DNA of 64,000 nucleotides from Wenjunlia tyrosinilytica (lineage in GTDB: Bacteria; Actinomycetota; Actinomycetes; Streptomycetales; Streptomycetaceae): assembly GCF_014646055.1 (NCBI RefSeq), contig NZ_BMMS01000008.1:124001-188000 (forward strand), written 5' to 3'. Of this stretch, positions 1 through 64,000 are shown piece after piece; position 1 is the first letter of the stretch; each line of letters opens with the position of its first letter. The position numbers were made by a program, and so were the translations under genes. Under the pieces are notes generated by a model, which was not told the DNA's origin, searched no databases, and saw only the letters and a list, made by a program, of their open reading frames with translations.

Positions 1-469
1 CGGTCAGCTTCTCCCGGTCACGGATCATGTCCTCCACGGTCAGCCCGCCCACGATCGAGCGCAGATGCCCGGAGAAGACGTTGTGGACGCGCTCGGCCAT
101 GTGCTTCTGCTGGTCCAGGAAGCGCCGGGCCGCGTTGGCTATGGAGACGTAGTCGTCCCCGACCTTGAAGATCACGACTCCGCGCACCTTCACGGGGATG
201 CCCTGCTGGGTCACGCAGTCCACGGACAGCGCGGCCTCGTTGAGGTCGAGCGAGAGCTTGCGCACGACCTGCACCCCGGGCATGACGAGCGTTCCGCGAC
301 CGGTGACGATGCGGAAGTCCATCCCTTCCCCGAGACCGTCCGTGCGGTGCTTGGACCCGGAGATGACCAGGGCCTCGTTCGGCTCGGCCACCCGCCACAT
401 GAGTTTGAAGATGCCGATCAGGACCAAGACTGCGGCGAGGCCAGCCCCCGCCAGGACGCCGACAACCAT
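1..469 (-). CDS. SPFH/flotillin-like membrane protein, 3' end outside window
   Basis: Only the first 156 codons are visible; the frame stays open to the window edge. A hydrophobic N-terminal segment (about residues 2-22) is followed by the start of an SPFH/band-7 domain, recognisable from segments such as VAEPNEALVISG and the basic, Val-rich strands after it. Flotillins anchor in the inner face of the membrane and scaffold lipid microdomains, often with an NfeD-type partner; an NfeD-like mini-protein lies at 4370. The ATG at 469 is preferred over the ATG at 477 because GAAGGGGG lies 9-15 nt upstream and only this frame gives the SPFH match. It lies downstream of thiC on the same strand, but a hairpin in the 360-bp gap suggests separate transcription. 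Full length and C-terminal coiled coil cannot be judged. Confidence 0.85.
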   Translation of the reverse strand, partial: MVVGVLAGAGLAAVLVLIGIFKLMWRVAEPNEALVISGSKHRTDGLGEGMDFRIVTGRGTLVMPGVQVVRKLSLDLNEAALSVDCVTQQGIPVKVRGVVIFKVGDDYVSIANAARRFLDQQKHMAERVHNVFSGHLRSIVGGLTVEDMIRDREKLT

Positions 470-734
470 CGGCTCATGCCCCCTTCACGGCCTCCTCCGC
501 GCGCCCGCCGGACGCGGGCCGGGCGAGGCCTACGCACGTGAGTGTCCGCCGGGGGAGGCGGGAGGTGAAGGACCGGGCGGGTTCTGGCGAGGTACTGGTG
601 CAGTGCTGGGCCGAAACAATGACGGGCCAAGGAGTTTGAGGCACGGTCAGGTGTTCGAGGAGTGCTCGGCACAGGGCCTTCGGCGAGGTGGGCGAGCCGG
701 GCGAGGCGGGGGCCGGCCGGGGGAGCCGGGGCGG

Positions 735-771
735 CCGGAACGCCACCCACCGCCTCACGGCGGCGTTCCGG
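735..771 (-). terminator. Probable terminator downstream of thiC
   Basis: A 10-bp perfect inverted repeat (CCGGAACGCC at 735-744, GGCGTTCCGG at 762-771) lies about 60 bp past the thiC stop. It has no U-tract, as is usual in Streptomyces. The rest of the 470-829 gap holds only the 22-bp repeats described separately and the flotillin gene leader. Confidence 0.5.
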
Positions 772-820
772 TGGCCTTCCGGCGGCGCTCCGGTGGCTTC
801 CCGGCGGCGTTCCGGCCGGC
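759..820. repeat. Degenerate 22-bp tandem repeat, 2.8 copies
   Basis: Units start at 759, 781 and 803 and share GGCGGCG(T/C)TCCGGTGGC. The first unit also forms the right arm of the thiC terminator hairpin, so the array may have grown from it. It is non-coding as far as I can see. Confidence 0.6.
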
Positions 821-829
821 GCCCCCGTG

Positions 830-2762
<1,933 letters not shown>

Positions 2763-2864
2763 TTCTTGCAAAGGCGCCCCAAAACTAGCGGGTCGCTTGG
2801 CGAGGGCGCCAGGGGGCCCGATGATCGGACAGGACTCGAGCGGGAGCCGGAGAGGAGCCACGAC

Positions 2865-4346
2865 GTGGGCGACCAGGGACATCCAGGTCATGACGGGCAT
2901 CCGCACACCGGCTCGCCGGCGTCCGGGGTGGGGCTCGCCGGGCACTCCCACTCCCACGGCCAGGGCCAGGGGCGCGGCCACGGCCAGGGGCACGGGCACG
3001 GGCACGCCCACGGTCCGGCGGAACCCGTCTCCACGCATCTGCGCAAGGTGATCGCCGCCGTGCTGATCCCGTTCGCCGCGGCGGTCGTGGCGGGGCTGAT
3101 CGTGCTGTGGCCCGGCGGGGCGCCTGCGCATCCGCACACCGGGGTGGGGTTCGACCAGGAGACGCAGTCGGGCCGGGTCGTCACGGTGGAGGAGAAGCCC
3201 TGCCAGGAGCTGGGCGCCGGAACGGGGAGCGAACAGCAGGGGGCCACCCCCGGGCAGACCCCCGGCCCCTCGCCGACGTCGAAGGCGGACTCCGGCACCT
3301 GCGTGCGTGCCACGATCAAGGTGACCTCGGGCAAGGACAGGGGCCGCACGTTCACCGAGATCGTCCGCCCCGACCAGCTGCGTCGCTACCACGAGGGCCA
3401 GGGCGTCGTCCTGGCCTACGCCCCCAAGGCCCCCAAGGAGCTCCAGTACTCGGTCGGCGACGTCGAGCGCGGCTTCCCCACGGCACTTCTGGCGGGGATC
3501 TTCGCACTCGCCGTGATCGTCGTCGGCCGGTGGCGCGGCGTCATGGCGCTGGTGGCGCTGGCGATCAGCTTCCTGGTCCTGACGATGTTCATCCTCCCGG
3601 CGATCCTCCATGGCTCCGACCCGCTGGTCGTCGCCGTCGTCGGTGGCAGCGCGATCATGCTCGTCGCGCTCTACCTGTGCCACGGCCTGTCGGCGCGAAC
3701 GTCCGTGGCGGTACTGGGCACGCTGATCTCGCTCCTGCTGATCGGCCTGCTCGGGTCGTGGTTCATCGACTGGGCGCGTCTGACCGGCAACACCTCCGAC
3801 GAGACCGGCCTGGTGCACGCCCTCTATCCGGGGATCGAGATCCAGGGCCTTCTGCTGGCGGGTGTGATCATCGGTTCGCTCGGTGTCCTCGACGATGTGA
3901 CGGTCACCCAGACCTCGGCCGTGTGGGAGCTCAAGGCGGCCAACCCCGCCATGTCCGCCCGTCAGCTCTACCTCGCCGGCATCCGGATCGGGCGCGACCA
4001 CATCGCCTCCACGGTCAATACGCTCGTGCTGGCCTACGCGGGCGCCGCCCTCCCCCTGCTCCTGCTGTTCTCGATCGCCCGCAGCGGTGTGGCAACGGTC
4101 GCCACCAGTGAGATCGTGGCGGAGGAGATCGTGCGGACCCTGGTCGGCAGCATCGGCCTGGTGGCGTCGGTGCCGGTGACGACGGCGCTCGCCGCGCTGC
4201 TGGCCGCCGCCGACAAGGGCGGTGGCACCGGTGGTGGGGGCAGGGAGAGTGGGGGCAGGGCCGGCGGGGGCAGGGACGGGGGCAAGGGGGCCGCCACCGG
4301 GCCCGTCCGGCGGGGCGGGGGCGGGCGGCGGCGTCGCACGCAATGA
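2865..4346 (+). CDS. YibE/F family membrane protein
   Basis: A polytopic membrane protein of the YibE/F family, whose transport substrate is not established. From the GTG at 2865 it has 493 residues: a His/Gly-rich cytoplasmic N-terminus (about residues 10-50, repeated GH and HS pairs), one membrane segment, an extracytoplasmic loop of about 110 residues with two Cys, then a block of six to seven hydrophobic helices carrying the family-typical DDVTVTQ and TLVLAYAGAALPLLLL segments. The C-terminal 50 residues are Gly/Arg-rich. An upstream in-frame ATG at 2766 is rejected because it abuts the thiC riboswitch; the GTG has AGAGGAG 9-15 nt upstream. The His-rich tail suggests metal contact, but that is inference. 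It is divergent from thiC. Confidence 0.85.
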   Translation: MGDQGHPGHDGHPHTGSPASGVGLAGHSHSHGQGQGRGHGQGHGHGHAHGPAEPVSTHLRKVIAAVLIPFAAAVVAGLIVLWPGGAPAHPHTGVGFDQETQSGRVVTVEEKPCQELGAGTGSEQQGATPGQTPGPSPTSKADSGTCVRATIKVTSGKDRGRTFTEIVRPDQLRRYHEGQGVVLAYAPKAPKELQYSVGDVERGFPTALLAGIFALAVIVVGRWRGVMALVALAISFLVLTMFILPAILHGSDPLVVAVVGGSAIMLVALYLCHGLSARTSVAVLGTLISLLLIGLLGSWFIDWARLTGNTSDETGLVHALYPGIEIQGLLLAGVIIGSLGVLDDVTVTQTSAVWELKAANPAMSARQLYLAGIRIGRDHIASTVNTLVLAYAGAALPLLLLFSIARSGVATVATSEIVAEEIVRTLVGSIGLVASVPVTTALAALLAAADKGGGTGGGGRESGGRAGGGRDGGKGAATGPVRRGGGGRRRRTQ

Positions 4347-4357
4347 GTGTCGTCGGT

Positions 4358-4363
4358 TAGCCT
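4358..4363 (+). promoter_or_regulatory. -10 hexamer TAGCCT, leaderless start of the NfeD-like gene
   Basis: TAGCCT fits the TAnnnT -10 pattern and ends 6 nt before the ATG at 4370; no Shine-Dalgarno sequence lies between. This predicts transcription starting at the A of the start codon. Confidence 0.5.
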
Positions 4364-4369
4364 CCGCAC

Positions 4370-4570
4370 ATGGTGGGCAGTGAGGGGCGGGTCACCGGAA
4401 CGGTGGGTCCCGGCCTCGTGGGCGAGGTCATGGTCTCGGTGCGCGGTGGGGCGGAGGCCTTCCTGGCGTACCCGGTGACCCCGGGCGAACGGATCGACGT
4501 GGGCACGCTCATCGTCGTCGTGGAGTACCAGCCGCCGAGGACGGTGTATGTGACGCAGGCCCTCGCGTAA
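4370..4570 (+). CDS. NfeD-like OB-fold mini-protein
   Basis: A 66-residue protein that looks like the isolated C-terminal OB domain of NfeD: alternating Gly and beta-branched residues, a central GERIDVGTLIVVV strand-turn-strand and a final VYVTQ. NfeD proteins partner with flotillins, usually next to them; here the flotillin gene is 4 kb away on the other strand with thiC and yibEF between, so a partnership is inference. No transmembrane anchor is encoded, unlike full NfeD. The ATG lacks a ribosome-binding site but has a -10 hexamer 6 nt upstream. The following 4571-4996 stretch holds only short GC-rich frames without plausible starts and no motif I can name. Confidence 0.6.
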   Translation: MVGSEGRVTGTVGPGLVGEVMVSVRGGAEAFLAYPVTPGERIDVGTLIVVVEYQPPRTVYVTQALA

Positions 4571-4996
4571 CGCCGTCGCGTAACGCTCTGGGGTGAGCAC
4601 CTTGCGTCAGCGCCCTCGGGTGATCGGGTGGTCGGGTGAGTGCCTGGGACGCCTCAGCGGCCGAGTCCCAACACGCCGCCGCCTCCTGGCCGTTGGCCGT
4701 CGCCCCGTTGGCCGCCTTCGCCCGCTGCTCGTCGCCCGGCTGCCGCTGTCCCGCGGGCCGCCGCACCGCGCTCGTCAGCGCGGGCAGGCCGCGTCAGCAT
4801 GGAGGCGGGCGCGGTGTACGCCGATGGGGTGATGGCCCGGCCCTGAGGCAGGGCTGAACGGGTGATACCGGCGAGGGGCCGCAACCGAGGACGGCGGGGA
4901 CCAGTCAAACCCCATGTCCGGCCATGTCCGGCGGTCAACCGACCCCGGGCGGCGGACAACGGTCGACCGACCGACGACCATCGAGAGGGGATCGCC

Positions 4997-5470
4997 GTGA
5001 CCGCCACCACCGATGAGCACCGGCTGATGTTGCATGTCGCGCTGACCAGGACGGGTGTGCCTCCGGCCCCGGGCGATCTGGGGGCGATCCGTCAGCTCGC
5101 CGAGATGGACGAGGCAGCGGTCGGCGCCGTGGTGCGCTGGCTCCAGCATGCCGCGCACTCCGCGACGAGCACCCAGACGAGCGGTCCGGCCTACGGGCAT
5201 GTCGCCTCGGCGTACGGCCACACCCCGGCGGCCGGCACGTCCTATGCCCATACCCCCGCGGCCGGTACGCCGTACCTCCACACCCCGGCTCCCCATACCC
5301 CGGCTCTCCATACCCCGCCGACGGGCACGGCGTGCCGCCAGGGCCCCGCCGCCGGCGCTCACTCTCAGGTGCCCGGACACCCTCACGCGGCCGGGCACGC
5401 TCAGGCGACCGGGCCCCGTCCCGCCCCGAATCCCAAGGACATCGTGGATCCGCGACTGTTGAGCTGGTAA
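4997..5470 (+). CDS. Hypothetical Pro/His-repeat protein
   Basis: I do not recognise a family. The 157-residue product starts with about 55 ordered-looking residues (VALTRTGVPPAPGDLGAI onward, predicted helical) followed by a low-complexity region built from repeats of the type HTPAAGTPY and HTPAPHTPAL (about residues 65-120), and ends in a short conserved-looking tail, DIVDPRLLSW. The GTG at 4997 is preferred to the frame opening at 4862 because GAGAGGGG sits 7-14 nt upstream. It has no signal peptide or membrane segment. It converges with the membrane gene at 5546 across a 75-bp gap. The terminal motif and the helical head are the parts most likely to be functional. Confidence 0.6.
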   Translation: MTATTDEHRLMLHVALTRTGVPPAPGDLGAIRQLAEMDEAAVGAVVRWLQHAAHSATSTQTSGPAYGHVASAYGHTPAAGTSYAHTPAAGTPYLHTPAPHTPALHTPPTGTACRQGPAAGAHSQVPGHPHAAGHAQATGPRPAPNPKDIVDPRLLSW

Positions 5471-5545
5471 TCGGAGCTGTTTTCGCCCGGCGGTCATTTG
5501 CATTTCGGTATGTGCCTCCGGCAATCACGCATCCGGAAATGCGGG

Positions 5546-6424
5546 TTATGCGCGGTCCGCTCCCGGGTGGTCGGGGGACCCCGTGTCGAAGTCCGGGCTG
5601 GAGAAGTCGGGACTGGAGTAGTCCGGACTCGAGAACTCCGGGCCGCGGCGCGGGGTGCTCGGGTCGTCGGGGTTGGGACTGGAGAAGCCGGGCCGTGAGT
5701 AGCCGAGCGGCGGAGTCCGGCGGACGGTCTCCGCCGCACCGTGGGGTGCGGGCAGCTCACCCGCCGCGCTCGCCGCGAGGACCTGGTGGAGGTAAGGGCG
5801 CACGCCCCGCTCCAGCAGGGCCCGGCGCCACGCGTCACGGGCGGCCGCCACCTCGGGGGAGCGCATGACGCGTACGCTCTCCGCGTCCGCCGCGGGGTTG
5901 TGGATGGCCGTGAGCAGGAGCGCGACCATTCCGACGACGATCCCCGCGGCCGCTATGGCCGCGAAGAGCCAGCCCGCGCCGCGCAGGGGCCGGGCGATCG
6001 CCGGATCGGGGTCCATGAGCTCCAGCGCGTAGCCGGTGACGAGGAAGATGACGGCGGCCGTCCCGGCGAGTATCGGCGTCAGCACGGCCACGACGGACAG
6101 CAGGCCGGCGCCCGACGTACCGGCGGCGGCCTCGCCCGACGTGCCCGGCTCCACGGTCTCGTCGGGGCCCGTGTCCCGGTGCGTGACACCGGCCGTGGCC
6201 TCTCTGACCTGCTCGCGGATCTTCAGGTACTGCTGGTACTCGGCGGCGGCGCACGCGGCGATGGTGGACGTCGCCCCGAGTGCCAGGGTGCGCAGTTGTT
6301 CGGAGTTCAGATGTGTGGCGGAGCTCGAGAGTGCCAGACGAGTGTCCTCGTCGTGCAGGGCCTCGTCGAGGACCCTCTCGAACTCCGGTCGGTCCTCGCT
6401 CTGCAGGTGCGGAGCGCTGTTCAT
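5546..6424 (-). CDS. Two-TM membrane protein with SSPDF repeats
   Basis: A 292-residue hypothetical membrane protein. The N-terminal 95 residues are acidic and helical and would be cytoplasmic. Two hydrophobic segments follow (about 107-128 and 150-172, the second containing AAIAAAGIVVGMVALLL), then a helical stretch and a disordered C-terminus with four close copies of F/YSSPD. The start is set at the ATG at 6424 rather than the ATG at 6430, because GGGGGA directly abuts the first ATG and is correctly spaced only for the second. Function unknown; no enzymatic motif is visible. The 174-bp gap upstream presumably contains its promoter. Confidence 0.65.
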   Translation of the reverse strand: MNSAPHLQSEDRPEFERVLDEALHDEDTRLALSSSATHLNSEQLRTLALGATSTIAACAAAEYQQYLKIREQVREATAGVTHRDTGPDETVEPGTSGEAAAGTSGAGLLSVVAVLTPILAGTAAVIFLVTGYALELMDPDPAIARPLRGAGWLFAAIAAAGIVVGMVALLLTAIHNPAADAESVRVMRSPEVAAARDAWRRALLERGVRPYLHQVLAASAAGELPAPHGAAETVRRTPPLGYSRPGFSSPNPDDPSTPRRGPEFSSPDYSSPDFSSPDFDTGSPDHPGADRA

Positions 6425-6604
6425 GTACATCCCCCGATGCTCCGTTTCCCGGGGCTTTGCCGATGCAGGGCTCTGCGGAACCCCGGTGGGGTCGGCTCGG
6501 CGGGCGGATGGAGTGGAGAGCCTGGACAGATGCCTTGATGGTAAAGCCGGGAGGTGACGAGGTGACAGAGTGTTTCCAGAATTTGGCCGTTCGCCTTCCC
6601 CGCG

Positions 6605-7855
6605 TCAGCCTCTCAGTGGCAATTGCGCGACGAGAAGTCGGCCGTCCATTGTCACGCCTCCGTCCATCGCGACGGCCAGGTCATCGGCGTAGATGTGCGG
6701 CCCGGCGACCACGGGAGCGCCGTCCCCGTCGCCGTTCTCGGAGCCGACCTCGCCGAGGAGGTAGGGAATCGGGCTGTGGCCGTGCACGACACGGTGTCCT
6801 CCGTAGGTGGCCAGCAGCTCCCGGACGGCGGTGGGGCCGGAGTCGCCGCGGAAGGCGAACCGCTTGGTGAACTTGCGGAACAGCTCCCAGCACTCGTCCG
6901 CGTCCGCCCGCTGGAGGACCTCGTGGACGGTGTCGTTGACGGCTTCGATGGACTCGCCGTACTCGAGGTAGGCGGTGGTGTCGGAGTGCAGCAGCAGATG
7001 GTCGTCCTCGAGGTGGGCCGCGTCCAGGCGGGTCATCCAGGCGATGTGGTGGTCCTCCAGGCGCTCCATGTCGCTCGGCTGGCCGCCGTTGAGCCGCCAG
7101 GCGGCGAGGAACGAGGCCGTGCCCGCACCGGAGTTGACCGGGGTGTCCCCGAACCGCTTGGCGCCCAGCAGGAGGAGTTCGTGGTTGCCCATGAGCGCCT
7201 TGGCGTAGCCGCCGACGGAGGCGGCCTCGGCCGACAGCTGCATCACCAGGTCGAGGACGCCGACGCCGTCGGGCCCCCGGTCGGTGAAGTCGCCGAGGAA
7301 CCACAGTCTGGCGTTGCCGCCCGACCAGTGCCCGTCCGCGTCGACCAGGCCGGTGGCGTAGAGGGCGGAGCGCAGTTCGTCGAGGTAGCCGTGGACGTCG
7401 CCGACGACGAACAGCGGCCCCGGCCGTCCCGTCGTCGGCACCGCGGCCTCCGGTACGGGGGTCAGCCGCATGGTCGGCGTCTCCTGGCGCTGTATCAGCG
7501 CGGGGTCCAGCGGCAGATTGGGCTCGGTGGGGGTGTAGGGCACGGAGGGCGCGGGCGCGGACGGGGGGGCGGGGGCCGGCGGAGCCGTGGGCGTGGGGGC
7601 GGACGGTGCCATGGGGGCGGGCGGCGCCGCGTGGCCCGGGGACGTTCCCGGGCCACGCGGCGCCACGGGAACGTGCCCGTGCGGTACATCGGTGGGCGTG
7701 GCCGCCGTGGGGGGAGGCCAGCTCACTGCTGTCCGGACAACGGGTCCTGGACCGGCCCCCTGAGTCATCGACCCCTCCACCCTCGCGCCGCGGTGCGCAC
7801 CGGGTGATCCACGCCCGTCGACTGTCGTGGTCAGAGGTGGCTCCACCGGTGTCAT
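6605..7855 (-). CDS. Calcineurin-like metallophosphoesterase
   Basis: A 416-residue protein with a Ser/Thr-phosphatase-type catalytic domain: GDVHG (about 152-156), GDFTDRG, GNHE and a late GGHRVVHGHSP box supply the two-metal ligands in the standard order. Substrate is unknown; relatives remove phosphate from proteins, nucleotides or polyphosphates. The first 150 residues are Pro/Ala-rich and disordered, and their DNA contains a perfect 18-bp inverted repeat at 7623-7664. The ATG at 7855 is chosen because a TATGAT -10 hexamer ends 6 nt upstream, predicting a leaderless mRNA; the longer frame to 7927 would start upstream of that promoter. A shorter form starting at the ATG just before the catalytic domain is possible. 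Confidence 0.88.
   Translation of the reverse strand: MTPVEPPLTTTVDGRGSPGAHRGARVEGSMTQGAGPGPVVRTAVSWPPPTAATPTDVPHGHVPVAPRGPGTSPGHAAPPAPMAPSAPTPTAPPAPAPPSAPAPSVPYTPTEPNLPLDPALIQRQETPTMRLTPVPEAAVPTTGRPGPLFVVGDVHGYLDELRSALYATGLVDADGHWSGGNARLWFLGDFTDRGPDGVGVLDLVMQLSAEAASVGGYAKALMGNHELLLLGAKRFGDTPVNSGAGTASFLAAWRLNGGQPSDMERLEDHHIAWMTRLDAAHLEDDHLLLHSDTTAYLEYGESIEAVNDTVHEVLQRADADECWELFRKFTKRFAFRGDSGPTAVRELLATYGGHRVVHGHSPIPYLLGEVGSENGDGDGAPVVAGPHIYADDLAVAMDGGVTMDGRLLVAQLPLRG
7623..7664. repeat. Perfect 18-bp inverted repeat inside the metallophosphoesterase gene
   Basis: The arms are at 7623-7640 and 7647-7664, separated by a 6-nt loop (GACGTT). The left arm is GGCGCCGCGTGGCCCGGG. It lies within the Pro/Ala-rich N-terminal coding region, about 190-230 nt after the predicted transcript start, and would form a very stable hairpin in the mRNA. 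Confidence 0.8.
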
Positions 7856-7861
7856 TCGCCC

Positions 7862-7867
7862 ATCATA
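7862..7867 (-). promoter_or_regulatory. -10 hexamer TATGAT, leaderless start of the metallophosphoesterase
   Basis: TATGAT (minus strand) ends 6 nt before the ATG at 7855, the same spacing as at several other genes here; no ribosome-binding site intervenes. Confidence 0.55.
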
Positions 7868-7990
7868 GGAATGACGCTGTTCGGTTGTGACGCACCTGGG
7901 GTCCGTCAATCGGGGCGCTGCCGACAATCGTGGCGAAATTTGTCGTGGGATGTGTGTGTTGGCGTGTCTTCACGAGGTGTTTCAGTGGTT

Positions 7991-8013
7991 CCCGCGGCCG
8001 GTTCGGCCGCGGG
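7991..8013 (-). terminator. Terminator of the LacI-type gene
   Basis: Perfect 10-bp stem CCCGCGGCCG / CGGCCGCGGG with a 3-nt loop, starting about 12 bp past the LacI-type stop codon. It separates that gene from the metallophosphoesterase promoter. Confidence 0.65.
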
Positions 8014-8024
8014 TTCCGAACCGT

Positions 8025-9122
8025 TCAGCCGGCGCCGGGGGATCTCGGCGGGCTGACCTTAGTCCGGGGCGGGCGACGCTGTGAGGACGTTCGCACGATC
8101 AGGTCGGTCGGCATCACCTGCTGGACGGGCTGGGTGCCGCCCACTCCCTCGATGGCGTCGATGAGGAGCTGGACGACGGCGGTGCCGATGCGGCCGGGCT
8201 TGAGGGACAGCGTGGTGATCGGGGGCTCGGTGGTGGCGTAGACGTCGCTCTCGCTGCAGCATACGAGCAGGAGGTCCTCCGGCACCCGCAGGCCGTACCG
8301 GCGGGCGGCGGCGAGCAGATCGGTGCCATTGGGGTCGAAGAGCCCGTAGACGGCGTCCGGCCGGTCGGGCCGGGCGAGTAAGCGGTCGGCGGCCACGGCG
8401 CCGGCGCACGGGTCGTGTGCCGGGTAGGACTCGTAGACCGGTTCCTGGCCGACGCGTTCGCACCAGGAGAGGTAGGCGGTGGTGGACAGGCGGGTGTATG
8501 TGTCGGTGCTCGTACCGGTGAGCAGGCCGATGCGGCGGGCGCCTGCGTCGGCGAGGTGGTCGAGGATGCCCAGGACGGCGGCCTCGTGGTCGTTGTCGAC
8601 CCAGGCGTGCACCGGGCAGTTGCCGGGGCGGCCGTCGCTGACGACGGGGACGCCCTGGCGGGCCAGCTCGGCGACGACGGGGTCGTGGTCGGAGGGGTCG
8701 ATGACTACGGTGCCGTCGAGTGCCACATTGCTCCACACGTCGTGCCGTGAGGAGGCGGGCAGGATGACCAGCGCGTAGCCCCGGGCGAGCGCGGCCGACG
8801 TGGCGGCGCGTGCCATCTCCGCGAAGTAGGCGAATTCGGTAAAGGTGAACGGTTCTTCGCCGTACGTCGTCACCGTGAGGCCGATGAGGCCCGACCTCCC
8901 GGTGCGGAGGGTGCGCGCGGCTGCGGAAGGGCGGTAGCCCAGCCGGTCGGCGACCTCGCGGACATGGCGACGGGTGGCTTCAGGAAGGCGGCCCTTGCCG
9001 TTGAGCGCGTCGGAGACAGTGGTGATCGAGACTCCGGCCGCCGCGGCGACGTCCCGAATACCCGCCCGCTCCAGCCGTCGGCCCGATGGCCGACTCGCCT
9101 GGTGGTTGCCTGCTGCTGTCAT
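8025..9122 (-). CDS. LacI-family transcriptional regulator
   Basis: A 365-residue LacI/GalR-type repressor. The N-terminal helix-turn-helix (about 22-41, IRDVAAAAGVSITTVSDAL) and hinge are followed by a periplasmic-binding-protein-like sensor domain with the usual GLTVT opening, VPVVSDGRP and IGLLTGTS segments. The ligand is probably a sugar or related metabolite, but no sugar-utilisation genes are adjacent, so targets lie elsewhere. The ATG at 9122 is chosen over the frame extending to 9212 because the extra 30 residues are unlike the family and a TACTAT -10-like hexamer sits 9 nt upstream. It diverges from hisC across 320 bp that must hold both promoters. Confidence 0.9.
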   Translation of the reverse strand: MTAAGNHQASRPSGRRLERAGIRDVAAAAGVSITTVSDALNGKGRLPEATRRHVREVADRLGYRPSAAARTLRTGRSGLIGLTVTTYGEEPFTFTEFAYFAEMARAATSAALARGYALVILPASSRHDVWSNVALDGTVVIDPSDHDPVVAELARQGVPVVSDGRPGNCPVHAWVDNDHEAAVLGILDHLADAGARRIGLLTGTSTDTYTRLSTTAYLSWCERVGQEPVYESYPAHDPCAGAVAADRLLARPDRPDAVYGLFDPNGTDLLAAARRYGLRVPEDLLLVCCSESDVYATTEPPITTLSLKPGRIGTAVVQLLIDAIEGVGGTQPVQQVMPTDLIVRTSSQRRPPRTKVSPPRSPGAG

Positions 9123-9444
9123 GGCGAGCCGATAGTAGGGCTCCGGCCGGTTGGACGCGGGATGGGGCTTAAGGGGGGATGGAGATAGGTTTCTGCAAGG
9201 TGATCGGACCACTCTGGCCTTCTCTCCAGTGGTAGATCCGGCTCAAAGATCGATGGTTCGTTCTCCAACTGTCGGATTGGCGGGTGAGAACACAAGGTCT
9301 CGGATCGGTATCAACTCACCTGTACGAGTGATGCGCGCCACAGCGCGCGCCACCAGCGTGCGCTGTGGCATAGAGCACCTGTCCAGCCATGCGCGCCCCT
9401 CATAGGCTGGTCACAGCAGAGCCGCGACGAGGAGGCACGCGACA

Positions 9445-10530
9445 GTGAGTGAGCAACAGCCCAGGCTGCGCCAGGCGCTCGACGGAATCCCGACCTACAA
9501 GCCGGGCCGTCCCGCCGCCCCAGGTCCGGACGGCGCGCCGGCCTACAAGCTGTCGTCCAACGAGAACCCGTACCCGCCGCTGCCCGGCGTCCTGGAGAAG
9601 GCCGTCGCCTCGGCCGGGACGATGCACCGCTACCCGGACATGGTCTGCGCCGAGCTCGTCGCCGAGCTGGCGGAGCACTTCGGCGTCCCGGCGGAGCACA
9701 TCGCGACCGGCACAGGCTCCGTGGGTGTGGCACAGCAGCTCGTCCAGTCCACGGCGGACCCGGGAGACGAGGTGATCTACGCCTGGCGCTCCTTCGAGGC
9801 GTACCCGATCATCACGCAGATCTCCGGCGCCAGGTCGGTCAAGGTGCCGCTGACCGCCACCGAGGAGCACGACCTCGACGCGATGGCGGGCGCCATCACC
9901 GACCGGACCCGGCTGATCTTCGTCTGCAACCCGAACAACCCCACCGGTGTCGGCATCCGCCGGGCCGAGCTGGAGCACTTCCTCGACCGGGTGCCCGGCG
10001 AAGTGCTGGTGGTGCTGGACGAGGCGTACAAGGAGTTCGTGCGCGACCCGGAGCTGCCGGACGGGCTCGAGATCTACCGCGACCGGCCCAACGTGTGCGT
10101 GCTGCGGACCTTCTCCAAGGCGTACGGGCTCGCCGGGCTGCGGGTCGGCTTCGCGGTGGCGCACGAGCCGGTGGCGGCGGCGCTGCGCAAGACGGCGGTG
10201 CCGTTCGGGGTGAGCCAGGTGGCGCAGGACGCGGCCGTGGCCTCGCTGAGGGCGGAGGAGGCGCTGCTGGTGCGCGTCGAGTCGCTGGTCGCCGAGCGGG
10301 GACGGGTGCGCGAGGGGCTGCTGGCGCAGGGGTGGACGGTGGTCCCGAGCGAGGCCAACTTCGTCTGGCTCCGGCTGGGGGACCGCGCCCTGGACTTCGC
10401 GGCGGCCTGTGAGAAGGCGGGCGTGATCGTGCGGCCGTTCGCGGGCGAGGGCGTGCGTGTGACGATAGGCGAGCCCGAGGCGAACGACGTCGTGCTCAGG
10501 GTCGCGGAGGCATTCCGCAAGGAGCTGTAG
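9445..10530 (+). CDS. hisC: Histidinol-phosphate aminotransferase
   Basis: A PLP-dependent class I/II aminotransferase of 361 residues that converts imidazole-acetol phosphate to histidinol phosphate in histidine synthesis. Visible family marks are [12 protein letters not shown] near the N-terminus, NPNNPTG (about 157-163), DEAYKEF and the PLP-lysine motif [12 protein letters not shown] (about 220-231), and a conserved C-terminal RPF. The GTG at 9445 has GAGGAGG 11 nt upstream. The gene stands alone, away from the main his operon, as an orphan paralogue; it could also serve as a phenylalanine aminotransferase, which sequence alone does not settle. A strong hairpin ends the transcript. Confidence 0.92.
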
Positions 10531-10566
10531 GAGCGAGCCGCAGCGGCTTCGGCGGCTGTGGTGGGC

Positions 10567-10606
10567 AGCGCTCTGCCGGGGTCTTGTGGGACCTCGGCAG
10601 AGCGCT
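10567..10606 (+). terminator. Terminator of hisC
   Basis: A 17-bp inverted repeat with one mismatch (AGCGCTCTGCCGGGGTC and its partner) around a 6-nt loop, 37 bp past the hisC stop. It insulates hisC from the cyd promoter. Confidence 0.8.
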
Positions 10607-10716
10607 TTCCCATGTCCGGGCAGGTGCGGAGGCAGGGGGCGGGCCCGTGGCGACCGCCGGTCGGGACCGACGGGGACCCCCCTTTCGCGGCTGTCGAGCC
10701 CCTGTGCGATGATGCT

Positions 10717-10732
10717 TGTGAAAGCGTTCACA
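10717..10732 (+). promoter_or_regulatory. Rex operator (ROP site) upstream of cydABDC
   Basis: TGTGAAAGCGTTCACA is a 16-bp palindrome matching the Rex binding site known upstream of cydA in Streptomyces. Rex is the NADH/NAD+-sensing repressor that lifts when oxygen becomes limiting. A further TTCACAA half-site follows at 10733. The site lies 96 bp upstream of the cydA start. The rex gene itself is not in the window. Confidence 0.85.
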
Positions 10733-10827
10733 TTCACAAGCTCGGGTGACGCGTCGTGCCGATCGGGGCGAGTGAGAGTGAAGGCGGCGAACTGGTTCTT
10801 TCTGCGCAAACGTAAGGAGGGCGTCCC

Positions 10828-12378
10828 GTGCAACTGGCTCTGGCCCAGGTCGACGTCGCTCGCTGGCAGTTCGGCATAACCACCGTCTACCACTTCCTGT
10901 TCGTACCCCTCACCATCGGCCTGTCGTCCCTGGTCGCCGTGCTGCAGACCGCCTGGGTGCGCACCGGCAAGGAGCACTACCTCAAGGCCACCAAGTTCTG
11001 GGGCAAGCTGTTCCTGATCAACATCGCCATGGGTGTCGTGACCGGCATCGTCCAGGAGTTCCAGTTCGGGATGAACTGGTCGGACTACTCGCGCTTCGTC
11101 GGAGACGTCTTCGGGGCTCCCCTGGCCTTCGAGTCGCTCTTCGCCTTCTTCTTCGAGTCCACGTTCATCGGCCTGTGGATCTTCGGCTGGGACCGGCTGC
11201 CGAGGAAGGTCCACCTCGCCTGCATCTGGATCGTCGCCCTCGGCACGGTCCTGTCCGCCTCCTTCATCCTCGCCGCCAACTCATGGATGCAGCATCCGGT
11301 CGGCTACCGGATCAACGAGAAGACCGGCCGAGCCGAGATGACCGACTTCTGGCAGGTCATCAGTCAGAACACCACCCTGGTGCAGATCTTCCACACACTC
11401 ACCGCCTCCTTCCTCACCGCGGCCGCGTTCATCGCCGGTATCGCCTGCTACCACCTCGCCCGCAAGCAGCACATCAGGGTCATGCGCACCTCCCTGCGGC
11501 TGGCGCTCGTGGTGGCCGTCGTCTTCGGTATCGGCACCGCGATCAGCGGAGACCGGCTCGGCAAGGTGATGTACGACCAGCAGCCGATGAAGATGGCCGC
11601 CGCCGAGGCGCTGTGGGACACCGAGAAGCCTGCGCCGTTCTCGGTCTTCGCCTACGGCGACGTCGAGAAGGGCCACAACAAGGTCGCCATCGAGGTCCCC
11701 GGACTGCTCTCCTTCCTCGCCAAGGACGACTTCTCCTCCTCGGTCCCCGGCATCAACGACGTCAACAAGGCCGAGCAGGCGAAGTACGGCCCCGGCGACT
11801 ACCGGCCCGTGATCGCCGTCACCTACTGGGGCTTCCGCTGGATGATCGGCTTCGGCATGACCTCCTTCGCCTTCGGTGCGGCGGGGCTGTGGCTGACCCG
11901 CAAGAAGCTCTGGGTGGCCCCCGAGCACCGGACGGGCGCGGACGACGTGCCGCGTCCGATGCTCACCAGAAACCGCCGCCTCGGTGACGGACTCGGTAAG
12001 TGGTTCTGGCGCGTCGGCCTGCTGACCATGGCCTTTCCCCTCATCGCCAACTCCTGGGGCTGGATCTTCACCGAGATGGGCCGCCAGCCGTGGGCGGTCT
12101 ACGGACTGCTGCGCACCTCCAGCGCCGTCTCCCCCGGTGTCTCCGTCGGCGAAATGCTCACCTCCTTGATCCTTCTGACGCTGCTGTACGCGGTCCTCGC
12201 CGTCGTCGAGGTGAGGCTGCTGCTCAAGTACGCCAAGGCGGGTCCCCCGGAACTCACCCCGGCCGACCTCCGGGACCCCGGCAAGGACGACGAGGACGAC
12301 GAGGACGCCAAGGGGGGCCCGGGCCCGGGCGGTGGCTCGGACGCCGAGTCGGACAAGCCCCTGGCCTTCGCCTACTGA
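10828..12378 (+). CDS. cydA: Cytochrome bd oxidase subunit I
   Basis: Catalytic, haem-bearing subunit (516 residues) of the bd-type quinol oxidase, which reduces oxygen with high affinity and without proton pumping in the plasma membrane. His22 in the YHFLFVPLTIG segment is an expected haem ligand, the Q-loop region lies in the middle, and GRQPWAVYGLLRT is the conserved late block. About nine hydrophobic helices are evident. The C-terminal 50 residues are acidic (Asp/Glu-rich) and probably cytoplasmic. The GTG start has AAGGAGG at good spacing. It is first in an operon with cydB and cydDC, downstream of a Rex site, so expression should rise at low oxygen. Confidence 0.97.
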   Translation: MQLALAQVDVARWQFGITTVYHFLFVPLTIGLSSLVAVLQTAWVRTGKEHYLKATKFWGKLFLINIAMGVVTGIVQEFQFGMNWSDYSRFVGDVFGAPLAFESLFAFFFESTFIGLWIFGWDRLPRKVHLACIWIVALGTVLSASFILAANSWMQHPVGYRINEKTGRAEMTDFWQVISQNTTLVQIFHTLTASFLTAAAFIAGIACYHLARKQHIRVMRTSLRLALVVAVVFGIGTAISGDRLGKVMYDQQPMKMAAAEALWDTEKPAPFSVFAYGDVEKGHNKVAIEVPGLLSFLAKDDFSSSVPGINDVNKAEQAKYGPGDYRPVIAVTYWGFRWMIGFGMTSFAFGAAGLWLTRKKLWVAPEHRTGADDVPRPMLTRNRRLGDGLGKWFWRVGLLTMAFPLIANSWGWIFTEMGRQPWAVYGLLRTSSAVSPGVSVGEMLTSLILLTLLYAVLAVVEVRLLLKYAKAGPPELTPADLRDPGKDDEDDEDAKGGPGPGGGSDAESDKPLAFAY

Positions 12379-12398
12379 GGCGGATTGGGAGAGACACC

Positions 12399-13526
12399 GT
12401 GGAACTGCACACCGTCTGGTTCATCCTGATAGCCGTCCTGTGGACGGGCTACTTCTTCCTCGAGGGCTTCGACTTCGGTATCGGCGTCCTCACCAAGCTC
12501 CTCGCCCGGGACGAGCGCGAGCGGCGCGTCCTGATCAACACCATCGGCCCGGTCTGGGACGGCAACGAGGTGTGGCTGATCACCGCCGGAGGCGCGACCT
12601 TCGCCGCGTTCCCGGAGTGGTACGCCACGCTGTTCTCCGGCTTCTACCTGCCCCTGCTCGTCATCCTGCTGTGCCTGATCGTGCGCGGCGTCGCCTTCGA
12701 GTACCGGGGCAAGCGCGACGACGCGCGGTGGAAGCGCAACTGGGAGCACGCCGTCTTCTGGACCTCCCTCCTTCCGGCATTCCTCTGGGGTGTCGCCTTC
12801 GCCAACTTCGCCCGCGGGGTGAAGATCGGCCCCCACATGGAGTACACGGGCACCTTGCTGGACCTGCTGAACCCGTACGCGCTCCTCGGCGGGCTCGTCA
12901 CCCTCAGCCTGTTCACCCTGCACGGAGCGGTCTTCGCCTCGCTCAAGACACTCGGCGGCATCCGCGACCGCGCCAGGACCATGGCCACCACGCTGGGGCT
13001 GCCGACCGCCGTGTTCGCGCTCGCCTTCCTCATCTGGACCCAGATCGACAACGGCAACCTCAAGAGCCTCCCCGCGGCGATCCTCTCGGGTGCCGCCCTC
13101 CTGTCGGCCCTGGTGGCCAACGCGCGGCGGCGGGACGGCTGGGCGTTCGCCTGGTCCGGCATCGCCATCGCGGCGCTGACCGCGATGTTCTTCCTCGCGC
13201 TCTTCCCGAACGTCCTGCCGTCGACGCTCAACGACAGCTGGGGCCTCACCGTCGACAACGCCTCCTCCACCCCCTACACGCTGAGGATCATGACCTGGGC
13301 CGCCGCCATCGGCACTCCCCTCGTCATCTGCTACCAGGGCTGGACGTACTGGGTGTTCCGCAAGCGCATCGGCACCCAGCACATCCCCGGTCCCGCCCAA
13401 GCCGACCGCGCCCACCAGTCCGCGAAGCCCGAGTCCGCCCGTCCGGAGTCCACCGAGCCCGAGTCCGCCGAGCCGGAGTCCGTGAAGCCCCGGTCCGCCG
13501 AGCCCGAGTCCCACCAGTCCCAGTAA
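12399..13526 (+). CDS. cydB: Cytochrome bd oxidase subunit II
   Basis: Structural partner of CydA, 375 residues, with the conserved N-terminal FFLEGFDFGIGVL segment, GPVWDGNEVWLI and about eight membrane helices. The true start is the GTG at 12399 with GGGAGAG upstream, 20 bp after the cydA stop; the frame is open from 12000 but that part overlaps cydA. The last 45 residues form a low-complexity tail of repeated S/PESAxPES units, apparently a local expansion with no known role. It is followed after 21 bp by the cydDC fusion. Confidence 0.96.
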   Translation: MELHTVWFILIAVLWTGYFFLEGFDFGIGVLTKLLARDERERRVLINTIGPVWDGNEVWLITAGGATFAAFPEWYATLFSGFYLPLLVILLCLIVRGVAFEYRGKRDDARWKRNWEHAVFWTSLLPAFLWGVAFANFARGVKIGPHMEYTGTLLDLLNPYALLGGLVTLSLFTLHGAVFASLKTLGGIRDRARTMATTLGLPTAVFALAFLIWTQIDNGNLKSLPAAILSGAALLSALVANARRRDGWAFAWSGIAIAALTAMFFLALFPNVLPSTLNDSWGLTVDNASSTPYTLRIMTWAAAIGTPLVICYQGWTYWVFRKRIGTQHIPGPAQADRAHQSAKPESARPESTEPESAEPESVKPRSAEPESHQSQ

Positions 13527-13547
13527 CCCCGAACAACGGAGAGCCCC

Positions 13548-16500
13548 GTGAGGCCCGTCGACCCGCGCCTGCTCCGGCACGCACGAGCCAGCCGCCGCTT
13601 CCTCCTGGCGTCGGTCCTGCTCGGCCTGCTCGGAGCGGGCCTGGTCGTCGCCCAGGCCATGCTCATCGCCGACATCGTCGTATCGGCCTTCCAGCAGGAC
13701 GCCTCAACCCACGATCTGCGCACCTCCCTCCTGTCACTCGTAGCCGTGGCGGCCGGCCGCGCCGCCGTCGCCTGGCTCACCGAACTCGCCGCCCACCGCG
13801 CCTGCGCCACCGTCAAGTCGCAGCTGCGCGCCAAGCTCCTCGACCACGCCGCCCACCTCGGCCCGGCGTGGCTGACCGGCCAGCGCACGGGCGAGCTCGC
13901 CACGCTGGCGACGCGGGGCATCGACGCCCTGGACGACTACTTCGCCCGCTACCTCCCCCAGCTCGGCCTAGCGGTCGTCGTCCCCGTGGCCGTGCTCGCC
14001 CGCATCGTCACCGCCGACTGGGTGTCGGCGCTGACGATCGCGCTCACGCTGCCGCTCATCCCGCTGTTCATGGTCCTCATCGGCTGGGCCACCAGGGCGC
14101 GCATGGACCGGCAGTGGCGCACCCTGGCCCGGCTGTCCGGACACTTCCTCGACGTGGTGGCCGGGCTGCCCACGCTGAAGGTGTTCGGGCGGGCCAAGGC
14201 CCAGGCGGAGTCCATCCGCCGCATCACGGACGACTACCGCCGGGCGACCCTGCGCACCCTGCGCATCGCCTTCCTGTCCTCCTTCGCTCTCGAACTGCTC
14301 TCGACCATCTCCGTGGCGCTCGTCGCCGTGGGGATCGGGATGCGCCTCGTCCACGGCGACCTCGACCTCTACACCGGGCTCGTCGTCCTCGTCCTCGCTC
14401 CTGAGGCCTACCTGCCCCTGCGCCAGGTGGGCGCGCAGTACCACGCGGCCGCCGAGGGCCTCGCGGCGGCGGAGCAGGTCTTCACGGTCCTGGAGACGCC
14501 GCTGCCGGAACGGGGAAGCGAGCCCGGCCCCGCTCCCGACCCGACGCGGGTCCCCATGACCGTCGAAGGGCTGACGGTCCGCCACCCCGGACGCACCGAA
14601 CCGTCCCTGCCCCCGACCTCGTTCACTCTCGAACCCGGCGAGACCCTCGCCCTCACCGGCCCCAGCGGCGCGGGCAAATCCACCCTGCTCCACACGCTTC
14701 TCGGCTTCGTCCAACCCTCGGGTGGCCGGGTGCTCGTAGGCGGCGCATCTCTCGCATCACTGGACCCGGACGCCTGGCGAGCGCGCATCGCCTGGGTGCC
14801 CCAACGCCCATATCTCTTCGCAGGAACTGTGGCGGACAACGTCCGCCTCGCCCGCCCCGACGCCACCGAAGAGCAGGTGCACTCCGCCCTGCGCGACGCC
14901 GGTCTCCTGGCCTTCACGAACACCCTGCCACACGGCACTGACACTCAGCTCGGAGAAGGCGGCGCGGGCCTGTCGGCCGGGCAGCGCCAGCGGGTCGCGC
15001 TGGCCCGCGCGTTCCTGGCCGACCGTCCGCTGCTGTTGCTCGACGAGCCGACGGCGAACCTCGACGGCGAGACCGAGGCCGGGATCGTCGAAGCGGTGCG
15101 GCGGCTGGCGCGGGGGCGCACGGTGATTCTGGTGGTCCACCGGCCGGCGCTGCTGGGGGTGGCGGACCGGGTGTTGACGATCGCTGGGGGCGTTGGGGAC
15201 ATCAGGGGCCTGGGCGTAGGCGTGGGCGAGGGCCGGACCGGGGCTGCGGCTGCGGATGTGGTGACGGCCCCTGCCGCGGTTGCGGAGCGAAGTGCGGTGC
15301 GGGAGACGGTGAGCGTTCCTGCCGCGGTTGCGGACCGGGCTCCGGTCGCCGAGGGTGCGGCGTTCGCCGAGGGTGCGGCGTTCGCCGTACCGCCCGCGCC
15401 CGCCCGGACCCGCCAGAAGGCCGCGGTCCGGGAGGCACCCCGGTCCGGTGATGTGCGCGGTCGCGCCACCGACTCGGCTCCCGAGCCTCGCGGTGGGAAA
15501 TGGCGGCGCGGTGGGAAATGGCGGCACGGTGGGGAACGGCGGCGCGGTGGGGAACGGCGAAGTGGAAAACGGCGAAGTGGAAAACGGCGACACATTGTCG
15601 CCGTTGGCGCGCTGCGGGGCCGGTTCCTGCTCGCCGGGCTGCTCGGGGCGCTCGCCCTCGGCTGCGCGGTCGGCCTCATGGCCACCTCCGGCTACCTGAT
15701 CTCCCGTGCTTCTCAGCAGCCGCCCGTGCTCTACCTGATGGTCGCGGTCACCGCGACGAGGGCGTTCGGGATCGGGCGGGCGGTGTTCCGCTACGCCGAA
15801 CGGCTTGTCTCGCACGACGCCACGTTCCGCGTCCTCGCCGACCTTCGCGTCGCCGTCCACCGGCGCCTCGAACGCCTCGCTCCCGCTGGTCTCGGCGAGG
15901 CCCGCCGTGGCGACCTGCTCTCCCGGCTCGTCTCCGACGTCGATTCGCTGCAGGACCACTTCCTGCGCTGGTTGCTCCCGGCCACCGCCGCCGTGTCGGT
16001 GAGTGCCGCCTCGGCCGCTCTCGTCGGGTGGCTGCTACCGGAGGCCGGGGTTCTGCTGGCCGCGGGCCTGTTCACCGCCGGTGCGCTCGTTCCCTGGCTG
16101 TCCGCGACCGTCTCCCGGCGTACCGAGCGCCGCCTGGCCCCCGCGCGGGGCGCCCTGTCCACCAACGTCGTCGACCTCCTCACCGGCACCGCCGAGCTCA
16201 CCGCCGCCGGCGCCCTGCCCGCCTCCCTGAGGGCCGCTCGTGACGCCGACGCCCTGCTGACCCGTCTGGCCGCCCGTTCCTCCGCGACCGCCGCCCTCGG
16301 CGCGGGGCTGACCGCGCTTGTGACCGGTGTGACCGTGGCCGCGTGCGCGTTCACGGGGGTCGCCGCCGTCCACGACGGGCGGCTGAACGGAGTGCTCCTC
16401 GCCGTTGTCGTCCTGACTCCACTCGCCGCGTTCGAGGCGGTCGCAGGGATGCCGCTCGCCGCTCAATACCGGCTGCGCAGCCGTCGCGCCGCCGAGCGGG

Positions 16501-17333
16501 TGAACGAGATCCTCGACGCCCCCGAGCCGGTCGAGGAGCCGTCCGTCCCCGAGCCGCTCCCGGCCGACCCCCTCCCGGTCCTCGTGCGCGGCCTGAGCGC
16601 CCGGCACCGCGGCCAGAGCCTCCCCGCGCTCGTCGACGTGGACCTCGATCTCACGCCCGGCCGCCGTATCGCGGTGATCGGCCCGAGCGGGGCGGGCAAG
16701 ACCACCCTGGCCCATGTGCTCCTGCGCTTCCTGGACCAGGAGTCCGGCACCGTCACCCTCGGCGGCCGTGATGCCCGTTCGCTCGACGGTGACGACGTGC
16801 GGCGCGTCGTGGGGCTGTGCGCGCAGGACGCGCACGTGTTCGACAGCTCGATCCGCGAGAATCTGCGCCTGGCCCGCCCCGAGGCCGCCGAGGCCGATCT
16901 GCGCGACGCCCTCGCCCGTGCCCGCCTCCTGGAGTGGACGGACGGCCTCCCGGACGGTCTCGACACCCTCGTGGGGGAGCACGGCGCCCGGCTGTCCGGA
17001 GGGCAGCGCCAGCGGCTCGCGCTCGCCCGCGCCCTCCTCGCCGACTTCCCGGTGCTGGTCCTCGACGAGCCCGCCGAACACCTGGACCTGCCCACCGCCG
17101 ACGCCCTCACCCAGGATCTGCTGGCGGCCACCGAGGGCCGCACGACCCTCCTGATCACCCACCGGCTGGCCGGCCTGGCCTCCCCCGGCGCGGTGGACGA
17201 GATCGTCGTCCTCGACGAGGGACGCGTTGTCCAGCGGGGGATTTGGGACGAGCTCGTGGACGTGGAAGGGCCGCTGCGCTCGCTGTGGGAACGGGAAAGA
17301 GCAGCGGATCTGCTGCCTTCACTGCCGGGCTGA
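13548..17333 (+). CDS. cydDC: Fused CydD-CydC ABC exporter
   Basis: A 1261-residue fusion of two half transporters. CydDC exports cysteine or glutathione (and possibly binds haem) and is needed to assemble cytochrome bd. Half one has six membrane helices then an ATPase with Walker A TGPSGAGKST (about 370), signature LSAGQRQ (about 474) and Walker B LLLLDEP. Half two repeats the order: helices about 690-960, IGPSGAGKTT (about 1044), LSGGQRQ (about 1150) and VLVLDEP. The linker (about 548-685) is low complexity: Ala/Val-rich repeats such as EGAAFA twice, then basic GKWRRGG/GERRSG repeats. Fusion is common in Streptomyces. The GTG start follows cydB closely with GGAGAG upstream. Confidence 0.95.
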   Translation: MRPVDPRLLRHARASRRFLLASVLLGLLGAGLVVAQAMLIADIVVSAFQQDASTHDLRTSLLSLVAVAAGRAAVAWLTELAAHRACATVKSQLRAKLLDHAAHLGPAWLTGQRTGELATLATRGIDALDDYFARYLPQLGLAVVVPVAVLARIVTADWVSALTIALTLPLIPLFMVLIGWATRARMDRQWRTLARLSGHFLDVVAGLPTLKVFGRAKAQAESIRRITDDYRRATLRTLRIAFLSSFALELLSTISVALVAVGIGMRLVHGDLDLYTGLVVLVLAPEAYLPLRQVGAQYHAAAEGLAAAEQVFTVLETPLPERGSEPGPAPDPTRVPMTVEGLTVRHPGRTEPSLPPTSFTLEPGETLALTGPSGAGKSTLLHTLLGFVQPSGGRVLVGGASLASLDPDAWRARIAWVPQRPYLFAGTVADNVRLARPDATEEQVHSALRDAGLLAFTNTLPHGTDTQLGEGGAGLSAGQRQRVALARAFLADRPLLLLDEPTANLDGETEAGIVEAVRRLARGRTVILVVHRPALLGVADRVLTIAGGVGDIRGLGVGVGEGRTGAAAADVVTAPAAVAERSAVRETVSVPAAVADRAPVAEGAAFAEGAAFAVPPAPARTRQKAAVREAPRSGDVRGRATDSAPEPRGGKWRRGGKWRHGGERRRGGERRSGKRRSGKRRHIVAVGALRGRFLLAGLLGALALGCAVGLMATSGYLISRASQQPPVLYLMVAVTATRAFGIGRAVFRYAERLVSHDATFRVLADLRVAVHRRLERLAPAGLGEARRGDLLSRLVSDVDSLQDHFLRWLLPATAAVSVSAASAALVGWLLPEAGVLLAAGLFTAGALVPWLSATVSRRTERRLAPARGALSTNVVDLLTGTAELTAAGALPASLRAARDADALLTRLAARSSATAALGAGLTALVTGVTVAACAFTGVAAVHDGRLNGVLLAVVVLTPLAAFEAVAGMPLAAQYRLRSRRAAERVNEILDAPEPVEEPSVPEPLPADPLPVLVRGLSARHRGQSLPALVDVDLDLTPGRRIAVIGPSGAGKTTLAHVLLRFLDQESGTVTLGGRDARSLDGDDVRRVVGLCAQDAHVFDSSIRENLRLARPEAAEADLRDALARARLLEWTDGLPDGLDTLVGEHGARLSGGQRQRLALARALLADFPVLVLDEPAEHLDLPTADALTQDLLAATEGRTTLLITHRLAGLASPGAVDEIVVLDEGRVVQRGIWDELVDVEGPLRSLWERERAADLLPSLPG

Positions 17334-17370
17334 GGGCGAAGTCCCACTTTCCGCAGCAAACCGGAGTATT

Positions 17371-17376
17371 TAGGCT
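17371..17376 (+). promoter_or_regulatory. -10 hexamer TAGGCT, leaderless start of the sensor kinase
   Basis: TAGGCT ends 6 nt before the ATG at 17383 and no ribosome-binding site is present. The kinase therefore probably has its own promoter although it follows cydDC by only 49 bp. Confidence 0.6.
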
Positions 17377-17382
17377 CGCGGT

Positions 17383-19542
17383 ATGGCGGACATCGCAGGG
17401 ACGGATCCGACGGAGCCGGAGCGGTCCGTGGAGCAGACGGGACCGGCCGAGAAGAGCACGCCCGCTCCAGCGCAGGCGGACAGAAAGGTCGCTGGCGGGG
17501 AGGCGGGCGGCCAGGAGGCCGCGCCCACGCGCTGGGACGGCCGGGGGGACGGTGACCCACGGGGGGACACGGACACCGCGGACACCGCGGACACCTCCGG
17601 CACTACGGACACGACCGGTACCACGGACACCACCCGTACTACGGGAACCACCGGCCTTCGGTCGGACGTCGGAGATCGCCCGGACGGCAGCGGTCGCACG
17701 CCGACGGCCCCGGAGGGAACGGGAAGGGCTCCGGATGCAACGCCGACGGCCCCGGAGGGAACGGGAGGGCCCCCGGACGGAACGCCAACGGCGCCGGAGG
17801 GAACGGGAAGGGCCCAGGGCGGAACGTCGACGGCGCCGGACGGCAGCCCTCGTGCGCCGGACGAGGGCGGGGACAGGCAGGTGGACACGCCCGCGGACGA
17901 GCACGCCGATGCCCAGGCGGCCGCCGAGGCGGCCTTTCCCGAGCTGGCCTCCCCCGACCTGTCCGGGCTGGGCCTGGAGAACCTGGTCACCGAGGTCTCC
18001 GAGCGCCTCCTCGCCGCCGCGGCCACGACTGAGCGCACCCGTGAGCTGCTGGAAGGCGTGCTCTCCGTCGGCAGCGGGCTGGAGCTGCGGGCCACGCTCG
18101 ACCGGGTCGTCCTGACCGCGTCCGACCTGGTGGGCGCCGAGTGCGCGGCGCTGGGAGTCGTCGGGCCGGACGGGCACGGCCTCTCGGAGCTGATCACCCA
18201 CGGCATCGACAAGAGCACCATCGAGGGGATCGGGGACGGGCATCCGCCCAAGGGGCCGTTCCTCGCCGTGCCGATCAAGGTCCAGGACGAGATCTTCGGA
18301 AACCTCTACCTCACCGACAAACGCGACGGCGACTCGTTCAACGACGAGGACCTCCAAATCGTGCAGGTCCTCGCCGCGGCGGCCGGGATCGCCGTCGGGA
18401 ACGCCCGGCTGTACGAGACCGTCCGCCAGCGCGAACGCTGGATCGACGGGTCCGCCGCCGTCACCACCGCCCTGCTGTCGAGCAATGGGGCGGGTGACGC
18501 CCTCACCGTCGTCGCGGAGCAGGCCAGGCGCCTGGCCGACGCCGCGGCGGGGATAGTGCTCCTGCCGACCAGCGAAGGTGATCTCGAGGTCGTCAGCGCC
18601 ACCGGCCCGGCCTCCGAGGGGGCGGTGGGAACCCGCATCGGGGCCGATGTGCCCGTCGCCGCCGCCCTGCGTGGCGGTGAACCCGTCTTCGTCTCCGACG
18701 CCAGCACCGATCCCCGTATGACCACGCACCTGGCGCCCCGTTTCGGCCCGAGCATGATGCTTCCGCTGCGCAGCGGTGGCCGGGTGATAGGGACGCTCGT
18801 CCTGCCGCGGGGGGTGGGCGCGCCACCGTTCACGGAGGCGGAGCGCACCTTGGCCACGCAGTTCGCGTCGCAGGCGGCGCTCGCGCTGGTCCTCGCCGAC
18901 GCCCAGCGGGCCCGAGAACGCCTCGCGGTGTACGAGGACCGTGACCGCATCGCCCGTGACCTGCACGATCTCGTCATCCAGCGGCTGTTCGCCACGGGCA
19001 TGATGCTGGAGGGCGCGCAGCGGCTGAGCGAGGTGCCGGAGCTGGGCGAGCGGATCGGGCGGGCCGTGGACGAACTCGACGCCACGATCCAGGAGGTCCG
19101 TACCGCGATCTTCGCCCTCCAGCAGGGGCCCGCCGATGCCCCGGCCGGACTGCGCACTCGCGTTCTGAGGGAGATCGGAACGGCGTCGGTGACGATGGGC
19201 TACCAGCCGTCCGTGGCGTTCACGGGGGCGGTCGACACCCAGGTGGGCGAGCTGACCGCGAAGAACCTCGTGGCGGCGCTGCGCGAGGCGCTGTCCAACG
19301 CCGCCCGGCACGCCGGGGCCACCCGGATCGAGGTACGGGTCGACGCGACCGTCCAGCTCCCGGACGGATCGCCGGGGGTGCGGCTCACGGTCACCGACGA
19401 CGGGGTCGGCATCCCGGAGGAGGGGCGGCGCAGCGGGCTGCGGAACCTGCGGCGCAGGGCCGAGGAACTGGGCGGCTCCAGCTCGTACGGCACGGGCTCC
19501 GAAGGACGGGGGACGGTGCTGGTGTGGGAGGCCCCGTTCTGA
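17383..19542 (+). CDS. DevS/DosT-like GAF sensor histidine kinase
   Basis: A 719-residue cytosolic kinase. Residues 1-170 are low complexity (Thr/Asp repeats, then TAPEGTGRAP-type repeats). Two GAF domains follow (about 229-345 and 365-510), then a HisKA_3 dimer domain with the phospho-His in ARDLHDLVIQRLF (His near 527) and an HATPase with N box ALREALSNAARHA and DDGVGIP. The overall plan matches DevS/DosT, which sense oxygen or NO through haem in the first GAF. Here GAF-1 appears to lack about 35 residues between HGID and GHPP, so haem binding is doubtful. The location directly after cydABDC suggests a role in redox or oxygen response. No response-regulator gene is adjacent. Confidence 0.88.
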   Translation: MADIAGTDPTEPERSVEQTGPAEKSTPAPAQADRKVAGGEAGGQEAAPTRWDGRGDGDPRGDTDTADTADTSGTTDTTGTTDTTRTTGTTGLRSDVGDRPDGSGRTPTAPEGTGRAPDATPTAPEGTGGPPDGTPTAPEGTGRAQGGTSTAPDGSPRAPDEGGDRQVDTPADEHADAQAAAEAAFPELASPDLSGLGLENLVTEVSERLLAAAATTERTRELLEGVLSVGSGLELRATLDRVVLTASDLVGAECAALGVVGPDGHGLSELITHGIDKSTIEGIGDGHPPKGPFLAVPIKVQDEIFGNLYLTDKRDGDSFNDEDLQIVQVLAAAAGIAVGNARLYETVRQRERWIDGSAAVTTALLSSNGAGDALTVVAEQARRLADAAAGIVLLPTSEGDLEVVSATGPASEGAVGTRIGADVPVAAALRGGEPVFVSDASTDPRMTTHLAPRFGPSMMLPLRSGGRVIGTLVLPRGVGAPPFTEAERTLATQFASQAALALVLADAQRARERLAVYEDRDRIARDLHDLVIQRLFATGMMLEGAQRLSEVPELGERIGRAVDELDATIQEVRTAIFALQQGPADAPAGLRTRVLREIGTASVTMGYQPSVAFTGAVDTQVGELTAKNLVAALREALSNAARHAGATRIEVRVDATVQLPDGSPGVRLTVTDDGVGIPEEGRRSGLRNLRRRAEELGGSSSYGTGSEGRGTVLVWEAPF

Positions 19543-19554
19543 CCCGCGCCGTTG

Positions 19555-20523
19555 CTACTTGGCGCCGCCCCGGGCCCTGTGCTCGCCCCCGCCGCCCGCG
19601 TGCGCGCCGCTGTGCTCGCCGCCGTTGTCGGCCTCCAGGATCGCCTCGATGACCCTGGCGACGCCGTCCTCGTCGTTGGACGTGGTGCGGTGGCTGGTCG
19701 CGGCCAGGACCTCGGGATGGGCATTGGCCACGGCGAAGGACGTCCCGGCCCAGGTGAGCATCGCCAGATCGTTGGGCATGTCGCCGAACGCCACGACCTC
19801 GTCGGGGGTGATGCCGCGCTCGACGCAGCAACGGGCGAGTGTGGTCGCCTTGCTCACGCCCAGGGCGCTGACCTCCAGCAGGGCGACCGGGCTGGATCGG
19901 GTGAACTCCGCGTGGTCGCCCGCCACCTTGCGGGCCGTGGCCAGAAAGCCGTCGGGGTCGATCGACGGGTGCTTCGCGAGCAGCTTGAGAACGGGGGCGC
20001 CGGCGCGGTCCCCGAGGAGTTCCTCGACGGGCGCGATCGCGCAGTCGGGGGTGGGCCAGCCGTCCGGAACCGGGTAGTCGAGCTCGTACGAGAAGCCGTC
20101 GGTGCGCTCCACGGCGAACGCCACCTCGGGCAGTTCGGCACGCAGCGCCTCCACGACGGCGAGGGCGTCCTCGGGGGCGAGCGGGTGGACCTCGATGAGC
20201 TGGTCGCGGTGCAGGTCGTGGACGGCGGCGCCGTTGGCGCAGATGGCGATCCCATGGCCTGCCAGGTGCTCGCTGACCACATCCATCCAGCGGGCCGGGC
20301 GCCCTGTGACGAAGAACACCTCGATCCCGGCCTCCTCCGCGGCGGCGAGCGCGGCGACGGTGCGTGCGGAGACGGTCCGGTCGCTGCTCAGGAGTGTCCC
20401 GTCGAGATCGGTCGCGATCAGCCGGGTGCGCGCGGACCGGGCAAAGGCCGAGGGCAGGGGGGCGGACGGCGCGGTCCGGGAGCCCGACTCCGGGGTCTGG
20501 GGAGGGGGGTAGGCGAAGGTCAC
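19555..20523 (-). CDS. HAD-superfamily (Cof-type) hydrolase
   Basis: A 322-residue phosphatase of the Cof subfamily. Motif I is [10 protein letters not shown], motif II is VTGR, and the late GDMPNDLAML supplies motifs III/IV. Cof enzymes dephosphorylate sugar phosphates or cofactors; the substrate here is unknown. An N-terminal 30-residue Pro/Ser-rich leader precedes the domain. The GTG at 20523 is preferred to the GTG at 20547 because GAGGAT lies exactly 6 nt before it, as at other leaderless genes in the window. The gene converges with the sensor kinase (12-bp gap). A paralogue with the same motifs lies at 30312. Confidence 0.9.
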   Translation of the reverse strand: MTFAYPPPQTPESGSRTAPSAPLPSAFARSARTRLIATDLDGTLLSSDRTVSARTVAALAAAEEAGIEVFFVTGRPARWMDVVSEHLAGHGIAICANGAAVHDLHRDQLIEVHPLAPEDALAVVEALRAELPEVAFAVERTDGFSYELDYPVPDGWPTPDCAIAPVEELLGDRAGAPVLKLLAKHPSIDPDGFLATARKVAGDHAEFTRSSPVALLEVSALGVSKATTLARCCVERGITPDEVVAFGDMPNDLAMLTWAGTSFAVANAHPEVLAATSHRTTSNDEDGVARVIEAILEADNGGEHSGAHAGGGGEHRARGGAK

Positions 20524-20529
20524 CCGACC

Positions 20530-20535
20530 ATCCTC
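20530..20535 (-). promoter_or_regulatory. -10-like hexamer GAGGAT, leaderless start of the HAD gene
   Basis: GAGGAT (minus strand) ends 6 nt before the GTG at 20523. It deviates from TAnnnT in the first base, so it is weaker evidence than the other cases. Confidence 0.4.
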
Positions 20536-20587
20536 GCGCACGGGCACACAGGAGCGTCATGCGGCCGCACTCCTGTCACCGCCCGCT

Positions 20588-20593
20588 TAGGCT
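20588..20593 (+). promoter_or_regulatory. -10 hexamer TAGGCT, leaderless start of the LLM oxidoreductase
   Basis: TAGGCT ends 6 nt before the ATG at 20600, with no ribosome-binding site between. Confidence 0.6.
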
Positions 20594-20599
20594 CACGGC

Positions 20600-21490
20600 A
20601 TGCGACTGAGCACTGTGATTCTTCCCCTGTACCGCTGGGCCGAGGGCAAGGAGGTGTGGGAGCGCGCCGAGGAACTCGGCTTCCACACCGCCTACACCTA
20701 TGACCACCTGTCGTGGCGGATCCCGTTCCGCGACGGGCCGTGGTTCGGCGCGGTGCCCACACTGACGGCGGCCGCCGCCGCGACGAAGCGGATCCGGCTC
20801 GGGACCATGGTCACCAATCCCAACTTCCGGCACCCGGTCACCCTCGCCAAGGACCTGCTGACCCTCGACGACGTCTCCGGGGGACGCATCACGGTCGGCA
20901 TCGGCGCGGGCGGGAACGGCTTCGACGCCGGCGTGCTCGGTCGGCCGGAGTGGTCCCCGCGCGAGCGGGCCGACCGGTTCGGCGAGTTCGTTCCCCTGCT
21001 CGACCGGCTTCTCACCCAGGACGCGACCACCTCCGAGGGGCGGTTCTACTCCGCTCACGAGGCGCGCAACATCCCCGGCTGCGTGCAGCGTCCGCGCATC
21101 CCCTTCACCGTGGCGGGCAATGGGCCGCGGGGTATGCGCCTGGCCGCCGAATACGGTCAGGGCTGGGTGACCACGGGTGACCCGAAGCTGGCCGCGACGA
21201 TCACCCCGCGCGAGTGCCCGGCCGCCATCCGTGCCCAGATCGACAAGCTGGAGGCCGCCTGCGAGAAGGCCGGCCGGGATCCGGACGAGCTGGACAAGGT
21301 GCTCCTGACGGCCTTCACCCCCGAGGAGCCCTTGGCCTCCCTGGACTCCTTCGTTGACTTCGCCGGCAGGTACGCCGAGCTGGGCATCGACGAGATCATC
21401 GTGCACTGGCCGGTGCCGGGCACGATGTTCGAGGCGGACATGGGGGTCTTCGAGCGCGTTGCCACCGAGGGGCTGAAGCAGCTCGGCTGA
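20600..21490 (+). CDS. LLM-class, probably F420-dependent, oxidoreductase
   Basis: A 296-residue luciferase-like TIM-barrel oxidoreductase. The opening MRLSTVILPLYRW, the GVxxxxHxxxR-like GFHTAYTYDHLS segment, IRLGTMVTNPNFRHP and the LDDVSGGRITVGIGAGG loop are typical of the F420-using branch. FMN dependence cannot be excluded from sequence. Substrate is unknown. It is monocistronic between a divergent HAD gene and a perfect bidirectional terminator, so context gives no pathway. Confidence 0.87.
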   Translation: MRLSTVILPLYRWAEGKEVWERAEELGFHTAYTYDHLSWRIPFRDGPWFGAVPTLTAAAAATKRIRLGTMVTNPNFRHPVTLAKDLLTLDDVSGGRITVGIGAGGNGFDAGVLGRPEWSPRERADRFGEFVPLLDRLLTQDATTSEGRFYSAHEARNIPGCVQRPRIPFTVAGNGPRGMRLAAEYGQGWVTTGDPKLAATITPRECPAAIRAQIDKLEAACEKAGRDPDELDKVLLTAFTPEEPLASLDSFVDFAGRYAELGIDEIIVHWPVPGTMFEADMGVFERVATEGLKQLG

Positions 21491-21519
21491 CGTCCTCCTT
21501 CACTTTCACGTGTGGTGGG

Positions 21520-21565
21520 GCGCCCCGCGGCGCGGCGCTTTTACGGGGGCACGGCCGCGGGGCGC
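21520..21565. terminator. Bidirectional terminator
   Basis: A perfect 12-bp inverted repeat (GCGCCCCGCGGC and its complement) separated by 22 nt between the convergent LLM oxidoreductase and MerR genes. Confidence 0.7.
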
Positions 21566-21575
21566 GGGCCGGGGT

Positions 21576-22493
21576 TCAGGGCGATGCCTTGTCGAGGAGG
21601 GTGCGCAGCAGCGCCGCGGTCTCATCCGAGATGGTGACCTCGACATGGACGGTGGAGGCGGCCTCCCCCTCGCTCAGCGGGTCGACCTCCGTGCCGTGCG
21701 GGACGGGATCGAAGTCGACCTTCAGCCGCCGGGGAGCGGGTGCCCGCATCACCCTCTGCCTGGGCTCGGCCACGGCCGAGCCCAGAGCGTGGTGGAGGTG
21801 ACGGGTGGCCAGAAGCCGCATGGCCCGGGCCAGTTCGGCGTCCACGCTCTGCCGGGCCAGCGGGCGCAGACGGCGGATCAGCTCGGCCGCCTCCCTCGCC
21901 TCCGCGTCCGAGGGCGGGTGGTCCAGATACCGCTGGAAGACGTGCTCCGAGGTGAAGTCGAGGAACCGCTGGGCGATGTGCTCGACCTGGGCGCGCAGTT
22001 CCCGAAGATGCCCGGAGATCGCCTCCAGGGGCACTCCGGCCGAGAACAGCTCGGCCGCCACCGACAGCAGCTGCGGGCTGGGGACGACAAAGGTGTCGTC
22101 GTCCTCCGGCTCCAGGACGCCGAGGGCGACCGCTTCGGTGATGGCCTCCTCGTCCCTGGTGCCTCCGAAGGACTCGTACAGCTGCTCGCGGCCGAGCCTG
22201 ACCGGAGTCTCGTCCGACCAGGGTCCTTCCACCTCCGTGAGCAGGCCCAGCACCCCGCCGAGCCCTCGCCCGCTGTCCCATGCCTCCAACAGCTCCTTGA
22301 TGCTGGCCAGGGTGTAGCCGCGCTCGAGCAGGCCGGCGATCTGCCGCAGCCGAGCCAGGTGCGTGTCGTCGTAGACGTTGATACGGCCGCGTCTGCCGGG
22401 CTTGGGCAGCAGCCCGCGGTCCTGATAGGCGCGGATGTTGCGCACCGTCGCGCCGGTCTCTCGGGCGAGGTCTTCGATGCGGTACTCGGACAA
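21576..22493 (-). CDS. MerR-family transcriptional regulator
   Basis: A 305-residue regulator. The N-terminal MerR winged helix is clear (YRIEDLARETGATVRNIRAY, then LPKPGRRGRINVYDDTHLARLRQI, about residues 3-55), followed by helical segments and a C-terminal region of about 230 residues that would sense a ligand or form the dimer. The start is a TTG at 22493, with GGGGGA 3-8 nt upstream; no ATG or GTG in this frame is better placed. It lies 26 bp downstream of the PF10118 gene, so it ends the unit starting at 26208 and likely regulates it. No Cys pattern of metal-sensing MerR proteins is visible, so an organic effector is more likely. Confidence 0.88.
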   Translation of the reverse strand: MSEYRIEDLARETGATVRNIRAYQDRGLLPKPGRRGRINVYDDTHLARLRQIAGLLERGYTLASIKELLEAWDSGRGLGGVLGLLTEVEGPWSDETPVRLGREQLYESFGGTRDEEAITEAVALGVLEPEDDDTFVVPSPQLLSVAAELFSAGVPLEAISGHLRELRAQVEHIAQRFLDFTSEHVFQRYLDHPPSDAEAREAAELIRRLRPLARQSVDAELARAMRLLATRHLHHALGSAVAEPRQRVMRAPAPRRLKVDFDPVPHGTEVDPLSEGEAASTVHVEVTISDETAALLRTLLDKASP

Positions 22494-22519
22494 ACGGTCC
22501 CCCAGTTGCCTATGGCCGA

Positions 22520-23584
22520 TCAGGAGATGGCCTCGCGGGCCAAGGCGCCCGCGGCCGCCCGTGCCGCAGGGGAGGTGGCCAGGTACTCGACGGCCCTGCG
22601 CAGCGAGCCCTCCTGCGAGGGATGGTACGACCTGCGCAGGTACCGCGGCATGGACAGGTGCAACTCCGCCCAACTCGGTATCAGGCCCTTGCGCGCGGCC
22701 GTGCGGTGCTCCTTCAGCCGGTACCCGCCTCCTCGCAGCTCGGGGTCGTGGCGCATGAGGTAGCGGGCTCCTGTGATCCACAGGTAGACCAGTGTGGGCC
22801 AGGCGAATGCCATGGCCTCGGCCCGGCGCAGATAGCGGGCCGGACCGGGCCCCGCCGCGTGCTGGTAGAGGTCGAACGCCACCGAGCGGTGCTCCACCTC
22901 CTCCGCGCCGTGCCAGCGCAGCAGGTCGAGCATCACCTCGTCCGCCCCCGCCCGGTCCAGCTCCTCGGCGGCCAGTACCCAGTCGCCCAGCACTGCCGTG
23001 AAATGCTCGATGGCGGCTATCAGGGCCAGGCGGAACCGCAGCCACTCACCCGCCGGTATGGGCAGGAGCGGCCTCTCGCCCAGCAGGACGTTGAACATCC
23101 ACTCGACGTGCCTGGTGTAGCCGGTGGTGTCGAGGCCCTGGTCCTTGAGGTGGTCGAGCACATGGGAGTGCTGGACGGAGTGGGTGGCCTCCTGGCCCAT
23201 GAAGCCCTTGACGTCCTTGAGCAGTGCCTCGTCGGTGATCAGCGGCAGTGCTTCCTTGAAGACCTTCACGAACCACCGCTCGCCCGCGGGCAGGAGCAGA
23301 TGCAGCACATTGATCACATGGGTGGCAGTGGGCTCGTCCGGTATCCAGTGCAGCGGCGTCCGCCGCCACTCGAACGCCACTTTGCGCGGTCTGATCGGCG
23401 TCCGGGGGATCTCGGACGCGGCGCGCTCGTGTGCGGACAGCAGCGACTCGGTGAGCCGGGACGCGACAGGCCGGGCCTCGACGGGCTCGGTGGACTCGGT
23501 GGGCTCGGCGGACTCGAGCTCGGAGGGCTGATAGGGCTGATAGGGCTCGGCGGGCTCGGGCTCGGTGGGGCTTGCGCTGGGCAT
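22520..23584 (-). CDS. PF10118-type predicted metal-dependent hydrolase
   Basis: A 354-residue helical protein matching the 'predicted metal-dependent hydrolase' family. The many conserved His/Glu pairs (GERWFVKVFKEALP, GQEATHSVQHSHV, AAIEHFTAV, EEVEHRSVAFDLY) look like a four-helix diiron site of the ferritin/desaturase kind. The reaction is not established. The first 60 residues are low complexity (SE/EPAEP repeats). In other actinobacteria this family sits with lipid- and hydrocarbon-modifying oxidoreductases, and here it follows an EphD-like gene 30 bp upstream, suggesting joint work on a fatty or terpenoid substrate; that is inference. Confidence 0.82.
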   Translation of the reverse strand: MPSASPTEPEPAEPYQPYQPSELESAEPTESTEPVEARPVASRLTESLLSAHERAASEIPRTPIRPRKVAFEWRRTPLHWIPDEPTATHVINVLHLLLPAGERWFVKVFKEALPLITDEALLKDVKGFMGQEATHSVQHSHVLDHLKDQGLDTTGYTRHVEWMFNVLLGERPLLPIPAGEWLRFRLALIAAIEHFTAVLGDWVLAAEELDRAGADEVMLDLLRWHGAEEVEHRSVAFDLYQHAAGPGPARYLRRAEAMAFAWPTLVYLWITGARYLMRHDPELRGGGYRLKEHRTAARKGLIPSWAELHLSMPRYLRRSYHPSQEGSLRRAVEYLATSPAARAAAGALAREAIS

Positions 23585-23614
23585 GGCGGGCTCCTTGCGG
23601 CTACGGCGTGAGGA

Positions 23615-25405
23615 CTACAGCGGCGAGTCGATGCGGCCGAGCGCGCGCAGCGCCCCGGGAGAGACACGGCCGAGCATTCGGGCGGTGCGTGCCTCGGGGG
23701 TGACCGGCAGCACCGGTATGTCCTTGATCACCGCCCGCACAATGGCGTCCGCGACCTTCTCCGGTGGGTAGTTGCGCCGCCGGTACATCCGCGAGGCCTT
23801 GCGGCGCAGCCGCTCCTGCTCGTCGTTCGTGGCTCCCACGAACCGGGCGGTCGCGGTGATCGAGGTGTTCACGAAGCCGGGGCAGATCGCGCTCACCCCG
23901 ATCCCGGCGGCGGCGAACTCCGCGCGCAGGCATTCGCTGAGCATCAGCACCGCCGCCTTGCTCGTGCTGTAGGCGGGCAGCGTTTTGGTCGGCTGATAGG
24001 CGGCGGCCGAGGCGATGTTGACGATGTGTCCGCCCTCGCCGCGCTCGGCCATCCGCCTGCCGAACAGTCGGCAGCCGTGGATGACCCCCCACAGATTCAC
24101 ATCCAGGGTGCGGCGCCAGTCCTCGACGGAGGTGTCGAGGAAGCGGCCGGAGATCCCGATGCCCGCGTTGTTGACGAGGACGTCAACGACGCCGTACTCG
24201 GTGTGGACCCGGTCGGCGAGCTTGTCCATCGCCTGTTCCTCGGCGACGTCCACCGTCTGCGCCCACGCCTCGCGCGCTCCGCTCAGCAGGGCGAGCTCGG
24301 CGGTGCGGGCGGCGCTGTCCCCGTCGCGGTCCACCGCGACCACGCGGGCCCCCGCCTCGGCGAACGCGAACGCCGTGGCACGCCCGATGCCGCTGCCGGC
24401 GCCGGTGACGAGGACGAGCCGGCCGGCGAACCGCTCGGCCGCCGCCCCCAGCGCGCCCCGTTTCAACGGTGCGTGCGACCGCGGCGCTTCCACGGCCGAC
24501 TCCCCCGAACTGCGCCCGCGCTCCACGTCGTCGACGAAGTCCGTGATCCAGCGGGCCAGCAGCTGTGGCCGGGTCCTGGGCAGCCAGTGCTTGGCCGCCA
24601 CCGTCCTGCGCCGCAGCCGGGGCGCCCAGCGGTCGAGGCCGTCGTAGAGGTGCTCGGAGAGGAAGGGATCCCCCGTCGGCGTGATCAGCTGCACCGGGAT
24701 CCGGGCATACGCGTCCTCGCGAGGACGTAGCAGGCGCTCCCGGACATTGTCGCGGTAGAGCCACGCGCCATGGGCGGCGTCCTCGGGAAGGGACGTGGTC
24801 GGACAGCTCCCCGCGGGCAGCCGCTCCGCCCGGGCGAGCAGCTTGGGCCAGAGCCTGCCGAGCGGCCCGCGCCACGCCAGCTCGGGCAGGACCGGGGTAT
24901 GGAGCGCGTACACATACCAGGAGCGGACGCCCTGCCCGAGGAGCTGGGCGAGCCGACGGGGTGTGGGGTGCCCCATCCGCTCCTTGATCCACAGCCCGAA
25001 GTGGTCCAGGCTCGGGCCCGACATCGAGGTGAAGGACGCCAGCCGTCCCTCGAAGCGTGGGCGGGTCGCGAACTCCCACCCCTGGACCGATCCCCAGTCG
25101 TGTCCGACCAGGTGCACCGGGCGGTCGGCGCCGATCGCGTCCAGCACCGCCTCGAAGTCGTCGGCCAGCTTCTCCAGGCGGTATCCGCCACGCTGCGGGC
25201 GCGGCGCCGTCGAGGCCCCGTGCCCCCGCACGTCGTAGGCGACGACGTGGAAGCGCTCGGCGAGTTCGCCCGCCACCTCCCTCCAGACCTCCTTGCAGTC
25301 CGGATAGCCGTGCAACAGCAGTACGGTCGGCCGTTCCCCGGCCGCATCGGCGCCCCACTCGGCGACGGCGAGCCGCACCCCCGCGGATTCGACAAAGCGC
25401 GTCAT
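23615..25405 (-). CDS. EphD-like epoxide hydrolase / short-chain dehydrogenase fusion
   Basis: A 596-residue two-domain enzyme. The N-terminal alpha/beta hydrolase (about 1-310) carries HGYP (32-35) and the Asp nucleophile elbow GHDWG (101-105), the epoxide-hydrolase signature, with a late AKHWL supplying the catalytic His. The C-terminal SDR domain (about 326-596) has TGAGSGIG (334-341), NNAG, a catalytic Ser in NIASAAAY and YSTSK (Tyr about 479, Lys about 483). This plan and length match mycobacterial EphD, linked there to mycolic acid oxidation chemistry; Streptomyces make no mycolates, so the substrate must differ. The ATG overlaps the M24 stop as ATGA, and GGGAGGG precedes it. Confidence 0.9.
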   Translation of the reverse strand: MTRFVESAGVRLAVAEWGADAAGERPTVLLLHGYPDCKEVWREVAGELAERFHVVAYDVRGHGASTAPRPQRGGYRLEKLADDFEAVLDAIGADRPVHLVGHDWGSVQGWEFATRPRFEGRLASFTSMSGPSLDHFGLWIKERMGHPTPRRLAQLLGQGVRSWYVYALHTPVLPELAWRGPLGRLWPKLLARAERLPAGSCPTTSLPEDAAHGAWLYRDNVRERLLRPREDAYARIPVQLITPTGDPFLSEHLYDGLDRWAPRLRRRTVAAKHWLPRTRPQLLARWITDFVDDVERGRSSGESAVEAPRSHAPLKRGALGAAAERFAGRLVLVTGAGSGIGRATAFAFAEAGARVVAVDRDGDSAARTAELALLSGAREAWAQTVDVAEEQAMDKLADRVHTEYGVVDVLVNNAGIGISGRFLDTSVEDWRRTLDVNLWGVIHGCRLFGRRMAERGEGGHIVNIASAAAYQPTKTLPAYSTSKAAVLMLSECLRAEFAAAGIGVSAICPGFVNTSITATARFVGATNDEQERLRRKASRMYRRRNYPPEKVADAIVRAVIKDIPVLPVTPEARTARMLGRVSPGALRALGRIDSPL

Positions 25406-26208
25406 GCCGCTGATCCCTCCCAGCGCCGCACATGCGGCAGTTCGTCGTCGAGCCAGTAGGCGTCCGTCTCCGTGACCACCAGGAGTTCCTCGAACTTGAC
25501 CCCCACCCCGCGAAACCCCAGATGCGGCTCGACGGCCCACAGGCCGGGTGTCGGCGGATGGTCGGAGAACTTGTGGGGGCTCCACAGCGGCGACCACCCG
25601 TCCCGGTGCCCGCGCACGGCGTCCTTGGCCAGCCCGCGCAGGCTCTGGGTGCCGAACCCGGCGATGTGCGGGTTGAACCGCCGCTGCCGGACCCGGTCCA
25701 CCCGGTGCGCTATGACCCCGAACGGATAGGCGCGGTGCCGGTTCTCGTATCCCTGCCGGGCCATCAGACGGTCGACGTCCTCGTAGATCGTCCTCAGCGG
25801 GCGGCGCTCCCGCACGCCCCTGAGGACGAGATCCCGGTGCTCGCGCAGGTCGGCGGTCAGCCGGTCGTGCAGCGGATTGGGGCCCAGGCAGCCCGAGTAG
25901 CCGATGTCCGACGTGCAGCCGTCGAGGACGGGAGCCATGTCGAGGATGAACGGCATACCGGGCTCGAGGCGCCGGTTCGTCGGGAAGAACTGCGTGGGCA
26001 GCTTGAAGCCCGCGAACGCCGTCCGGTCTCCGAACCACGCGAACGGCAGATGGAACCAGTCCCGCACACCCCGCTCCACCAGCCAGCGCCGCGCCGCCCG
26101 CGCCGCCTGCCTCTCGGTGACTCCCGGCCTCAGCCGGGCCGCGATCGCCTGTGCGCACTCGTAGGCGAGACGCTGCACATCCCGGAAGCCTCGAAGTCCG
26201 TCTGCCAT
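25402..26208 (-). CDS. M24-family (creatinase/aminopeptidase-like) protein
   Basis: A 268-residue 'pita-bread' fold protein. The metal ligands are in place: two Asp in FILDMAP...TSDIGYSG, a His in NPHIAGFG, a Glu in AVEPHLGF and a Glu in KFEELLVVT. It could be a peptidase or a non-peptidase relative acting on C-N bonds. The ATG at 26208 has GAGGGGG upstream and is preferred to the frame opening at 26253. It is the first gene of a four-gene unit (M24, EphD-like, PF10118, MerR) with a 4-bp stop/start overlap to the next gene. Its promoter lies in the 226-bp divergent gap shared with the ABC genes. Confidence 0.85.
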   Translation of the reverse strand: MADGLRGFRDVQRLAYECAQAIAARLRPGVTERQAARAARRWLVERGVRDWFHLPFAWFGDRTAFAGFKLPTQFFPTNRRLEPGMPFILDMAPVLDGCTSDIGYSGCLGPNPLHDRLTADLREHRDLVLRGVRERRPLRTIYEDVDRLMARQGYENRHRAYPFGVIAHRVDRVRQRRFNPHIAGFGTQSLRGLAKDAVRGHRDGWSPLWSPHKFSDHPPTPGLWAVEPHLGFRGVGVKFEELLVVTETDAYWLDDELPHVRRWEGSAA

Positions 26209-26422
26209 GGCTGCCCCCTCGCGACCGGCACCCGCCGGTCCTCGACCCGCCAAACGTTGACATCAGTGAATGTGACAACGCTCCGTGGCAATGTCAATGG
26301 GTTCGTCAACCGCAAACGGCCTCATCGCGGCCAAGCCACCCTTACGGGTGACTGGCTGAAAGGACTACCGGTCTTGTCCACAACCGAGCCTCAAGTCTGA
26401 CGCCAGGACCGCCCGGGGCCAC

Positions 26423-26428
26423 TACCGT
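26423..26428 (+). promoter_or_regulatory. -10 hexamer TACCGT, leaderless start of the first ABC gene
   Basis: TACCGT fits TAnnnT and ends 6 nt before the GTG at 26435; no ribosome-binding site is visible. Confidence 0.5.
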
Positions 26429-26434
26429 CGAAGC

Positions 26435-27475
26435 GTGTCTGTGATCGCCACCGAAAACCTCACCAAGCGGTACCCACGGGTGACCGCTCTGGACCGGCTC
26501 ACCCTGGACATCGCCCCCGGAGTCGTGGGCCTTGTAGGGGCGAACGGAGCCGGAAAGTCGACCCTCATCAAGATCCTTCTCGGCCTGTCGGCCGCGTCCG
26601 AGGGCCGGGCCCGCGTGCTCGGCCTGGACGTGGTGACCGAGGGATCCCGGATCCGTGAACGGGTCGGCTACATGCCCGAGCACGACTGCCTGCCGCCGGA
26701 CGTCTCCGCCACGGAGTTCGTCGTCCACATGGCCCGGATGTCGGGGCTGCCGGCGAGCGCCGCACGTGAGCGCACCGCCGACACCCTGCGCCACGTCGGC
26801 CTGTACGAGGAGCGCTACCGGCCCATGGGCGGCTATTCGACGGGCATGAAACAGCGGGTCAAGCTCGCGCAGGCCCTCGTCCACGACCCCGAACTGGTCC
26901 TCCTCGACGAGCCGACCAACGGTCTGGACCCCGTCGGCCGTGACGAGATGCTCGGCCTGATCCGCCGTGTCCACACCGACTTCGGCATCTCGGTCCTGGT
27001 CACCTCGCACCTGCTCGGTGAGCTCGAGCGCACCTGCGACCACGTCGTCGTCATCGACGGGGGAACGCTGCTGCGCTCGCAGTCCACCGCCGAGTTCACC
27101 CAGGCCACGCAGACCCTGGCGGTCGAGGTCACGGACAGCGAGCAGCACCCGCACGGCGCCGACGCGGTGCTGAGCGAGCTCCAGGCAGCGGGGCTCACCG
27201 CGCTCGCCGACGGTCATCTCCTCCTCGTCGAGATCGCCGACGAGTCCACGTTCGACACCGTGCGCGACGCCGTCACCGGGCTCGGCCTCGGCCTGGTCCG
27301 CATGGAGCAGCGCCGCCACCGCATCGCCGAGCTCTTCCGCCCCGACGAGGTCGGCGCTCCCGCCGCCGCGGGCGCGGGAGCGACCGCCGTGGGCATCCCC
27401 GGCACGGGCACGACCGCCGACGCCACCACGACCCACGAAGGGAGCCGCAGCGATGCCGGTGCCGTCAAGCACTAG
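26435..27475 (+). CDS. ABC transporter ATP-binding protein (exporter pair 1)
   Basis: A 346-residue ATPase of the drug/lantibiotic-export type. Walker A GANGAGKST (35-43), signature YSTGMKQRVKLAQAL and Walker B LVLLDEPTNGLDP are intact, with an H-switch in VTSHLLGE. About 110 C-terminal residues extend past the ATPase core, ending in an Ala/Gly/Thr-rich tail. It couples to the permease at 27453 through a 23-bp overlap. The four ABC genes form one operon of two ATPase-permease pairs; the substrate is unknown. Confidence 0.92.
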   Translation: MSVIATENLTKRYPRVTALDRLTLDIAPGVVGLVGANGAGKSTLIKILLGLSAASEGRARVLGLDVVTEGSRIRERVGYMPEHDCLPPDVSATEFVVHMARMSGLPASAARERTADTLRHVGLYEERYRPMGGYSTGMKQRVKLAQALVHDPELVLLDEPTNGLDPVGRDEMLGLIRRVHTDFGISVLVTSHLLGELERTCDHVVVIDGGTLLRSQSTAEFTQATQTLAVEVTDSEQHPHGADAVLSELQAAGLTALADGHLLLVEIADESTFDTVRDAVTGLGLGLVRMEQRRHRIAELFRPDEVGAPAAAGAGATAVGIPGTGTTADATTTHEGSRSDAGAVKH

Positions 27476-28364
27476 TCCCGCCACCGAGGCGGCCAAGGGC
27501 CGTATCCACAACATCGGATACCGCCACTACGACGGCCCCCGTCTGGGCCGCTCCTACGCGACCCGCTCCCTGCTCGTGCAGAGCCTGCGCGGCGCCTACG
27601 GCCTCGGCCGCTCGGCCAAGTCCAAGGTCCTGCCGATGATCCTGTTCGCGGTGATGTGCATGCCAGCCGGGATCATCGTGGCGGTGGCCGTGTTCACCAA
27701 GATGAAGGACCTGCCGCTGGACTACACGAGCTACGCGATCTACCTCCAGGCCGTCATCGGGATCTTCCTGGCCGCCCAGGCACCGCAGGCGGTCTCGCGC
27801 GATCTGCGCTTCAAGACCGTTCCGCTGTACTTCTCGCGGCCCATCGAGCGGATCGACTACGTCTTCGCCAAGTTCGCCGCCATGACGGGCGCCGTCTTCA
27901 TCCTGACGGCGGCCCCGCTGGTCGTGCTGTACATCGGCGCCCTGCTGGCCAAGCTCTCGTTCGGCACGCAGACCAAGGACTTCGCGGCGGCGCTGCTCGC
28001 CGCGCTCCTGCTGTCGCTGCTGTACGCGGGCCTGGGCCTGGTCATCGCCGCCCTCACCCCGCGCCGCGGATTCGGTGTCGCCGCGATCATCGCCCTGTTC
28101 ACCATCAGCTACGGCGCCGTCAGCAGCGTCCAGGCGATCGCCGGCGAACAGGGAAACGAGACCGTGGCCGGCTGGCTCGGACTGTTCTCCCCGGTCACCT
28201 TGATCGACGGCGTCCAGAGCTGGGCCCTCGGCGCGGAGCCCAGTTCCCCCGCCGGTCCGCCGAACGCCTTCGCCGGCACGGTCTTCGTCCTCGTACTCCT
28301 CGGCGCCATCGCCGGCTCGTTCGGCCTGCTCCTGCTCCGCTACCGAAAGGTCGGCCTGTCGTGA
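27453..28364 (+). CDS. ABC-2 type permease (pair 1)
   Basis: A 303-residue membrane subunit with about six hydrophobic helices, an N-terminal cytoplasmic segment (GRIHNIGYRHYDGPRLGR) typical of this permease group, and a helix starting VLPMILFAVMCMPAG. It partners the preceding ATPase. The ATG at 27453 lies inside the end of the ATPase gene with GAAGGGAG upstream. The stop overlaps the next gene's GTG, so translation is coupled along the operon. Confidence 0.87.
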   Translation: MPVPSSTSPATEAAKGRIHNIGYRHYDGPRLGRSYATRSLLVQSLRGAYGLGRSAKSKVLPMILFAVMCMPAGIIVAVAVFTKMKDLPLDYTSYAIYLQAVIGIFLAAQAPQAVSRDLRFKTVPLYFSRPIERIDYVFAKFAAMTGAVFILTAAPLVVLYIGALLAKLSFGTQTKDFAAALLAALLLSLLYAGLGLVIAALTPRRGFGVAAIIALFTISYGAVSSVQAIAGEQGNETVAGWLGLFSPVTLIDGVQSWALGAEPSSPAGPPNAFAGTVFVLVLLGAIAGSFGLLLLRYRKVGLS

Positions 28365-29278
28365 CGACCATCTCCATCGACCACGTCTCGCGGTGGTTCG
28401 GCAACGTGGTGGCCGTCAACGACGTCACCATGGACATCGGCCCCGGTGTCACCGGCCTCCTCGGCCCCAACGGCGCCGGGAAGTCCACGCTGATCAATAT
28501 GATGGGCGGCTTCCTGGCCCCCTCCACGGGGACCGTCACCCTCGACGGCGCGACCATCTGGCGCAACGAGCAGGTGTACCGGTCCATCGGCCTCGTCCCC
28601 GAGCGCGAGGGCATGTACGACTTCCTCACCGGCAAGGAGTTCGTCCTGGCCAACGCCGAGCTGCACGGCCTGCCGGACCCCGGCGCCGCCGCGCGCAGGG
28701 CCCTGGCCACGGTGGAGATGGAGTACGCCCAGGACCGCAAGATCTCCACGTACTCCAAGGGCATGCGGCAGCGGGTCAAGATGGCCTCGGCCCTCGTCCA
28801 TGAGCCCTCGGTGCTCCTGCTGGACGAGCCGTTCAACGGCATGGACCCGCGCCAGCGGCTCCAGCTGATGGACCTGCTGCGGCGGATGGGCGCCGACGGC
28901 CGCACCGTCCTGTTCTCCTCGCACATCCTCGAGGAGGTCGAGCAGCTCGCCCACCACATCGAGGTCGTCGTGGCCGGACGGCACGCCGCCTCGGGCGACT
29001 TCCGTGAGATCCGGCGGCTGATGACCGACCGGCCGCACCGCTACCTGGTCCGCTCCTCCGACGACCGGCAGCTGGCCGCGGCGCTCATCGCCGACGCCTC
29101 CACCGCGGGCATCGAACTCGACTGGACCGAGCGCGCCCTGCGCATCCAGGCCATCGACTTCCGCCGCTTCACCGAACTGCTGCCGCGCGTCGCCAAGGAA
29201 GCGGGCATCCGGCTCTACGAGGTCTCGCCGTCCGACGAGTCCCTCGAGAGCGTCTTCTCCTACCTGGTCGCGGCGTAA
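28361..29278 (+). CDS. ABC transporter ATP-binding protein (exporter pair 2)
   Basis: A 305-residue ATPase: Walker A LLGPNGAGKST (about 36-44), signature YSKGMRQRVKMASAL, Walker B VLLLDEPFNGMDP and FSSHILEE. It begins with a GTG at 28361 inside a GTGA overlap with the preceding permease stop; the frame is open further upstream but that part lies within the permease gene. It resembles the first ATPase in motif order but is clearly diverged, so the pairs look like an old duplication. Its C-terminal 80 residues form the usual regulatory tail of ABC-2 exporters. Confidence 0.92.
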   Translation: MTTISIDHVSRWFGNVVAVNDVTMDIGPGVTGLLGPNGAGKSTLINMMGGFLAPSTGTVTLDGATIWRNEQVYRSIGLVPEREGMYDFLTGKEFVLANAELHGLPDPGAAARRALATVEMEYAQDRKISTYSKGMRQRVKMASALVHEPSVLLLDEPFNGMDPRQRLQLMDLLRRMGADGRTVLFSSHILEEVEQLAHHIEVVVAGRHAASGDFREIRRLMTDRPHRYLVRSSDDRQLAAALIADASTAGIELDWTERALRIQAIDFRRFTELLPRVAKEAGIRLYEVSPSDESLESVFSYLVAA

Positions 29279-29287
29279 GGAACCCTG

Positions 29288-30004
29288 ATGCATCCAACAG
29301 TCGCCCGCCTCACCCTCAAGGGACTGCTCGGCCGCCGCCGCACGATCCTGCTCGTCGCCCTGCCGGTCCTGCTGATCGTGATCTCGGTCGCGGTCCGTGC
29401 CCTGTCCGGACAGGACGACAGCACCAGCGCCGACATCCTGTCCGGATTCGCCCTCGGCACGATGGTCCCGATCATCGGCGTCATGGCCGGAACGGGGGCC
29501 ATCGGCCCGGAGATCGACGACGGTTCGATCGTGTACCTGCTGGCCAAGCCCATCACGCGACCGACGATCGTCCTCACCAAGCTCGTCGTCGCCATCTGCG
29601 TGACCGTGGCCTTCGCGGCCGTTCCGACGTTCATCGCGGGTCTCGCCCTGTCGGGTACGAGCCAGCGGATCGCCATCGCCTTCGGGATCGCGGCCACCGC
29701 CTCCTCTGTCGCCTATGCCGCGATCTTCCTGCTCCTCGGCGTCGTCACCCGCCACGCCGTGGTCGTGGGTCTGGTCTACGCGCTGGTGTGGGAAGGGCTG
29801 TTGGGCAGCCTGATCAGTGGAGCCAAGACCCTCAGCGTCCAGCAGTGGTCGCTCTCGCTCGCCGAGAAGATCGCCGCGAACGGGGTGGTCGACTCGGACG
29901 TGGGCCTGCCCACCGCGCTCGTCCTCATGGTCGTGGTCACGGTCGGCACCACCTGGTTCGCGGGACAGAAGCTGCGCTCCCTCACCCTCGCGGGTGAGGA
30001 GTAG
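29288..30004 (+). CDS. ABC-2 type permease (pair 2)
   Basis: A 238-residue membrane subunit with about six hydrophobic helices, including RTILLVALPVLLIVISVAV and GTMVPIIGVMAGTGAIG. It lacks the long N-terminal extension of the first permease. The ATG follows the ATPase stop by 9 bp. Its last codons (RSLTLAGEE) are encoded by the first copy of a 20-bp repeat that recurs twice just past the stop and builds the terminator. Confidence 0.87.
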   Translation: MHPTVARLTLKGLLGRRRTILLVALPVLLIVISVAVRALSGQDDSTSADILSGFALGTMVPIIGVMAGTGAIGPEIDDGSIVYLLAKPITRPTIVLTKLVVAICVTVAFAAVPTFIAGLALSGTSQRIAIAFGIAATASSVAYAAIFLLLGVVTRHAVVVGLVYALVWEGLLGSLISGAKTLSVQQWSLSLAEKIAANGVVDSDVGLPTALVLMVVVTVGTTWFAGQKLRSLTLAGEE

Positions 30005-30056
30005 ACGCTCCCTCACCCTCGCGGGTTGCGCTCCCTCACCCTCGCGGGTGAGGGGG
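29974..30056 (+). repeat. Three copies of a 20-bp repeat ending in a terminator hairpin
   Basis: CGCTCCCTCACCCTCGCGGG occurs at about 29975, 30006 and 30029; the first copy encodes the end of the permease, the other two are downstream. In copies one and three it continues as TGAGG, so CCCTCACC / GGTGAGGG pairs into a hairpin; copy three (about 30033-30054) is the likely operon terminator. The pattern looks like a recent local duplication of the gene end. Confidence 0.7.
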
Positions 30057-30075
30057 TGGAACGGCTTTGCGGTAG

Positions 30076-30294
30076 CGGCTATCCAGAAGTAGCGCTTCCA
30101 AGACGCCCGCCCCCCGAACTCGGCCGGACGTCGGTAATCGCCCTGCACTGCGCGGCGTTGTCCGCAGGAATCCGCACCCAGCGGTCGATCGTCGCGATGG
30201 CGGTGTTCTGCACACTGGCGATGCGGTGCTCCTGGTGGCCGCGCTGCGTTTCGACCCGACGCGGCTGGTGACCCGGGTCGAGGAGGAGCGCTGA
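30076..30294 (+). pseudogene. Possible gene relic: open frame without start
   Basis: A 72-codon open frame follows an in-frame TAG at 30073 and ends with TGA at 30292. Its last third reads like genuine protein (VLLVAALRFDPTRLVTRVEE), but no start codon with a ribosome-binding site is present and the first half looks random. It may be the degraded C-terminus of a lost gene. The rest of the gap between 30057 and 30311 shows nothing further. Confidence 0.2.
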
Positions 30295-30311
30295 GCCCCG
30301 GGACGAGAGGG

Positions 30312-31124
30312 TCAGTGCCCGTCGAGAAAGCGCTCCACGACCAGTGCGATGCCGTCCTCCTCGTTGGAGGCGGTGACCTCGTCGGCGACGGCCTTGAGCT
30401 CGTCGTGCGCGTTGGCCATGGCGACCCCGCGGGACGCCCAGCCGAACATCGGGATGTCATTGGGCATGTCGCCGAACGCGATGGTGTCGGCGGCGCCCAG
30501 GCCGAGCCGCCGGGCGGCGAGTGAGAGCCCGGTCGCCTTGGTCAGCCCCAGCGGGAGCATCTCGACGATGCCCTCGCCGGCCATCGTCACCCCCACGATG
30601 TCTCCGGCGACCCGCTGGGCAGCCGCCGCGAGCTCGTCGTCGCTCAGCCGCGGATGCTGGATGTAGAGCTTGCTGATCGGGGCCTGCCACATCTCGTCTC
30701 GCGCGAGAACGGGGACGGTGGGCAGCACTCCCATGAACCGGTAGCCGGGGCCGACGAGGATCTGCCCGTCCAGTCCGTCGTGGGCCGCGGCCAGCGTCAC
30801 CCTGCCCACCTCGGCCTCCAGCTTGGACAGCGCCAGCACGGCCACCTGCCGGTCCAGGGTGACCGAGGTCAGCAGCCGGTGCTCGCCGGCGTGGTAGACC
30901 TGAGCGCCCTGCCCGCACACCGCCAGGCCCTCGTAGCCGAGGTCGTCCAGGATGTACCGCGTGCGGGAGACGGGACGGCCGGTGACAACGATGTGGGCCG
31001 CGCCCGCCGCGGTGGCCGCGGCGAGCGCGTCGCGTGAACGCTCCGAGACGGTGTGGTCCCCGCGCAGCAAAGTCCCGTCGAGATCGGTCGCTATCAGACG
31101 GAAGGGCAGGGGCCGCAGGCTCAC
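30312..31124 (-). CDS. HAD-superfamily (Cof-type) hydrolase
   Basis: A 270-residue Cof-type phosphatase with motif [11 protein letters not shown], motif II VTGRP and the late [11 protein letters not shown]. It is a paralogue of the protein at 19555, sharing the ANAHDELKA-type end region. The substrate is unknown. The GTG start overlaps the serS stop as GTGA, so it is translated as the second gene of a serS operon. Confidence 0.92.
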
Positions 31125-32398
31125 TTGGCGACCGGCTCGAGCAGCTCACGCCCGCCGAGGTAGGGCCGCAGCACCTCGGGCACGCGCACCGAGCCGTCCG
31201 CCAGCTGGTGGTTCTCCAGCAGGGCGACGATGGTGCGCGGCACCGCGCACAGCGTCCCGTTGAGGGTGGCGAGCGGGCGGGTGCCGCGCTCCCCGCGTAT
31301 CCGGATCGACAGCCGCCGCGCCTGGAACTCGTCGCAGTTCGACGCCGACGTCAGCTCGCGGTACTTGCCCTGGGTGGGGATCCACGCCTCGCAGTCGAAC
31401 TTGCGCGAGGCCGAGGCGCCGAGATCACCCGTGGCCACGTCGATCACCTGGAACGGCAGACCGAGGCCGGTCAGCCACTGCTTCTCCCAGTCCAGCAGGC
31501 GCTTGTGCTCTGCCTCGGCGTCCTCCGGCGCGACGTACGAGAACATCTCGACCTTGTCGAACTGGTGGACACGGAAGATGCCCCGAGTGTCCTTGCCGTA
31601 GGTGCCCGCCTCCCGGCGGAAGCACGGCGAGAACCCGGCGTACCGCAGCGGCAGCCTGTCCGCGTCGAGGATCTCGTCCATGTGGTAGCCGGCAAGCGGT
31701 ACCTCGGAGGTGCCGACGAGGTAGAAGTCGTCCCTCTCCAGGTGGTACACGTTCTCGGCGGCCTGGCCGAGGAAGCCGGTGCCCTCCATGGCGCGGGGCT
31801 TGACGAGCGCCGGGGTGAGCATGGGGATGAACCCGGCCTCGGTCGCCTGGGCGATCGCCGCGTTGACCAGGGCGAGCTCCAGCAGGGCGCCGACACCGGT
31901 GAGGTAGTAGAAGCGCGAGCCGGAGACCTTGGCGGCGCGCTCGACGTCGATCGCGCCGAGCAACTGGCCGAGCTCGAGGTGGTCCTTGGGCTCGAAGCCC
32001 TCGGCGGCGAAGTCGCGCGGCGTGCCCACGGTCTCGAGGACGGCGAAGTCCTCCTCGCCGCCCACGGGCACGTCGGGGTGGACGACGTTGCCGAGCCGCA
32101 GCAGCAGGCTCTGCGCCTCCTCGGCGGCCTTGTCCTGCTCGGCGTCGGCGGCCTTCACCGCGGCGGCGAGCTCGCTCGCCCGCGCCAGCAGTTCGGCCCT
32201 CTCGTCGCCCTGAGCCTTGGGGATCTGCTTGCCGAGCACCTTCTGCTCGGAGCGCAGCTCGTCGAAGCGGACGCTGGACGACCTGCGCCGCTCGTCGGCG
32301 GAGAGCAGGGCGTCGACGACGTCGACATCCTCTCCACGGGCGCGCTGGGAGGCGCGGACACGGTCGGGGTCCTCACGGAGCAGGCGAAGGTCAATCAC
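31121..32398 (-). CDS. serS: Seryl-tRNA synthetase
   Basis: Charges tRNA-Ser with serine. The 425-residue class II enzyme has the N-terminal coiled-coil arm (about 30-105, Glu/Lys/Ala-rich) that recognises the long variable arm of tRNA-Ser, motif 2 ([14 protein letters not shown]) and motif 3 ([18 protein letters not shown]). The GTG at 32398 gives the family-typical [11 protein letters not shown] opening, and a TAGCCT -10 hexamer ends 7 nt before it, so the mRNA is predicted leaderless; the GTG two codons upstream would start too close to the hexamer. It is co-transcribed with the HAD gene downstream. A tRNA-Ser gene lies in this window at 53526. Confidence 0.96.
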
Positions 32399-32405
32399 AC
32401 CCACC

Positions 32406-32411
32406 AGGCTA
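32406..32411 (-). promoter_or_regulatory. -10 hexamer TAGCCT, leaderless start of serS
   Basis: TAGCCT (minus strand) ends 7 nt before the GTG at 32398 with no ribosome-binding site between. Confidence 0.5.
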
Positions 32412-32484
32412 CCGGGGCGCCGCCACCGGTTTTCCCCGGACGGGGGGCTTCGTGCTGTGTTCCGGCTGAGGGCCGCTCAAGAGT

Positions 32485-32800
32485 TATCCACAGGCTGATT
32501 GCGGCTATAGCACTTTGTCCACAGGGTGTGTGTAGTTTCTGTGGAAGGTGGAACGGGTCCCTCCGCCGTGCGACTGCTCGCGCATGATGCCCACCTCAAA
32601 CCCCCCTCACACTCTCTTTCGAGTGGCAAATGGCCTCCCTGAAGAGTTAATCGGCATCATCGCGCTGACGAAGGTCGCATATGCCACTCAATGTCGGGAG
32701 CGTCGCCGCAGAGCGATTTGTCGACTGCATGGGATGGCAGTGTCGACTTGTCCCCAGCCTCCATTGGGCCTGTGGATAACTTGGGTGTGCCTGTGGATTA
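32485..32800. other. DnaA-box cluster between serS and pheA
   Basis: Within the 410-bp gap are TTATCCACA at 32485, TTGTCCACA at 32516 (the preferred Streptomyces box), TGTGGATAA at 32771 and TGTGGATTA at 32792 (both minus-strand boxes), plus near-boxes TTGTCCCCA at 32748 and TTGTCGACT at 32718. The two outer pairs point inward. The DNA between is AT-richer than its surroundings and includes a long-range inverted repeat, GAGTGGCA / TGCCACTC. A DnaA-box cluster called D78, with high DnaA affinity and negative effect on replication initiation, is described for S. coelicolor on cosmid D78; I believe this is the same locus. It is not oriC: dnaA and dnaN are absent. Confidence 0.8.
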
Positions 32801-32814
32801 CCGAGGTCGGGAAG

Positions 32815-33744
32815 TCAGACCCGGCCGTCGAGGCAGCGGGCGAGCCAGTCGGACGCCCGGGTGAAGTCCGCGTCCGCTGTCCCGGGGCGCGGCTTGGACG
32901 GCAGTTCGTCGGCCCGCGGATAGGACCCGAGGAAGCGCACGTCCGGGCAGATCCGGCGCAGACCCTTGAGCGCCTCCCCCACCCGCTGCTCGCCGATGTG
33001 GCCCTCGCAGTCGATGGAGAAGAAGTACCTGCCCAGGCCCTCGCCCGTGGGGCGGGACTCGATCCGGGTCAGGTTCACCCCGCGCACGGCGAACTCCTGA
33101 AGCAGCTCCAGGAGGGCGCCCGGGTGGTCGTCCGGCAGCTGGAAGACCAGGGAGGTCTTGTCGGCTCCGGTGGGCGCGGAAACCCTCGCGGGCCGGGCCA
33201 CCAGCACGAAGCGGGTGATCGCGTTCTCCGCGTCGTGGATCTCGGTGACCAGCGGCTCCAGCCCGTACGTCGCGGCGGCGAACTCACCCGCGAACGCCGC
33301 GTCGAACCGGCCCTCCTGCACCTGCCGTGCCCCGTCGGCGTTCGAGGCCGAGGGCTCCCACTGCGCGTTCGGCAGGTTCTTCGCCAGCCACTTGCGCACC
33401 TGGGGCTGCGCGTGGGGGTGCGCGGTCACCGTCTTGATGTCGGACAGCCGTGTCCCCGGCCGCACCAGCAGCGCGAAGGCGATCGGCAGATAGACCTCGC
33501 GCACGATCGTCAGGGGCTCGCCGGTGGCCAGCTCGTCCAGCGTGATCAGTACCGCGCCCTCGACGGAGTTCTCCAGCGGCACCATCGCGGCGCCCGCCTC
33601 GCCCCTGCGCACCGCGTCCAGCGCCGCCGGGACCGAGACCATCGGCACCAGGACCCGTGTCGCCGCCTCGGGGAGCGTCCGCAGAGCGGCCTCGGTGAAC
33701 GTTCCTTCGGGCCCTAGGTAGGTGAAGTTGCTGCTGGGCGACAT
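32815..33744 (-). CDS. pheA: Prephenate dehydratase
   Basis: Converts prephenate to phenylpyruvate in phenylalanine synthesis. The 309-residue protein has a catalytic domain (about 5-185) with FTYLGPEGTFTEAA, PLENSVEGAV and the ITRF catalytic Thr-Arg-Phe motif, and a C-terminal ACT domain (about 200-280) with HPGALLELL and the phenylalanine-binding ESRP motif, so feedback inhibition by phenylalanine is expected. It is a stand-alone dehydratase without a fused chorismate mutase, as usual in actinobacteria. The start has AGGAG 10 nt upstream. The promoter shares the DnaA-box region. Confidence 0.96.
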   Translation of the reverse strand: MSPSSNFTYLGPEGTFTEAALRTLPEAATRVLVPMVSVPAALDAVRRGEAGAAMVPLENSVEGAVLITLDELATGEPLTIVREVYLPIAFALLVRPGTRLSDIKTVTAHPHAQPQVRKWLAKNLPNAQWEPSASNADGARQVQEGRFDAAFAGEFAAATYGLEPLVTEIHDAENAITRFVLVARPARVSAPTGADKTSLVFQLPDDHPGALLELLQEFAVRGVNLTRIESRPTGEGLGRYFFSIDCEGHIGEQRVGEALKGLRRICPDVRFLGSYPRADELPSKPRPGTADADFTRASDWLARCLDGRV

Positions 33745-33810
33745 CGGTGCGGCTCCTGTCGTATCGGCACTCGCAACGATAACGATCGCCGCTCGAGGCC
33801 GCCTGGGCGT

Positions 33811-35322
33811 TCAGCCTTCGAGAAGGCGCCGCCCGACGTACTCGCCGGGCGCACAGCCACCGGGGACCGCGAACAGGGCGCTCGACTCGTGCCGCAGGAA
33901 CCGCGAAAGCCCGTCGCCGCGGTCCAGCTTGCGCTGCACCGGCGTGAACCCCTGCCGCGGATCGGCCTGCCAGGCGACGAACAGCAGCCCGGCGTCCGGC
34001 GCCCCGTCGGCGGCGAAGCCGTCGTGGAACGAGAAGCCGCGCCGCAGCATCGTGGCTCCCCCGTTGGCCTCCGGCGCCGCCACCCGGATGTGGGCGTCGC
34101 CGGCGATGGCCAGCGACCCGTCGGGCTTCTGCTTGCCCAGGTCCACCTTGGTCGTCTCGGAACCGCCGGAAAGCGGTGCCCCGTCGGTCTTGCGCCGCCC
34201 GATGACCCTTTCCTGGCGGTCCGGCGGCAGGTGGTCCCAGGCGTCGAGGAGCATCCGGATCCGGCGGACCACCACGTACGAGCCGCCCGCCATCCACGAA
34301 GGCTCGCCCTTGGCGGGAACGAAGACCTTGGCGGCGAAACCGGGGTCCGACGGCTCGGGGTTGTTGGTGCCGTCGATCTGGCCCATGAGGTTGCGGGTGG
34401 TCATGGGGCGGGCGGTGGCGCCGGGGGAGCGGTTGAAGCCGTTCATCTGCCAGCGGGGGAGCGCCACCTCCCGAGCGAGCCGCTGGAGCGTGCGCAGCGC
34501 GTTGAAGGCGACGAGCGCGTCGTCGGCGCCGATCTGCACGAACAGGTCCCCGTCGCCGCGCCTGCGGTCGAGCGCGTCGGCGGAGAACGAGGGCAGCGGG
34601 GTGAGGGCGGTGGGGACGGGCAGGCCCAGCTTCTTCAGAAAGGAGGCGCCGAAGCCGAAGGTGACCGTCAGCGAGGCCGGCCCCGCGTCCAGCGCGACCT
34701 GGTTGTCGCTGTCGGCCGCCCGGCCCTCGGTCATCGCCGAGGCGGCCTTGGTCCAGCGGCGCATCAGGGCTGTCGCCTCGGCCCGGCCCGCACCCGCTTT
34801 GAGGTCGAACGCGGCGAGGTGCCCGCGCGCCTGGGCTGGGTCGAGGATGCCCGCCTGGTGGGTGCCGTGGAAGGGGACGGCGGTCGAGCCGATGGACGCC
34901 AGTTCCAGCGGCCGGTCCGAGGCCGCGAGCGCGTGGCCGCCCGCTCCCGCCGCGGCGCCGACGGCCAGACCCGCGCCACCGGTCGCCGCGAGCACGCTGC
35001 GGCGCGACAGCTTCCTGCGCTCGTCCGGCCGGTCGCCGGGGGCCCGGTCCGTGTGGTCCGCCGCCGGCGTGGCCCGGGTGGCGGACGCCTGGGACGGCAG
35101 CGCGGCCGAGGTGTCCGCCGACGGGTCGGCCGAGGCGCCGGCCGACTCGACCGTCGCCTGATCCCGGGCCGGGCCCGCTGGATCCCCGGCCCGGTCCGTT
35201 GCCTGGGCTCCGGCCCGGTCCGTCGCCTGATCCCCGGCCCGGTCCGTTGCCCGGGCTCCGGCCCGGTCCGCCGCCTCGTCGCCGGTCTCGTTCGGGTTCT
35301 GGTCCACTTGCTGGTCTGGCAC
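33811..35322 (-). CDS. dtpA: Tat-exported dye-decolorizing peroxidase
   Basis: A 503-residue DyP-type haem peroxidase. The GxxDG motif is GQIDGTNN (about 313-320) and the proximal-His region lies later; HESSALFAVPGG is a conserved end block. A twin-arginine signal, SRRSVLAAT (about 106-114) with a following hydrophobic stretch, predicts folded export. Unusually about 100 residues precede it, including four ATDRAGDQ-type repeats, and no later ATG or GTG is available. In S. lividans DtpA acts with Sco and the PCuAC protein EcuC to mature the copper oxidase GlxA for aerial growth; those partners are immediately upstream here. The GTG is 3 bp after the copCD stop. Confidence 0.93.
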   Translation of the reverse strand: MPDQQVDQNPNETGDEAADRAGARATDRAGDQATDRAGAQATDRAGDPAGPARDQATVESAGASADPSADTSAALPSQASATRATPAADHTDRAPGDRPDERRKLSRRSVLAATGGAGLAVGAAAGAGGHALAASDRPLELASIGSTAVPFHGTHQAGILDPAQARGHLAAFDLKAGAGRAEATALMRRWTKAASAMTEGRAADSDNQVALDAGPASLTVTFGFGASFLKKLGLPVPTALTPLPSFSADALDRRRGDGDLFVQIGADDALVAFNALRTLQRLAREVALPRWQMNGFNRSPGATARPMTTRNLMGQIDGTNNPEPSDPGFAAKVFVPAKGEPSWMAGGSYVVVRRIRMLLDAWDHLPPDRQERVIGRRKTDGAPLSGGSETTKVDLGKQKPDGSLAIAGDAHIRVAAPEANGGATMLRRGFSFHDGFAADGAPDAGLLFVAWQADPRQGFTPVQRKLDRGDGLSRFLRHESSALFAVPGGCAPGEYVGRRLLEG

Positions 35323-35325
35323 GAT

Positions 35326-37221
35326 CTAGCCGATCTCGATCTTCTTCGTCTCGGTCACTTCGTCGATGTCGGAGGTGCGCACCGACACCGACAGCTCCCA
35401 TGTGCCGGACAGGGGGAGCTGAACCCCGCCGGCCGTCCAGTGGCCGACGTCGATGTGCTCGAGGCCCACGGCGAGCGGGCCGAGAGCCTTCTTCTTCAGC
35501 GTGAACGCCACTTTCAGCTCGGCCACGTCGACCGGAGCGCCCTTGGTGTCGGTGAGTCGCACATGCAGCACATTGTCACCCTTGCGGGCGGGATCGAGGT
35601 CGACGGTAGCCGTGCCCTTGCCGTTCTTGCCGCCGGTGTCGTAGGGGATCACCGCATTGACAGGTTTGGCCGGCCGGGGAAGGGAGTTCGCGGCCTGGGC
35701 ACCGCTTTCTTCCACGGTCCGGGCGGGCTCCGTCGTGGTCAGCAGCGTAGTGATCGTCAGCACCACGACGGCGATGGCGACTTCGGCGACCACCGAGCCG
35801 CGCAGCATGGACCGGTTCGGGTTGGCGTCGCGCTCGCGCTTGGCGCGGGCGGCCGCTATCGCCGCGCGCTGGCGGGCGAGCTCGGCGGCGCGGGCGGGGT
35901 TGCCGCTCTTGGCGGCGGGCTTCTTCACCTCCGCGCTGAAGGTGACGGGCTCCGACGAGTCCGAGTCGGCGACCGAGAGCGTGCGCATCCGCCTGGTCCA
36001 GCGCCGTGAGTACCAGCCCGCGCAGAGCAACGCGGCGACCGCGACCAGCTTGGCGATCAGCAGCTTGCCGTAGTGGGTCGAGCCCAGGGCGTTCCACGAG
36101 CCGACCTGCCGCCACGACTGGTACACACCCGTGCCGACGAGCAGGACGACGCATGTGAAAGCGATCTTGGAGAACCGCTCCACGGCCTCGGTCTCGATCT
36201 GCGGCCCGTCGGGGACGTAGAGGGCGGTGAGGAGCGCCGCCAGGCCGCCGAGCCATGTCGCCATCGCCACGAGGTGGACGACGTCGACGGGGATGGCCAC
36301 ACCCGTCTGCAAGCCGACCGAGGCGTGCTCCATGACCGCCCAGGTGCTGGCCAGCCCCACCGCGAGGACCTCGCCCGCGACGATCAGGCCGAGCCGGACG
36401 TCCCGCTGCGCCTTGCGCTCGGACTGCCCGACCAGGACCGCGAGGAACGCCCCGGCCCCCGCGAGCAGGAGCAGCCGCACCGCCAGCGCGGCGCCGGGCT
36501 TGGTCTCGAGGGTGGCGCGCAGGGCTTCCAGGTCGAAGGCGTCCCCGACACCGCTCCCGCTCTCATAGGGGCCGCGCAGCATGAGCTGGGCGATCGTGCA
36601 GACGAGGAGGGCCGACCAGCCGGTGAGGAGCAGTCGCTGCATCGGCCGACGCCCCCCGCCGTTGCTCCAGCACACCAGGGTGAAGCCGGCCGCCCCGACG
36701 AGGAGGGCGAAGCCTCCGTAGGCGAGGTACCGGGCGGTGTCGTAGAGTCCTCCGGCCGCTCCGCCGCCGACCGTCGGCGCCTGGACGGAGACCTTGGTCG
36801 CCGACTGCTTGCCGATGGAGAAGGTGAACGCGCCCGAGATCGGGTGGCTGTCCGCGGAGACCACGTGCCAGGCGACGGTGAAGGTGCCGTCCGGAAGCCC
36901 CGCGTGCAGTCTCGCCCGGGCGGTGCCGTTCCTGCCGTCCGCGTGCCGTGCGCGGCCGTCGTCGACCTGCTTGCCCTCCGGGTCGAGGACGCGCACGGAG
37001 CCGGCGGAGACGATCACGGACTCGGAGAAGGTGAGGGTCACCTGCTGGGGCGCCGTCTGCACGATCGAGCCCTGGGCGGGATCGGTGCCGATCAGGGCGG
37101 CGTGCGCGGACGCGGGCAGCGCGGAGGCGAGGAGCACGGCTATCGCGGTGCCGAGCACCACCAGCAGCGCTCCGGCGCGGCGCGCACGCGCGGGTCGCCG
37201 GGGGGCGGACACGGACGCCAT
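35326..37221 (-). CDS. CopC-CopD copper resistance/uptake fusion
   Basis: A 631-residue fusion. After a signal peptide ending in SASAHAALI, the CopC domain begins with the mature His expected to bind copper (cleavage after ...ASA), contains FSESVIV and WHVVSADSHPISG, and spans about 38-135. An eight-helix CopD domain follows, with a C-terminal extracytoplasmic beta domain of the YtkA/CopC-associated type (last 110 residues). It handles extracytoplasmic copper and may import it. The ATG at 37221 has GAGGAG 7 nt upstream; the TTG at 37236 is rejected. It lies 11 bp after the PCuAC stop in the copper operon. Confidence 0.92.
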   Translation of the reverse strand: MASVSAPRRPARARRAGALLVVLGTAIAVLLASALPASAHAALIGTDPAQGSIVQTAPQQVTLTFSESVIVSAGSVRVLDPEGKQVDDGRARHADGRNGTARARLHAGLPDGTFTVAWHVVSADSHPISGAFTFSIGKQSATKVSVQAPTVGGGAAGGLYDTARYLAYGGFALLVGAAGFTLVCWSNGGGRRPMQRLLLTGWSALLVCTIAQLMLRGPYESGSGVGDAFDLEALRATLETKPGAALAVRLLLLAGAGAFLAVLVGQSERKAQRDVRLGLIVAGEVLAVGLASTWAVMEHASVGLQTGVAIPVDVVHLVAMATWLGGLAALLTALYVPDGPQIETEAVERFSKIAFTCVVLLVGTGVYQSWRQVGSWNALGSTHYGKLLIAKLVAVAALLCAGWYSRRWTRRMRTLSVADSDSSEPVTFSAEVKKPAAKSGNPARAAELARQRAAIAAARAKRERDANPNRSMLRGSVVAEVAIAVVVLTITTLLTTTEPARTVEESGAQAANSLPRPAKPVNAVIPYDTGGKNGKGTATVDLDPARKGDNVLHVRLTDTKGAPVDVAELKVAFTLKKKALGPLAVGLEHIDVGHWTAGGVQLPLSGTWELSVSVRTSDIDEVTETKKIEIG

Positions 37222-37232
37222 CGCTGGGCTCC

Positions 37233-37802
37233 TCAACTGCCGGTCTTCTCGGCCGGGGGCCGGTACGTCATGGGTTCGACCGGGACCTTGACACCGATCG
37301 TGCCCGACGTCGCGAAGTGAAGTTCGAACCTCACCTTCTCACCCACCTCCGGCCGGGCGGACAGGCCCATCAGCATCAAGTGGTTGCCGCCGCGGCTGAG
37401 GACGAGCCTGCCTCCCGCGGGGATCTCGAAGCCGTCGACCTGTTCCATCCCGGCGCCGGAGGTGCGGTGCATCGTGACGTCGTCGGTGAGGTCGCTGGTC
37501 ACCTCGGTGAGGCGGTCGGCGGCCTTGCCGGTGTTGCGCACGGTCAGGTATCCGGCCGCCATGTCGGCGGACGCGGGCCTGGGGACATAGGGGTCCTCGA
37601 CGCTCAGCCGGGGCTTGGCGCCCGCGCCGTCGCCGGAGCCGCCGGCCCCCGACGAGCCGCAGCCGGTGAGCAGGGCGAGAGCGGCCACCGCGACGAGCGC
37701 GCCCGCACACGCGGTCCGGTCCTTCACGGGCGCCGGCTTCGTCTCGTCGCCGCCCGCCTGCGCCACTGCCTCGGCCTTCGTCCCGTCCGCCGTGGAGCTC
37801 AC
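37233..37802 (-). CDS. ecuC: PCuAC copper chaperone lipoprotein
   Basis: A 189-residue extracytoplasmic Cu(I) chaperone. The PCuAC motif is visible as MHRTSGAGM followed about 20 residues on by GGNHLMLMGL (H-x(n)-M-x(n)-H-x-M). A lipobox LLTGC places the lipid-modified Cys at residue 48; the 28 hydrophilic residues before the hydrophobic core are longer than a normal signal peptide. EcuC in S. lividans passes Cu(I) to Sco. The GTG start overlaps the Sco stop as GTGA, so the two are translationally coupled, matching the functional pairing. Confidence 0.9.
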   Translation of the reverse strand: MSSTADGTKAEAVAQAGGDETKPAPVKDRTACAGALVAVAALALLTGCGSSGAGGSGDGAGAKPRLSVEDPYVPRPASADMAAGYLTVRNTGKAADRLTEVTSDLTDDVTMHRTSGAGMEQVDGFEIPAGGRLVLSRGGNHLMLMGLSARPEVGEKVRFELHFATSGTIGVKVPVEPMTYRPPAEKTGS

Positions 37803-38476
37803 GGCCTGACGCCCTTCACCAGCAGGGGCATGTCGTGCTTGAACTGGGCGAGCGACGTGCCCGCCGTGTACAGCACATGTCCCTTGCCGTCGGCGGCCGA
37901 GAACGCCACCACCTGGGCGCCGTGCTCGACGGTGACGCTGCCGTCCTTCTCCTTCTTCGGCTTGGCCACATCCGCGCCGATGGTCCTGGCGGCCGCCTTG
38001 ATGTCCTCGAACCTGCCGGTGAGACCGATGAACGACTTGTCCATCGCGTCCAGCCACGTCCGCAGGTGCCCGGGGGTGTCCCGGTCCGGGTCGGTGGTGA
38101 CCATGACGACGTCGACCTTCTTCCGGTCGGCCTTGGGGAGCGCTTGCTTGGCGAGTGCCAGGTCGCTCATCGTCGTCGGGCAGACGTCGGGGCAGTGGGT
38201 GTAGCCGAAGTACAGCAGGGTGACCCTGCCCTTCGTCCGCGTCCGCAGGTCGAAGGGCTTACCGCTGGTGTCGGTCAAGGTCACGTCGGGCTTGGCGAAC
38301 GGCTGCTCGAGCGGGGTCCCCTGGTAAGGGGTGTTGGCCTTGTCCACGGAGATCTCGGCGGGTGAGTCCGAGGAACCGGTACCGGCCCCGGAGGAACCGC
38401 AGCCGACGGCGGTGAGCGCCAGGGCGAGGGCGCTCACGGTGGCGGCGGCGAGGCGCAGGGTCTTGCTGGGGAGCAT
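37799..38476 (-). CDS. sco: SCO1/SenC copper metallochaperone lipoprotein
   Basis: A 225-residue thioredoxin-fold protein that delivers copper to the CuA site of cytochrome oxidase or to GlxA-type oxidases. The metal-binding pair is CPDVC (Cys95, Cys99) with the partner His in VEHGAQ. The lipobox TAVGC puts the anchor Cys at residue 26. The ATG at 38476, with AAGGGA upstream, is preferred to the ATG at 38497 because it gives a standard lipoprotein signal. Neighbours on both sides are copper proteins in the same orientation. Confidence 0.93.
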   Translation of the reverse strand: MLPSKTLRLAAATVSALALALTAVGCGSSGAGTGSSDSPAEISVDKANTPYQGTPLEQPFAKPDVTLTDTSGKPFDLRTRTKGRVTLLYFGYTHCPDVCPTTMSDLALAKQALPKADRKKVDVVMVTTDPDRDTPGHLRTWLDAMDKSFIGLTGRFEDIKAAARTIGADVAKPKKEKDGSVTVEHGAQVVAFSAADGKGHVLYTAGTSLAQFKHDMPLLVKGVRP

Positions 38477-38563
38477 GGGAGTCCCTTGACGTTTCATGGG
38501 TTCATGGCTCGCGGGGAGCCCCGGCCCGTCCTGGCCGTGCCGGGGCCCGCCCGCGTGGGGCCG

Positions 38564-39337
38564 TCAGGCCGAGGGAGCGCTGTTGCGGCGGCGCAGACCG
38601 GCGAAGCCGATCCCGGTACCGATCACTCCCACGACGATGCCGACGATGCCCAGTGTGCGTGCCGTGGTGTCGCTGGTGTCGGAGGAGGCCTCGTCGTGTC
38701 CCCCGGCTGCCTTGTCGCCTCCGGCTGCCTTGTCGCCTCCGGCGGTGTCTCCCGCCTTGTCGGCGGAGTGGTCGTCCGAGGCACCGGCGGCGCCGCCGTG
38801 GTGGCCCTCACCGGTGGCCTTGGTGAGGGTGAGCACCGGGGCGGGGTTGTCGGGCTCGGCCTGGCCCTCCTCGGGCTCCTGGATCCAGCGGACGACCTCG
38901 CCGCCCGCGTACGTCTGCAGCGCCTTGAAGACCAGCTTGTCGGTGTCGGTGGGAAGCGGTCCCACGGAGATCGGGAACTCCAGGAACTCACCTGGATTGA
39001 TCTTCCCTCCCGACCATGTGACCTTGGTGACGGCCTCGGTGACCTGGCCGTCGTCGGTCTTGATCGGCTTGTCCAGCTTCGCCTTGGTGACCTGCACCTT
39101 CCATCCGGCGACCGGGGTGGTCGACACGGAGGCCAGCGGGTGGTCGGTGGGAAGGTTGACCTCGACCTTGGTGGTCGCGGCGTCGTCACGCTCGTTGGGG
39201 ACCTTGAAGGTCAGCTTGGTGTAGCCCCCCTGTTCGGCCTCGTCCGGGTTGACGGTGACATGCGCGAAGGCGGGGCCGGCCAGCAGGAGGACGGCGGAAC
39301 CGGCGATCAGGCCGACGGTGGCGATACGGGTCTTCAT
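38564..39337 (-). CDS. YcnI-family copper-binding membrane protein
   Basis: A 257-residue protein: signal peptide cut before HVTVNPDEAEQGG, whose N-terminal His forms the YcnI monohistidine copper site; a DUF1775 beta-sandwich domain with a conserved Trp in WIQEP (about 155); a disordered Ala/Gly/Asp/His-rich linker with repeats of AGGDKA; and one C-terminal membrane anchor followed by RRRN. The ATG at 39337 has GGAG upstream. It belongs to the copper directon. Confidence 0.9.
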   Translation of the reverse strand: MKTRIATVGLIAGSAVLLLAGPAFAHVTVNPDEAEQGGYTKLTFKVPNERDDAATTKVEVNLPTDHPLASVSTTPVAGWKVQVTKAKLDKPIKTDDGQVTEAVTKVTWSGGKINPGEFLEFPISVGPLPTDTDKLVFKALQTYAGGEVVRWIQEPEEGQAEPDNPAPVLTLTKATGEGHHGGAAGASDDHSADKAGDTAGGDKAAGGDKAAGGHDEASSDTSDTTARTLGIVGIVVGVIGTGIGFAGLRRRNSAPSA

Positions 39338-39460
39338 GCGGACTCCATCCGGAGCGGGCACGCGCGGCCGATCGACCGGCGTGCGGAAGTGTCGTGGGGA
39401 TCCCAGGTGGGAAGCGCTGCCGCGGCCCCGGACCCGTGCTGCCGAGACGGCAGGCGGAGG

Positions 39461-40246
39461 TCAGGCCGCGAGGGCGAGCGCGGGCGGACCGCGCAGGACG
39501 ACACAGTGCTGGAGGAGTGCGGGGCGCGGACCGGCCGGTTCGGCGGTGGCCGCGGCGAGCCCTCGCGGGGAAGCGGTGCCCGGCGTCCCGTCGAGCATGG
39601 CCCGGACCAGCGCGAGCGCCGACCGCAGCGCGGACCCGGCGACCTGTGCGGCCCGCCCGGTCAGGTGCACCAGCCGCCACAGCGCCGCCTCGCCCCGGTG
39701 GAGGAACCAGCCCGCGGCGAGGGCGGCGGCGAGATGGCCGATGATCATCGGCGCGGCGGAGGAGAGCACACCGCACATCTCGGAGGGCGCGGTGGTGCTG
39801 TAGGCGCCGGAGTTGAGCGCGGTATGACCCAGGTCCTCGGTGTGCGCACCGCCGGGCACCGCTCCCGAGGGGGCGGTGTGGCCGACGGTGGGGCACAGCA
39901 GCCGAGCCGCGATCAGCTCGAGCTGGGACAGCGGATGGGAGTGTCCCGTGGTGACCTGGTTCCGAGCGGCGCCGTGGCCCACGTTCTGACCGACGCGGAA
40001 CAAGGTGTGCAGGACCAACTGCCCGCCGAGGAGGGACCCCGCTATGCCGACGAGGGAGCGCTCCCTCCCGGCGAGGGACGCCGCGACGGCGAAGACGGCC
40101 GGCCAGCCCGCCGCCAGGGCCCACAGCGGCACGGAACCGCCCGACGCCGCGCCGTGCCCGGCGGCGGCCAGCACGACGCAGACCGCGGAGAACACCGCGG
40201 CTCTGGTCAGTCGCAGGTCCACTGCGGCGCGAGTGAAGGTGGGCAT
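39461..40246 (-). CDS. Polytopic membrane protein of the copper cluster
   Basis: A 261-residue hypothetical integral membrane protein with about six hydrophobic segments and many His in extramembrane loops (HTLFRVGQNVGHGAARNQ, GHSHPLSQ, HTALNSG), which would suit metal handling. No family function is known to me. It is the upstream-most gene of the directon leading to ycnI, sco, ecuC, copCD and dtpA, but a 123-bp gap separates it from ycnI, so it may have its own transcript. No CsoR-type operator was seen in the gap. Confidence 0.7.
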   Translation of the reverse strand: MPTFTRAAVDLRLTRAAVFSAVCVVLAAAGHGAASGGSVPLWALAAGWPAVFAVAASLAGRERSLVGIAGSLLGGQLVLHTLFRVGQNVGHGAARNQVTTGHSHPLSQLELIAARLLCPTVGHTAPSGAVPGGAHTEDLGHTALNSGAYSTTAPSEMCGVLSSAAPMIIGHLAAALAAGWFLHRGEAALWRLVHLTGRAAQVAGSALRSALALVRAMLDGTPGTASPRGLAAATAEPAGPRPALLQHCVVLRGPPALALAA

Positions 40247-40439
40247 GGCGCGGTCATCCTCTCACCTGGCTATGGGTGGCGCAGAGGGCGGGGTCAACCT
40301 GTGGGGGCGTACGCCCTACACGTCCGCAGCCGCCTTCCGCATCCGCCGAACGGGCGGTGAGGAGGCCAAAACAGGCTTAGCACCACTTCCATCCGGCAAT
40401 ACGTAGTGGTATGTCGAGCCGCAGCCAGGAGGCTGAAGC

Positions 40440-41270
40440 ATGAGCATCTGGTGGACCCTCCACTTGCGGCGCGAGGCTGCGAGCGTCCCGCTCGCCCGAC
40501 GCATTCTGCTCGGCACGATGGACACCGCCGGAGTGGATCCCGACATCAGCTACGAACTCGGGGTCGCACTGTCCGAAGCGTGTGCCAACGCCGTCGAGCA
40601 CGCGGCCGACGCCCGCTCGGGATCCGACGACGGATACCTCGTCACGGCACGCATCGACGGGGACCGATGCCGCATCGAAGTGCGTGACTCCGGCCCCGGC
40701 TTCCCCGAGGGCAGCCCGCTCCTGACCTGCCCGGACACCTCGCCCGGCGCCGACCGAACCGGCGCCGGGCCCGGTGCTTCAGGGGTCAATGGCGCCCGTG
40801 CCACCGGCACCGGTGCGAACCGGGCGGGGCCGAGGAGCGCTGCCGGGCCCAACGGAACAATTCTCCCAAAAGCGAAAAATGTCGCGAACGGTGCCACGTC
40901 GAACGGTCTCGCGTCGGGTGCCGCCATGAACGGTGCCGCGTCGAACGGTGCCGCTGCTCCGGGCGCCGGAGCGAGTGGCGCGGGAGCGAGTGGCGGAGGA
41001 GCGAGCGGCGCGGGAGCGAGCGGTGCCGCGTCGAACGGCGTCAAAGGTGCCCCGCCGAACGCCCCGTCGAGCCCCACGTCCGTGATCCTCGAGCGGAGCC
41101 TGGAACTCGCGGACCTCGCCGCGCTCTCCGCCGAGAGCGGCCGCGGGATGTATCTGATCGAGGCGCTGGCCGACCACGTCCAGTTCCGCAACTACCCGCC
41201 GCGCGGCGCCGTCGTCAGCTTCGACAAGGCGCTGAAGTGGCGTGACGACGCCCTGCTGAAGGCCTCGTAG
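40440..41270 (+). CDS. Anti-sigma-type ATP-binding protein with a Gly/Ala/Ser/Asn insert
   Basis: A 276-residue GHKL ATPase of the anti-sigma-factor serine kinase group. The N box is ELGVALSEACANAVEHA (about 39-55), the G1 box EVRDSGPGFP (about 80-89), and the G2 box SGRGMYLIEALAD (about 233-245). Between G1 and G2, where relatives have about 15 residues, lie about 130 low-complexity residues (GASGAG and SNGA repeats). A short AT-rich stretch at about 40855-40885 inside this insert stands out against the GC-rich context. AGGAGG gives a strong start. The insert sits at the ATP lid, so kinase activity may be altered. It lies 3 kb from a SpoIIE-family phosphatase, a usual partner class. Confidence 0.85.
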   Translation: MSIWWTLHLRREAASVPLARRILLGTMDTAGVDPDISYELGVALSEACANAVEHAADARSGSDDGYLVTARIDGDRCRIEVRDSGPGFPEGSPLLTCPDTSPGADRTGAGPGASGVNGARATGTGANRAGPRSAAGPNGTILPKAKNVANGATSNGLASGAAMNGAASNGAAAPGAGASGAGASGGGASGAGASGAASNGVKGAPPNAPSSPTSVILERSLELADLAALSAESGRGMYLIEALADHVQFRNYPPRGAVVSFDKALKWRDDALLKAS

Positions 41271-41313
41271 CCGCGCGGCGACCCGCCCGGAGCCCCCGCG
41301 CGGCTCTGCCTCG

Positions 41314-41334
41314 GAGCGCCCCACTCGGGCGCTC
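41314..41334. terminator. Bidirectional terminator
   Basis: Perfect 8-bp stem GAGCGCCC / GGGCGCTC with a 5-nt loop between the convergent ATPase and aminopeptidase genes. Confidence 0.6.
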
Positions 41335-41339
41335 GAATG

Positions 41340-42845
41340 TCAGACGTTGTCGCTGGGGCGCAGGCTCAGCACCCAGGCCTCGACCTCGTCGCCGCGGCGC
41401 GGCAGGTCGGCGGAGAGGTTCCGGTTGCCGTCGGCGGTCACCAGGATGTCGTCCTCGATCCGCACGCCGATGCCCCGGTACTCCTGCGGCACGGTCAGGT
41501 CGTCGGACTGGAAGTACAGGCCGGGCTCGACGGTGAGCACCATCCCGGGCTCGAGCGTCCCGTCTACGTACGTCTCGGTCCGCGCCACCGCGCAGTCGTG
41601 CACGTCCAGGCCCAGCATGTGGCCGGTGCCGTGGAGGGAGTAGCGGCGCTGCAGACCCAGCTCCAGCACACGCTCGACCGGCCCCTCGATGAGCCCCCAC
41701 TCGACGAGCTTCTCGGCGAGCACCCGCTGTGAGGCGTCGTGGAAGTCGCGGTATGCGGCGCCCGGCTTCACGGCCGCGATGCCCGCCTCCTGGGCCTCGT
41801 ACACCGCGTCGTAGACACGGCGCTGGACGTCGGTGAAGGTGCCGTCGACGGGCAGGGTGCGGGTGACGTCGGCGGTGTAGAGCGTCCTGGTCTCCACGCC
41901 GGCGTCGAGCAGGAGCAGGTCGCCGGGGTTGACCGGGCCGTCGTTGCGCACCCAGTGGAGGGTGCAGGCGTGGGCACCGGAGGCGGCGATGGTGCCGTAG
42001 CCGACGTCGTTGCCCTCGACGCGGGCGCGCAGGAAGAAGGTGCCCTCGATGTAGCGCTCGGAGGTGGACGTGGCCTTGTCGAGCACGGCCACGACGTCGT
42101 GGAAGCCGCGGACCGTGGAGTCCACGGCCTTCTGCAGCTCGCCGATCTCCCATTCGTCCTTGACCAGGCGAAGCTCGTCGAGAGAGGTCTTCAGCTCCCG
42201 GTCGCGCTCCTCGGTGTCCTCGGAAGGACCGGTGATCTCGGCCACGACGGCTTCGAGGGCCGCGTCGTGGCCGCGGACGATCCGGGTGGGCACGGCGGCG
42301 GCGGCCTTGATCTCGTCACCGGCCTTGCGCACGTCGCGGCAGGGCAGACCCAGCAGCCGCTCGGCCTCGGCGAGGCTGTGCCTGCGGCCGACCCAGAGCT
42401 CACCCTGGCCGTCGAGCCAGAACTCGCCGTTCTCCCGGTTGGACCTCGGCAGCAGGTAGGCGGTCGCCTCGTGGCCGCCGGACGCGGACGGCTCCATGAC
42501 GAGCACGGCGTCCTGGGTCTGGTCACCGGTGAGGTAGACGTAGTCGCAGGACGCGCGGAACGGGTACTCGGTGTCGTTGGACCGCGTCCTCAGATTGCCC
42601 GCCGGGACGATCAGACGCTCGCCCGGGAATCGGGCGGACAGCCTGGCCCGGCGTTCGGCCGCGAGCCCCGCCTGCTCGATGGGCTCGAGGTCGCGCAGCT
42701 CGGTATCGGCCCAGCCGGACTTCATCAGGTCGGCGAGCTGGGGCGAGACCTCGGGGTAGAGGCCGTTCTTCCGCCCCTTGATCGGCTGCTCCTGCTCGCC
42801 GGTGTCAAGGGTCTCGGACTGCTGGGCCGCGTGGTCCTCGGTCAC
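41340..42845 (-). CDS. pepP: Xaa-Pro aminopeptidase
   Basis: A 501-residue M24B metallopeptidase that removes N-terminal residues preceding proline. The N-terminal domain (about 60-220) is the AMP_N/creatinase_N type; the catalytic domain has the five metal ligands in LLLLDAGVE, YTADVTRT, HGTGHMLGLDVHD, TVEPGLYF and RIEDDIL. The GTG at 42845 has GAGGAGG upstream; the frame opens at 43163 but runs through repeats and has no start with a ribosome-binding site. The gene stands alone between a bidirectional terminator and the SpoIIE-family gene. Confidence 0.94.
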   Translation of the reverse strand: MTEDHAAQQSETLDTGEQEQPIKGRKNGLYPEVSPQLADLMKSGWADTELRDLEPIEQAGLAAERRARLSARFPGERLIVPAGNLRTRSNDTEYPFRASCDYVYLTGDQTQDAVLVMEPSASGGHEATAYLLPRSNRENGEFWLDGQGELWVGRRHSLAEAERLLGLPCRDVRKAGDEIKAAAAVPTRIVRGHDAALEAVVAEITGPSEDTEERDRELKTSLDELRLVKDEWEIGELQKAVDSTVRGFHDVVAVLDKATSTSERYIEGTFFLRARVEGNDVGYGTIAASGAHACTLHWVRNDGPVNPGDLLLLDAGVETRTLYTADVTRTLPVDGTFTDVQRRVYDAVYEAQEAGIAAVKPGAAYRDFHDASQRVLAEKLVEWGLIEGPVERVLELGLQRRYSLHGTGHMLGLDVHDCAVARTETYVDGTLEPGMVLTVEPGLYFQSDDLTVPQEYRGIGVRIEDDILVTADGNRNLSADLPRRGDEVEAWVLSLRPSDNV

Positions 42846-42967
42846 GTTCTGCCTCCTCGTTGAGTACGCCTGCCCATCGTACGTATGGGCCCATCCCGTA
42901 TCGATCCGCGCGGAATGGAACGGGCCGCGGCCGCGGCTGACCTCGCCGGCGTCGGCGCGGTGGGAAC

Positions 42968-43049
42968 GGGCCGCAGTGCGAACGGGCCTCAGCGCGAACG
43001 GGCCGCAGGGGGAGCGGGCCTCAGCGCGAACGGGCCGCAGGGAGCCGGC
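42968..43049. repeat. 16-bp tandem repeat, about five copies
   Basis: Units of the form GGGCC(G/T)CAGNGCGAAC recur head to tail in the 205-bp gap between the SpoIIE-family stop and the aminopeptidase start; CGCAG and CTCAG variants alternate. The gap otherwise holds the pepP promoter. Confidence 0.6.
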
Positions 43050-43050
43050 C

Positions 43051-44493
43051 TCATTCGAAGCGGGCGGCCAGCAGGACGATGTCCTCGGTGCTCTCGGCGG
43101 CGTCGGCGTCATCCGGCAGGCAGGCGGACAGCAGGTGCTCGCAGAGAAGGTCGGGATCCTCACGTGTCTCGCGCGGCGCCCGGGCGGCCGCGGTGTGCAG
43201 CCTGGCGAACGACTGGTCCAGGGTGCCGCCGCCGCGGTGCAGCAGGCCGTCGGTGTAGAGAACGAGCGTCTCGCCCGGCTCCAGCGACATCTCCACGCTG
43301 GGTGCCTCCCAGCAGCTGAGCATCCCCAGCGGCGCGGACAGCGAGGTCTCCACGAACTCCACGCGCCGCTCCCCCACCAACAGCGGCGGGCAGTGCCCCG
43401 CTCCGGCGAGCACGAGACGGTGCTGGGCGGGCTCGGCGTAGGCGAACAGCGCAGTGGCCGACCGGGCCGGCTCCGTCAGTTGGAGCAGGAGCTCCAGATC
43501 GGACAGGACGGCGACGGGGTCCTCGCCCTCCATGACGGCGTAGGCACGCAACGAGGCCCGCAGCCGCCCCATGACGGCGGCGGCGCCCGGTCCTGTGCCG
43601 GTGACCGCGCCGACGGAGAGGCCGAGCGCGCCCTCGGGCAGGGCGAGCGCGTCGTACCAGTGGCCGCCGCCGGCGGTGCCGCTGCGGTGACGCATGCCCA
43701 GGCACACTCCCGGCACCCGTGGAAGCCGCGCGGGCAGCAACCCCTCGCGCAGCGTCCGCACATCGCGCTGTGCCCGGGCCAGGCGCAGGTGCTTGGCCAG
43801 GAGTTCGGCGGCGAACGAGCAGTACAGACCGGCGAGGTGCCGCTGCCGCTCGGTCGGCTCGGCGGGCTCGTCGTACATCCACACGACGGCGCCGAGTGTG
43901 CCCGTGGTCTCGGCGGTCAGGCGCAGCGCGTAGCTGGCGCCGATGCCGAGTTGGGAGGCGACCTCGCGGTGCCGCGGGGGCAGGGACAGGTCCGCGGCGA
44001 TGTCGGGGTGGAGCAGATCCGGGGGCGTCTCGCCGCTCGCGCCCTCCGTTGCGGGCGTCTGGCGGGAGGATGCGGGGATCTCGGCGTCCAGGGCCCGGCC
44101 GTATACGGCGGCCTCGCGGGGGACCGTCTCGAGGGTGCCGATGTCCGACCGTTCCAGCCCGAGGCCGACGGTGGTGTTGGGGCCCTGTCCGTCGGCGGGT
44201 TCGAGGACGGCCACGCCGCGCTGGGCTCCTACGAGGGCGGCCCCGGCCTGCAGCAGTTCGTGGAGGGTGGTGTCGAGGGAGTCGGTCCTGGCGAGGCGTT
44301 CGGTCAGCTCGTGCAGGGTGGTGAGATCGGACAACCAGGACGCCAGTCGGTCCTGCACGGCGGCGAGCTGCTCGACGGGCCGACCGGTGGTGTCCCGAGG
44401 GGCGGGGCGTTGCGCAGGAGGTTGTGCGGAAGCGTCAATTCCAGCCACTTCGGAGAAGTGCGCGCTGGTCATGGCACAGGTCTGTCTGTGCAT
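43051..44493 (-). CDS. SpoIIE-family PP2C phosphatase lacking two metal ligands
   Basis: A 480-residue protein with a GAF domain (about 60-215) and a PP2C/SpoIIE domain (about 245-478). Active relatives bind two Mn/Mg ions through Asp in GGDWYDA, GDVxGHG, TDGL and DDI. Here the first two positions are GGGHWYDA (about 275) and VGAVTGTG (about 290): Asp is replaced by His and Ala. The third (YTDGLL, about 411) and fourth (TEDIVLLAA) remain. Catalysis is therefore doubtful and a binding or sensing role is more likely. The ATG at 44493 has GGAG 5 nt upstream. Anti-sigma-type ATPase genes lie at 40440 and 48364; no anti-sigma antagonist is adjacent. Confidence 0.88.
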   Translation of the reverse strand: MHRQTCAMTSAHFSEVAGIDASAQPPAQRPAPRDTTGRPVEQLAAVQDRLASWLSDLTTLHELTERLARTDSLDTTLHELLQAGAALVGAQRGVAVLEPADGQGPNTTVGLGLERSDIGTLETVPREAAVYGRALDAEIPASSRQTPATEGASGETPPDLLHPDIAADLSLPPRHREVASQLGIGASYALRLTAETTGTLGAVVWMYDEPAEPTERQRHLAGLYCSFAAELLAKHLRLARAQRDVRTLREGLLPARLPRVPGVCLGMRHRSGTAGGGHWYDALALPEGALGLSVGAVTGTGPGAAAVMGRLRASLRAYAVMEGEDPVAVLSDLELLLQLTEPARSATALFAYAEPAQHRLVLAGAGHCPPLLVGERRVEFVETSLSAPLGMLSCWEAPSVEMSLEPGETLVLYTDGLLHRGGGTLDQSFARLHTAAARAPRETREDPDLLCEHLLSACLPDDADAAESTEDIVLLAARFE

Positions 44494-45118
44494 TTGGTCT
44501 CCGCGGAGCAAATATCCCTCTTGGGGGCATTTGTGGGGTTATTGGGAACCTGGCCGTATCGGTCTGTTTCCTGCAATAGCATCGCAAACCCCCATGTTGT
44601 GCTGCTCCGCTATCAACCTCTCCACTTGTACACGCACCCACTCTGGGATGTCCAGGATTGCCCAGGTCGCGGGGCTGGTGTCGAGGGCGATCATGGTTGG
44701 CTGAAAAGCCACTCGATTGCGTCAATTCTGTGCAGTCCAGACCTTTTCGACTACGCGTCATATCGATGGCCACGGGTACGTACGATGGGAGGGCAGCGGA
44801 GGGGAAGCCGCAGCACAAGCCCGTCATCCATTGGGCGGAACTGGTAGGGCCGCCCGTGCGTCTAAACAGACAATGCGCCATGCTCGACCGGGCGGCCACA
44901 ATAGACAGGCAACCCCGTGTCATCCCCCGAGTGGCAGGGTGTGAAACACCCAGGGGGCTACAGCCGCCAATCGCCACCTGTGCGCCACCCCGCGCCATGT
45001 TCCGAGCCACGTGCGGAGCGTGATGCGCTGCCTGGTACCTGGCGGTGCGGCGGTACGTGGCGTCGTTGGTGTTACGTGCGGATGATCCTTGAGCGCTAGC
45101 GGAAAGGAACGAGCGCAC
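44494..45118. other. Intergenic region, no confident gene
   Basis: The 625 bp hold the promoters of the SpoIIE-family gene (minus) and the primase-like gene (plus) and are AT-richer than the neighbours near 44500-44780. An 85-codon frame from the ATG at 44766 to 45023 has no ribosome-binding site, weak codon bias and no recognisable motif, so I do not call it. A small perfect hairpin, GGGTGT-gaa-ACACCC, lies near 44937. Confidence 0.4.
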
Positions 45119-45865
45119 ATGCGTGAGATCCTCGTAAGGCGACGCAGGACCAGGTCGGCGCTGCTCGGCGCCGCGCTGACCTACGCCGAGCAGTGGCAGT
45201 GGCCCGTGGTGCCGGGGGCGGGTTTGCAGACCCGCCAGGCGTGGCAGAGCCGAGGGGCCCGTGGGTCGATCCGCTCGTTCCTCGTCTCCTGCGCCCGCGG
45301 GAGCCGCAGGAGCCGGGAGAGCCCACCGCCGGTTCCACGGAGCGAGGAGCTCTGCTCCTGCCCACGCCCCGACTGCGTGGTGCCGGGCGCGCATCCGCAG
45401 GACCCCGGACTGCTCGCCGCCACATGCGACCCGCGCATGGTCCGCTGGTGGTGGACCAACCGCCCCGACGCGCCCATCGTCCTCGCCACCGGTACGAAGG
45501 TGGCCGCCGTGAGCCTGCCCGCGCCGGCCGGGGCACGGGCGCTGGCCGCGTTCGACCGGGTGGGCGTTCCGCTCGGCCCGGTGGTGGCCTCGCCGACACG
45601 CTTCATGCTGCTCGTGCAGCCCTACTCACTCGATGAGTTGGGCGAACTGCTCGATCAGCAGGACTGGGTGCCGACTTCATTGCGCTACCACGGCAGCGGC
45701 GGCTACATCGTGCTGCCGCCGTCGGAGACCGCGGGCGGGAATCTGCGCTGGGAACGGCCTCCGGCCGCCAACGGGGTGCCCTGGCTGCCGACGATCGAGT
45801 CGGTGGTCACCACATTGGTGGCCGCGAGCGCGAGTGAGCCGGACGGCAGCCGCCTGGCGTTCTGA
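45119..45865 (+). CDS. Prim-Pol-like protein lacking the catalytic acidic motif
   Basis: A 248-residue protein of the Streptomyces group annotated as bifunctional DNA primase/polymerase. Family marks are YAEQWQWPVVPG, CSCPRPDCVVPGAHP, WWWTNRPDAPIVLATG and the closing YIVLPPSE. True Prim-Pol domains have a DxD metal site right after the ATG loop; here that stretch reads TKVAAVSLPAPAGA with no acidic residue, so polymerase activity is unlikely. About 25 extra basic/Ser residues interrupt the N-terminal third. The ATG at 45119 has GGAAAGGA 9-16 nt upstream. No replication genes are adjacent. A regulatory or structural role is possible but unproven. Confidence 0.75.
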   Translation: MREILVRRRRTRSALLGAALTYAEQWQWPVVPGAGLQTRQAWQSRGARGSIRSFLVSCARGSRRSRESPPPVPRSEELCSCPRPDCVVPGAHPQDPGLLAATCDPRMVRWWWTNRPDAPIVLATGTKVAAVSLPAPAGARALAAFDRVGVPLGPVVASPTRFMLLVQPYSLDELGELLDQQDWVPTSLRYHGSGGYIVLPPSETAGGNLRWERPPAANGVPWLPTIESVVTTLVAASASEPDGSRLAF

Positions 45866-46090
45866 CGCACGCACGGGTGACCGGCTGCCGCACTCGTTCG
45901 TGGTGGCCGCGCCGTTCAAGCCCGGCCATCGCTGATCACCCTTGAGCCAAAAGCGGTCTGACGGCGCGTTGAGTACTGCAAACGGGTGCTCGCGCGGCGT
46001 TTCATCGTGCTTGCCCGCGCTACCCTCGGGATCTTCGGTTCCACGATTCCGGCACAGCGGGATCAATCACACATACAGGGCAGGCCCCCC

Positions 46091-46873
46091 ATGGAGCGCT
46101 CGGCGAATCTGCGGACTGTCGCACTGGCGAGCGTGGTCTTCCTGGCCGCCGCTCTCCCGCTGGCGGCGGCGAGCGCCGGCCCCGCTTTCGACGCCATCGG
46201 ACAGCACCGCTCCGGTGGCGCCGTCGAGGCCTCCCCGCGCGCGGTCCCGGCAGAGCCGGGGGAAGCATCGCGGATCGCCTCGGCGGAGCATCCCGATCCG
46301 GTGGAATCCGCCGCCCACTCCTTGTCCCTGTTCGACCTGCCCCCGCTGAGTGCAACTGATGAGGCGGGCGAGGCTGGCGAGACGGATGAGCCTGGCGAGA
46401 CAGGGGAGGCAGGGGAGGCAGGCAGGACGGACGAGGCCAACGACGGTCGGACTGCGGGCGCGTCCTGCGGCCCGGAGGTCACCTCGCCGGAGGGCCTGAA
46501 GACACAGACCTGTGTGCTCACGGAGGCAGGCCGGACCTGGGCGCGTTCGTACTACCGGAACGCGACCGGTGACCCGTTGCGCATGGTCCTCACCCTGATG
46601 CGTGAGGACGGTCGGACGGTGCAGGTGCACTGCTCGGTCGCGGCCGCGAGGTCCAGCGGAACATGCGAGACGCCCCGCCGCAGGTCGTTGCCGGCACCGT
46701 CGCAGGCATCGCCGGGCGTGTCTTCGGGGTCCGAGGCGGGGGCGCCGGAGTCGGCAGGGGCGGCCGCGTCGGCCTCGGGGGCCACCGGGCTCGACAGCGC
46801 CGTCGCCGAAGTGGCGACGGAGGACGGCTCCCGGATGCTGATGCGCTCGGGGAGCAACGCTCCCGGGCAGTAG
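46091..46873 (+). CDS. Secreted low-complexity hypothetical protein
   Basis: A 260-residue protein with a signal peptide (hydrophobic core TVALASVVFLAAALPLAAA, about 9-27), a Gly/Glu repeat region (GETDEPGETGEAGEAG, about 95-115), then a compact central part with three Cys (ASCGPEVTS, TQTCVLTE, VHCSVAA) and a Ser/Ala/Gly-rich C-terminus. I do not recognise a family. Cys in an exported protein suggest disulphides. The ATG at 46091 is chosen because it begins a normal signal peptide; the frame opens earlier at 45986. A TACCCT -10-like sequence lies about 70 bp upstream. Confidence 0.65.
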   Translation: MERSANLRTVALASVVFLAAALPLAAASAGPAFDAIGQHRSGGAVEASPRAVPAEPGEASRIASAEHPDPVESAAHSLSLFDLPPLSATDEAGEAGETDEPGETGEAGEAGRTDEANDGRTAGASCGPEVTSPEGLKTQTCVLTEAGRTWARSYYRNATGDPLRMVLTLMREDGRTVQVHCSVAAARSSGTCETPRRRSLPAPSQASPGVSSGSEAGAPESAGAAASASGATGLDSAVAEVATEDGSRMLMRSGSNAPGQ

Positions 46874-47321
46874 GGCCGACGTAGGCCCCGCAGCGGCCCC
46901 GAAGCGGATCCCCGAGAAGCAGTCCGCCACGAAGGCGGAGGCTCCCATATGAATTGCATTCGAGGCGGCGCAACGCTTGACGGAGCCGCCGGGTCCGGAG
47001 AAGGACCGGACATGGAAGGGCCCGGCCGCTGGCGACGGGGGATGCACCAGCGACCGGGCTGTCCAAACGGTAACAAGAGATCGCCCGTTCGCAAATTCTG
47101 GAGGGATGGTTTCTACGTCGAATGACGTGCTGGAGACGCTAGTTGTGACGGGTCTCACGTCCTCCGGGCACCTAAGGCGGGCTCCTGAATTCGCCCTGGT
47201 ACGCACCGTGCTGCTAAGGCCCAAGTTCACGGAGAGAGCGGTCCCTCATAGGCATGAGGCAGCGGGGTACGGCCGATAGACCGCCTTCTCGGCGAGAAAA
47301 GACGAACTCGATCAGCCGCGA
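46874..47321. other. Convergent gap, nothing firmly assigned
   Basis: 448 bp between the ends of two convergent genes, visibly richer in A/T than the surroundings. A frame from the ATG at 47106 to 47279 (57 codons) has GGAGGG directly abutting the ATG, too close for good initiation, and no recognisable product. I see no strong hairpin. Confidence 0.4.
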
Positions 47322-48299
47322 TCAGCTGAGAGTGATCTGCCGGTTGGAAAGACCGCTGCGGGCACGACGCTCGTCACCGGTCAGGGACGCGTCCACCGCC
47401 AGGGCCTCACCCAGCCGCTCCGCGAATGCCGCGGCCGGCTTCTCGACCTCGTCAGCCTGCATCGAGGTCGGCAGGTCCCACACCGGCACGACGAGACCGT
47501 GCGCGCGGAACGAGCCCACCAGGCGGGTGTCCTCGCCCAGGCTGGACGCCCCGGCCGCGTGCAGGCGCGCCAGAGCGTCGAGGAGCTTCTCCTCCGGATG
47601 GGACACCACCCAGCGCAGGTGGTTCTTCTCCGGCGTCGAGCACCAGTAGGCGGCCTCCACACCGGTCAGCCGCACGGTCGGGATCGCCGCGGCGTTGGCC
47701 CGCTCCAGCGAGGCCGCGACCTCGCCGGTGGCCGCCTCCGCGTCCTCCAGCCAGAACTCGAAACCGCTGTGGACGACGGGCTCGAACGTCGCGCTCGTGT
47801 CCAGCAGGTCCTGAAGCCGCGGACCGTCGCCCGACGGCCGCTCGCCTGCGACGGGCGAGCCCGGCTCCGCGGTGAGCGCCCGCTGGAGGGTGTCCGCGAG
47901 GTCGCGGCTGATGTCGCCGGACGCGGCGTCGTTCTGCAGGCCGAGGAGCACGGCGCCGTTGTCGCGCCGGATCGCGTTCCAGGCCATCGGCAGCACCGTG
48001 GCCAGCGTCAGGGACGGCACATCCTCGGGCATTCCCTTGGCAAGGGTCAGCGTGGCCGTCGCCGCGGGCACCAACTCGCGCAGCGCCACCCAGTCGCACT
48101 CGCCCGGAAGTCCCTCGAACGGGCGCCGCACCAGATGCTGCACCGCGTGGGCCGCCTCACGGCCGTGGCAGGCCTTGTACCGGCGGTTCGAACCGCACGG
48201 GCAGGGCTCCCGTGCGCCGACGACCGGGATCTCACCGTCCGTGATCCTGGTGGACGGCTGCGCCCCACGGGCCTTGGTGTTCTGCCGCTTCTTGGCCAT
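47322..48299 (-). CDS. SEC-C zinc-motif protein (DUF5926 type)
   Basis: A 325-residue cytosolic protein. The N-terminus carries a SEC-C zinc motif, CPCGSNRRYKACHG (about 34-47), as at the C-terminus of SecA, which binds zinc and mediates protein-protein contact. The remaining 270 residues are helical with conserved-looking WCSTPEKNHLRWVVSHPE and WDLPTSM segments and no enzyme motif. Function is unknown; it is a conserved actinobacterial family. The ATG at 48299 has GGGAGAAG upstream. It is downstream of the ATPase at 48364 by 64 bp, possibly co-transcribed. Confidence 0.8.
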   Translation of the reverse strand: MAKKRQNTKARGAQPSTRITDGEIPVVGAREPCPCGSNRRYKACHGREAAHAVQHLVRRPFEGLPGECDWVALRELVPAATATLTLAKGMPEDVPSLTLATVLPMAWNAIRRDNGAVLLGLQNDAASGDISRDLADTLQRALTAEPGSPVAGERPSGDGPRLQDLLDTSATFEPVVHSGFEFWLEDAEAATGEVAASLERANAAAIPTVRLTGVEAAYWCSTPEKNHLRWVVSHPEEKLLDALARLHAAGASSLGEDTRLVGSFRAHGLVVPVWDLPTSMQADEVEKPAAAFAERLGEALAVDASLTGDERRARSGLSNRQITLS

Positions 48300-48363
48300 G
48301 GCTTGAGTCTTCTCCCGGTGCGGATACGGTACCGCCCGGAGCCTAGTACCGCTGGGCCGCCGC

Positions 48364-49173
48364 TCAGGCCAGGTCGTCGAAGGGATCGTCGAAGTCACGG
48401 TCGAACCCGACGGTCTCCCCCATGGCCGGAACGGTTACCGAGGGTACTGCCACCGCACCCGGGAAGCCGTGCCTGCGGGCGTGCCGGGCGCGCACCGGAA
48501 GCACCGCCCACACCGTCACCTCGCCGGGCGCGTCTCGGACCCCCCATTTCAGCGCCAGCTGTCCGACGATGCCGAGACCGCGCCCGCCCTTGGCCGTCAG
48601 CGACGGGCTCGAGGGCATCGGACGCGTGGGTCCGCCGCCGTCGGTCACCTCGAGGGTGAGCAGTCCGTCGTCGCCGACCATCCAGCCGCAGCGGATACCG
48701 CCCTCGGCGGCGTCCTCGCTGCGGGACTCCTCGTTCCTCGGCTCCCCGTTGCTCCCCCGCTCCCCGTTGCTCCCCCGCTCGCCGTGCCCCGGCTCTCCCT
48801 GCCTTGACTCTCCCTGCCTTGGCTCGCCGTGGCCCGGCTCCCTGTGCCCCGGCTCCCTGTGCCCCGGCTCGCTGTGCCCCGGCTCGCTGTGCCGCGGCTC
48901 GCTGTGCCGCGGCTCTCCGTTGAGCCGACGCCGGTCCTGCCGGACGTGGTGCCCATTGACGGCGCACGGGCCGTCCAGCGGCCGGGCATGCCGGCACGAG
49001 TTGCTGAGAAGCTCGGACAGGATGAGCACCGCGTCATCGACAACGGCATCCGGAGCGCCGCATTCGGTCAACTCCTCGCGCAGCCTGCGCCGCGCCGTGC
49101 CAACACCCGCCGGACCATGGGGAAGGGCCATGGTCGAGGTCGTCGGCACCTCCTGCGCCACCACGAACGCCAC
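48364..49173 (-). CDS. ATP-binding (HATPase_c_2) protein with pentapeptide-repeat insert
   Basis: A 269-residue GHKL ATPase of the SpoIIAB-like regulator class common in Streptomyces. The N box is LILSELLSNSCRHA, the G1-like box LEVTDGGGPTRP and the G2 box KGGRGLGIVGQLA. Between N box and G1 lie about 60 residues of repeats of the type EPGHS/R and GERGSN, encoded by 15-bp tandem DNA repeats. Such proteins usually inhibit sigma factors or kinase cascades; the target is unknown. The GTG at 49173 has AAGGAGG 8 nt upstream; the GTG at 49191 would lie upstream of that site. Confidence 0.82.
   Translation of the reverse strand: MAFVVAQEVPTTSTMALPHGPAGVGTARRRLREELTECGAPDAVVDDAVLILSELLSNSCRHARPLDGPCAVNGHHVRQDRRRLNGEPRHSEPRHSEPGHSEPGHREPGHREPGHGEPRQGESRQGEPGHGERGSNGERGSNGEPRNEESRSEDAAEGGIRCGWMVGDDGLLTLEVTDGGGPTRPMPSSPSLTAKGGRGLGIVGQLALKWGVRDAPGEVTVWAVLPVRARHARRHGFPGAVAVPSVTVPAMGETVGFDRDFDDPFDDLA
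48740..48915. repeat. 15-bp tandem repeats inside the ATPase gene
   Basis: About ten head-to-tail units related to CCGGCTCCCTGTGCC (plus-strand reading) in several sub-variants, preceded by two copies of a related CCCCGTTGCTCCCCCGCT-type unit. Unit length is a multiple of three, so copy number can change without frameshift. Confidence 0.75.
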
Positions 49174-49375
49174 CCCCGAGACCTCCTTCACCCCACGCCA
49201 CGGAGTGAATGCCCCGCCGCCACGTGGCGGAAACTGCCCTGTCCGGAACTCTTGGATCAGACCAGAGGTCGAACACGTTCCGAACGCGCCCGCGCACTAC
49301 CTGTAAGGACTGGCCGCTTCCGCCAGGCTGTTCACGGCCCGTATCGCCCGTTCGGGCAAGGGCCGGCGTCCCGCG

Positions 49376-50215
49376 TCAGCCCCGCCCCAGTTGCCGCAGA
49401 ACCTCTTTCGGGCGGTTGGTGATGATGGCGTCCACACCCAGCCGGACGCACAGCTCGACGTCCCCGGGCTCGTTGACCGTCCATACGTGCACCCGGTGTC
49501 CCTCGCGGTGCAGCCTGGCGACGAAACCCGGATGCGAGCGCAGGATCCGTATCCCCGGCCCGGCGATGCGCACCCCCGCGGGCAGCCGCCCGTCCCGGAT
49601 ACGCGGTGTGACGTACTGCATGAGGTAGACCGTCGGCAGCTCGGGGGCACCCGCCTGGATGCGCCGCAGTGAGCGGGACGAGAAGCTCATCACCCGCACC
49701 GCGGAGGACTCCCCCGGCCCGGGTCGGTCGAGGCCGAAGCGCCGCAGCATCTCCAGCAGCTTCGTCTCGACCTGCCCCGCGTAGCGCGTGGGGTGCTTGG
49801 TCTCGATCGCGAGCTCCACCCGGCGGTCGGCGTCGGCGACCAGTTCGAGCAGCCGCTCGAGTGTGAGCACCGACCGCAGCTCGCCCCCCTCGAAGGTGAG
49901 CCGGGTGTCGTCGGTGGCCTCCGCGTCGTCCTCCGGCTTCCACGACCCGAAGTCCAGCGCGGCCAGATCCGCCAGCTCCAGCGCGGAGACGGCGCCGCGG
50001 CCGTTGGACGTCCGGTTCACCCTCCGATCGTGCACGCACACCAGGTGCCCGTCCGCGGTCAGCCGGACATCGCACTCCAGGGCGTCCGCCCCGTCCTCGA
50101 TCGCCTTGCGGTAGGCGGCGAGGGTGTGCTCGGGCACGTCTTCCGAGGAGCCGCGGTGGGCGACGACCTGGATGCTCTTGTGGGCGAGGCCATGGGGGAG
50201 GGGCACGGAGGTCAC
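49376..50215 (-). CDS. Glycerophosphodiester phosphodiesterase
   Basis: A 279-residue GDPD TIM-barrel enzyme that hydrolyses glycerophosphodiesters to glycerol-3-phosphate and an alcohol. HRGSSEDVPEHT (His and Arg), ECDVRLTADGHLVCVHD (Glu, Asp, catalytic His) and a late VWTVN with TNRP are the family signature. No signal peptide is present, so it is cytoplasmic. The GTG start lies 4 nt past the cytX stop, implying translational coupling within the TPP-regulated transcript, although there is no obvious metabolic link to thiamine. Confidence 0.92.
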   Translation of the reverse strand: MTSVPLPHGLAHKSIQVVAHRGSSEDVPEHTLAAYRKAIEDGADALECDVRLTADGHLVCVHDRRVNRTSNGRGAVSALELADLAALDFGSWKPEDDAEATDDTRLTFEGGELRSVLTLERLLELVADADRRVELAIETKHPTRYAGQVETKLLEMLRRFGLDRPGPGESSAVRVMSFSSRSLRRIQAGAPELPTVYLMQYVTPRIRDGRLPAGVRIAGPGIRILRSHPGFVARLHREGHRVHVWTVNEPGDVELCVRLGVDAIITNRPKEVLRQLGRG

Positions 50216-50219
50216 CCGA

Positions 50220-51602
50220 TCATCGTGCCACCGCGCGCTGCCTGCCGATGACGGCCAGGGCCAGGGTGGCCGAACCCGCGGTGAAGAACGAGAACAGGGA
50301 GGCCGAGGTCCACACCGTCGCGTGGATTCCGGTGGCGTTCTGGGCGTCGGCCCAGAACCTGGGCCAGAAGTCGGCCCACCCGGTCAGCTGCGTCGGATTG
50401 ATCAGCTGGTACGCGGAGAAGCCGAGCGCCCACGGCACGAGCATCACCCAGCGCACGGGTGCGTCCTGCGACATGTCCCAGCCGCGCCGTCCGCTGCCGA
50501 GGAAGAAGTCGACGGCGGTGACCGCGAACATCGGCACGAAGACCGACCCGATGAGATAGAGGAAGCTCTCATAGGTCGAGAAGTCGTCCACCATCATCGC
50601 CAGAACGGTGACCAGCGTGCCTATACCCAGGCAGAGCACCCGCCTGTCGACCTTCGGCAGGAGGTTGTGCACGGACATCGCGGTGGAGTAGACGTTCGCG
50701 AACGACTGGTCCACCTCGCGGACGACCAGGACGGCGAAGAACACCCATCCGGCGCCGACTCCGAGGAACGTGTCGAAGATCTTGTCCGCGTCACCACCCA
50801 CCTGGAGCAGTGCCAGCAGTCCGAGCAGGTAGCACCAGATCTGTGCGGTCGAGTAGCCGACGAGGGTGCCCCAGAACGACTTGGCGGTGGAGCGCGAGTG
50901 GCGCGTGTAGTCGGCGGCCAGGGGGACGAACGAGACCGCGACCGCGAGCGCCGAGTCGACGGCGGGCAGGAAACCGCTCCACGACCCTTCGTTGAGCGAC
51001 GGGGTGTCCTGGCGCAGCAGCTGCACGGTGAAGTACAGCATCGAGACGCCGACGGCGATCGTGACGTAGCGGCGCAGGAGCCGTACGGAGCCCAGCGGCT
51101 TGATCGTCAGGGCCGTCGTGAGTGCCCCGGCCAGCAGGACGTAGAGCCAGTGGGGGCCCTTCCCGTCCGTCATGGCCTCGACGCCGAGGGTGATGACGGT
51201 GAGCTCGAAGACGCCCCAGCCGACGCACTGGATGATGTTGAGCACGGTCGGCAGGTAGGAGAGCTTCGTGCCGAAGAGTCCGCGCAGGATCGCCATGGCG
51301 GGAGCACCGGTGCGGGTGCCCAGGATGCCGGAGACGGCGACCATGGCGGTGCCGACGACCGTGCCCACGACGGTCGCGGTGATCGCGGCGAGCAGCGACA
51401 GCTGGGGATGCCCGGAGGGGGTCAGGACCCAGGCGGCACCGGAGAAGCCGAGGAGGCTGACGCCGAGATTCGCCCAGAAGGCCGCCTGGTCGCGAAATCC
51501 GAGCGGTCGCGGGGGCTCGGTGTCCAGGACGAGCGGGGCCTCGGGGTGCCGCGGGTCCGCCGCACCGATCTTGGGCGCGTCAAGAGATGGTGGTGCCGTC
51601 AT
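50220..51602 (-). CDS. cytX: NCS1-family hydroxymethylpyrimidine transporter CytX
   Basis: A 460-residue permease of the nucleobase:cation symporter-1 family with about twelve membrane helices. The opening PPRPLGFRDQAAFWANLGVSLLGFSGA and the following small-residue helices are typical of CytX, the variant found under TPP riboswitches and assigned to uptake of the thiamine pyrimidine moiety. The substrate assignment rests on that regulatory association and family, not on a binding motif I can see. The ATG at 51602 has GGGAG, part of the riboswitch 3' arm, upstream. Confidence 0.9.
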   Translation of the reverse strand: MTAPPSLDAPKIGAADPRHPEAPLVLDTEPPRPLGFRDQAAFWANLGVSLLGFSGAAWVLTPSGHPQLSLLAAITATVVGTVVGTAMVAVSGILGTRTGAPAMAILRGLFGTKLSYLPTVLNIIQCVGWGVFELTVITLGVEAMTDGKGPHWLYVLLAGALTTALTIKPLGSVRLLRRYVTIAVGVSMLYFTVQLLRQDTPSLNEGSWSGFLPAVDSALAVAVSFVPLAADYTRHSRSTAKSFWGTLVGYSTAQIWCYLLGLLALLQVGGDADKIFDTFLGVGAGWVFFAVLVVREVDQSFANVYSTAMSVHNLLPKVDRRVLCLGIGTLVTVLAMMVDDFSTYESFLYLIGSVFVPMFAVTAVDFFLGSGRRGWDMSQDAPVRWVMLVPWALGFSAYQLINPTQLTGWADFWPRFWADAQNATGIHATVWTSASLFSFFTAGSATLALAVIGRQRAVAR

Positions 51603-51611
51603 CGCGGCTTG

Positions 51612-51697
51612 CTCCCTACGCCGGCATTACCCGGTCAGGTTCAGGCGGTCGGCACCCTGTCTGTGCCCTCTCAGCCCGGATTCGTCCGAGCTCCCGC
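51612..51697 (-). promoter_or_regulatory. TPP riboswitch (THI element) of cytX
   Basis: On the minus strand: GGGCTGAGAGGGCAC, then ACCGCCTGAACCTG, then CCGGGTAATGCCGGCGTAGG, enclosed by GCGGGAGC and GTAGGGAGC arms. The second half is nearly identical to the thiC element at 2668. It ends about 9 nt before the cytX start. Confidence 0.95.
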
Positions 51698-51978
51698 GTG
51701 TGCGTTCGATCGCTGCATGGTAGGCGTTCGCCTGAACGCGGCCAAGCGCCACTACCCGCTGAGCGCCATTCAGCCCAAATGTAACTATCAGGTGGAGATA
51801 AAGTCGGGTGGCCCCTTTGTAGTCGGCTGCTTACGGTGGTCCGACGGCCCTTGGGGGACTCTTGAGTGCGAAGGTCGGCGGACCTCCGTCGACGGATGGT
51901 CGAGTCTGGTCGATGGACGGTCGGCAGTCGACGGATGACTGCGCGACCGAGTGCGACTGTGCGACGAAGGAGAGAGCT

Positions 51979-53475
51979 GTGAGCACCGAGCACGAGAACT
52001 GGCCGACGGGCGCGGAAGAGCCTGAAGGGCCCGGCACGGACCACACCGCTCAGATGCCCACTGTTTCCGGAGCGGGTTCATCGGGCGAGCCGACTCCGCC
52101 GCACCCGGCCATGCCGCCGACGCCTCCCGGGGCCCGGCCCACGCCTGCCGACGCCCAGCAGCCCCCGGTCGGCCCGGGCCCGGGACAGACGCCAGGGCAC
52201 CCCCACGCTCCGAACGTGCCGCATGTCGCGCCCACGCCGAATCCCACGTACGGCCAGGGCACGCCCTTCGCCGTTGCAGGCGGCCCGCCTCCGCCCCCGC
52301 CGCACAGCGGCTGGGGCCAGCACAACCCGCCCGGTCCCCGTGGCCGCGGCCGGGGCGGACTCGTCGCCATCGTGGCGGCCACCGCCCTGCTGGCGGGCAC
52401 GATCGGCGGCGGACTCGGCTACGTCGCGGCCGACCACTCCGACTCCAGCACCACCAGCACCACCGTCTCCTCGTCGGCGGACCCCGCCGCGCTCAACCGC
52501 AAGCCGGACAGCGTCGCCGGGATAGCGAATCGGGCCCTGCCGAGCGTCGTCACCATCAAGGCCGAGGGCGGCCAGCAGAGCGGCACCGGCACGGGCTTCG
52601 TGTACGACAGGGAAGGCCACATCCTCACCAACAACCACGTGGTCGAGCCCGCGGCGGACGGGGGCAAGCTGTCCGTCACGTTCTCCGACGGCAAGAGCTA
52701 CGGGGCGTCGGTGGTGGGCCGCGCCAAGGGCTACGACGTCGCGGTGATCAAGCTCGACAAGCCGGGCAGCGCCAAGCTGAAGCCCCTGACGCTCGGCAAC
52801 TCCAGCCAGGTCGCGGTCGGCGACGCCACCATCGCGATCGGTGCTCCGTTCGGCCTGTCCGGGACGGTCACCACCGGCATCGTCAGCGCCAAGGACCGCC
52901 CGGTCGCGGCCGGCGGCGAGAACGGCTCGCAGCCGTCCTACATGAGCGCCATCCAGACCGACGCCTCCATCAACCCCGGCAACTCCGGAGGCCCCCTGCT
53001 CGACTCCTCCGGCCGCGTCATCGGGATCAACTCGGCGATCCAGTCCGCCGACGGCGGCGGCAACAACCCCTTCGGGGGCGGCGGCCAGGCCGGAAGCGTG
53101 GGCCTCGGCTTCGCCATCCCCATCAACCAGGCGAAGTGGGTCGCCGACACCCTCATCAAGACCGGCAAGCCCGTCTACGCGGCGATGCTGGTCCTGCGCA
53201 ACGACAGCTACGAAGGCAAGGGCGCCCAGATCTCCCCGAAGGACATCAACGGCACCCCGGCCATCACCCCGGGCGGCCCCGCCGACAAGGCGGGCCTGAA
53301 GCCGGGCGACGTGATCACCAAACTCGACAACAAGACCATCGAGAGCGGCCCCCAGCTCGTCAGCGAGATCTGGACCCACAAGCCGGGCGACAAGGTCAAG
53401 GTGACCTACGAGCGCAGCGGCAATGAGCACACCACCGACCTCACCCTGGGTTCGAGGGAGGGCGACAACGGCTGA
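51979..53475 (+). CDS. HtrA/DegP-type membrane-anchored serine protease
   Basis: A 498-residue protease acting outside the membrane on damaged or misfolded proteins. A Pro/His-rich cytoplasmic head (about 1-125) precedes one membrane helix (about 128-150), then a trypsin-like domain with His in LTNNHVV (about 219), Asp in YDVAVIKLD (about 252) and Ser in NPGNSGGPLL (about 335), and one C-terminal PDZ domain (about 405-490, ADKAGLKPGDVITKLD). The GTG at 51979 has AAGGAGAG upstream; the frame opens earlier at 51862 through a stretch of short TCGACGGATG-type repeats that may be regulatory. It is divergent from cytX. Confidence 0.93.
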   Translation: MSTEHENWPTGAEEPEGPGTDHTAQMPTVSGAGSSGEPTPPHPAMPPTPPGARPTPADAQQPPVGPGPGQTPGHPHAPNVPHVAPTPNPTYGQGTPFAVAGGPPPPPPHSGWGQHNPPGPRGRGRGGLVAIVAATALLAGTIGGGLGYVAADHSDSSTTSTTVSSSADPAALNRKPDSVAGIANRALPSVVTIKAEGGQQSGTGTGFVYDREGHILTNNHVVEPAADGGKLSVTFSDGKSYGASVVGRAKGYDVAVIKLDKPGSAKLKPLTLGNSSQVAVGDATIAIGAPFGLSGTVTTGIVSAKDRPVAAGGENGSQPSYMSAIQTDASINPGNSGGPLLDSSGRVIGINSAIQSADGGGNNPFGGGGQAGSVGLGFAIPINQAKWVADTLIKTGKPVYAAMLVLRNDSYEGKGAQISPKDINGTPAITPGGPADKAGLKPGDVITKLDNKTIESGPQLVSEIWTHKPGDKVKVTYERSGNEHTTDLTLGSREGDNG

Positions 53476-53525
53476 CCTTCCCCGTTAGGCTGACCTCCGC
53501 GCCGTCACCAGCAGTGACGCCCGCA

Positions 53526-53612
53526 GGAGGGTTGCCCGAGCGGCCTAAGGGAACGGTCTTGAAAACCGTCGTGGCAGCGATGTCACCGTGGGTTCAAATC
53601 CCACACCCTCCG
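53526..53612 (+). tRNA. tRNA-Ser(UGA)
   Basis: An 87-nt type II tRNA: acceptor GGAGGGT pairs with ACCCTCC, anticodon stem ACGGT/ACCGT encloses the loop CTTGAAA (anticodon TGA, UCA codons), a long variable arm follows, and the T arm has GTGGG-TTCAAAT-CCCAC. CCA is not encoded; the 3' sequence continues GCT. A TTAGGCT -10-like element lies about 40 bp upstream. The AICE begins at its 3' end, so the 3' half is the likely attachment core. Confidence 0.95.
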
Positions 53613-53638
53613 CTGAGGTCAGAGACAGCGCAGGTCAG

Positions 53639-53669
53639 AAGGGGTGCCCCGTGTCATGGGGCACCCCTT
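53639..53669 (+). terminator. Terminator downstream of tRNA-Ser
   Basis: A perfect 12-bp stem AAGGGGTGCCCC / GGGGCACCCCTT with a 7-nt loop, flanked by a longer AGGTCA...TGACCT pairing. If the attachment core is the tRNA 3' end, this hairpin lies on the element side. Confidence 0.8.
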
Positions 53670-53712
53670 CAGCATGTGACCTGTCTCATCCGTACTCGCC
53701 GGTATCCCATTG

Positions 53713-53745
53713 TTGACCAGCCTGTGTGGACCAGGCGTGGACCAG
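53713..53745. repeat. Three TKGACCAG direct repeats near the left attachment site
   Basis: TTGACCAG at 53713 and TGGACCAG at 53727 and 53738 recur at 14- and 11-bp spacing, about 100 bp from the tRNA end. Their size and place suit integrase arm-type or Xis binding sites. Confidence 0.35.
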
Positions 53746-53831
53746 ATTCGGGCTAGCGTCTCCCGCTCGGAAAGCGTCCGAAGCCCGGGTGCTGGACAGT
53801 GCCGAGGCGTTGGTTTAGGTGCGGCGGCTCT

Positions 53832-54302
53832 TCACCCGTCCGCCTCCCTCTCTCGCCACCACGACTGTGGTTGCCGACGTCGTGCATCTGCGGCATTGGG
53901 GCCAGCCTCCCAATCGTCGACCAGGCTCTCTTGCAAAAATGAGGCCAAGGCGGAGGCCGTCTCCAAGAGTCTTTCCGCGTGCTCCTGGTTCATATCCGGA
54001 AACAGTTGCGCCTGCTCAAGTTGACGGTCTACATCCTCACTCAAGCGCCGGTGCATCGATTGGCGGCTTACGCCGTAGCGCTCAGCCAGCACATCCCAGG
54101 AGACGCCGCTCTGTCGAAGTGCAGCCACTGTCAACTGCTCTAAACGGCGAGCAGCTTGGCTGAGCTCGGGGATGAAGCGAAGCCCGAAGGCCGGGCCGTC
54201 GATCGGATGGGCAAGCATCAAAGCCGAGGTAGCCAGCTCCAACGCCTCTTCGGAGAGCGCGATCAGGAGGTTGCGCACACGGTCTTCGGCAGTCGGGTTC
54301 AT
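53832..54302 (-). CDS. HTH DNA-binding protein with a TTA codon
   Basis: A 156-residue helical protein. A helix-turn-helix is visible at SGVSWDVLAERYGVSRQSMHRRL (about 64-86), flanked by amphipathic helices rich in Leu/Glu that probably dimerise. Leu54 is encoded by TTA, read in Streptomyces only by the bldA tRNA, so translation should be delayed until differentiation. It is divergent from a small membrane protein, with two perfect inverted repeats in the 139-bp gap. I do not know the family's function; I infer a regulator of the neighbouring gene or of the element. Confidence 0.75.
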   Translation of the reverse strand: MNPTAEDRVRNLLIALSEEALELATSALMLAHPIDGPAFGLRFIPELSQAARRLEQLTVAALRQSGVSWDVLAERYGVSRQSMHRRLSEDVDRQLEQAQLFPDMNQEHAERLLETASALASFLQESLVDDWEAGPNAADARRRQPQSWWREREADG

Positions 54303-54318
54303 AGCAGCATGCTGCCAG

Positions 54319-54413
54319 GCCGATGTCAGCCTGGTGCTGACATCGGCTTGCTGTGGTGACTCTCATGATGGTTGGGCAAGCAGACGGCTCCCTGAGCCAA
54401 TCAGGGAGCCGTC
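54319..54413. promoter_or_regulatory. Two perfect inverted repeats in a divergent promoter region
   Basis: Repeat one: GCCGATGTCAGC (54319-54330) and its complement at 54336-54347, 5-nt loop. Repeat two: GACGGCTCCCTGA (54383-54395) and its complement at 54401-54413, 5-nt loop. A GCAGCATGCTGC palindrome overlaps the left edge near 54304. They may be operators for the HTH protein, or repeat two may be an attenuator or terminator in the leader of the membrane gene. Confidence 0.75.
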
Positions 54414-54441
54414 GAAGGTCATCAAGTCATGGAGACGTCAG

Positions 54442-54654
54442 ATGAACCAATTCCAGCCTAGTTCCTTTGTCCAGGGCCCCGGGCTTCGTCCCATGGTCAG
54501 CACTACGGCTGCAGCCACGTTCACCACGGCTGTGGCCCTTTGCGTGATGCTCAGCCTTCTTGACACCGTCGGTTCCGCCACTGACCTGCTCACGATCATC
54601 GTGATCCTGGTTCTCGTTGTGGCGCCGCGTCGTGAGGGTGGTATGCACATGTGA
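54442..54654 (+). CDS. Small two-helix membrane protein
   Basis: A 70-residue protein with about 18 polar N-terminal residues, then two hydrophobic helices (about 20-40, FTTAVALCVMLSLL; and about 46-62, LLTIIVILVLVVAP) and a basic tail RREGG. The ATG at 54442 has GGAG 8 nt upstream; the frame is open from 54172 but the HTH gene occupies that DNA on the other strand. Family unknown. Its pairing with a divergent TTA-controlled HTH gene suggests a regulated two-gene module. Entry-exclusion, spread or toxin-like roles are all conceivable. Confidence 0.6.
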   Translation: MNQFQPSSFVQGPGLRPMVSTTAAATFTTAVALCVMLSLLDTVGSATDLLTIIVILVLVVAPRREGGMHM

Positions 54655-54731
54655 ATGTTGCCCCGCTTGTTGCACAGTTACGGGTGCAGCGAGCGGGGCA
54701 ACCGCCGTCTACGGAACCTGAGAACCGTCGA

Positions 54732-56132
54732 TCAACTTCCCGCTTCGTCGGCTTCCTTCAGGGCCTGCTCGATCTGCTCGTTCGTGCGTTGCTGGCTGCC
54801 GTGGATGACCTTGGCGTAGAACCGGAAGAGGACGGCGATGCTGTGGCCCGCTCGGCGGGCGACCTCGGCGGGAGCGACGCCGGAGTTGAGCCAGAGGGAG
54901 ACGCCAGCGTGACGCAGGGAATACGGCACCTCGGCGAGGGGCGTCTTGCACTCCCGAGGGCTGAGCACCGCCAGCCGGGCCGCTTTCCAGATCTCTCCGT
55001 ACTCCTTGGACAGCACATGCCCGCCACGGTGGGCGCGAAAGAGTCGGCCGTCGTCAGCGACCCCGTACTCCGTCAGGTGCTCGCGGAGCGTGGCCACCAG
55101 CACGGGCGGAATCGGTACCGGACGGGTCGCCTTCCTGGCCCGCCGCTTCAGACCCCGCGAGTCGAACGACTCCCCGGAATCCGTCCAGCCCGAGCCAACA
55201 CGGGGAGTGCTGTCGGCGAGGAGTAGTTCGCCCCACCCCGACTCGGGCAGGGTGCACGCGTTCAGGCTCAGCGCGGTCACCTCTGCCGGTCGCATCCCCG
55301 CGTAGTACAGGCAGCCGAAGAAGGCGCGAAGATGCCAACCGCGCCTACCTTGACGACCAACAGCGGCGATCAGCTTCTTTGCAAGGCGGGGCCCAGGGAC
55401 GTAGCGGAAGTCGATTTCGTCGTCTGTCTCCGGTGCTTCCCAGTCCACCGTCCCCAGCGGCACCGAGCCCAGTAGCTGGCGTTCCACTGCGTATCGCAGG
55501 GCGTTGCTCAGCACGGTGAGCTTGCGGTGGATCGTGTTCGGGGCGGCGGTCTTGCCGTCGAGCCGCAGGGACAGCGCCTCCAGGGCGTTGCGTACGACGG
55601 CAGGAGTGTTGAAGTCGCTCACCTTCAGGGACTTCCGCCCTATCCATTCGAGAGCAGCCTTGATCTCGGCCGGAGGCGTCTCGGCCTCACAACGCGGCCT
55701 CAACTTGCCGTCATCGCCAACGCTGAACCGGAAGGCCCAGGAGTACAAGGCCGTCCGCAGTACAGACGGATCGGGGCCGCCGCGCTTGTCCGCCACCAGA
55801 GCCGGTGTGACCGTCGCCAGGGCATCAGCGATACCCGCCCGGTGCTTCGCCGACGCCTTCGGCCACTTCATCGCAGCGTATGCGCGGGCATGCGCGAACC
55901 ACGTAGGCGACTGCATCGCGTGCAGCTCGGAACTCGGCAGGCCGGTCGCAACGTCGAACTGTTCGCGGTTGCGGAGCGCAGTCATCAGCTCTGCAAGGCG
56001 CCCCTCCGCCTGAGCCTTGATCCTGAAGCTCTTTGCATGGGGCTGGGGTCCCACGCGCCAGCGGACCTGATACGGCTTGGACCGGTCCTCTCGGTGGCGA
56101 ATGCTCCAGATCTTCACGTCGTAGGTCAGCAC
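54732..56132 (-). CDS. int: AICE tyrosine site-specific integrase
   Basis: A 466-residue tyrosine recombinase that integrates the element into tRNA-Ser(UGA) and, with Xis, excises it. The C-terminal catalytic domain has Arg in AGMRPAEVTAL (about 280), the SLRHAGVSLWL box (Arg-His about 404), His in RAGHS and the nucleophile Tyr in FRFYAKVI (about 438). An N-terminal SAM-like arm and core-binding region precede it. The GTG at 56132 overlaps the xis stop by 7 nt, with GAGGAAA upstream, so int is translated with xis. It points toward the tRNA, 1.1 kb away with two small genes between. Confidence 0.93.
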   Translation of the reverse strand: MLTYDVKIWSIRHREDRSKPYQVRWRVGPQPHAKSFRIKAQAEGRLAELMTALRNREQFDVATGLPSSELHAMQSPTWFAHARAYAAMKWPKASAKHRAGIADALATVTPALVADKRGGPDPSVLRTALYSWAFRFSVGDDGKLRPRCEAETPPAEIKAALEWIGRKSLKVSDFNTPAVVRNALEALSLRLDGKTAAPNTIHRKLTVLSNALRYAVERQLLGSVPLGTVDWEAPETDDEIDFRYVPGPRLAKKLIAAVGRQGRRGWHLRAFFGCLYYAGMRPAEVTALSLNACTLPESGWGELLLADSTPRVGSGWTDSGESFDSRGLKRRARKATRPVPIPPVLVATLREHLTEYGVADDGRLFRAHRGGHVLSKEYGEIWKAARLAVLSPRECKTPLAEVPYSLRHAGVSLWLNSGVAPAEVARRAGHSIAVLFRFYAKVIHGSQQRTNEQIEQALKEADEAGS

Positions 56133-56323
56133 GCCGTTTCCTCGCAGTTGGCAAACCAGGCGTCGAGTTCGGAGCGGCGAACGCGGATTTGGCCGTTCGG
56201 CAGCTTGAGGCACTTCGGCCCCTTGCCGCGTGCCCGCATGCGGTAGAAGGCCGCCCGCGACATGCGCAGCTCGGCGAGGACTTCGGGCAGCTTGAGCGTC
56301 TGGTTGCGCCCAGGCGTGGTCAT
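56126..56323 (-). CDS. xis: Excisionase / AlpA-type HTH protein
   Basis: A 65-residue MerR-like winged-helix protein that bends attachment DNA for excision. LPEVLAELRMSRAAFYRMRARG is the recognition region and LPNGQIRVRRSELDAWF the conserved wing and end. The ATG at 56323 overlaps the rep stop (ATGA) and has GGGGAGG at good spacing; the ATG two codons upstream abuts that site too closely. The stop overlaps the int start. Confidence 0.9.
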   Translation of the reverse strand: MTTPGRNQTLKLPEVLAELRMSRAAFYRMRARGKGPKCLKLPNGQIRVRRSELDAWFANCEETAC

Positions 56324-57777
56324 CGCCATTCCTCCCCTTCGTGCTTGAGCTGGAGAGCCATGGCGCTTTCGCGGCGGACGGTTTCGGCTAGGAGTTCTTC
56401 GCCGGGGCTGTAGCCCGAGGCGAGGTAGCGCCAGTCCGAGTGGACGAGGGTGGTCGCGTCGCTCGGCTCCGGGAGCTCCAGGCGTTTGCGGGTCTGCTCG
56501 GTGCGCCAGGCACGGCGGATCTCCCGGAGCGCGCCGAGCGTTGTCGAGTAGCGGCGGGACTTGGTCGAGAAGTGGCCTCGGAAGCCGAGCATGTGGGCCC
56601 ACTTCCAGAGCTTGAGATCGGCGAACTCGGGGAGTCGGCCGAGGTCCCAGCAGGTGCGGATCATCTGCCGGACATGGCGTTCCACCGCCAGGCAGGCCAG
56701 CGATTCAGCCATGCCGGTACCGCCGCAGGACCGGCATTCGATCGGGTCGCCGTCGAAGACGGGAGTGGTCATCCCGCGTCCGTTGCACAGGTGGCAGTAC
56801 AGGGAGCGGTCGACCGTGCCGGAGCCCTCGGCGCCCTTGGTGGCGTACTTCGCGACGTAGGCCGCAACGGCGCGGTCGGTCAGGTCGGAATCCGCGGTGG
56901 CCCCCGCGATCTCGCGTACGTCGATCTGGCGTCCCCAGCGCAGTTCCCGCACGCCGACCGTGTCCGACTCGACCGTGAGCACGACGCGGGCCGCCGCCGA
57001 CTCGATGGCGTCGGTCAGCAGCTCGGCCGTTGCCCAGGCGGGTGGGGGCGCCGTTGAGCCCTGCGGGCCGTCGAGGCGGACCACGGCGTGGAAGTGGACC
57101 AGGCCGCGTTTCTGGTATTCGGCGACCTTCGCGAAGGAGAGCCGCAGAACGTTGGCCAGCTCCTTCTGAGCCAGTCCCGCGCGGGCAGCGATCTCCCGCC
57201 GCAGGAATGTGGTGAAGCGTGCCCACAGGGCTCCGGCGTGTGCGTTGAACAGGACTGCGCCGCAGTAGTCGTACGTCTGCGGATCCACCGGCGTGCCAAG
57301 GGTCGAGTCATCGGCGGTGTGGCTCTCACCGCAGCGGCAGGGCAGGAGCTTGCCCGTCGCAGTGGTCGGGCGGTTGTGGACCCGGCCGAACGAGGGCGCG
57401 GTGAGGGTCGCGAAGACGCGCGGGTGGGCGCGGACCGTTTCGGGCACGGCCTTCCCGCCCGTAAGCCCAGCCTTGATCAGTTGGTACGTGTCGGCGGCGT
57501 ACAGGCGGGAGCAGGCGGGGCAGCGGGTGGCGCGTCGGTTTCCGCATGCGACCAGGAGGCGGCCGGTCGGTTCGTCGGCGGTGCTGTAGGCGTGCAGCAC
57601 GTCACGAGTCGCGGCGTCGAGGGTCACCGTCGAGCCGACGAGCTGTATCGGACGGGTGCAGCCGCCGACGCGTTCGACCTGTTCGCGGACACGGTCGAAG
57701 CGATCGAGGTTGGCCAGCTCGATCAGATCCCGGAGGTAGGGACTGACGACCTGACGCAGGTCGAGAGGGGCTGTCAT
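56320..57777 (-). CDS. RepSA-like rolling-circle replication initiator
   Basis: A 485-residue initiator allowing autonomous replication of the excised AICE. Segments include a zinc-finger-like CPACSRLYAADTYQL, the HUH metal motif in GLVHFHAVVRLDG (about 229), a later CHLCNGRG / CRSCGGTG zinc ribbon, and VAAYVAKYATKG with the expected catalytic Tyr. The ATG at 57777 has GGAAGGA upstream. The first pSAM2-type feature is its overlap with xis at the stop. The 137 bp upstream to the DUF2637 gene contain no gene. Confidence 0.9.
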   Translation of the reverse strand: MTAPLDLRQVVSPYLRDLIELANLDRFDRVREQVERVGGCTRPIQLVGSTVTLDAATRDVLHAYSTADEPTGRLLVACGNRRATRCPACSRLYAADTYQLIKAGLTGGKAVPETVRAHPRVFATLTAPSFGRVHNRPTTATGKLLPCRCGESHTADDSTLGTPVDPQTYDYCGAVLFNAHAGALWARFTTFLRREIAARAGLAQKELANVLRLSFAKVAEYQKRGLVHFHAVVRLDGPQGSTAPPPAWATAELLTDAIESAAARVVLTVESDTVGVRELRWGRQIDVREIAGATADSDLTDRAVAAYVAKYATKGAEGSGTVDRSLYCHLCNGRGMTTPVFDGDPIECRSCGGTGMAESLACLAVERHVRQMIRTCWDLGRLPEFADLKLWKWAHMLGFRGHFSTKSRRYSTTLGALREIRRAWRTEQTRKRLELPEPSDATTLVHSDWRYLASGYSPGEELLAETVRRESAMALQLKHEGEEWR

Positions 57778-57914
57778 TGTGGGTGCTGTCCTTCCGTGGT
57801 TCGGGAGGGCACCCCGGGCAGGAACGAGTTGGCTTGGCGGCTGTTCGGTTCCTGCTCGGGGCATGACGACATGGCCTGATGGCGGGTCGTGGAAGCGCCG
57901 GCGGTGCGGCGGTG

Positions 57915-58610
57915 TCAGCCGGTCGCGAGCTGGGCGTGAACGGCGTCGGCCAGGGCGGGGGCGACGCCGAGCCGTGTGCGCAGTTGGGCAGGGGTGATCT
58001 GCTGTCCATGGCGGTCGTGGTGCTCGGCGGCGATGCGACGGGCCGCCTTGAGCAGCGGATCCGGTGCGGTCATGGGCGCGGCATCGGGAGCGCTCGCCGA
58101 AGTCGGAGCCTGGGCGGGGACGGGCGTGGGCTCCGTCGTTCGGGTTGTTGCGGGAACGTGCTCGGGGGCAGGCGTGCCCGAGGCGTGCAGGTGGCGCAGA
58201 AGCGCGGGGCCGACCTTCCCCCAGCCCAACAGCAGGAGAGGGGCGACGGTGTCCAGCGCGGCGCGGCCGTAGTGTCCTGCGGTGATTGGTTCGGCGACGT
58301 TCAGGGCCAGGGTGAGAAGGCCGCACAGGTGCATCAGGCGGGTTGCGGGCTTCAGTTCAGCTTCCGGCACACCTCGCACCGACAGGTGGTGCAGCGCCAC
58401 CAGGAGCCCGATCACGGACAGGTCCACCATCGGGGCGACGAGCGGGGCTATCGGCTGTGGGATGCCGAGGCGCAGGGCCAGGGCCCAGACGTTGCCGAAG
58501 GAGAAGACGAAGGCCAGAGCGGCGATGACCGCCATGACCGCGGTGATGGTGTGCCGGGTGAACCGGTCGTGCCCGGCCCCGTTGGGCGGTGAGGCGGTCA
58601 TCGCGGCCAT
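57915..58610 (-). CDS. DUF2637 membrane protein (Spd-like)
   Basis: A 231-residue protein with four hydrophobic helices in the N-terminal 135 residues (AVMAVIAALAFVFSFGNVWAL, APMVDLSVIGLLVALH, LCGLLTLALNVAEPITAG, ALDTVAPLLLLGWG), a Pro/Thr/Ala-rich linker and a small C-terminal helical domain (about 180-230). DUF2637 proteins recur next to Tra in AICEs and plasmids and are thought to assist intramycelial spread, the Spd function. It lies 35 bp after the tra gene. Confidence 0.85.
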   Translation of the reverse strand: MAAMTASPPNGAGHDRFTRHTITAVMAVIAALAFVFSFGNVWALALRLGIPQPIAPLVAPMVDLSVIGLLVALHHLSVRGVPEAELKPATRLMHLCGLLTLALNVAEPITAGHYGRAALDTVAPLLLLGWGKVGPALLRHLHASGTPAPEHVPATTRTTEPTPVPAQAPTSASAPDAAPMTAPDPLLKAARRIAAEHHDRHGQQITPAQLRTRLGVAPALADAVHAQLATG

Positions 58611-58645
58611 GAGGCGTACTCCTTTCTCTCAGGTGGGGGCGTGCT

Positions 58646-60031
58646 CTAGGAGGCGGGCACATTGGTGGCGTCCTTGGACAGCGGTGGACCGGGGAGCATC
58701 CGGGACAGCAGTTCCACCGGATCGGCTGTCAGGCGAGCGGTATTGGCCGCGACCGTGGCCGCGTCGGCGTCCGCCACGTACGGCATGCGGACCCGTGTGA
58801 AGCCCGCCCGCCCCTGGGAGACCATCGAGGCGACCCCGACGTAAGCCGGGTCCTGGAGGTTGATCGGGTTGGCGTCCGGCCAGTTCCGGATGTCCTCCCC
58901 CAGAGCGGCAACAGCCGCCTCAGCGGTTTTCTGGGCAAAGGACAACCCCACCGGGCACACGTCCCGGATGAAGGTGGGTATCGCGTCACCGGTCGCCTTC
59001 TGGGTGGCCAGGATGACCACGATGCCGACCGAACGGCCCTTCTTGACCAGGTCCTCCACGAGCCGGGCGTTCTCCGCCGACAGCGCGGCAAGTCGCTTGG
59101 TGGCGGCGTCGCTGCCCTTGTAGTCGCGGAAGTACGTGTGCGCCTCGTCAATGATCAGGACCACGAGCGGCCAGGCAGCAGAGGGGCCGACGTGCCACAT
59201 GTTCGCCACACCCAGCAGGCGCCGGACGTTCGAGGAGCGCTCGCGCCGCAATTCGACCAGCTTCTTGAACAAGCCGTTCGCATGGGCCAGATCGTCACCG
59301 ACGAAGGCAAAGCACCGCTTGACCATGTCGGCGTAGTCGCCCTCGTCCGCTGTGGAGACCTTCCCGTCCGCTACGGCGAACTGCATCGCGTCAGAGGGCG
59401 CCATGCGGCAGACGAGGCCGTTGATCAGGCTCGTCTTCCCGTAGCCGGGCAGGCCCGCGACGGTGATGCCGGGGATGTTCGCCATCCGCAGCGCGACCGC
59501 TTCGGCGTACTCGTCCACCCCCAGGTCCCACGACCCCAGATCCTCCGGCGCCTGTCCACTCGGCCGAAGCGTCGTGGGAAGCGTCAGGGGATCCGAGCGC
59601 ACTGCCCGGATGCGAAGCCTCCCCGGGGCCAGGGGCGTGACCGAGACACGCGCGCACCGCCAGGCGTTGGCCAGGTGAGGCGCCGCCTTCTGCATCTCAT
59701 CGAGCCCCACCCGAGGGAGCGTGTTCGTCGTGACGATGACGCCATAGCGGTCAACCGCCGTCTTGATCGTCGGCGTCAGCTCGCGAGGTTGGGGAGTCTG
59801 CCCCTGCTTCGTGGTCAGCGACGCCAGCAGCGTTGGCGTCCTGTCGGTCACCGACAGCCCTTGCATCTTCGCCAGCCGGGTCCAGCCGCGCCGGATACGG
59901 AACGCCTGCCGGATGCTCGCCCGCGTCTCCCGGTCCGCCGCTATGTAGCGGGCGAGCGAAACCAGGTGGATGAGGGCGAGGGCCGCCCCGACGATGATCG
60001 GGGCGACCTCCACAACGTGCTCTGGATTCAC
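58646..60031 (-). CDS. FtsK/SpoIIIE-type conjugative DNA translocase (TraSA-like)
   Basis: A 461-residue motor that moves double-stranded element DNA between hyphae. An N-terminal membrane segment (IIVGAALALIHLVSLAR) precedes the ATPase, with Walker A AGLPGYGKTSL (about 193-203), Walker B LVVLIIDEAH (about 288) and an ILATQKATGDAIP sensor region. The GTG start overlaps the upstream small gene as GTGA. Streptomyces transfer needs only such a Tra protein plus a cis-acting clt locus. Confidence 0.92.
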   Translation of the reverse strand: MNPEHVVEVAPIIVGAALALIHLVSLARYIAADRETRASIRQAFRIRRGWTRLAKMQGLSVTDRTPTLLASLTTKQGQTPQPRELTPTIKTAVDRYGVIVTTNTLPRVGLDEMQKAAPHLANAWRCARVSVTPLAPGRLRIRAVRSDPLTLPTTLRPSGQAPEDLGSWDLGVDEYAEAVALRMANIPGITVAGLPGYGKTSLINGLVCRMAPSDAMQFAVADGKVSTADEGDYADMVKRCFAFVGDDLAHANGLFKKLVELRRERSSNVRRLLGVANMWHVGPSAAWPLVVLIIDEAHTYFRDYKGSDAATKRLAALSAENARLVEDLVKKGRSVGIVVILATQKATGDAIPTFIRDVCPVGLSFAQKTAEAAVAALGEDIRNWPDANPINLQDPAYVGVASMVSQGRAGFTRVRMPYVADADAATVAANTARLTADPVELLSRMLPGPPLSKDATNVPAS

Positions 60032-60231
60032 TTGCCGCCTTCCTTGCCGTAGAGGAAATGGAACAGCGCTATGTGCAGCTCAAGCAGGTCAGCCCCGACG
60101 ACGAGCGGCGGGTAACCGTGGGCCTGGAGCACTTTCGCCACGTTGGACACGAGGCCGAATGTGAACCGGGGATCGGAGTCCCCCTCTGACCGGGCGACGG
60201 GGTAAGCGCGCTGCGGCGCAGGCGGAGTCAC
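60028..60231 (-). CDS. Small AICE protein, function unknown
   Basis: A 67-residue protein with no membrane segment: a polar head, then GLVSNVAKVLQAHGYPPLVVG and an amphipathic helix DLLELHIALFHFLYG. Both ends overlap neighbouring genes by 4 nt (GTGA), so it is an integral part of the transfer operon between the SCO3933-like gene and tra. Similar short proteins occupy this slot in other AICEs. Confidence 0.75.
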   Translation of the reverse strand: MTPPAPQRAYPVARSEGDSDPRFTFGLVSNVAKVLQAHGYPPLVVGADLLELHIALFHFLYGKEGGK

Positions 60232-60563
60232 TTGACCAGCTCCAGGCCCTCAGCCCGGTAGGACAGGCCAGAGTTGACCTGGTCCCCGAACACGTTCGCC
60301 CATGGACTCGCGATGAGCTTGACGGGACGAACCGTCATCCCCGGAGCCAGCCCCTCCGGCAGACCCGGTTCAGCCACGGTGATCTTCAGAACCTGAGCCT
60401 GACCGCCCGAGGTCTCCAGCAGGTTGACGATGTACATCGCCGCCCCCGTCGCCCGGTCGGTAGCGACCTCCCCTGTCTCCTGGTTCTTGACCTTCGGCAC
60501 GGGCAGCGTCGCGATCATGAACAGGGACTCGCTGACGTCCACTCGCGCAAACGGCTTAGCCAC
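60228..60563 (-). CDS. SCO3933-like AICE protein
   Basis: A 111-residue soluble, beta-rich protein resembling those annotated from memory as the SCO3933 family regulatory protein, a regular first gene of AICE transfer operons. Visible are a FARVDVSESLFMIATLPV opening and a MTVRPVKLIASPWANVFGD core. The GTG at 60563 has GAGGAGAAG upstream; the frame is open to 60608. No catalytic motif. As the first gene behind the GntR-facing promoter, it should be directly controlled by that repressor. Confidence 0.75.
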   Translation of the reverse strand: MAKPFARVDVSESLFMIATLPVPKVKNQETGEVATDRATGAAMYIVNLLETSGGQAQVLKITVAEPGLPEGLAPGMTVRPVKLIASPWANVFGDQVNSGLSYRAEGLELVK

Positions 60564-60613
60564 TTCTCTTCTCCTCGTCTCACCGGTCGCTCGTTCGACC
60601 GGACTCAAGTAGT

Positions 60614-60663
60614 ACCTAGCTGACCTAGCTATGTCAACCCAAGCTAGCTATTAGATCTAGGTT
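60614..60663. promoter_or_regulatory. Candidate GntR (KorSA-like) operators
   Basis: In the 143-bp divergent gap, ACCTAGCT occurs twice in tandem (60614, 60623), followed by AAGCTAGCTATTAGATCTAGGTT (60641-60663), which contains the CTAG core twice more and an inverted AGATCTAGGT copy. The stretch is strikingly AT-rich for this genome. It covers the expected promoter of the leftward operon. Confidence 0.6.
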
Positions 60664-60694
60664 GGATGGGTGTGCTGGGTGTGCTAACGCGGGC

Positions 60695-60700
60695 TATCCT
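60695..60700 (+). promoter_or_regulatory. -10 hexamer TATCCT, leaderless start of the GntR gene
   Basis: TATCCT ends 6 nt before the ATG at 60707 with no ribosome-binding site between. Confidence 0.6.
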
Positions 60701-60706
60701 CGGCCC

Positions 60707-61135
60707 ATGAAGCTGCCGACCGACGACTCACGCCCGCCGTACCTGCTGGCGGCCGATGTGTTGCGGCAAGAGATCACATCCGGCCGGATCAAGCCGGGCG
60801 ACCGCCTACCGTCCGCGCGTGAGCTGGAAGAACGCTTCGGCATCGCGAACATGACCGTCCGCAGTGCCCTTCGCGTCCTGCGCGAAGAAGGGCTGATCTA
60901 CTCCGTTCAAGGACGTGGCAGCTACGTCCGCAACGCTCCGGAGAAGGCCGGAGGCGAAATTGACACGGCCGCCGGCCCCGAGTCGGCGAACGCGGCGACT
61001 GCCGAGCCGGGCGCGGAGTGGAGCGAGGTCATGGACCTGCTGAACACAACTCTCCAGCAGGTCAAGAGCCTCAGCGATCGGGTTGCCGAGGTGGAGTCGG
61101 AGTTGACACGGATACGGCGGCAAGAGCCTCGCTGA
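60707..61135 (+). CDS. GntR-family regulator (KorSA-like)
   Basis: A 142-residue GntR-type winged-helix protein (about 10-75: YLLAADVLRQEITSGRIKPG, LPSARELEERFGIANMTVRS, GLIYSVQGRGSYV). Instead of an effector domain it ends in a short coiled coil (LLNTTLQQVKSLSDRVAEVE, about 112-131). KorSA of pSAM2 is such a protein and represses transfer. It starts leaderless at 60707 and diverges from the transfer operon across repeated CTAG-core sites. Its 3' end overlaps a small gene on the other strand. Confidence 0.88.
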   Translation: MKLPTDDSRPPYLLAADVLRQEITSGRIKPGDRLPSARELEERFGIANMTVRSALRVLREEGLIYSVQGRGSYVRNAPEKAGGEIDTAAGPESANAATAEPGAEWSEVMDLLNTTLQQVKSLSDRVAEVESELTRIRRQEPR

Positions 61136-61235
61136 CCACGGTGAGCCTGTCCTCCAGGTCGGCGATCTCGCCCCCGATCTGCGCAAGCAGTGCCTTGACC
61201 GCTGCAAGGCCGCTCGTCATGTCGTTCAACTGCAC
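61071..61235 (-). CDS. Small coiled-coil protein overlapping the GntR gene end
   Basis: A 54-residue frame from the GTG at 61235 (ATG alternative at 61220) encodes a regular amphipathic helix, SGLAAVKALLAQIGGEIADL and EDRLTVVSEALAAVS, with strong codon bias up to the 65-bp overlap with the GntR coding sequence. AAAGG lies 7 nt before the GTG. Its heptad pattern resembles the coiled-coil tail of the GntR protein, so the two might hetero-associate. It could still be a chance antisense frame. Confidence 0.45.
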   Translation of the reverse strand: MQLNDMTSGLAAVKALLAQIGGEIADLEDRLTVVSEALAAVSVSTPTPPRQPDR

Positions 61236-61519
61236 CCCGTGCCTTTCGTGCCGTTCTTCCGGGCCGCGCTTGTATCGAGCCGTCAGAAGCGCCTTGCTTC
61301 CGCCGGACGTGAGCCCACAACACCGCATGAAGTTGGTTTTGGTCCGGCCGCGTATCGGCGATAGAGACCGGCGTCTTTCTCCAGGAGGGCCCGCGCACTC
61401 ATACACCGTCAGCCCTCGGGTGGACTGCGCGACCTGGTGAGCTGTCCTCGCCGGAACGTCGCAGCGGCGCTGGAACAGTGCCGACGTGGACGCGTTCAAA
61501 CTTTCTCTACTGGATCAAG

Positions 61520-61569
61520 GCGACCCGCTTGCGCGGGTCGCGCGCGCGGGCGGCTGGGTCGCCGCCCGC
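61520..61569. repeat. Two adjacent perfect hairpins
   Basis: GCGACCCGC pairs with GCGGGTCGC (61520-61541, 4-nt loop), then GCGGGCGGC pairs with GCCGCCCGC (61546-61569, 6-nt loop). They lie in the non-coding part of the AICE. Confidence 0.7.
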
Positions 61570-62070
61570 TCCTGTCTACCGCCCCGCTTGGCGGCGCCCC
61601 CTCCACTCCGCGCGCAGATCGGCAACGGTTCGGGGTGATCAGCGCAGAAGCGCCGAACAGCCCACGCAGGCCCGCATCAGCCCGTGGTGCGACTGCACGA
61701 CGAGCAGGCATCACCGGAGGCGCACCGACACCAGGGCTGCGGCCTACGAATCCGCGGTGACCCCTGACGTCCACCGAACCGACCGGCCGCAGGCGACAAC
61801 AGCCCGGCGTCCACGTCGAGCGGGTAGCGGGTTGGGTTGAGTTCAAGGCCCAGATCACGGCGGAGACTTGGGAGCCGTACCCGGCGACGGGGCACGCCAG
61901 CCGGACATGCCGCCTTGTGGTCACTACGTGTGCCGTACCCGGCATGCGGCCCTCGCCTCGCGCCGTGGTCCCTTGGCTGTGGTCCCGCAGAACCACTCTG
62001 ACCAACACCATCGCCACTCTCCTTCGCTTGTCTCAACGGCGGAGCCAGCAACCACGCCCGAACAGGCGTG

Positions 62071-62158
62071 CGTCAGGCCCCGGTACCATCGGCACCGGGG
62101 TCCTGACGGGATCCCAACCGGACCACCCCGAGCTTTCCAGGGCCAAGGGGTGGTCCGG
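62071..62158. repeat. Two further long hairpins, one with a single bulge
   Basis: CGTCAGGCCCCGGT (62071-62084) pairs with 62094-62108 over 14 bp with one bulged base; CCGGACCACCCC (62118-62129) pairs perfectly with GGGGTGGTCCGG (62147-62158). They may be a transcription barrier, a single-strand origin or part of clt. Confidence 0.65.
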
Positions 62159-62233
62159 CTTTCGTGTCTGCGCTTGTTGTCGGTCAGAGCGACAGCGGGG
62201 CGCCCCCACGGTCGCGCGCTTGATCGGCGGCCC

Positions 62234-62323
62234 TCAACAACATGGATCGCTCATTCGCGCCAGTAGCACCATGACCGCCACGCACACGGCCGCGTAGAGG
62301 AGCACCGCAAGCCACTGCCTCAT
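62234..62323 (-). CDS. 29-residue single-helix membrane peptide
   Basis: The ATG at 62323 overlaps the stop of the ATP-binding protein gene (ATGA). The peptide starts MRQWLAVLLYAAVCVAVMVL and ends LARMSDPCC: one membrane helix with Trp/Arg at the start and two terminal Cys. The coupling, codon use and clean helix argue for a real gene, missed by length cut-offs. Role unknown; it might tether or signal to the ATPase encoded just upstream. Confidence 0.55.
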   Translation of the reverse strand: MRQWLAVLLYAAVCVAVMVLLARMSDPCC

Positions 62324-62886
62324 GCAAGCGCACCCCCAGCCACGCCCCCGACCCCGTGACTCGCGAGGGCGAAGCGGCAGTAGACGACCTTTCCCCCGTC
62401 ATCCGCGCGCTTCCAGAACAGGCCATCGGCCAGAGCCCTCACCATCTGGAGACCACGGCCACCGTCCGCCAGGTCGGCCCCGGGCGTCTGGGGTTCAGCC
62501 GCAGCAGGGAAACGGGGGTCGTGATCGCCGACCTCTAGGAACAGTTCATGAGGCCACGAGCGCAGCCCGATCGAGGCCAACCGGTCGTCGTCCCTTCCGG
62601 ACGCGGGTCGTAACGCGTGCTTTGCCACGTTGCCCACGAGTTCGGAGGCGCACAGCACCACGTCCGCCCGCATCGCCCACAGGCCCCAGTCGGCCAGGGC
62701 CGCCACGACGAACAGCCGGGCGTTGAAGGAAGCGTTGCACTTGTCCACGTGCAGAACGCCGCCCCGGTAGACCGCCTGGGAGTTCAACCGGCCCGGCCAG
62801 ACGTCACGCCAAGGTGGAGCAAGACAGCGACCGTGCCCAGCCAGCCGCACGGGCAGTTTCTCCTCTGTGGTCACTGCATTGCGCAT
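62320..62886 (-). CDS. ATP-binding (HATPase_c_2) regulator with a TTA codon
   Basis: A 188-residue SpoIIAB-like ATPase. The N box is LCASELVGNVAKHA (about 78-91), the G1-like box LEVGDHDPRFP and the G2 box DGGRGLQMVRALAD. The codon for Leu92, just after the N box, is TTA, implying dependence on bldA. The ATG at 62886 has GAGGTGG about 11 nt upstream; the frame is open to 62949. It is divergent from the HTH regulator at 63080 with three phased repeats between. ATPase plus HTH/TPR pairs are widespread in Streptomyces, including on mobile DNA. Confidence 0.82.
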   Translation of the reverse strand: MRNAVTTEEKLPVRLAGHGRCLAPPWRDVWPGRLNSQAVYRGGVLHVDKCNASFNARLFVVAALADWGLWAMRADVVLCASELVGNVAKHALRPASGRDDDRLASIGLRSWPHELFLEVGDHDPRFPAAAEPQTPGADLADGGRGLQMVRALADGLFWKRADDGGKVVYCRFALASHGVGGVAGGALA

Positions 62887-62961
62887 TACGCACCACCTCA
62901 CGGGACAACGGTGTGATGCGAGCAATGCTGACGCTCCAACAGGTCCCACAGAAGGCCGGTT

Positions 62962-62994
62962 AGGGGACTCTTAGAGGACTTATATAGGACTTCT
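62962..62994. promoter_or_regulatory. Three phased 11-bp repeats (candidate operator)
   Basis: AGGGGACTCTT, AGAGGACTTAT and ATAGGACTTCT follow head to tail without gaps, one helical turn each, in the 193-bp divergent gap between the ATPase and HTH genes. A GGAGTCC palindrome and a GCGGACT copy follow near 63017-63042. The middle is AT-rich (TTATATAGG), so it may also include a -10. Confidence 0.7.
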
Positions 62995-63079
62995 ATCGGA
63001 AGTTGCCATTGGAGGAGTCCTCAATTGGTCCCACGGCGGACTACCTTGGGCCACAGGTAGCCGCAAGTCGGAGGTAGGG

Positions 63080-64000
63080 ATGGCACGGTCCATAGGCAAC
63101 GCGAAGCTCAAGGCAGCCCGTCAGGCTGCGGGCTACTCCTCACAGGAGGCGCTGGCCGAAGCGTTGAAGCACGCTGCCCCGCAGGTCGGCATCCGCGGTC
63201 TGCACGTCAGCGTGCGCCAGGTCAGACGCTGGGAGTCAGCGAACCCGCCCTGGCCACAACCCGACCACCAGCGCGTCCTGGTCCACTTGCTCGGCCAGTC
63301 GATGGACGAACTCGGGTTCACTCCGCCCTGGAGCGGCGACAGCCACACCGAGCACGCGGACTCGACTCCTCGCAGAACGGCAGCCAGCGGCACCGCCGCC
63401 GCAATTGGACTCGCCGCGCCGCCCCTGCCCACCGCGAAGGCGGCATCCCAGCCCGCGACGGTGGGCGCCGACTTCGCCACGATCACGGCCGCTCACCGTC
63501 GCCTGTACTGGTCGGTGGAGCCAGCCCAACTCCACTCCGCAGTGGTGGAACACGCGCGACTCGGTACCTCTCTGATGGCGGAGACCGCTGGCGCCAGCAG
63601 AGTCACGCTGGCAGCGGCCTTGGCCGAGTCCTACTTGCTCGCCGGACGCATCGAGTTCTTCGACCAGCAGAAGCCGGACGCGGCCAGCAATTCATTCGTG
63701 CGCGCGCTCCAGGCCGCAGGCGAGGCCGACGACGCGCTACTCGGCTCCGCGATCCTGGCCCACACCGCGTTCATCCCCGGGTGGGCCGGGCGCAAGGAGG
63801 ATGCCGAGGAGCGCATGGCCGCCGCACGGGCCTACGCACGACGAGGGCCCGCACCAGCGGCCCTGTGGGCATGGCTGGACGCCGTCGAAGCAGAATGCGA
63901 GACCCGCTGCGGAGACACCCGCACCGCCCTGCGTCTGATCAGCCACGCCGAAGACGTGCTCAAGGAAGGCCCCGAAGGGCGAGTGCCCGCGTGGATGGAC
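63080..64000 (+). CDS. XRE-type HTH regulator, 3' end outside window
   Basis: The first 307 codons are visible. An N-terminal helix-turn-helix (LKAARQAAGYSSQEALAEAL onward, with VRQVRRWESANPPWP) is followed by a Ser/Ala-rich linker (about 100-130) and helical repeats resembling TPR (LAAALAESYLLAGRIEFFD, SFVRALQAAGEADD, MAAARAYARR). Such Streptomyces regulators sense peptides or partner proteins through the TPR part. GGAGGTAGGG precedes the ATG at 63080. It is divergent from the TTA-containing ATPase gene, and the phased repeats between them are its likely operator. Confidence 0.82.
   Translation, partial: MARSIGNAKLKAARQAAGYSSQEALAEALKHAAPQVGIRGLHVSVRQVRRWESANPPWPQPDHQRVLVHLLGQSMDELGFTPPWSGDSHTEHADSTPRRTAASGTAAAIGLAAPPLPTAKAASQPATVGADFATITAAHRRLYWSVEPAQLHSAVVEHARLGTSLMAETAGASRVTLAAALAESYLLAGRIEFFDQQKPDAASNSFVRALQAAGEADDALLGSAILAHTAFIPGWAGRKEDAEERMAAARAYARRGPAPAALWAWLDAVEAECETRCGDTRTALRLISHAEDVLKEGPEGRVPAWMD

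Follow-up and report, generated by a model that had tools for sequence, protein, structure and literature searches.

The closest described systems are the canonical SpoIIE/RsbU-type PPM phosphatases, e.g., SpoIIE and RsbU of B. subtilis and Rv1364c of M. tuberculosis. Asp628, Asp746, and Asp795 bind the ion in a SpoIIE crystal in which Mn occupancy is high, and possible ligands of a second Mn are Asp628, Gly629, and Asp610 (PMC3517971; here and below, statements cited by PMC number refer to the accessible parts of the papers). Asp628 and Gly629 were also predicted as the M2 metal ligands of SpoIIE (PMC5468089). Since Asp628 is among the ligands of both Mn sites, its place, referred to below as position 2 of the four metal-ligand positions, is that of the ligand common to the two sites. 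What is reported for the D628A substitution of SpoIIE is an effect on dimerisation, not a phosphatase figure (PMC5468089). Recognition of STAS substrates by SpoIIE and RsbU involves the switch-loop, the flap, and the alpha3/4 loop, elements that differ from one family member to another (PMC11418112).

Pseudo-PP2C proteins are already known, and the streptomycete family described here adds to them. RssB, a two-component response regulator by its molecule name, has a switch-regulated PP2C domain whose main role does not require phosphatase activity, and it provides a bacterial precedent for a PP2C-like protein that acts by binding through the switch (PMC5468089). RssB delivers sigma-S to ClpXP, a role not ascribed here to the streptomycete protein. 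The animal pseudo-PPMs TAB1 and PHLPP2 have lost PP2C activity and retained the fold; the loss of PHLPP2 activity at the base of animals is a precedent for one ancient loss (PMC12002173). These two proteins are eukaryotic and differ from the streptomycete family in their partners and in the residues lost. No Streptomyces SpoIIE pseudophosphatase was described in the literature that we searched, the coverage of which stopped short of older subscription surveys of Streptomyces phosphatases (including Zhang and Shi, 2004). In the accessible part of a survey of PP2C proteins in bacteria published in 2025, the word "inactive" is absent, and "pseudo", among the passages listed (12 of 16), belongs to names such as Pseudomonadota (PMC12088040). 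Two other SpoIIE genes have been discussed in the context of Streptomyces synteny, one near spoIIIE/rimO and the other near pirA (PMC13118837).

The window, i.e., the whole stretch of 64,000 nucleotides from Wenjunlia tyrosinilytica that was analysed, contains at 43051–44493 of the reverse strand an open reading frame of 480 amino acids, which begins with ATG and runs uninterrupted to its stop codon in the window translation. The starts of orthologues coincide with a second ATG at 44472 (MTSAHFSEVAGID), and the annotated start at 44493 is probably seven codons too early. The PF07228 (SpoIIE) profile matches residues 286–479 with 135.7 bits (cut-off 25), which places the product in the SpoIIE/PPM family; an NCBIfam search with the window protein at E 0.001 assigned no family. 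The AlphaFold2 model, based on an 80-sequence alignment (pLDDT 89.9, pTM 0.81), consists of a helix at residues 39–68 leading into a GAF-like domain, a second helix at residues 215–252, and a PP2C domain extending to the C-terminus. On the reverse strand, these parts correspond to the GAF-fold domain (residues 39–214; 43852–44379), the long linker helix (43738–43851), and the PP2C/SpoIIE-fold domain (residues 253–480; 43054–43737). The last of these includes the switch helices with the switch-loop (residues 301–346; 43456–43593) and the flap (residues 381–398; 43300–43353).

Both predicted domains have clear structural relatives. Residues 30–256, modelled separately (pLDDT 91.3), match PDE5A and bacterial GAF domains in the PDB with Z of 13.7–15.7 among the matches listed, and Foldseek agrees; the N-terminal domain thus resembles GAF folds, not the receiver domain of RssB. 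The best-ranked solved relative of the PP2C part is the RsbU domain of Rv1364c (Z 29.4, rmsd 2.0 over 219 residues, 32% identity). SpoIIE 5ucg follows with Z 25.0 (rmsd 2.6, 214 residues), and other matches include RssB (Z about 23), RsbX (22.1), and TAB1 (18.6); among the matches listed, 50 PP2C-type entries have Z of 17.7–29.4. An earlier note on this DNA, made from the sequence, had described an intact, in-frame, non-canonical SpoIIE-family protein with a GAF sensor and had proposed structure prediction as a check. The open frame, the profile score, and the motif residues considered below bear out the description, and the model recovers both folds, including the GAF domain, although the Pfam GAF match in the N-terminal part (17.7 bits) is under the cut-off of 22.4.

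The protein has the PP2C fold, the switch helices, the flap, and the aspartates at positions 3 and 4 in common with canonical SpoIIE/RsbU phosphatases, and departs from them at positions 1 and 2. Its motifs at positions 1 to 4 read GGGHWYDA, VGAVTGTG, YTDGL, and STEDIV. By motif order, these positions correspond to SpoIIE Asp610, Asp628, Asp746, and Asp795, the numbering being derived from this order, the Rv1364c and RssB alignments, and the numbering used in the papers rather than from residue-by-residue superposition. Position 1 is occupied by His278 (codon CAC, 43660–43662, reverse strand) and position 2 by Ala296 (43606–43608, reverse strand), and Asp415 (43249–43251) and Asp471 (43081–43083), both on the same strand, retain positions 3 and 4 according to the motifs and the orthologue alignment. 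The claim of the earlier note that two of four metal-binding aspartates are gone and the other two present is therefore correct.

A misaligned motif was considered and rejected. The sequence alignment with Rv1364c puts GGDWFDA, VGDVVGHG, and YTDGL opposite the window motifs and confirms the register; 30 of 30 aligned SpoIIE domains from the same genome (L001–L030) carry the first two aspartates; and the RssB profile alignment is in agreement. In that alignment, P. aeruginosa RssB itself, unlike the window protein, retains the first three aspartates. In a profile search of solved structures, the match to SpoIIE (5mqh) was no better than E 0.5.

The genome encodes 43 SpoIIE domains, three of which, the window protein among them, are without Asp at position 2. 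The other two are L223 (G000:C17:36184-36777), which has Gly at this position (VALAIGGVVGHG) and intact Asp 3 and 4, and the divergent L228 (G000:C10:26997-27569), which has Asn (VVNGMGEG). For 12 of the 43 domains, L223 included, position 1 lies beyond the retrieved stretch. Asn at position 3 was observed in L009 (G000:C5:238939-239517) and L233 (G000:C1:272883-273263).

Orthologues were collected as best hits only. The best 80 of 389 confirmed loci were taken from named genomes, mostly of Streptomyces, whose names indicate that the taxonomic family is that of the streptomycetes. Searches at the level of the genus, taxonomic family, and order to which the window belongs contributed at most the best 30 loci each. 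To these were added 80 further matches from the taxonomic family, the loci from G074 and G001, and two matches of 38–39% identity (the second hit in G019, and G028). Counts leave out the window locus itself (L111), two incomplete loci (L218, L237), one with the frame broken at motif 1 (L221), and L176, for which tblastn gave GGGDWYDA and VGSVTGSG; sequences with identical C-terminal 300 residues contributed a single count, and L235, L236, L273, and L274 were treated separately, as canonical outgroups.

All 198 usable best-hit orthologues carry Asp at position 1, the window protein being the sole exception among 199 sequences. The state of position 2 is Ser in 153, Gly in 41, Ala in 3, and Asp in a single orthologue, L219 from genome G015. 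Position 3 holds Asp (160), Glu (36), Gly (1), or Ala (1), and position 4 holds Asp (195), Glu (2), or Pro (1). The four aspartates occur together in none of the 199 sequences, as L219 is without Asp at position 4. For comparison, three groups of canonical best hits were drawn from the window's taxonomic family, each composed of the best 30 loci of a search minus the query's own locus. All four positions are Asp in 29/29 sequences of each group, one gap excepted; one of the groups, L024 (36–55% identity), is unlikely to consist of strict orthologues. Together with the rarity of the change among the SpoIIE domains of the genome, this indicates that the departure of the window protein goes beyond chance.

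The family is widespread within its taxonomic family, where 114 of 121 genomes have a match at E <= 1e-60 (including a canonical paralogue in G028 and L219 in G015). The seven genomes without a match at this threshold belong to genera g2, g5, and g10. In 15 genomes sampled from other families of the order, there were two matches at E <= 1e-40, both canonical (L273, L274).

In a FastTree tree built from the 198 orthologues, the window protein, and nine canonical outgroups, the orthologues and the window protein form one clade (support 1.0), and L219 is sister to the other 198 tips, including the window (support 1.0). Since the only carrier of Asp at position 2 is sister to all others, a single loss on the stem explains the distribution most simply, and the tree fits the view that Asp2 was lost once, anciently, before the family diversified. 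A Fitch count gives 11 changes at this position, including the later exchanges of Ser, Gly, and Ala. L219, as an early branch, keeps the first three aspartates and has lost the fourth; pepP lies about 4 kb off on the same strand and is not adjacent to it. Glu at position 3 is confined to one clade of 42 tips (36 Glu, 6 Asp; support 0.995).

The tree has a single change at position 1, in the window lineage. Of the 198 orthologues, 197, including the sister species, encode this residue by GAC and one by GAT. The Asp-to-His change (GAC to CAC) thus appears to be private to the window strain, on top of the ancestral loss of Asp2, and is known from one assembly. That His278 reflects an error of sequencing or assembly, with the ordinary Asp present in the actual strain, is quite unlikely: the codon is a single base away from that of nearly all orthologues, while the assembly is rated 99.95% complete, and the near-invariant columns at residues 266 and 307 also differ, indicating that the lineage does vary in such columns; neither of the latter facts bears directly on the His278 base.

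This history divides what the earlier note had treated as a unit. Its suggestion that selection has kept both changes as a set is not upheld, the loss of Asp2 being ancestral and His278 private. It had also named orthologues retaining both aspartates as evidence of a local mutation, and here the outcome is split: Asp2 is gone in 197 of 198 orthologues and Asp1 is retained in every one of them. A local mutation is accordingly rejected as the whole explanation and is accepted for Asp1.

The only other sampled member of the window's genus (L112/L238, relative G001) retains Asp1 and has Gly at position 3; it also carries an 11-residue insertion ahead of Asp 4. At least one of positions 1, 3, and 4 lacks an acidic residue in 2/2 genus members versus 1/196 others (L163; L219 left out), with a chance figure of 1.5e-4 for a comparison that was chosen after the data were seen. 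The loss of one more ligand in both genus members (Asp1 to His in the window, Asp3 to Gly in L112) is what would be expected if the gene were decaying and the missing aspartates were early damage. We regard decay as highly improbable, and for the family it is contradicted by several lines of evidence. The frame is intact and synteny is near-universal. Comparison of the window gene with L112 gave dN 0.210 and dS 0.666 by NG86 (0.246 and 0.729 by LWL85) for the whole gene, and dN 0.137 and dS 0.672 by NG86 for the PP2C domain, i.e., dN/dS of 0.20–0.34 versus the sister species, indicative of purifying selection. Of 101 columns with at least 97% conservation, 98 are unchanged in the window protein, which departs at residues 266, 278, and 307. 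The same observations rule out a pseudogene and, together with the orthologues, substantiate the view of the earlier note that the protein is maintained by selection.

Neighbouring genes were counted only in loci whose retrieved stretch was long enough. Downstream lies the aminopeptidase P gene pepP (41340–42845, reverse strand; AMP_N and M24 domains, GTG start), which shares the strand of the SpoIIE-family gene in 151 of 152 such loci, and a divergent Prim-Pol domain gene (45089–45865, forward strand) is present in 153 of 154. Two candidate partners occur in the vicinity. An RsbW-like HATPase gene past pepP (40440–41270, forward strand) has a homologue in 85 of 150 loci, and a second HATPase_c_2 gene (48364–49191, reverse strand), upstream of a DUF5926 gene, has one in 18 of 18; the DUF5926 gene is present in 68 of 68. 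Both HATPase_c_2 translations contain long low-complexity stretches, apparently within the ATPase region, which are Gly/Ala/Ser/Asn-rich in the product of 40440–41270 and consist of a GEPGHREPGH-like repeat in that of 48364–49191.

None of the neighbour genes tested encodes a canonical SpoIIE protein. This speaks against the possibility that the protein is a pseudo-subunit that pairs with and controls a canonical SpoIIE protein, or supplies the missing part of a common site in a mixed dimer. Such pairing has a structural model in the domain-swapped dimer of SpoIIE crystals, where Asp628 is supplied by the partner chain (PMC3517971), and the 42 other SpoIIE domains of the genome offer potential partners; the swap, on the other hand, may be a crystal effect, and we give this explanation little credence.

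Without the ligand common to both sites, the protein would be unable to assemble the two-metal site of active enzymes and would be a binding device, and we infer that normal two-metal hydrolysis is impossible for the family. The earlier description of the protein as probably non-catalytic is thereby supported by the orthologues and the predicted fold, as an argument from residue states. An unlikely, though somewhat more serious, alternative is that the family retains phosphatase activity at a rearranged or one-metal site, which would be built from Asp1, Asp3 or Glu, Asp4, and in one clade Asp300 and would permit slow or altered hydrolysis. Position 1 is Asp in 198/198 orthologues, position 4 in 195/198, and position 3 is Asp or Glu in 196/198, and the near-invariance of Asp1 and Asp4, which is not required of a pure binding protein, also counts against a binding-only role; a metal or another ligand may still be bound in the pocket. 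In addition, Asp occurs at residue 300 in 21 of the 36 Glu3 sequences and in 0/161 others, possibly a rebuilt acidic site in one clade, and the Mn-soaked SpoIIE crystal contains a single Mn (PMC3517971). Against retained catalysis stands the fact that the absent residue is the very one common to both metal sites. Moreover, residue 300 is Gly in the other 15 of the 36 Glu3 sequences, and PHLPP2 and TAB1, reported to retain one bound metal, are described as inactive (PMC12002173).

The distribution of conservation within the PP2C domain points to binding. Mean column entropies were calculated for 197 sequences of the pseudophosphatase family (L219 left out), the remaining 160 residues of the domain serving as the rest. 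They are lowest in the flap (0.23), followed by alpha2 (0.28), the switch-loop (0.29), and alpha1 (0.38), compared with 1.00 for the rest. The switch-loop and the flap are thus nearly frozen here, in contrast to their variability across the canonical SpoIIE/RsbU family. Three samples of 29 sequences from the pseudophosphatase family gave similar values (alpha1 0.29–0.40, alpha2 0.17–0.31, switch-loop 0.15–0.35, flap 0.23–0.27, rest 0.85–0.98). In the canonical controls of the same size, the respective values for alpha1, alpha2, switch-loop, flap, and rest are 0.04, 0.32, 0.36, 0.64, and 0.50 (L014); 0.67, 1.38, 1.38, 0.58, and 1.10 (L011); and 0.88, 1.79, 2.02, 1.69, and 1.25 (L024). None of the three has all four elements under the rest. 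Part of the pattern is nevertheless shared, alpha1 being under the rest in all three controls, alpha2 and the switch-loop in L014, and the flap in L011. This overlap weighs against the binding reading, as does the third docking element, the alpha3/4 loop, which is variable in the pseudophosphatase family (1.34), equal to the mean of the GAF region (1.34).

A PPM fold kept under selection after the loss of metal-ligand residues is what characterizes a pseudo-PPM, and this combination is found here. With reasonable rather than strong confidence, we favour the reading that the family is a streptomycete-wide pseudophosphatase serving as a GAF-gated binding protein in sigma-factor partner-switching. 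Its ancestor would have been a GAF-SpoIIE phosphatase in which the central metal-ligand Asp, equivalent to SpoIIE Asp628, was lost once, the fold and the substrate-docking surface being retained. The GAF domain, via the linker helix and the switch, would control binding of a partner in the sigma-factor partner-switching network, and this partner would be sequestered, shielded, or scaffolded by the pseudophosphatase. STAS anti-anti-sigma factors and RsbW-like HATPases, for instance the products of the genes at 40440 and 48364, are the most likely candidates, although the presence of a homologue in just over half of the loci counts against the 40440-type HATPase. In the window strain, the private Asp-to-His change would remove another ligand from a site already off its usual chemistry, and His278 itself could hold a metal.

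The pocket has changed in lineage-specific ways, with Glu3 and Asp300 in part of one clade, His1 in the window, and Gly3 in the sister species. This allows for a broader and more speculative scenario, doubtful as a whole, in which a phosphatase turned into a GAF-gated binding switch family-wide: the chemistry was lost once, the docking surface was frozen, and the metal pocket was later rebuilt lineage by lineage, perhaps holding another metal or ligand that reports the cell state to the sigma-factor network.

SpoIIE domains are usually read as phosphatases, and one of them, present in most sampled genomes of the taxonomic family in fixed synteny, appears not to be. If this is true, knock-outs, phospho-proteomics, and models of the Streptomyces sigma-factor network should treat it as a binding protein. 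With a basal loss, an early branch that retains the residue (L219), and later changes of the pocket, the clade offers a test of the transition from enzyme to pseudoenzyme in bacteria.
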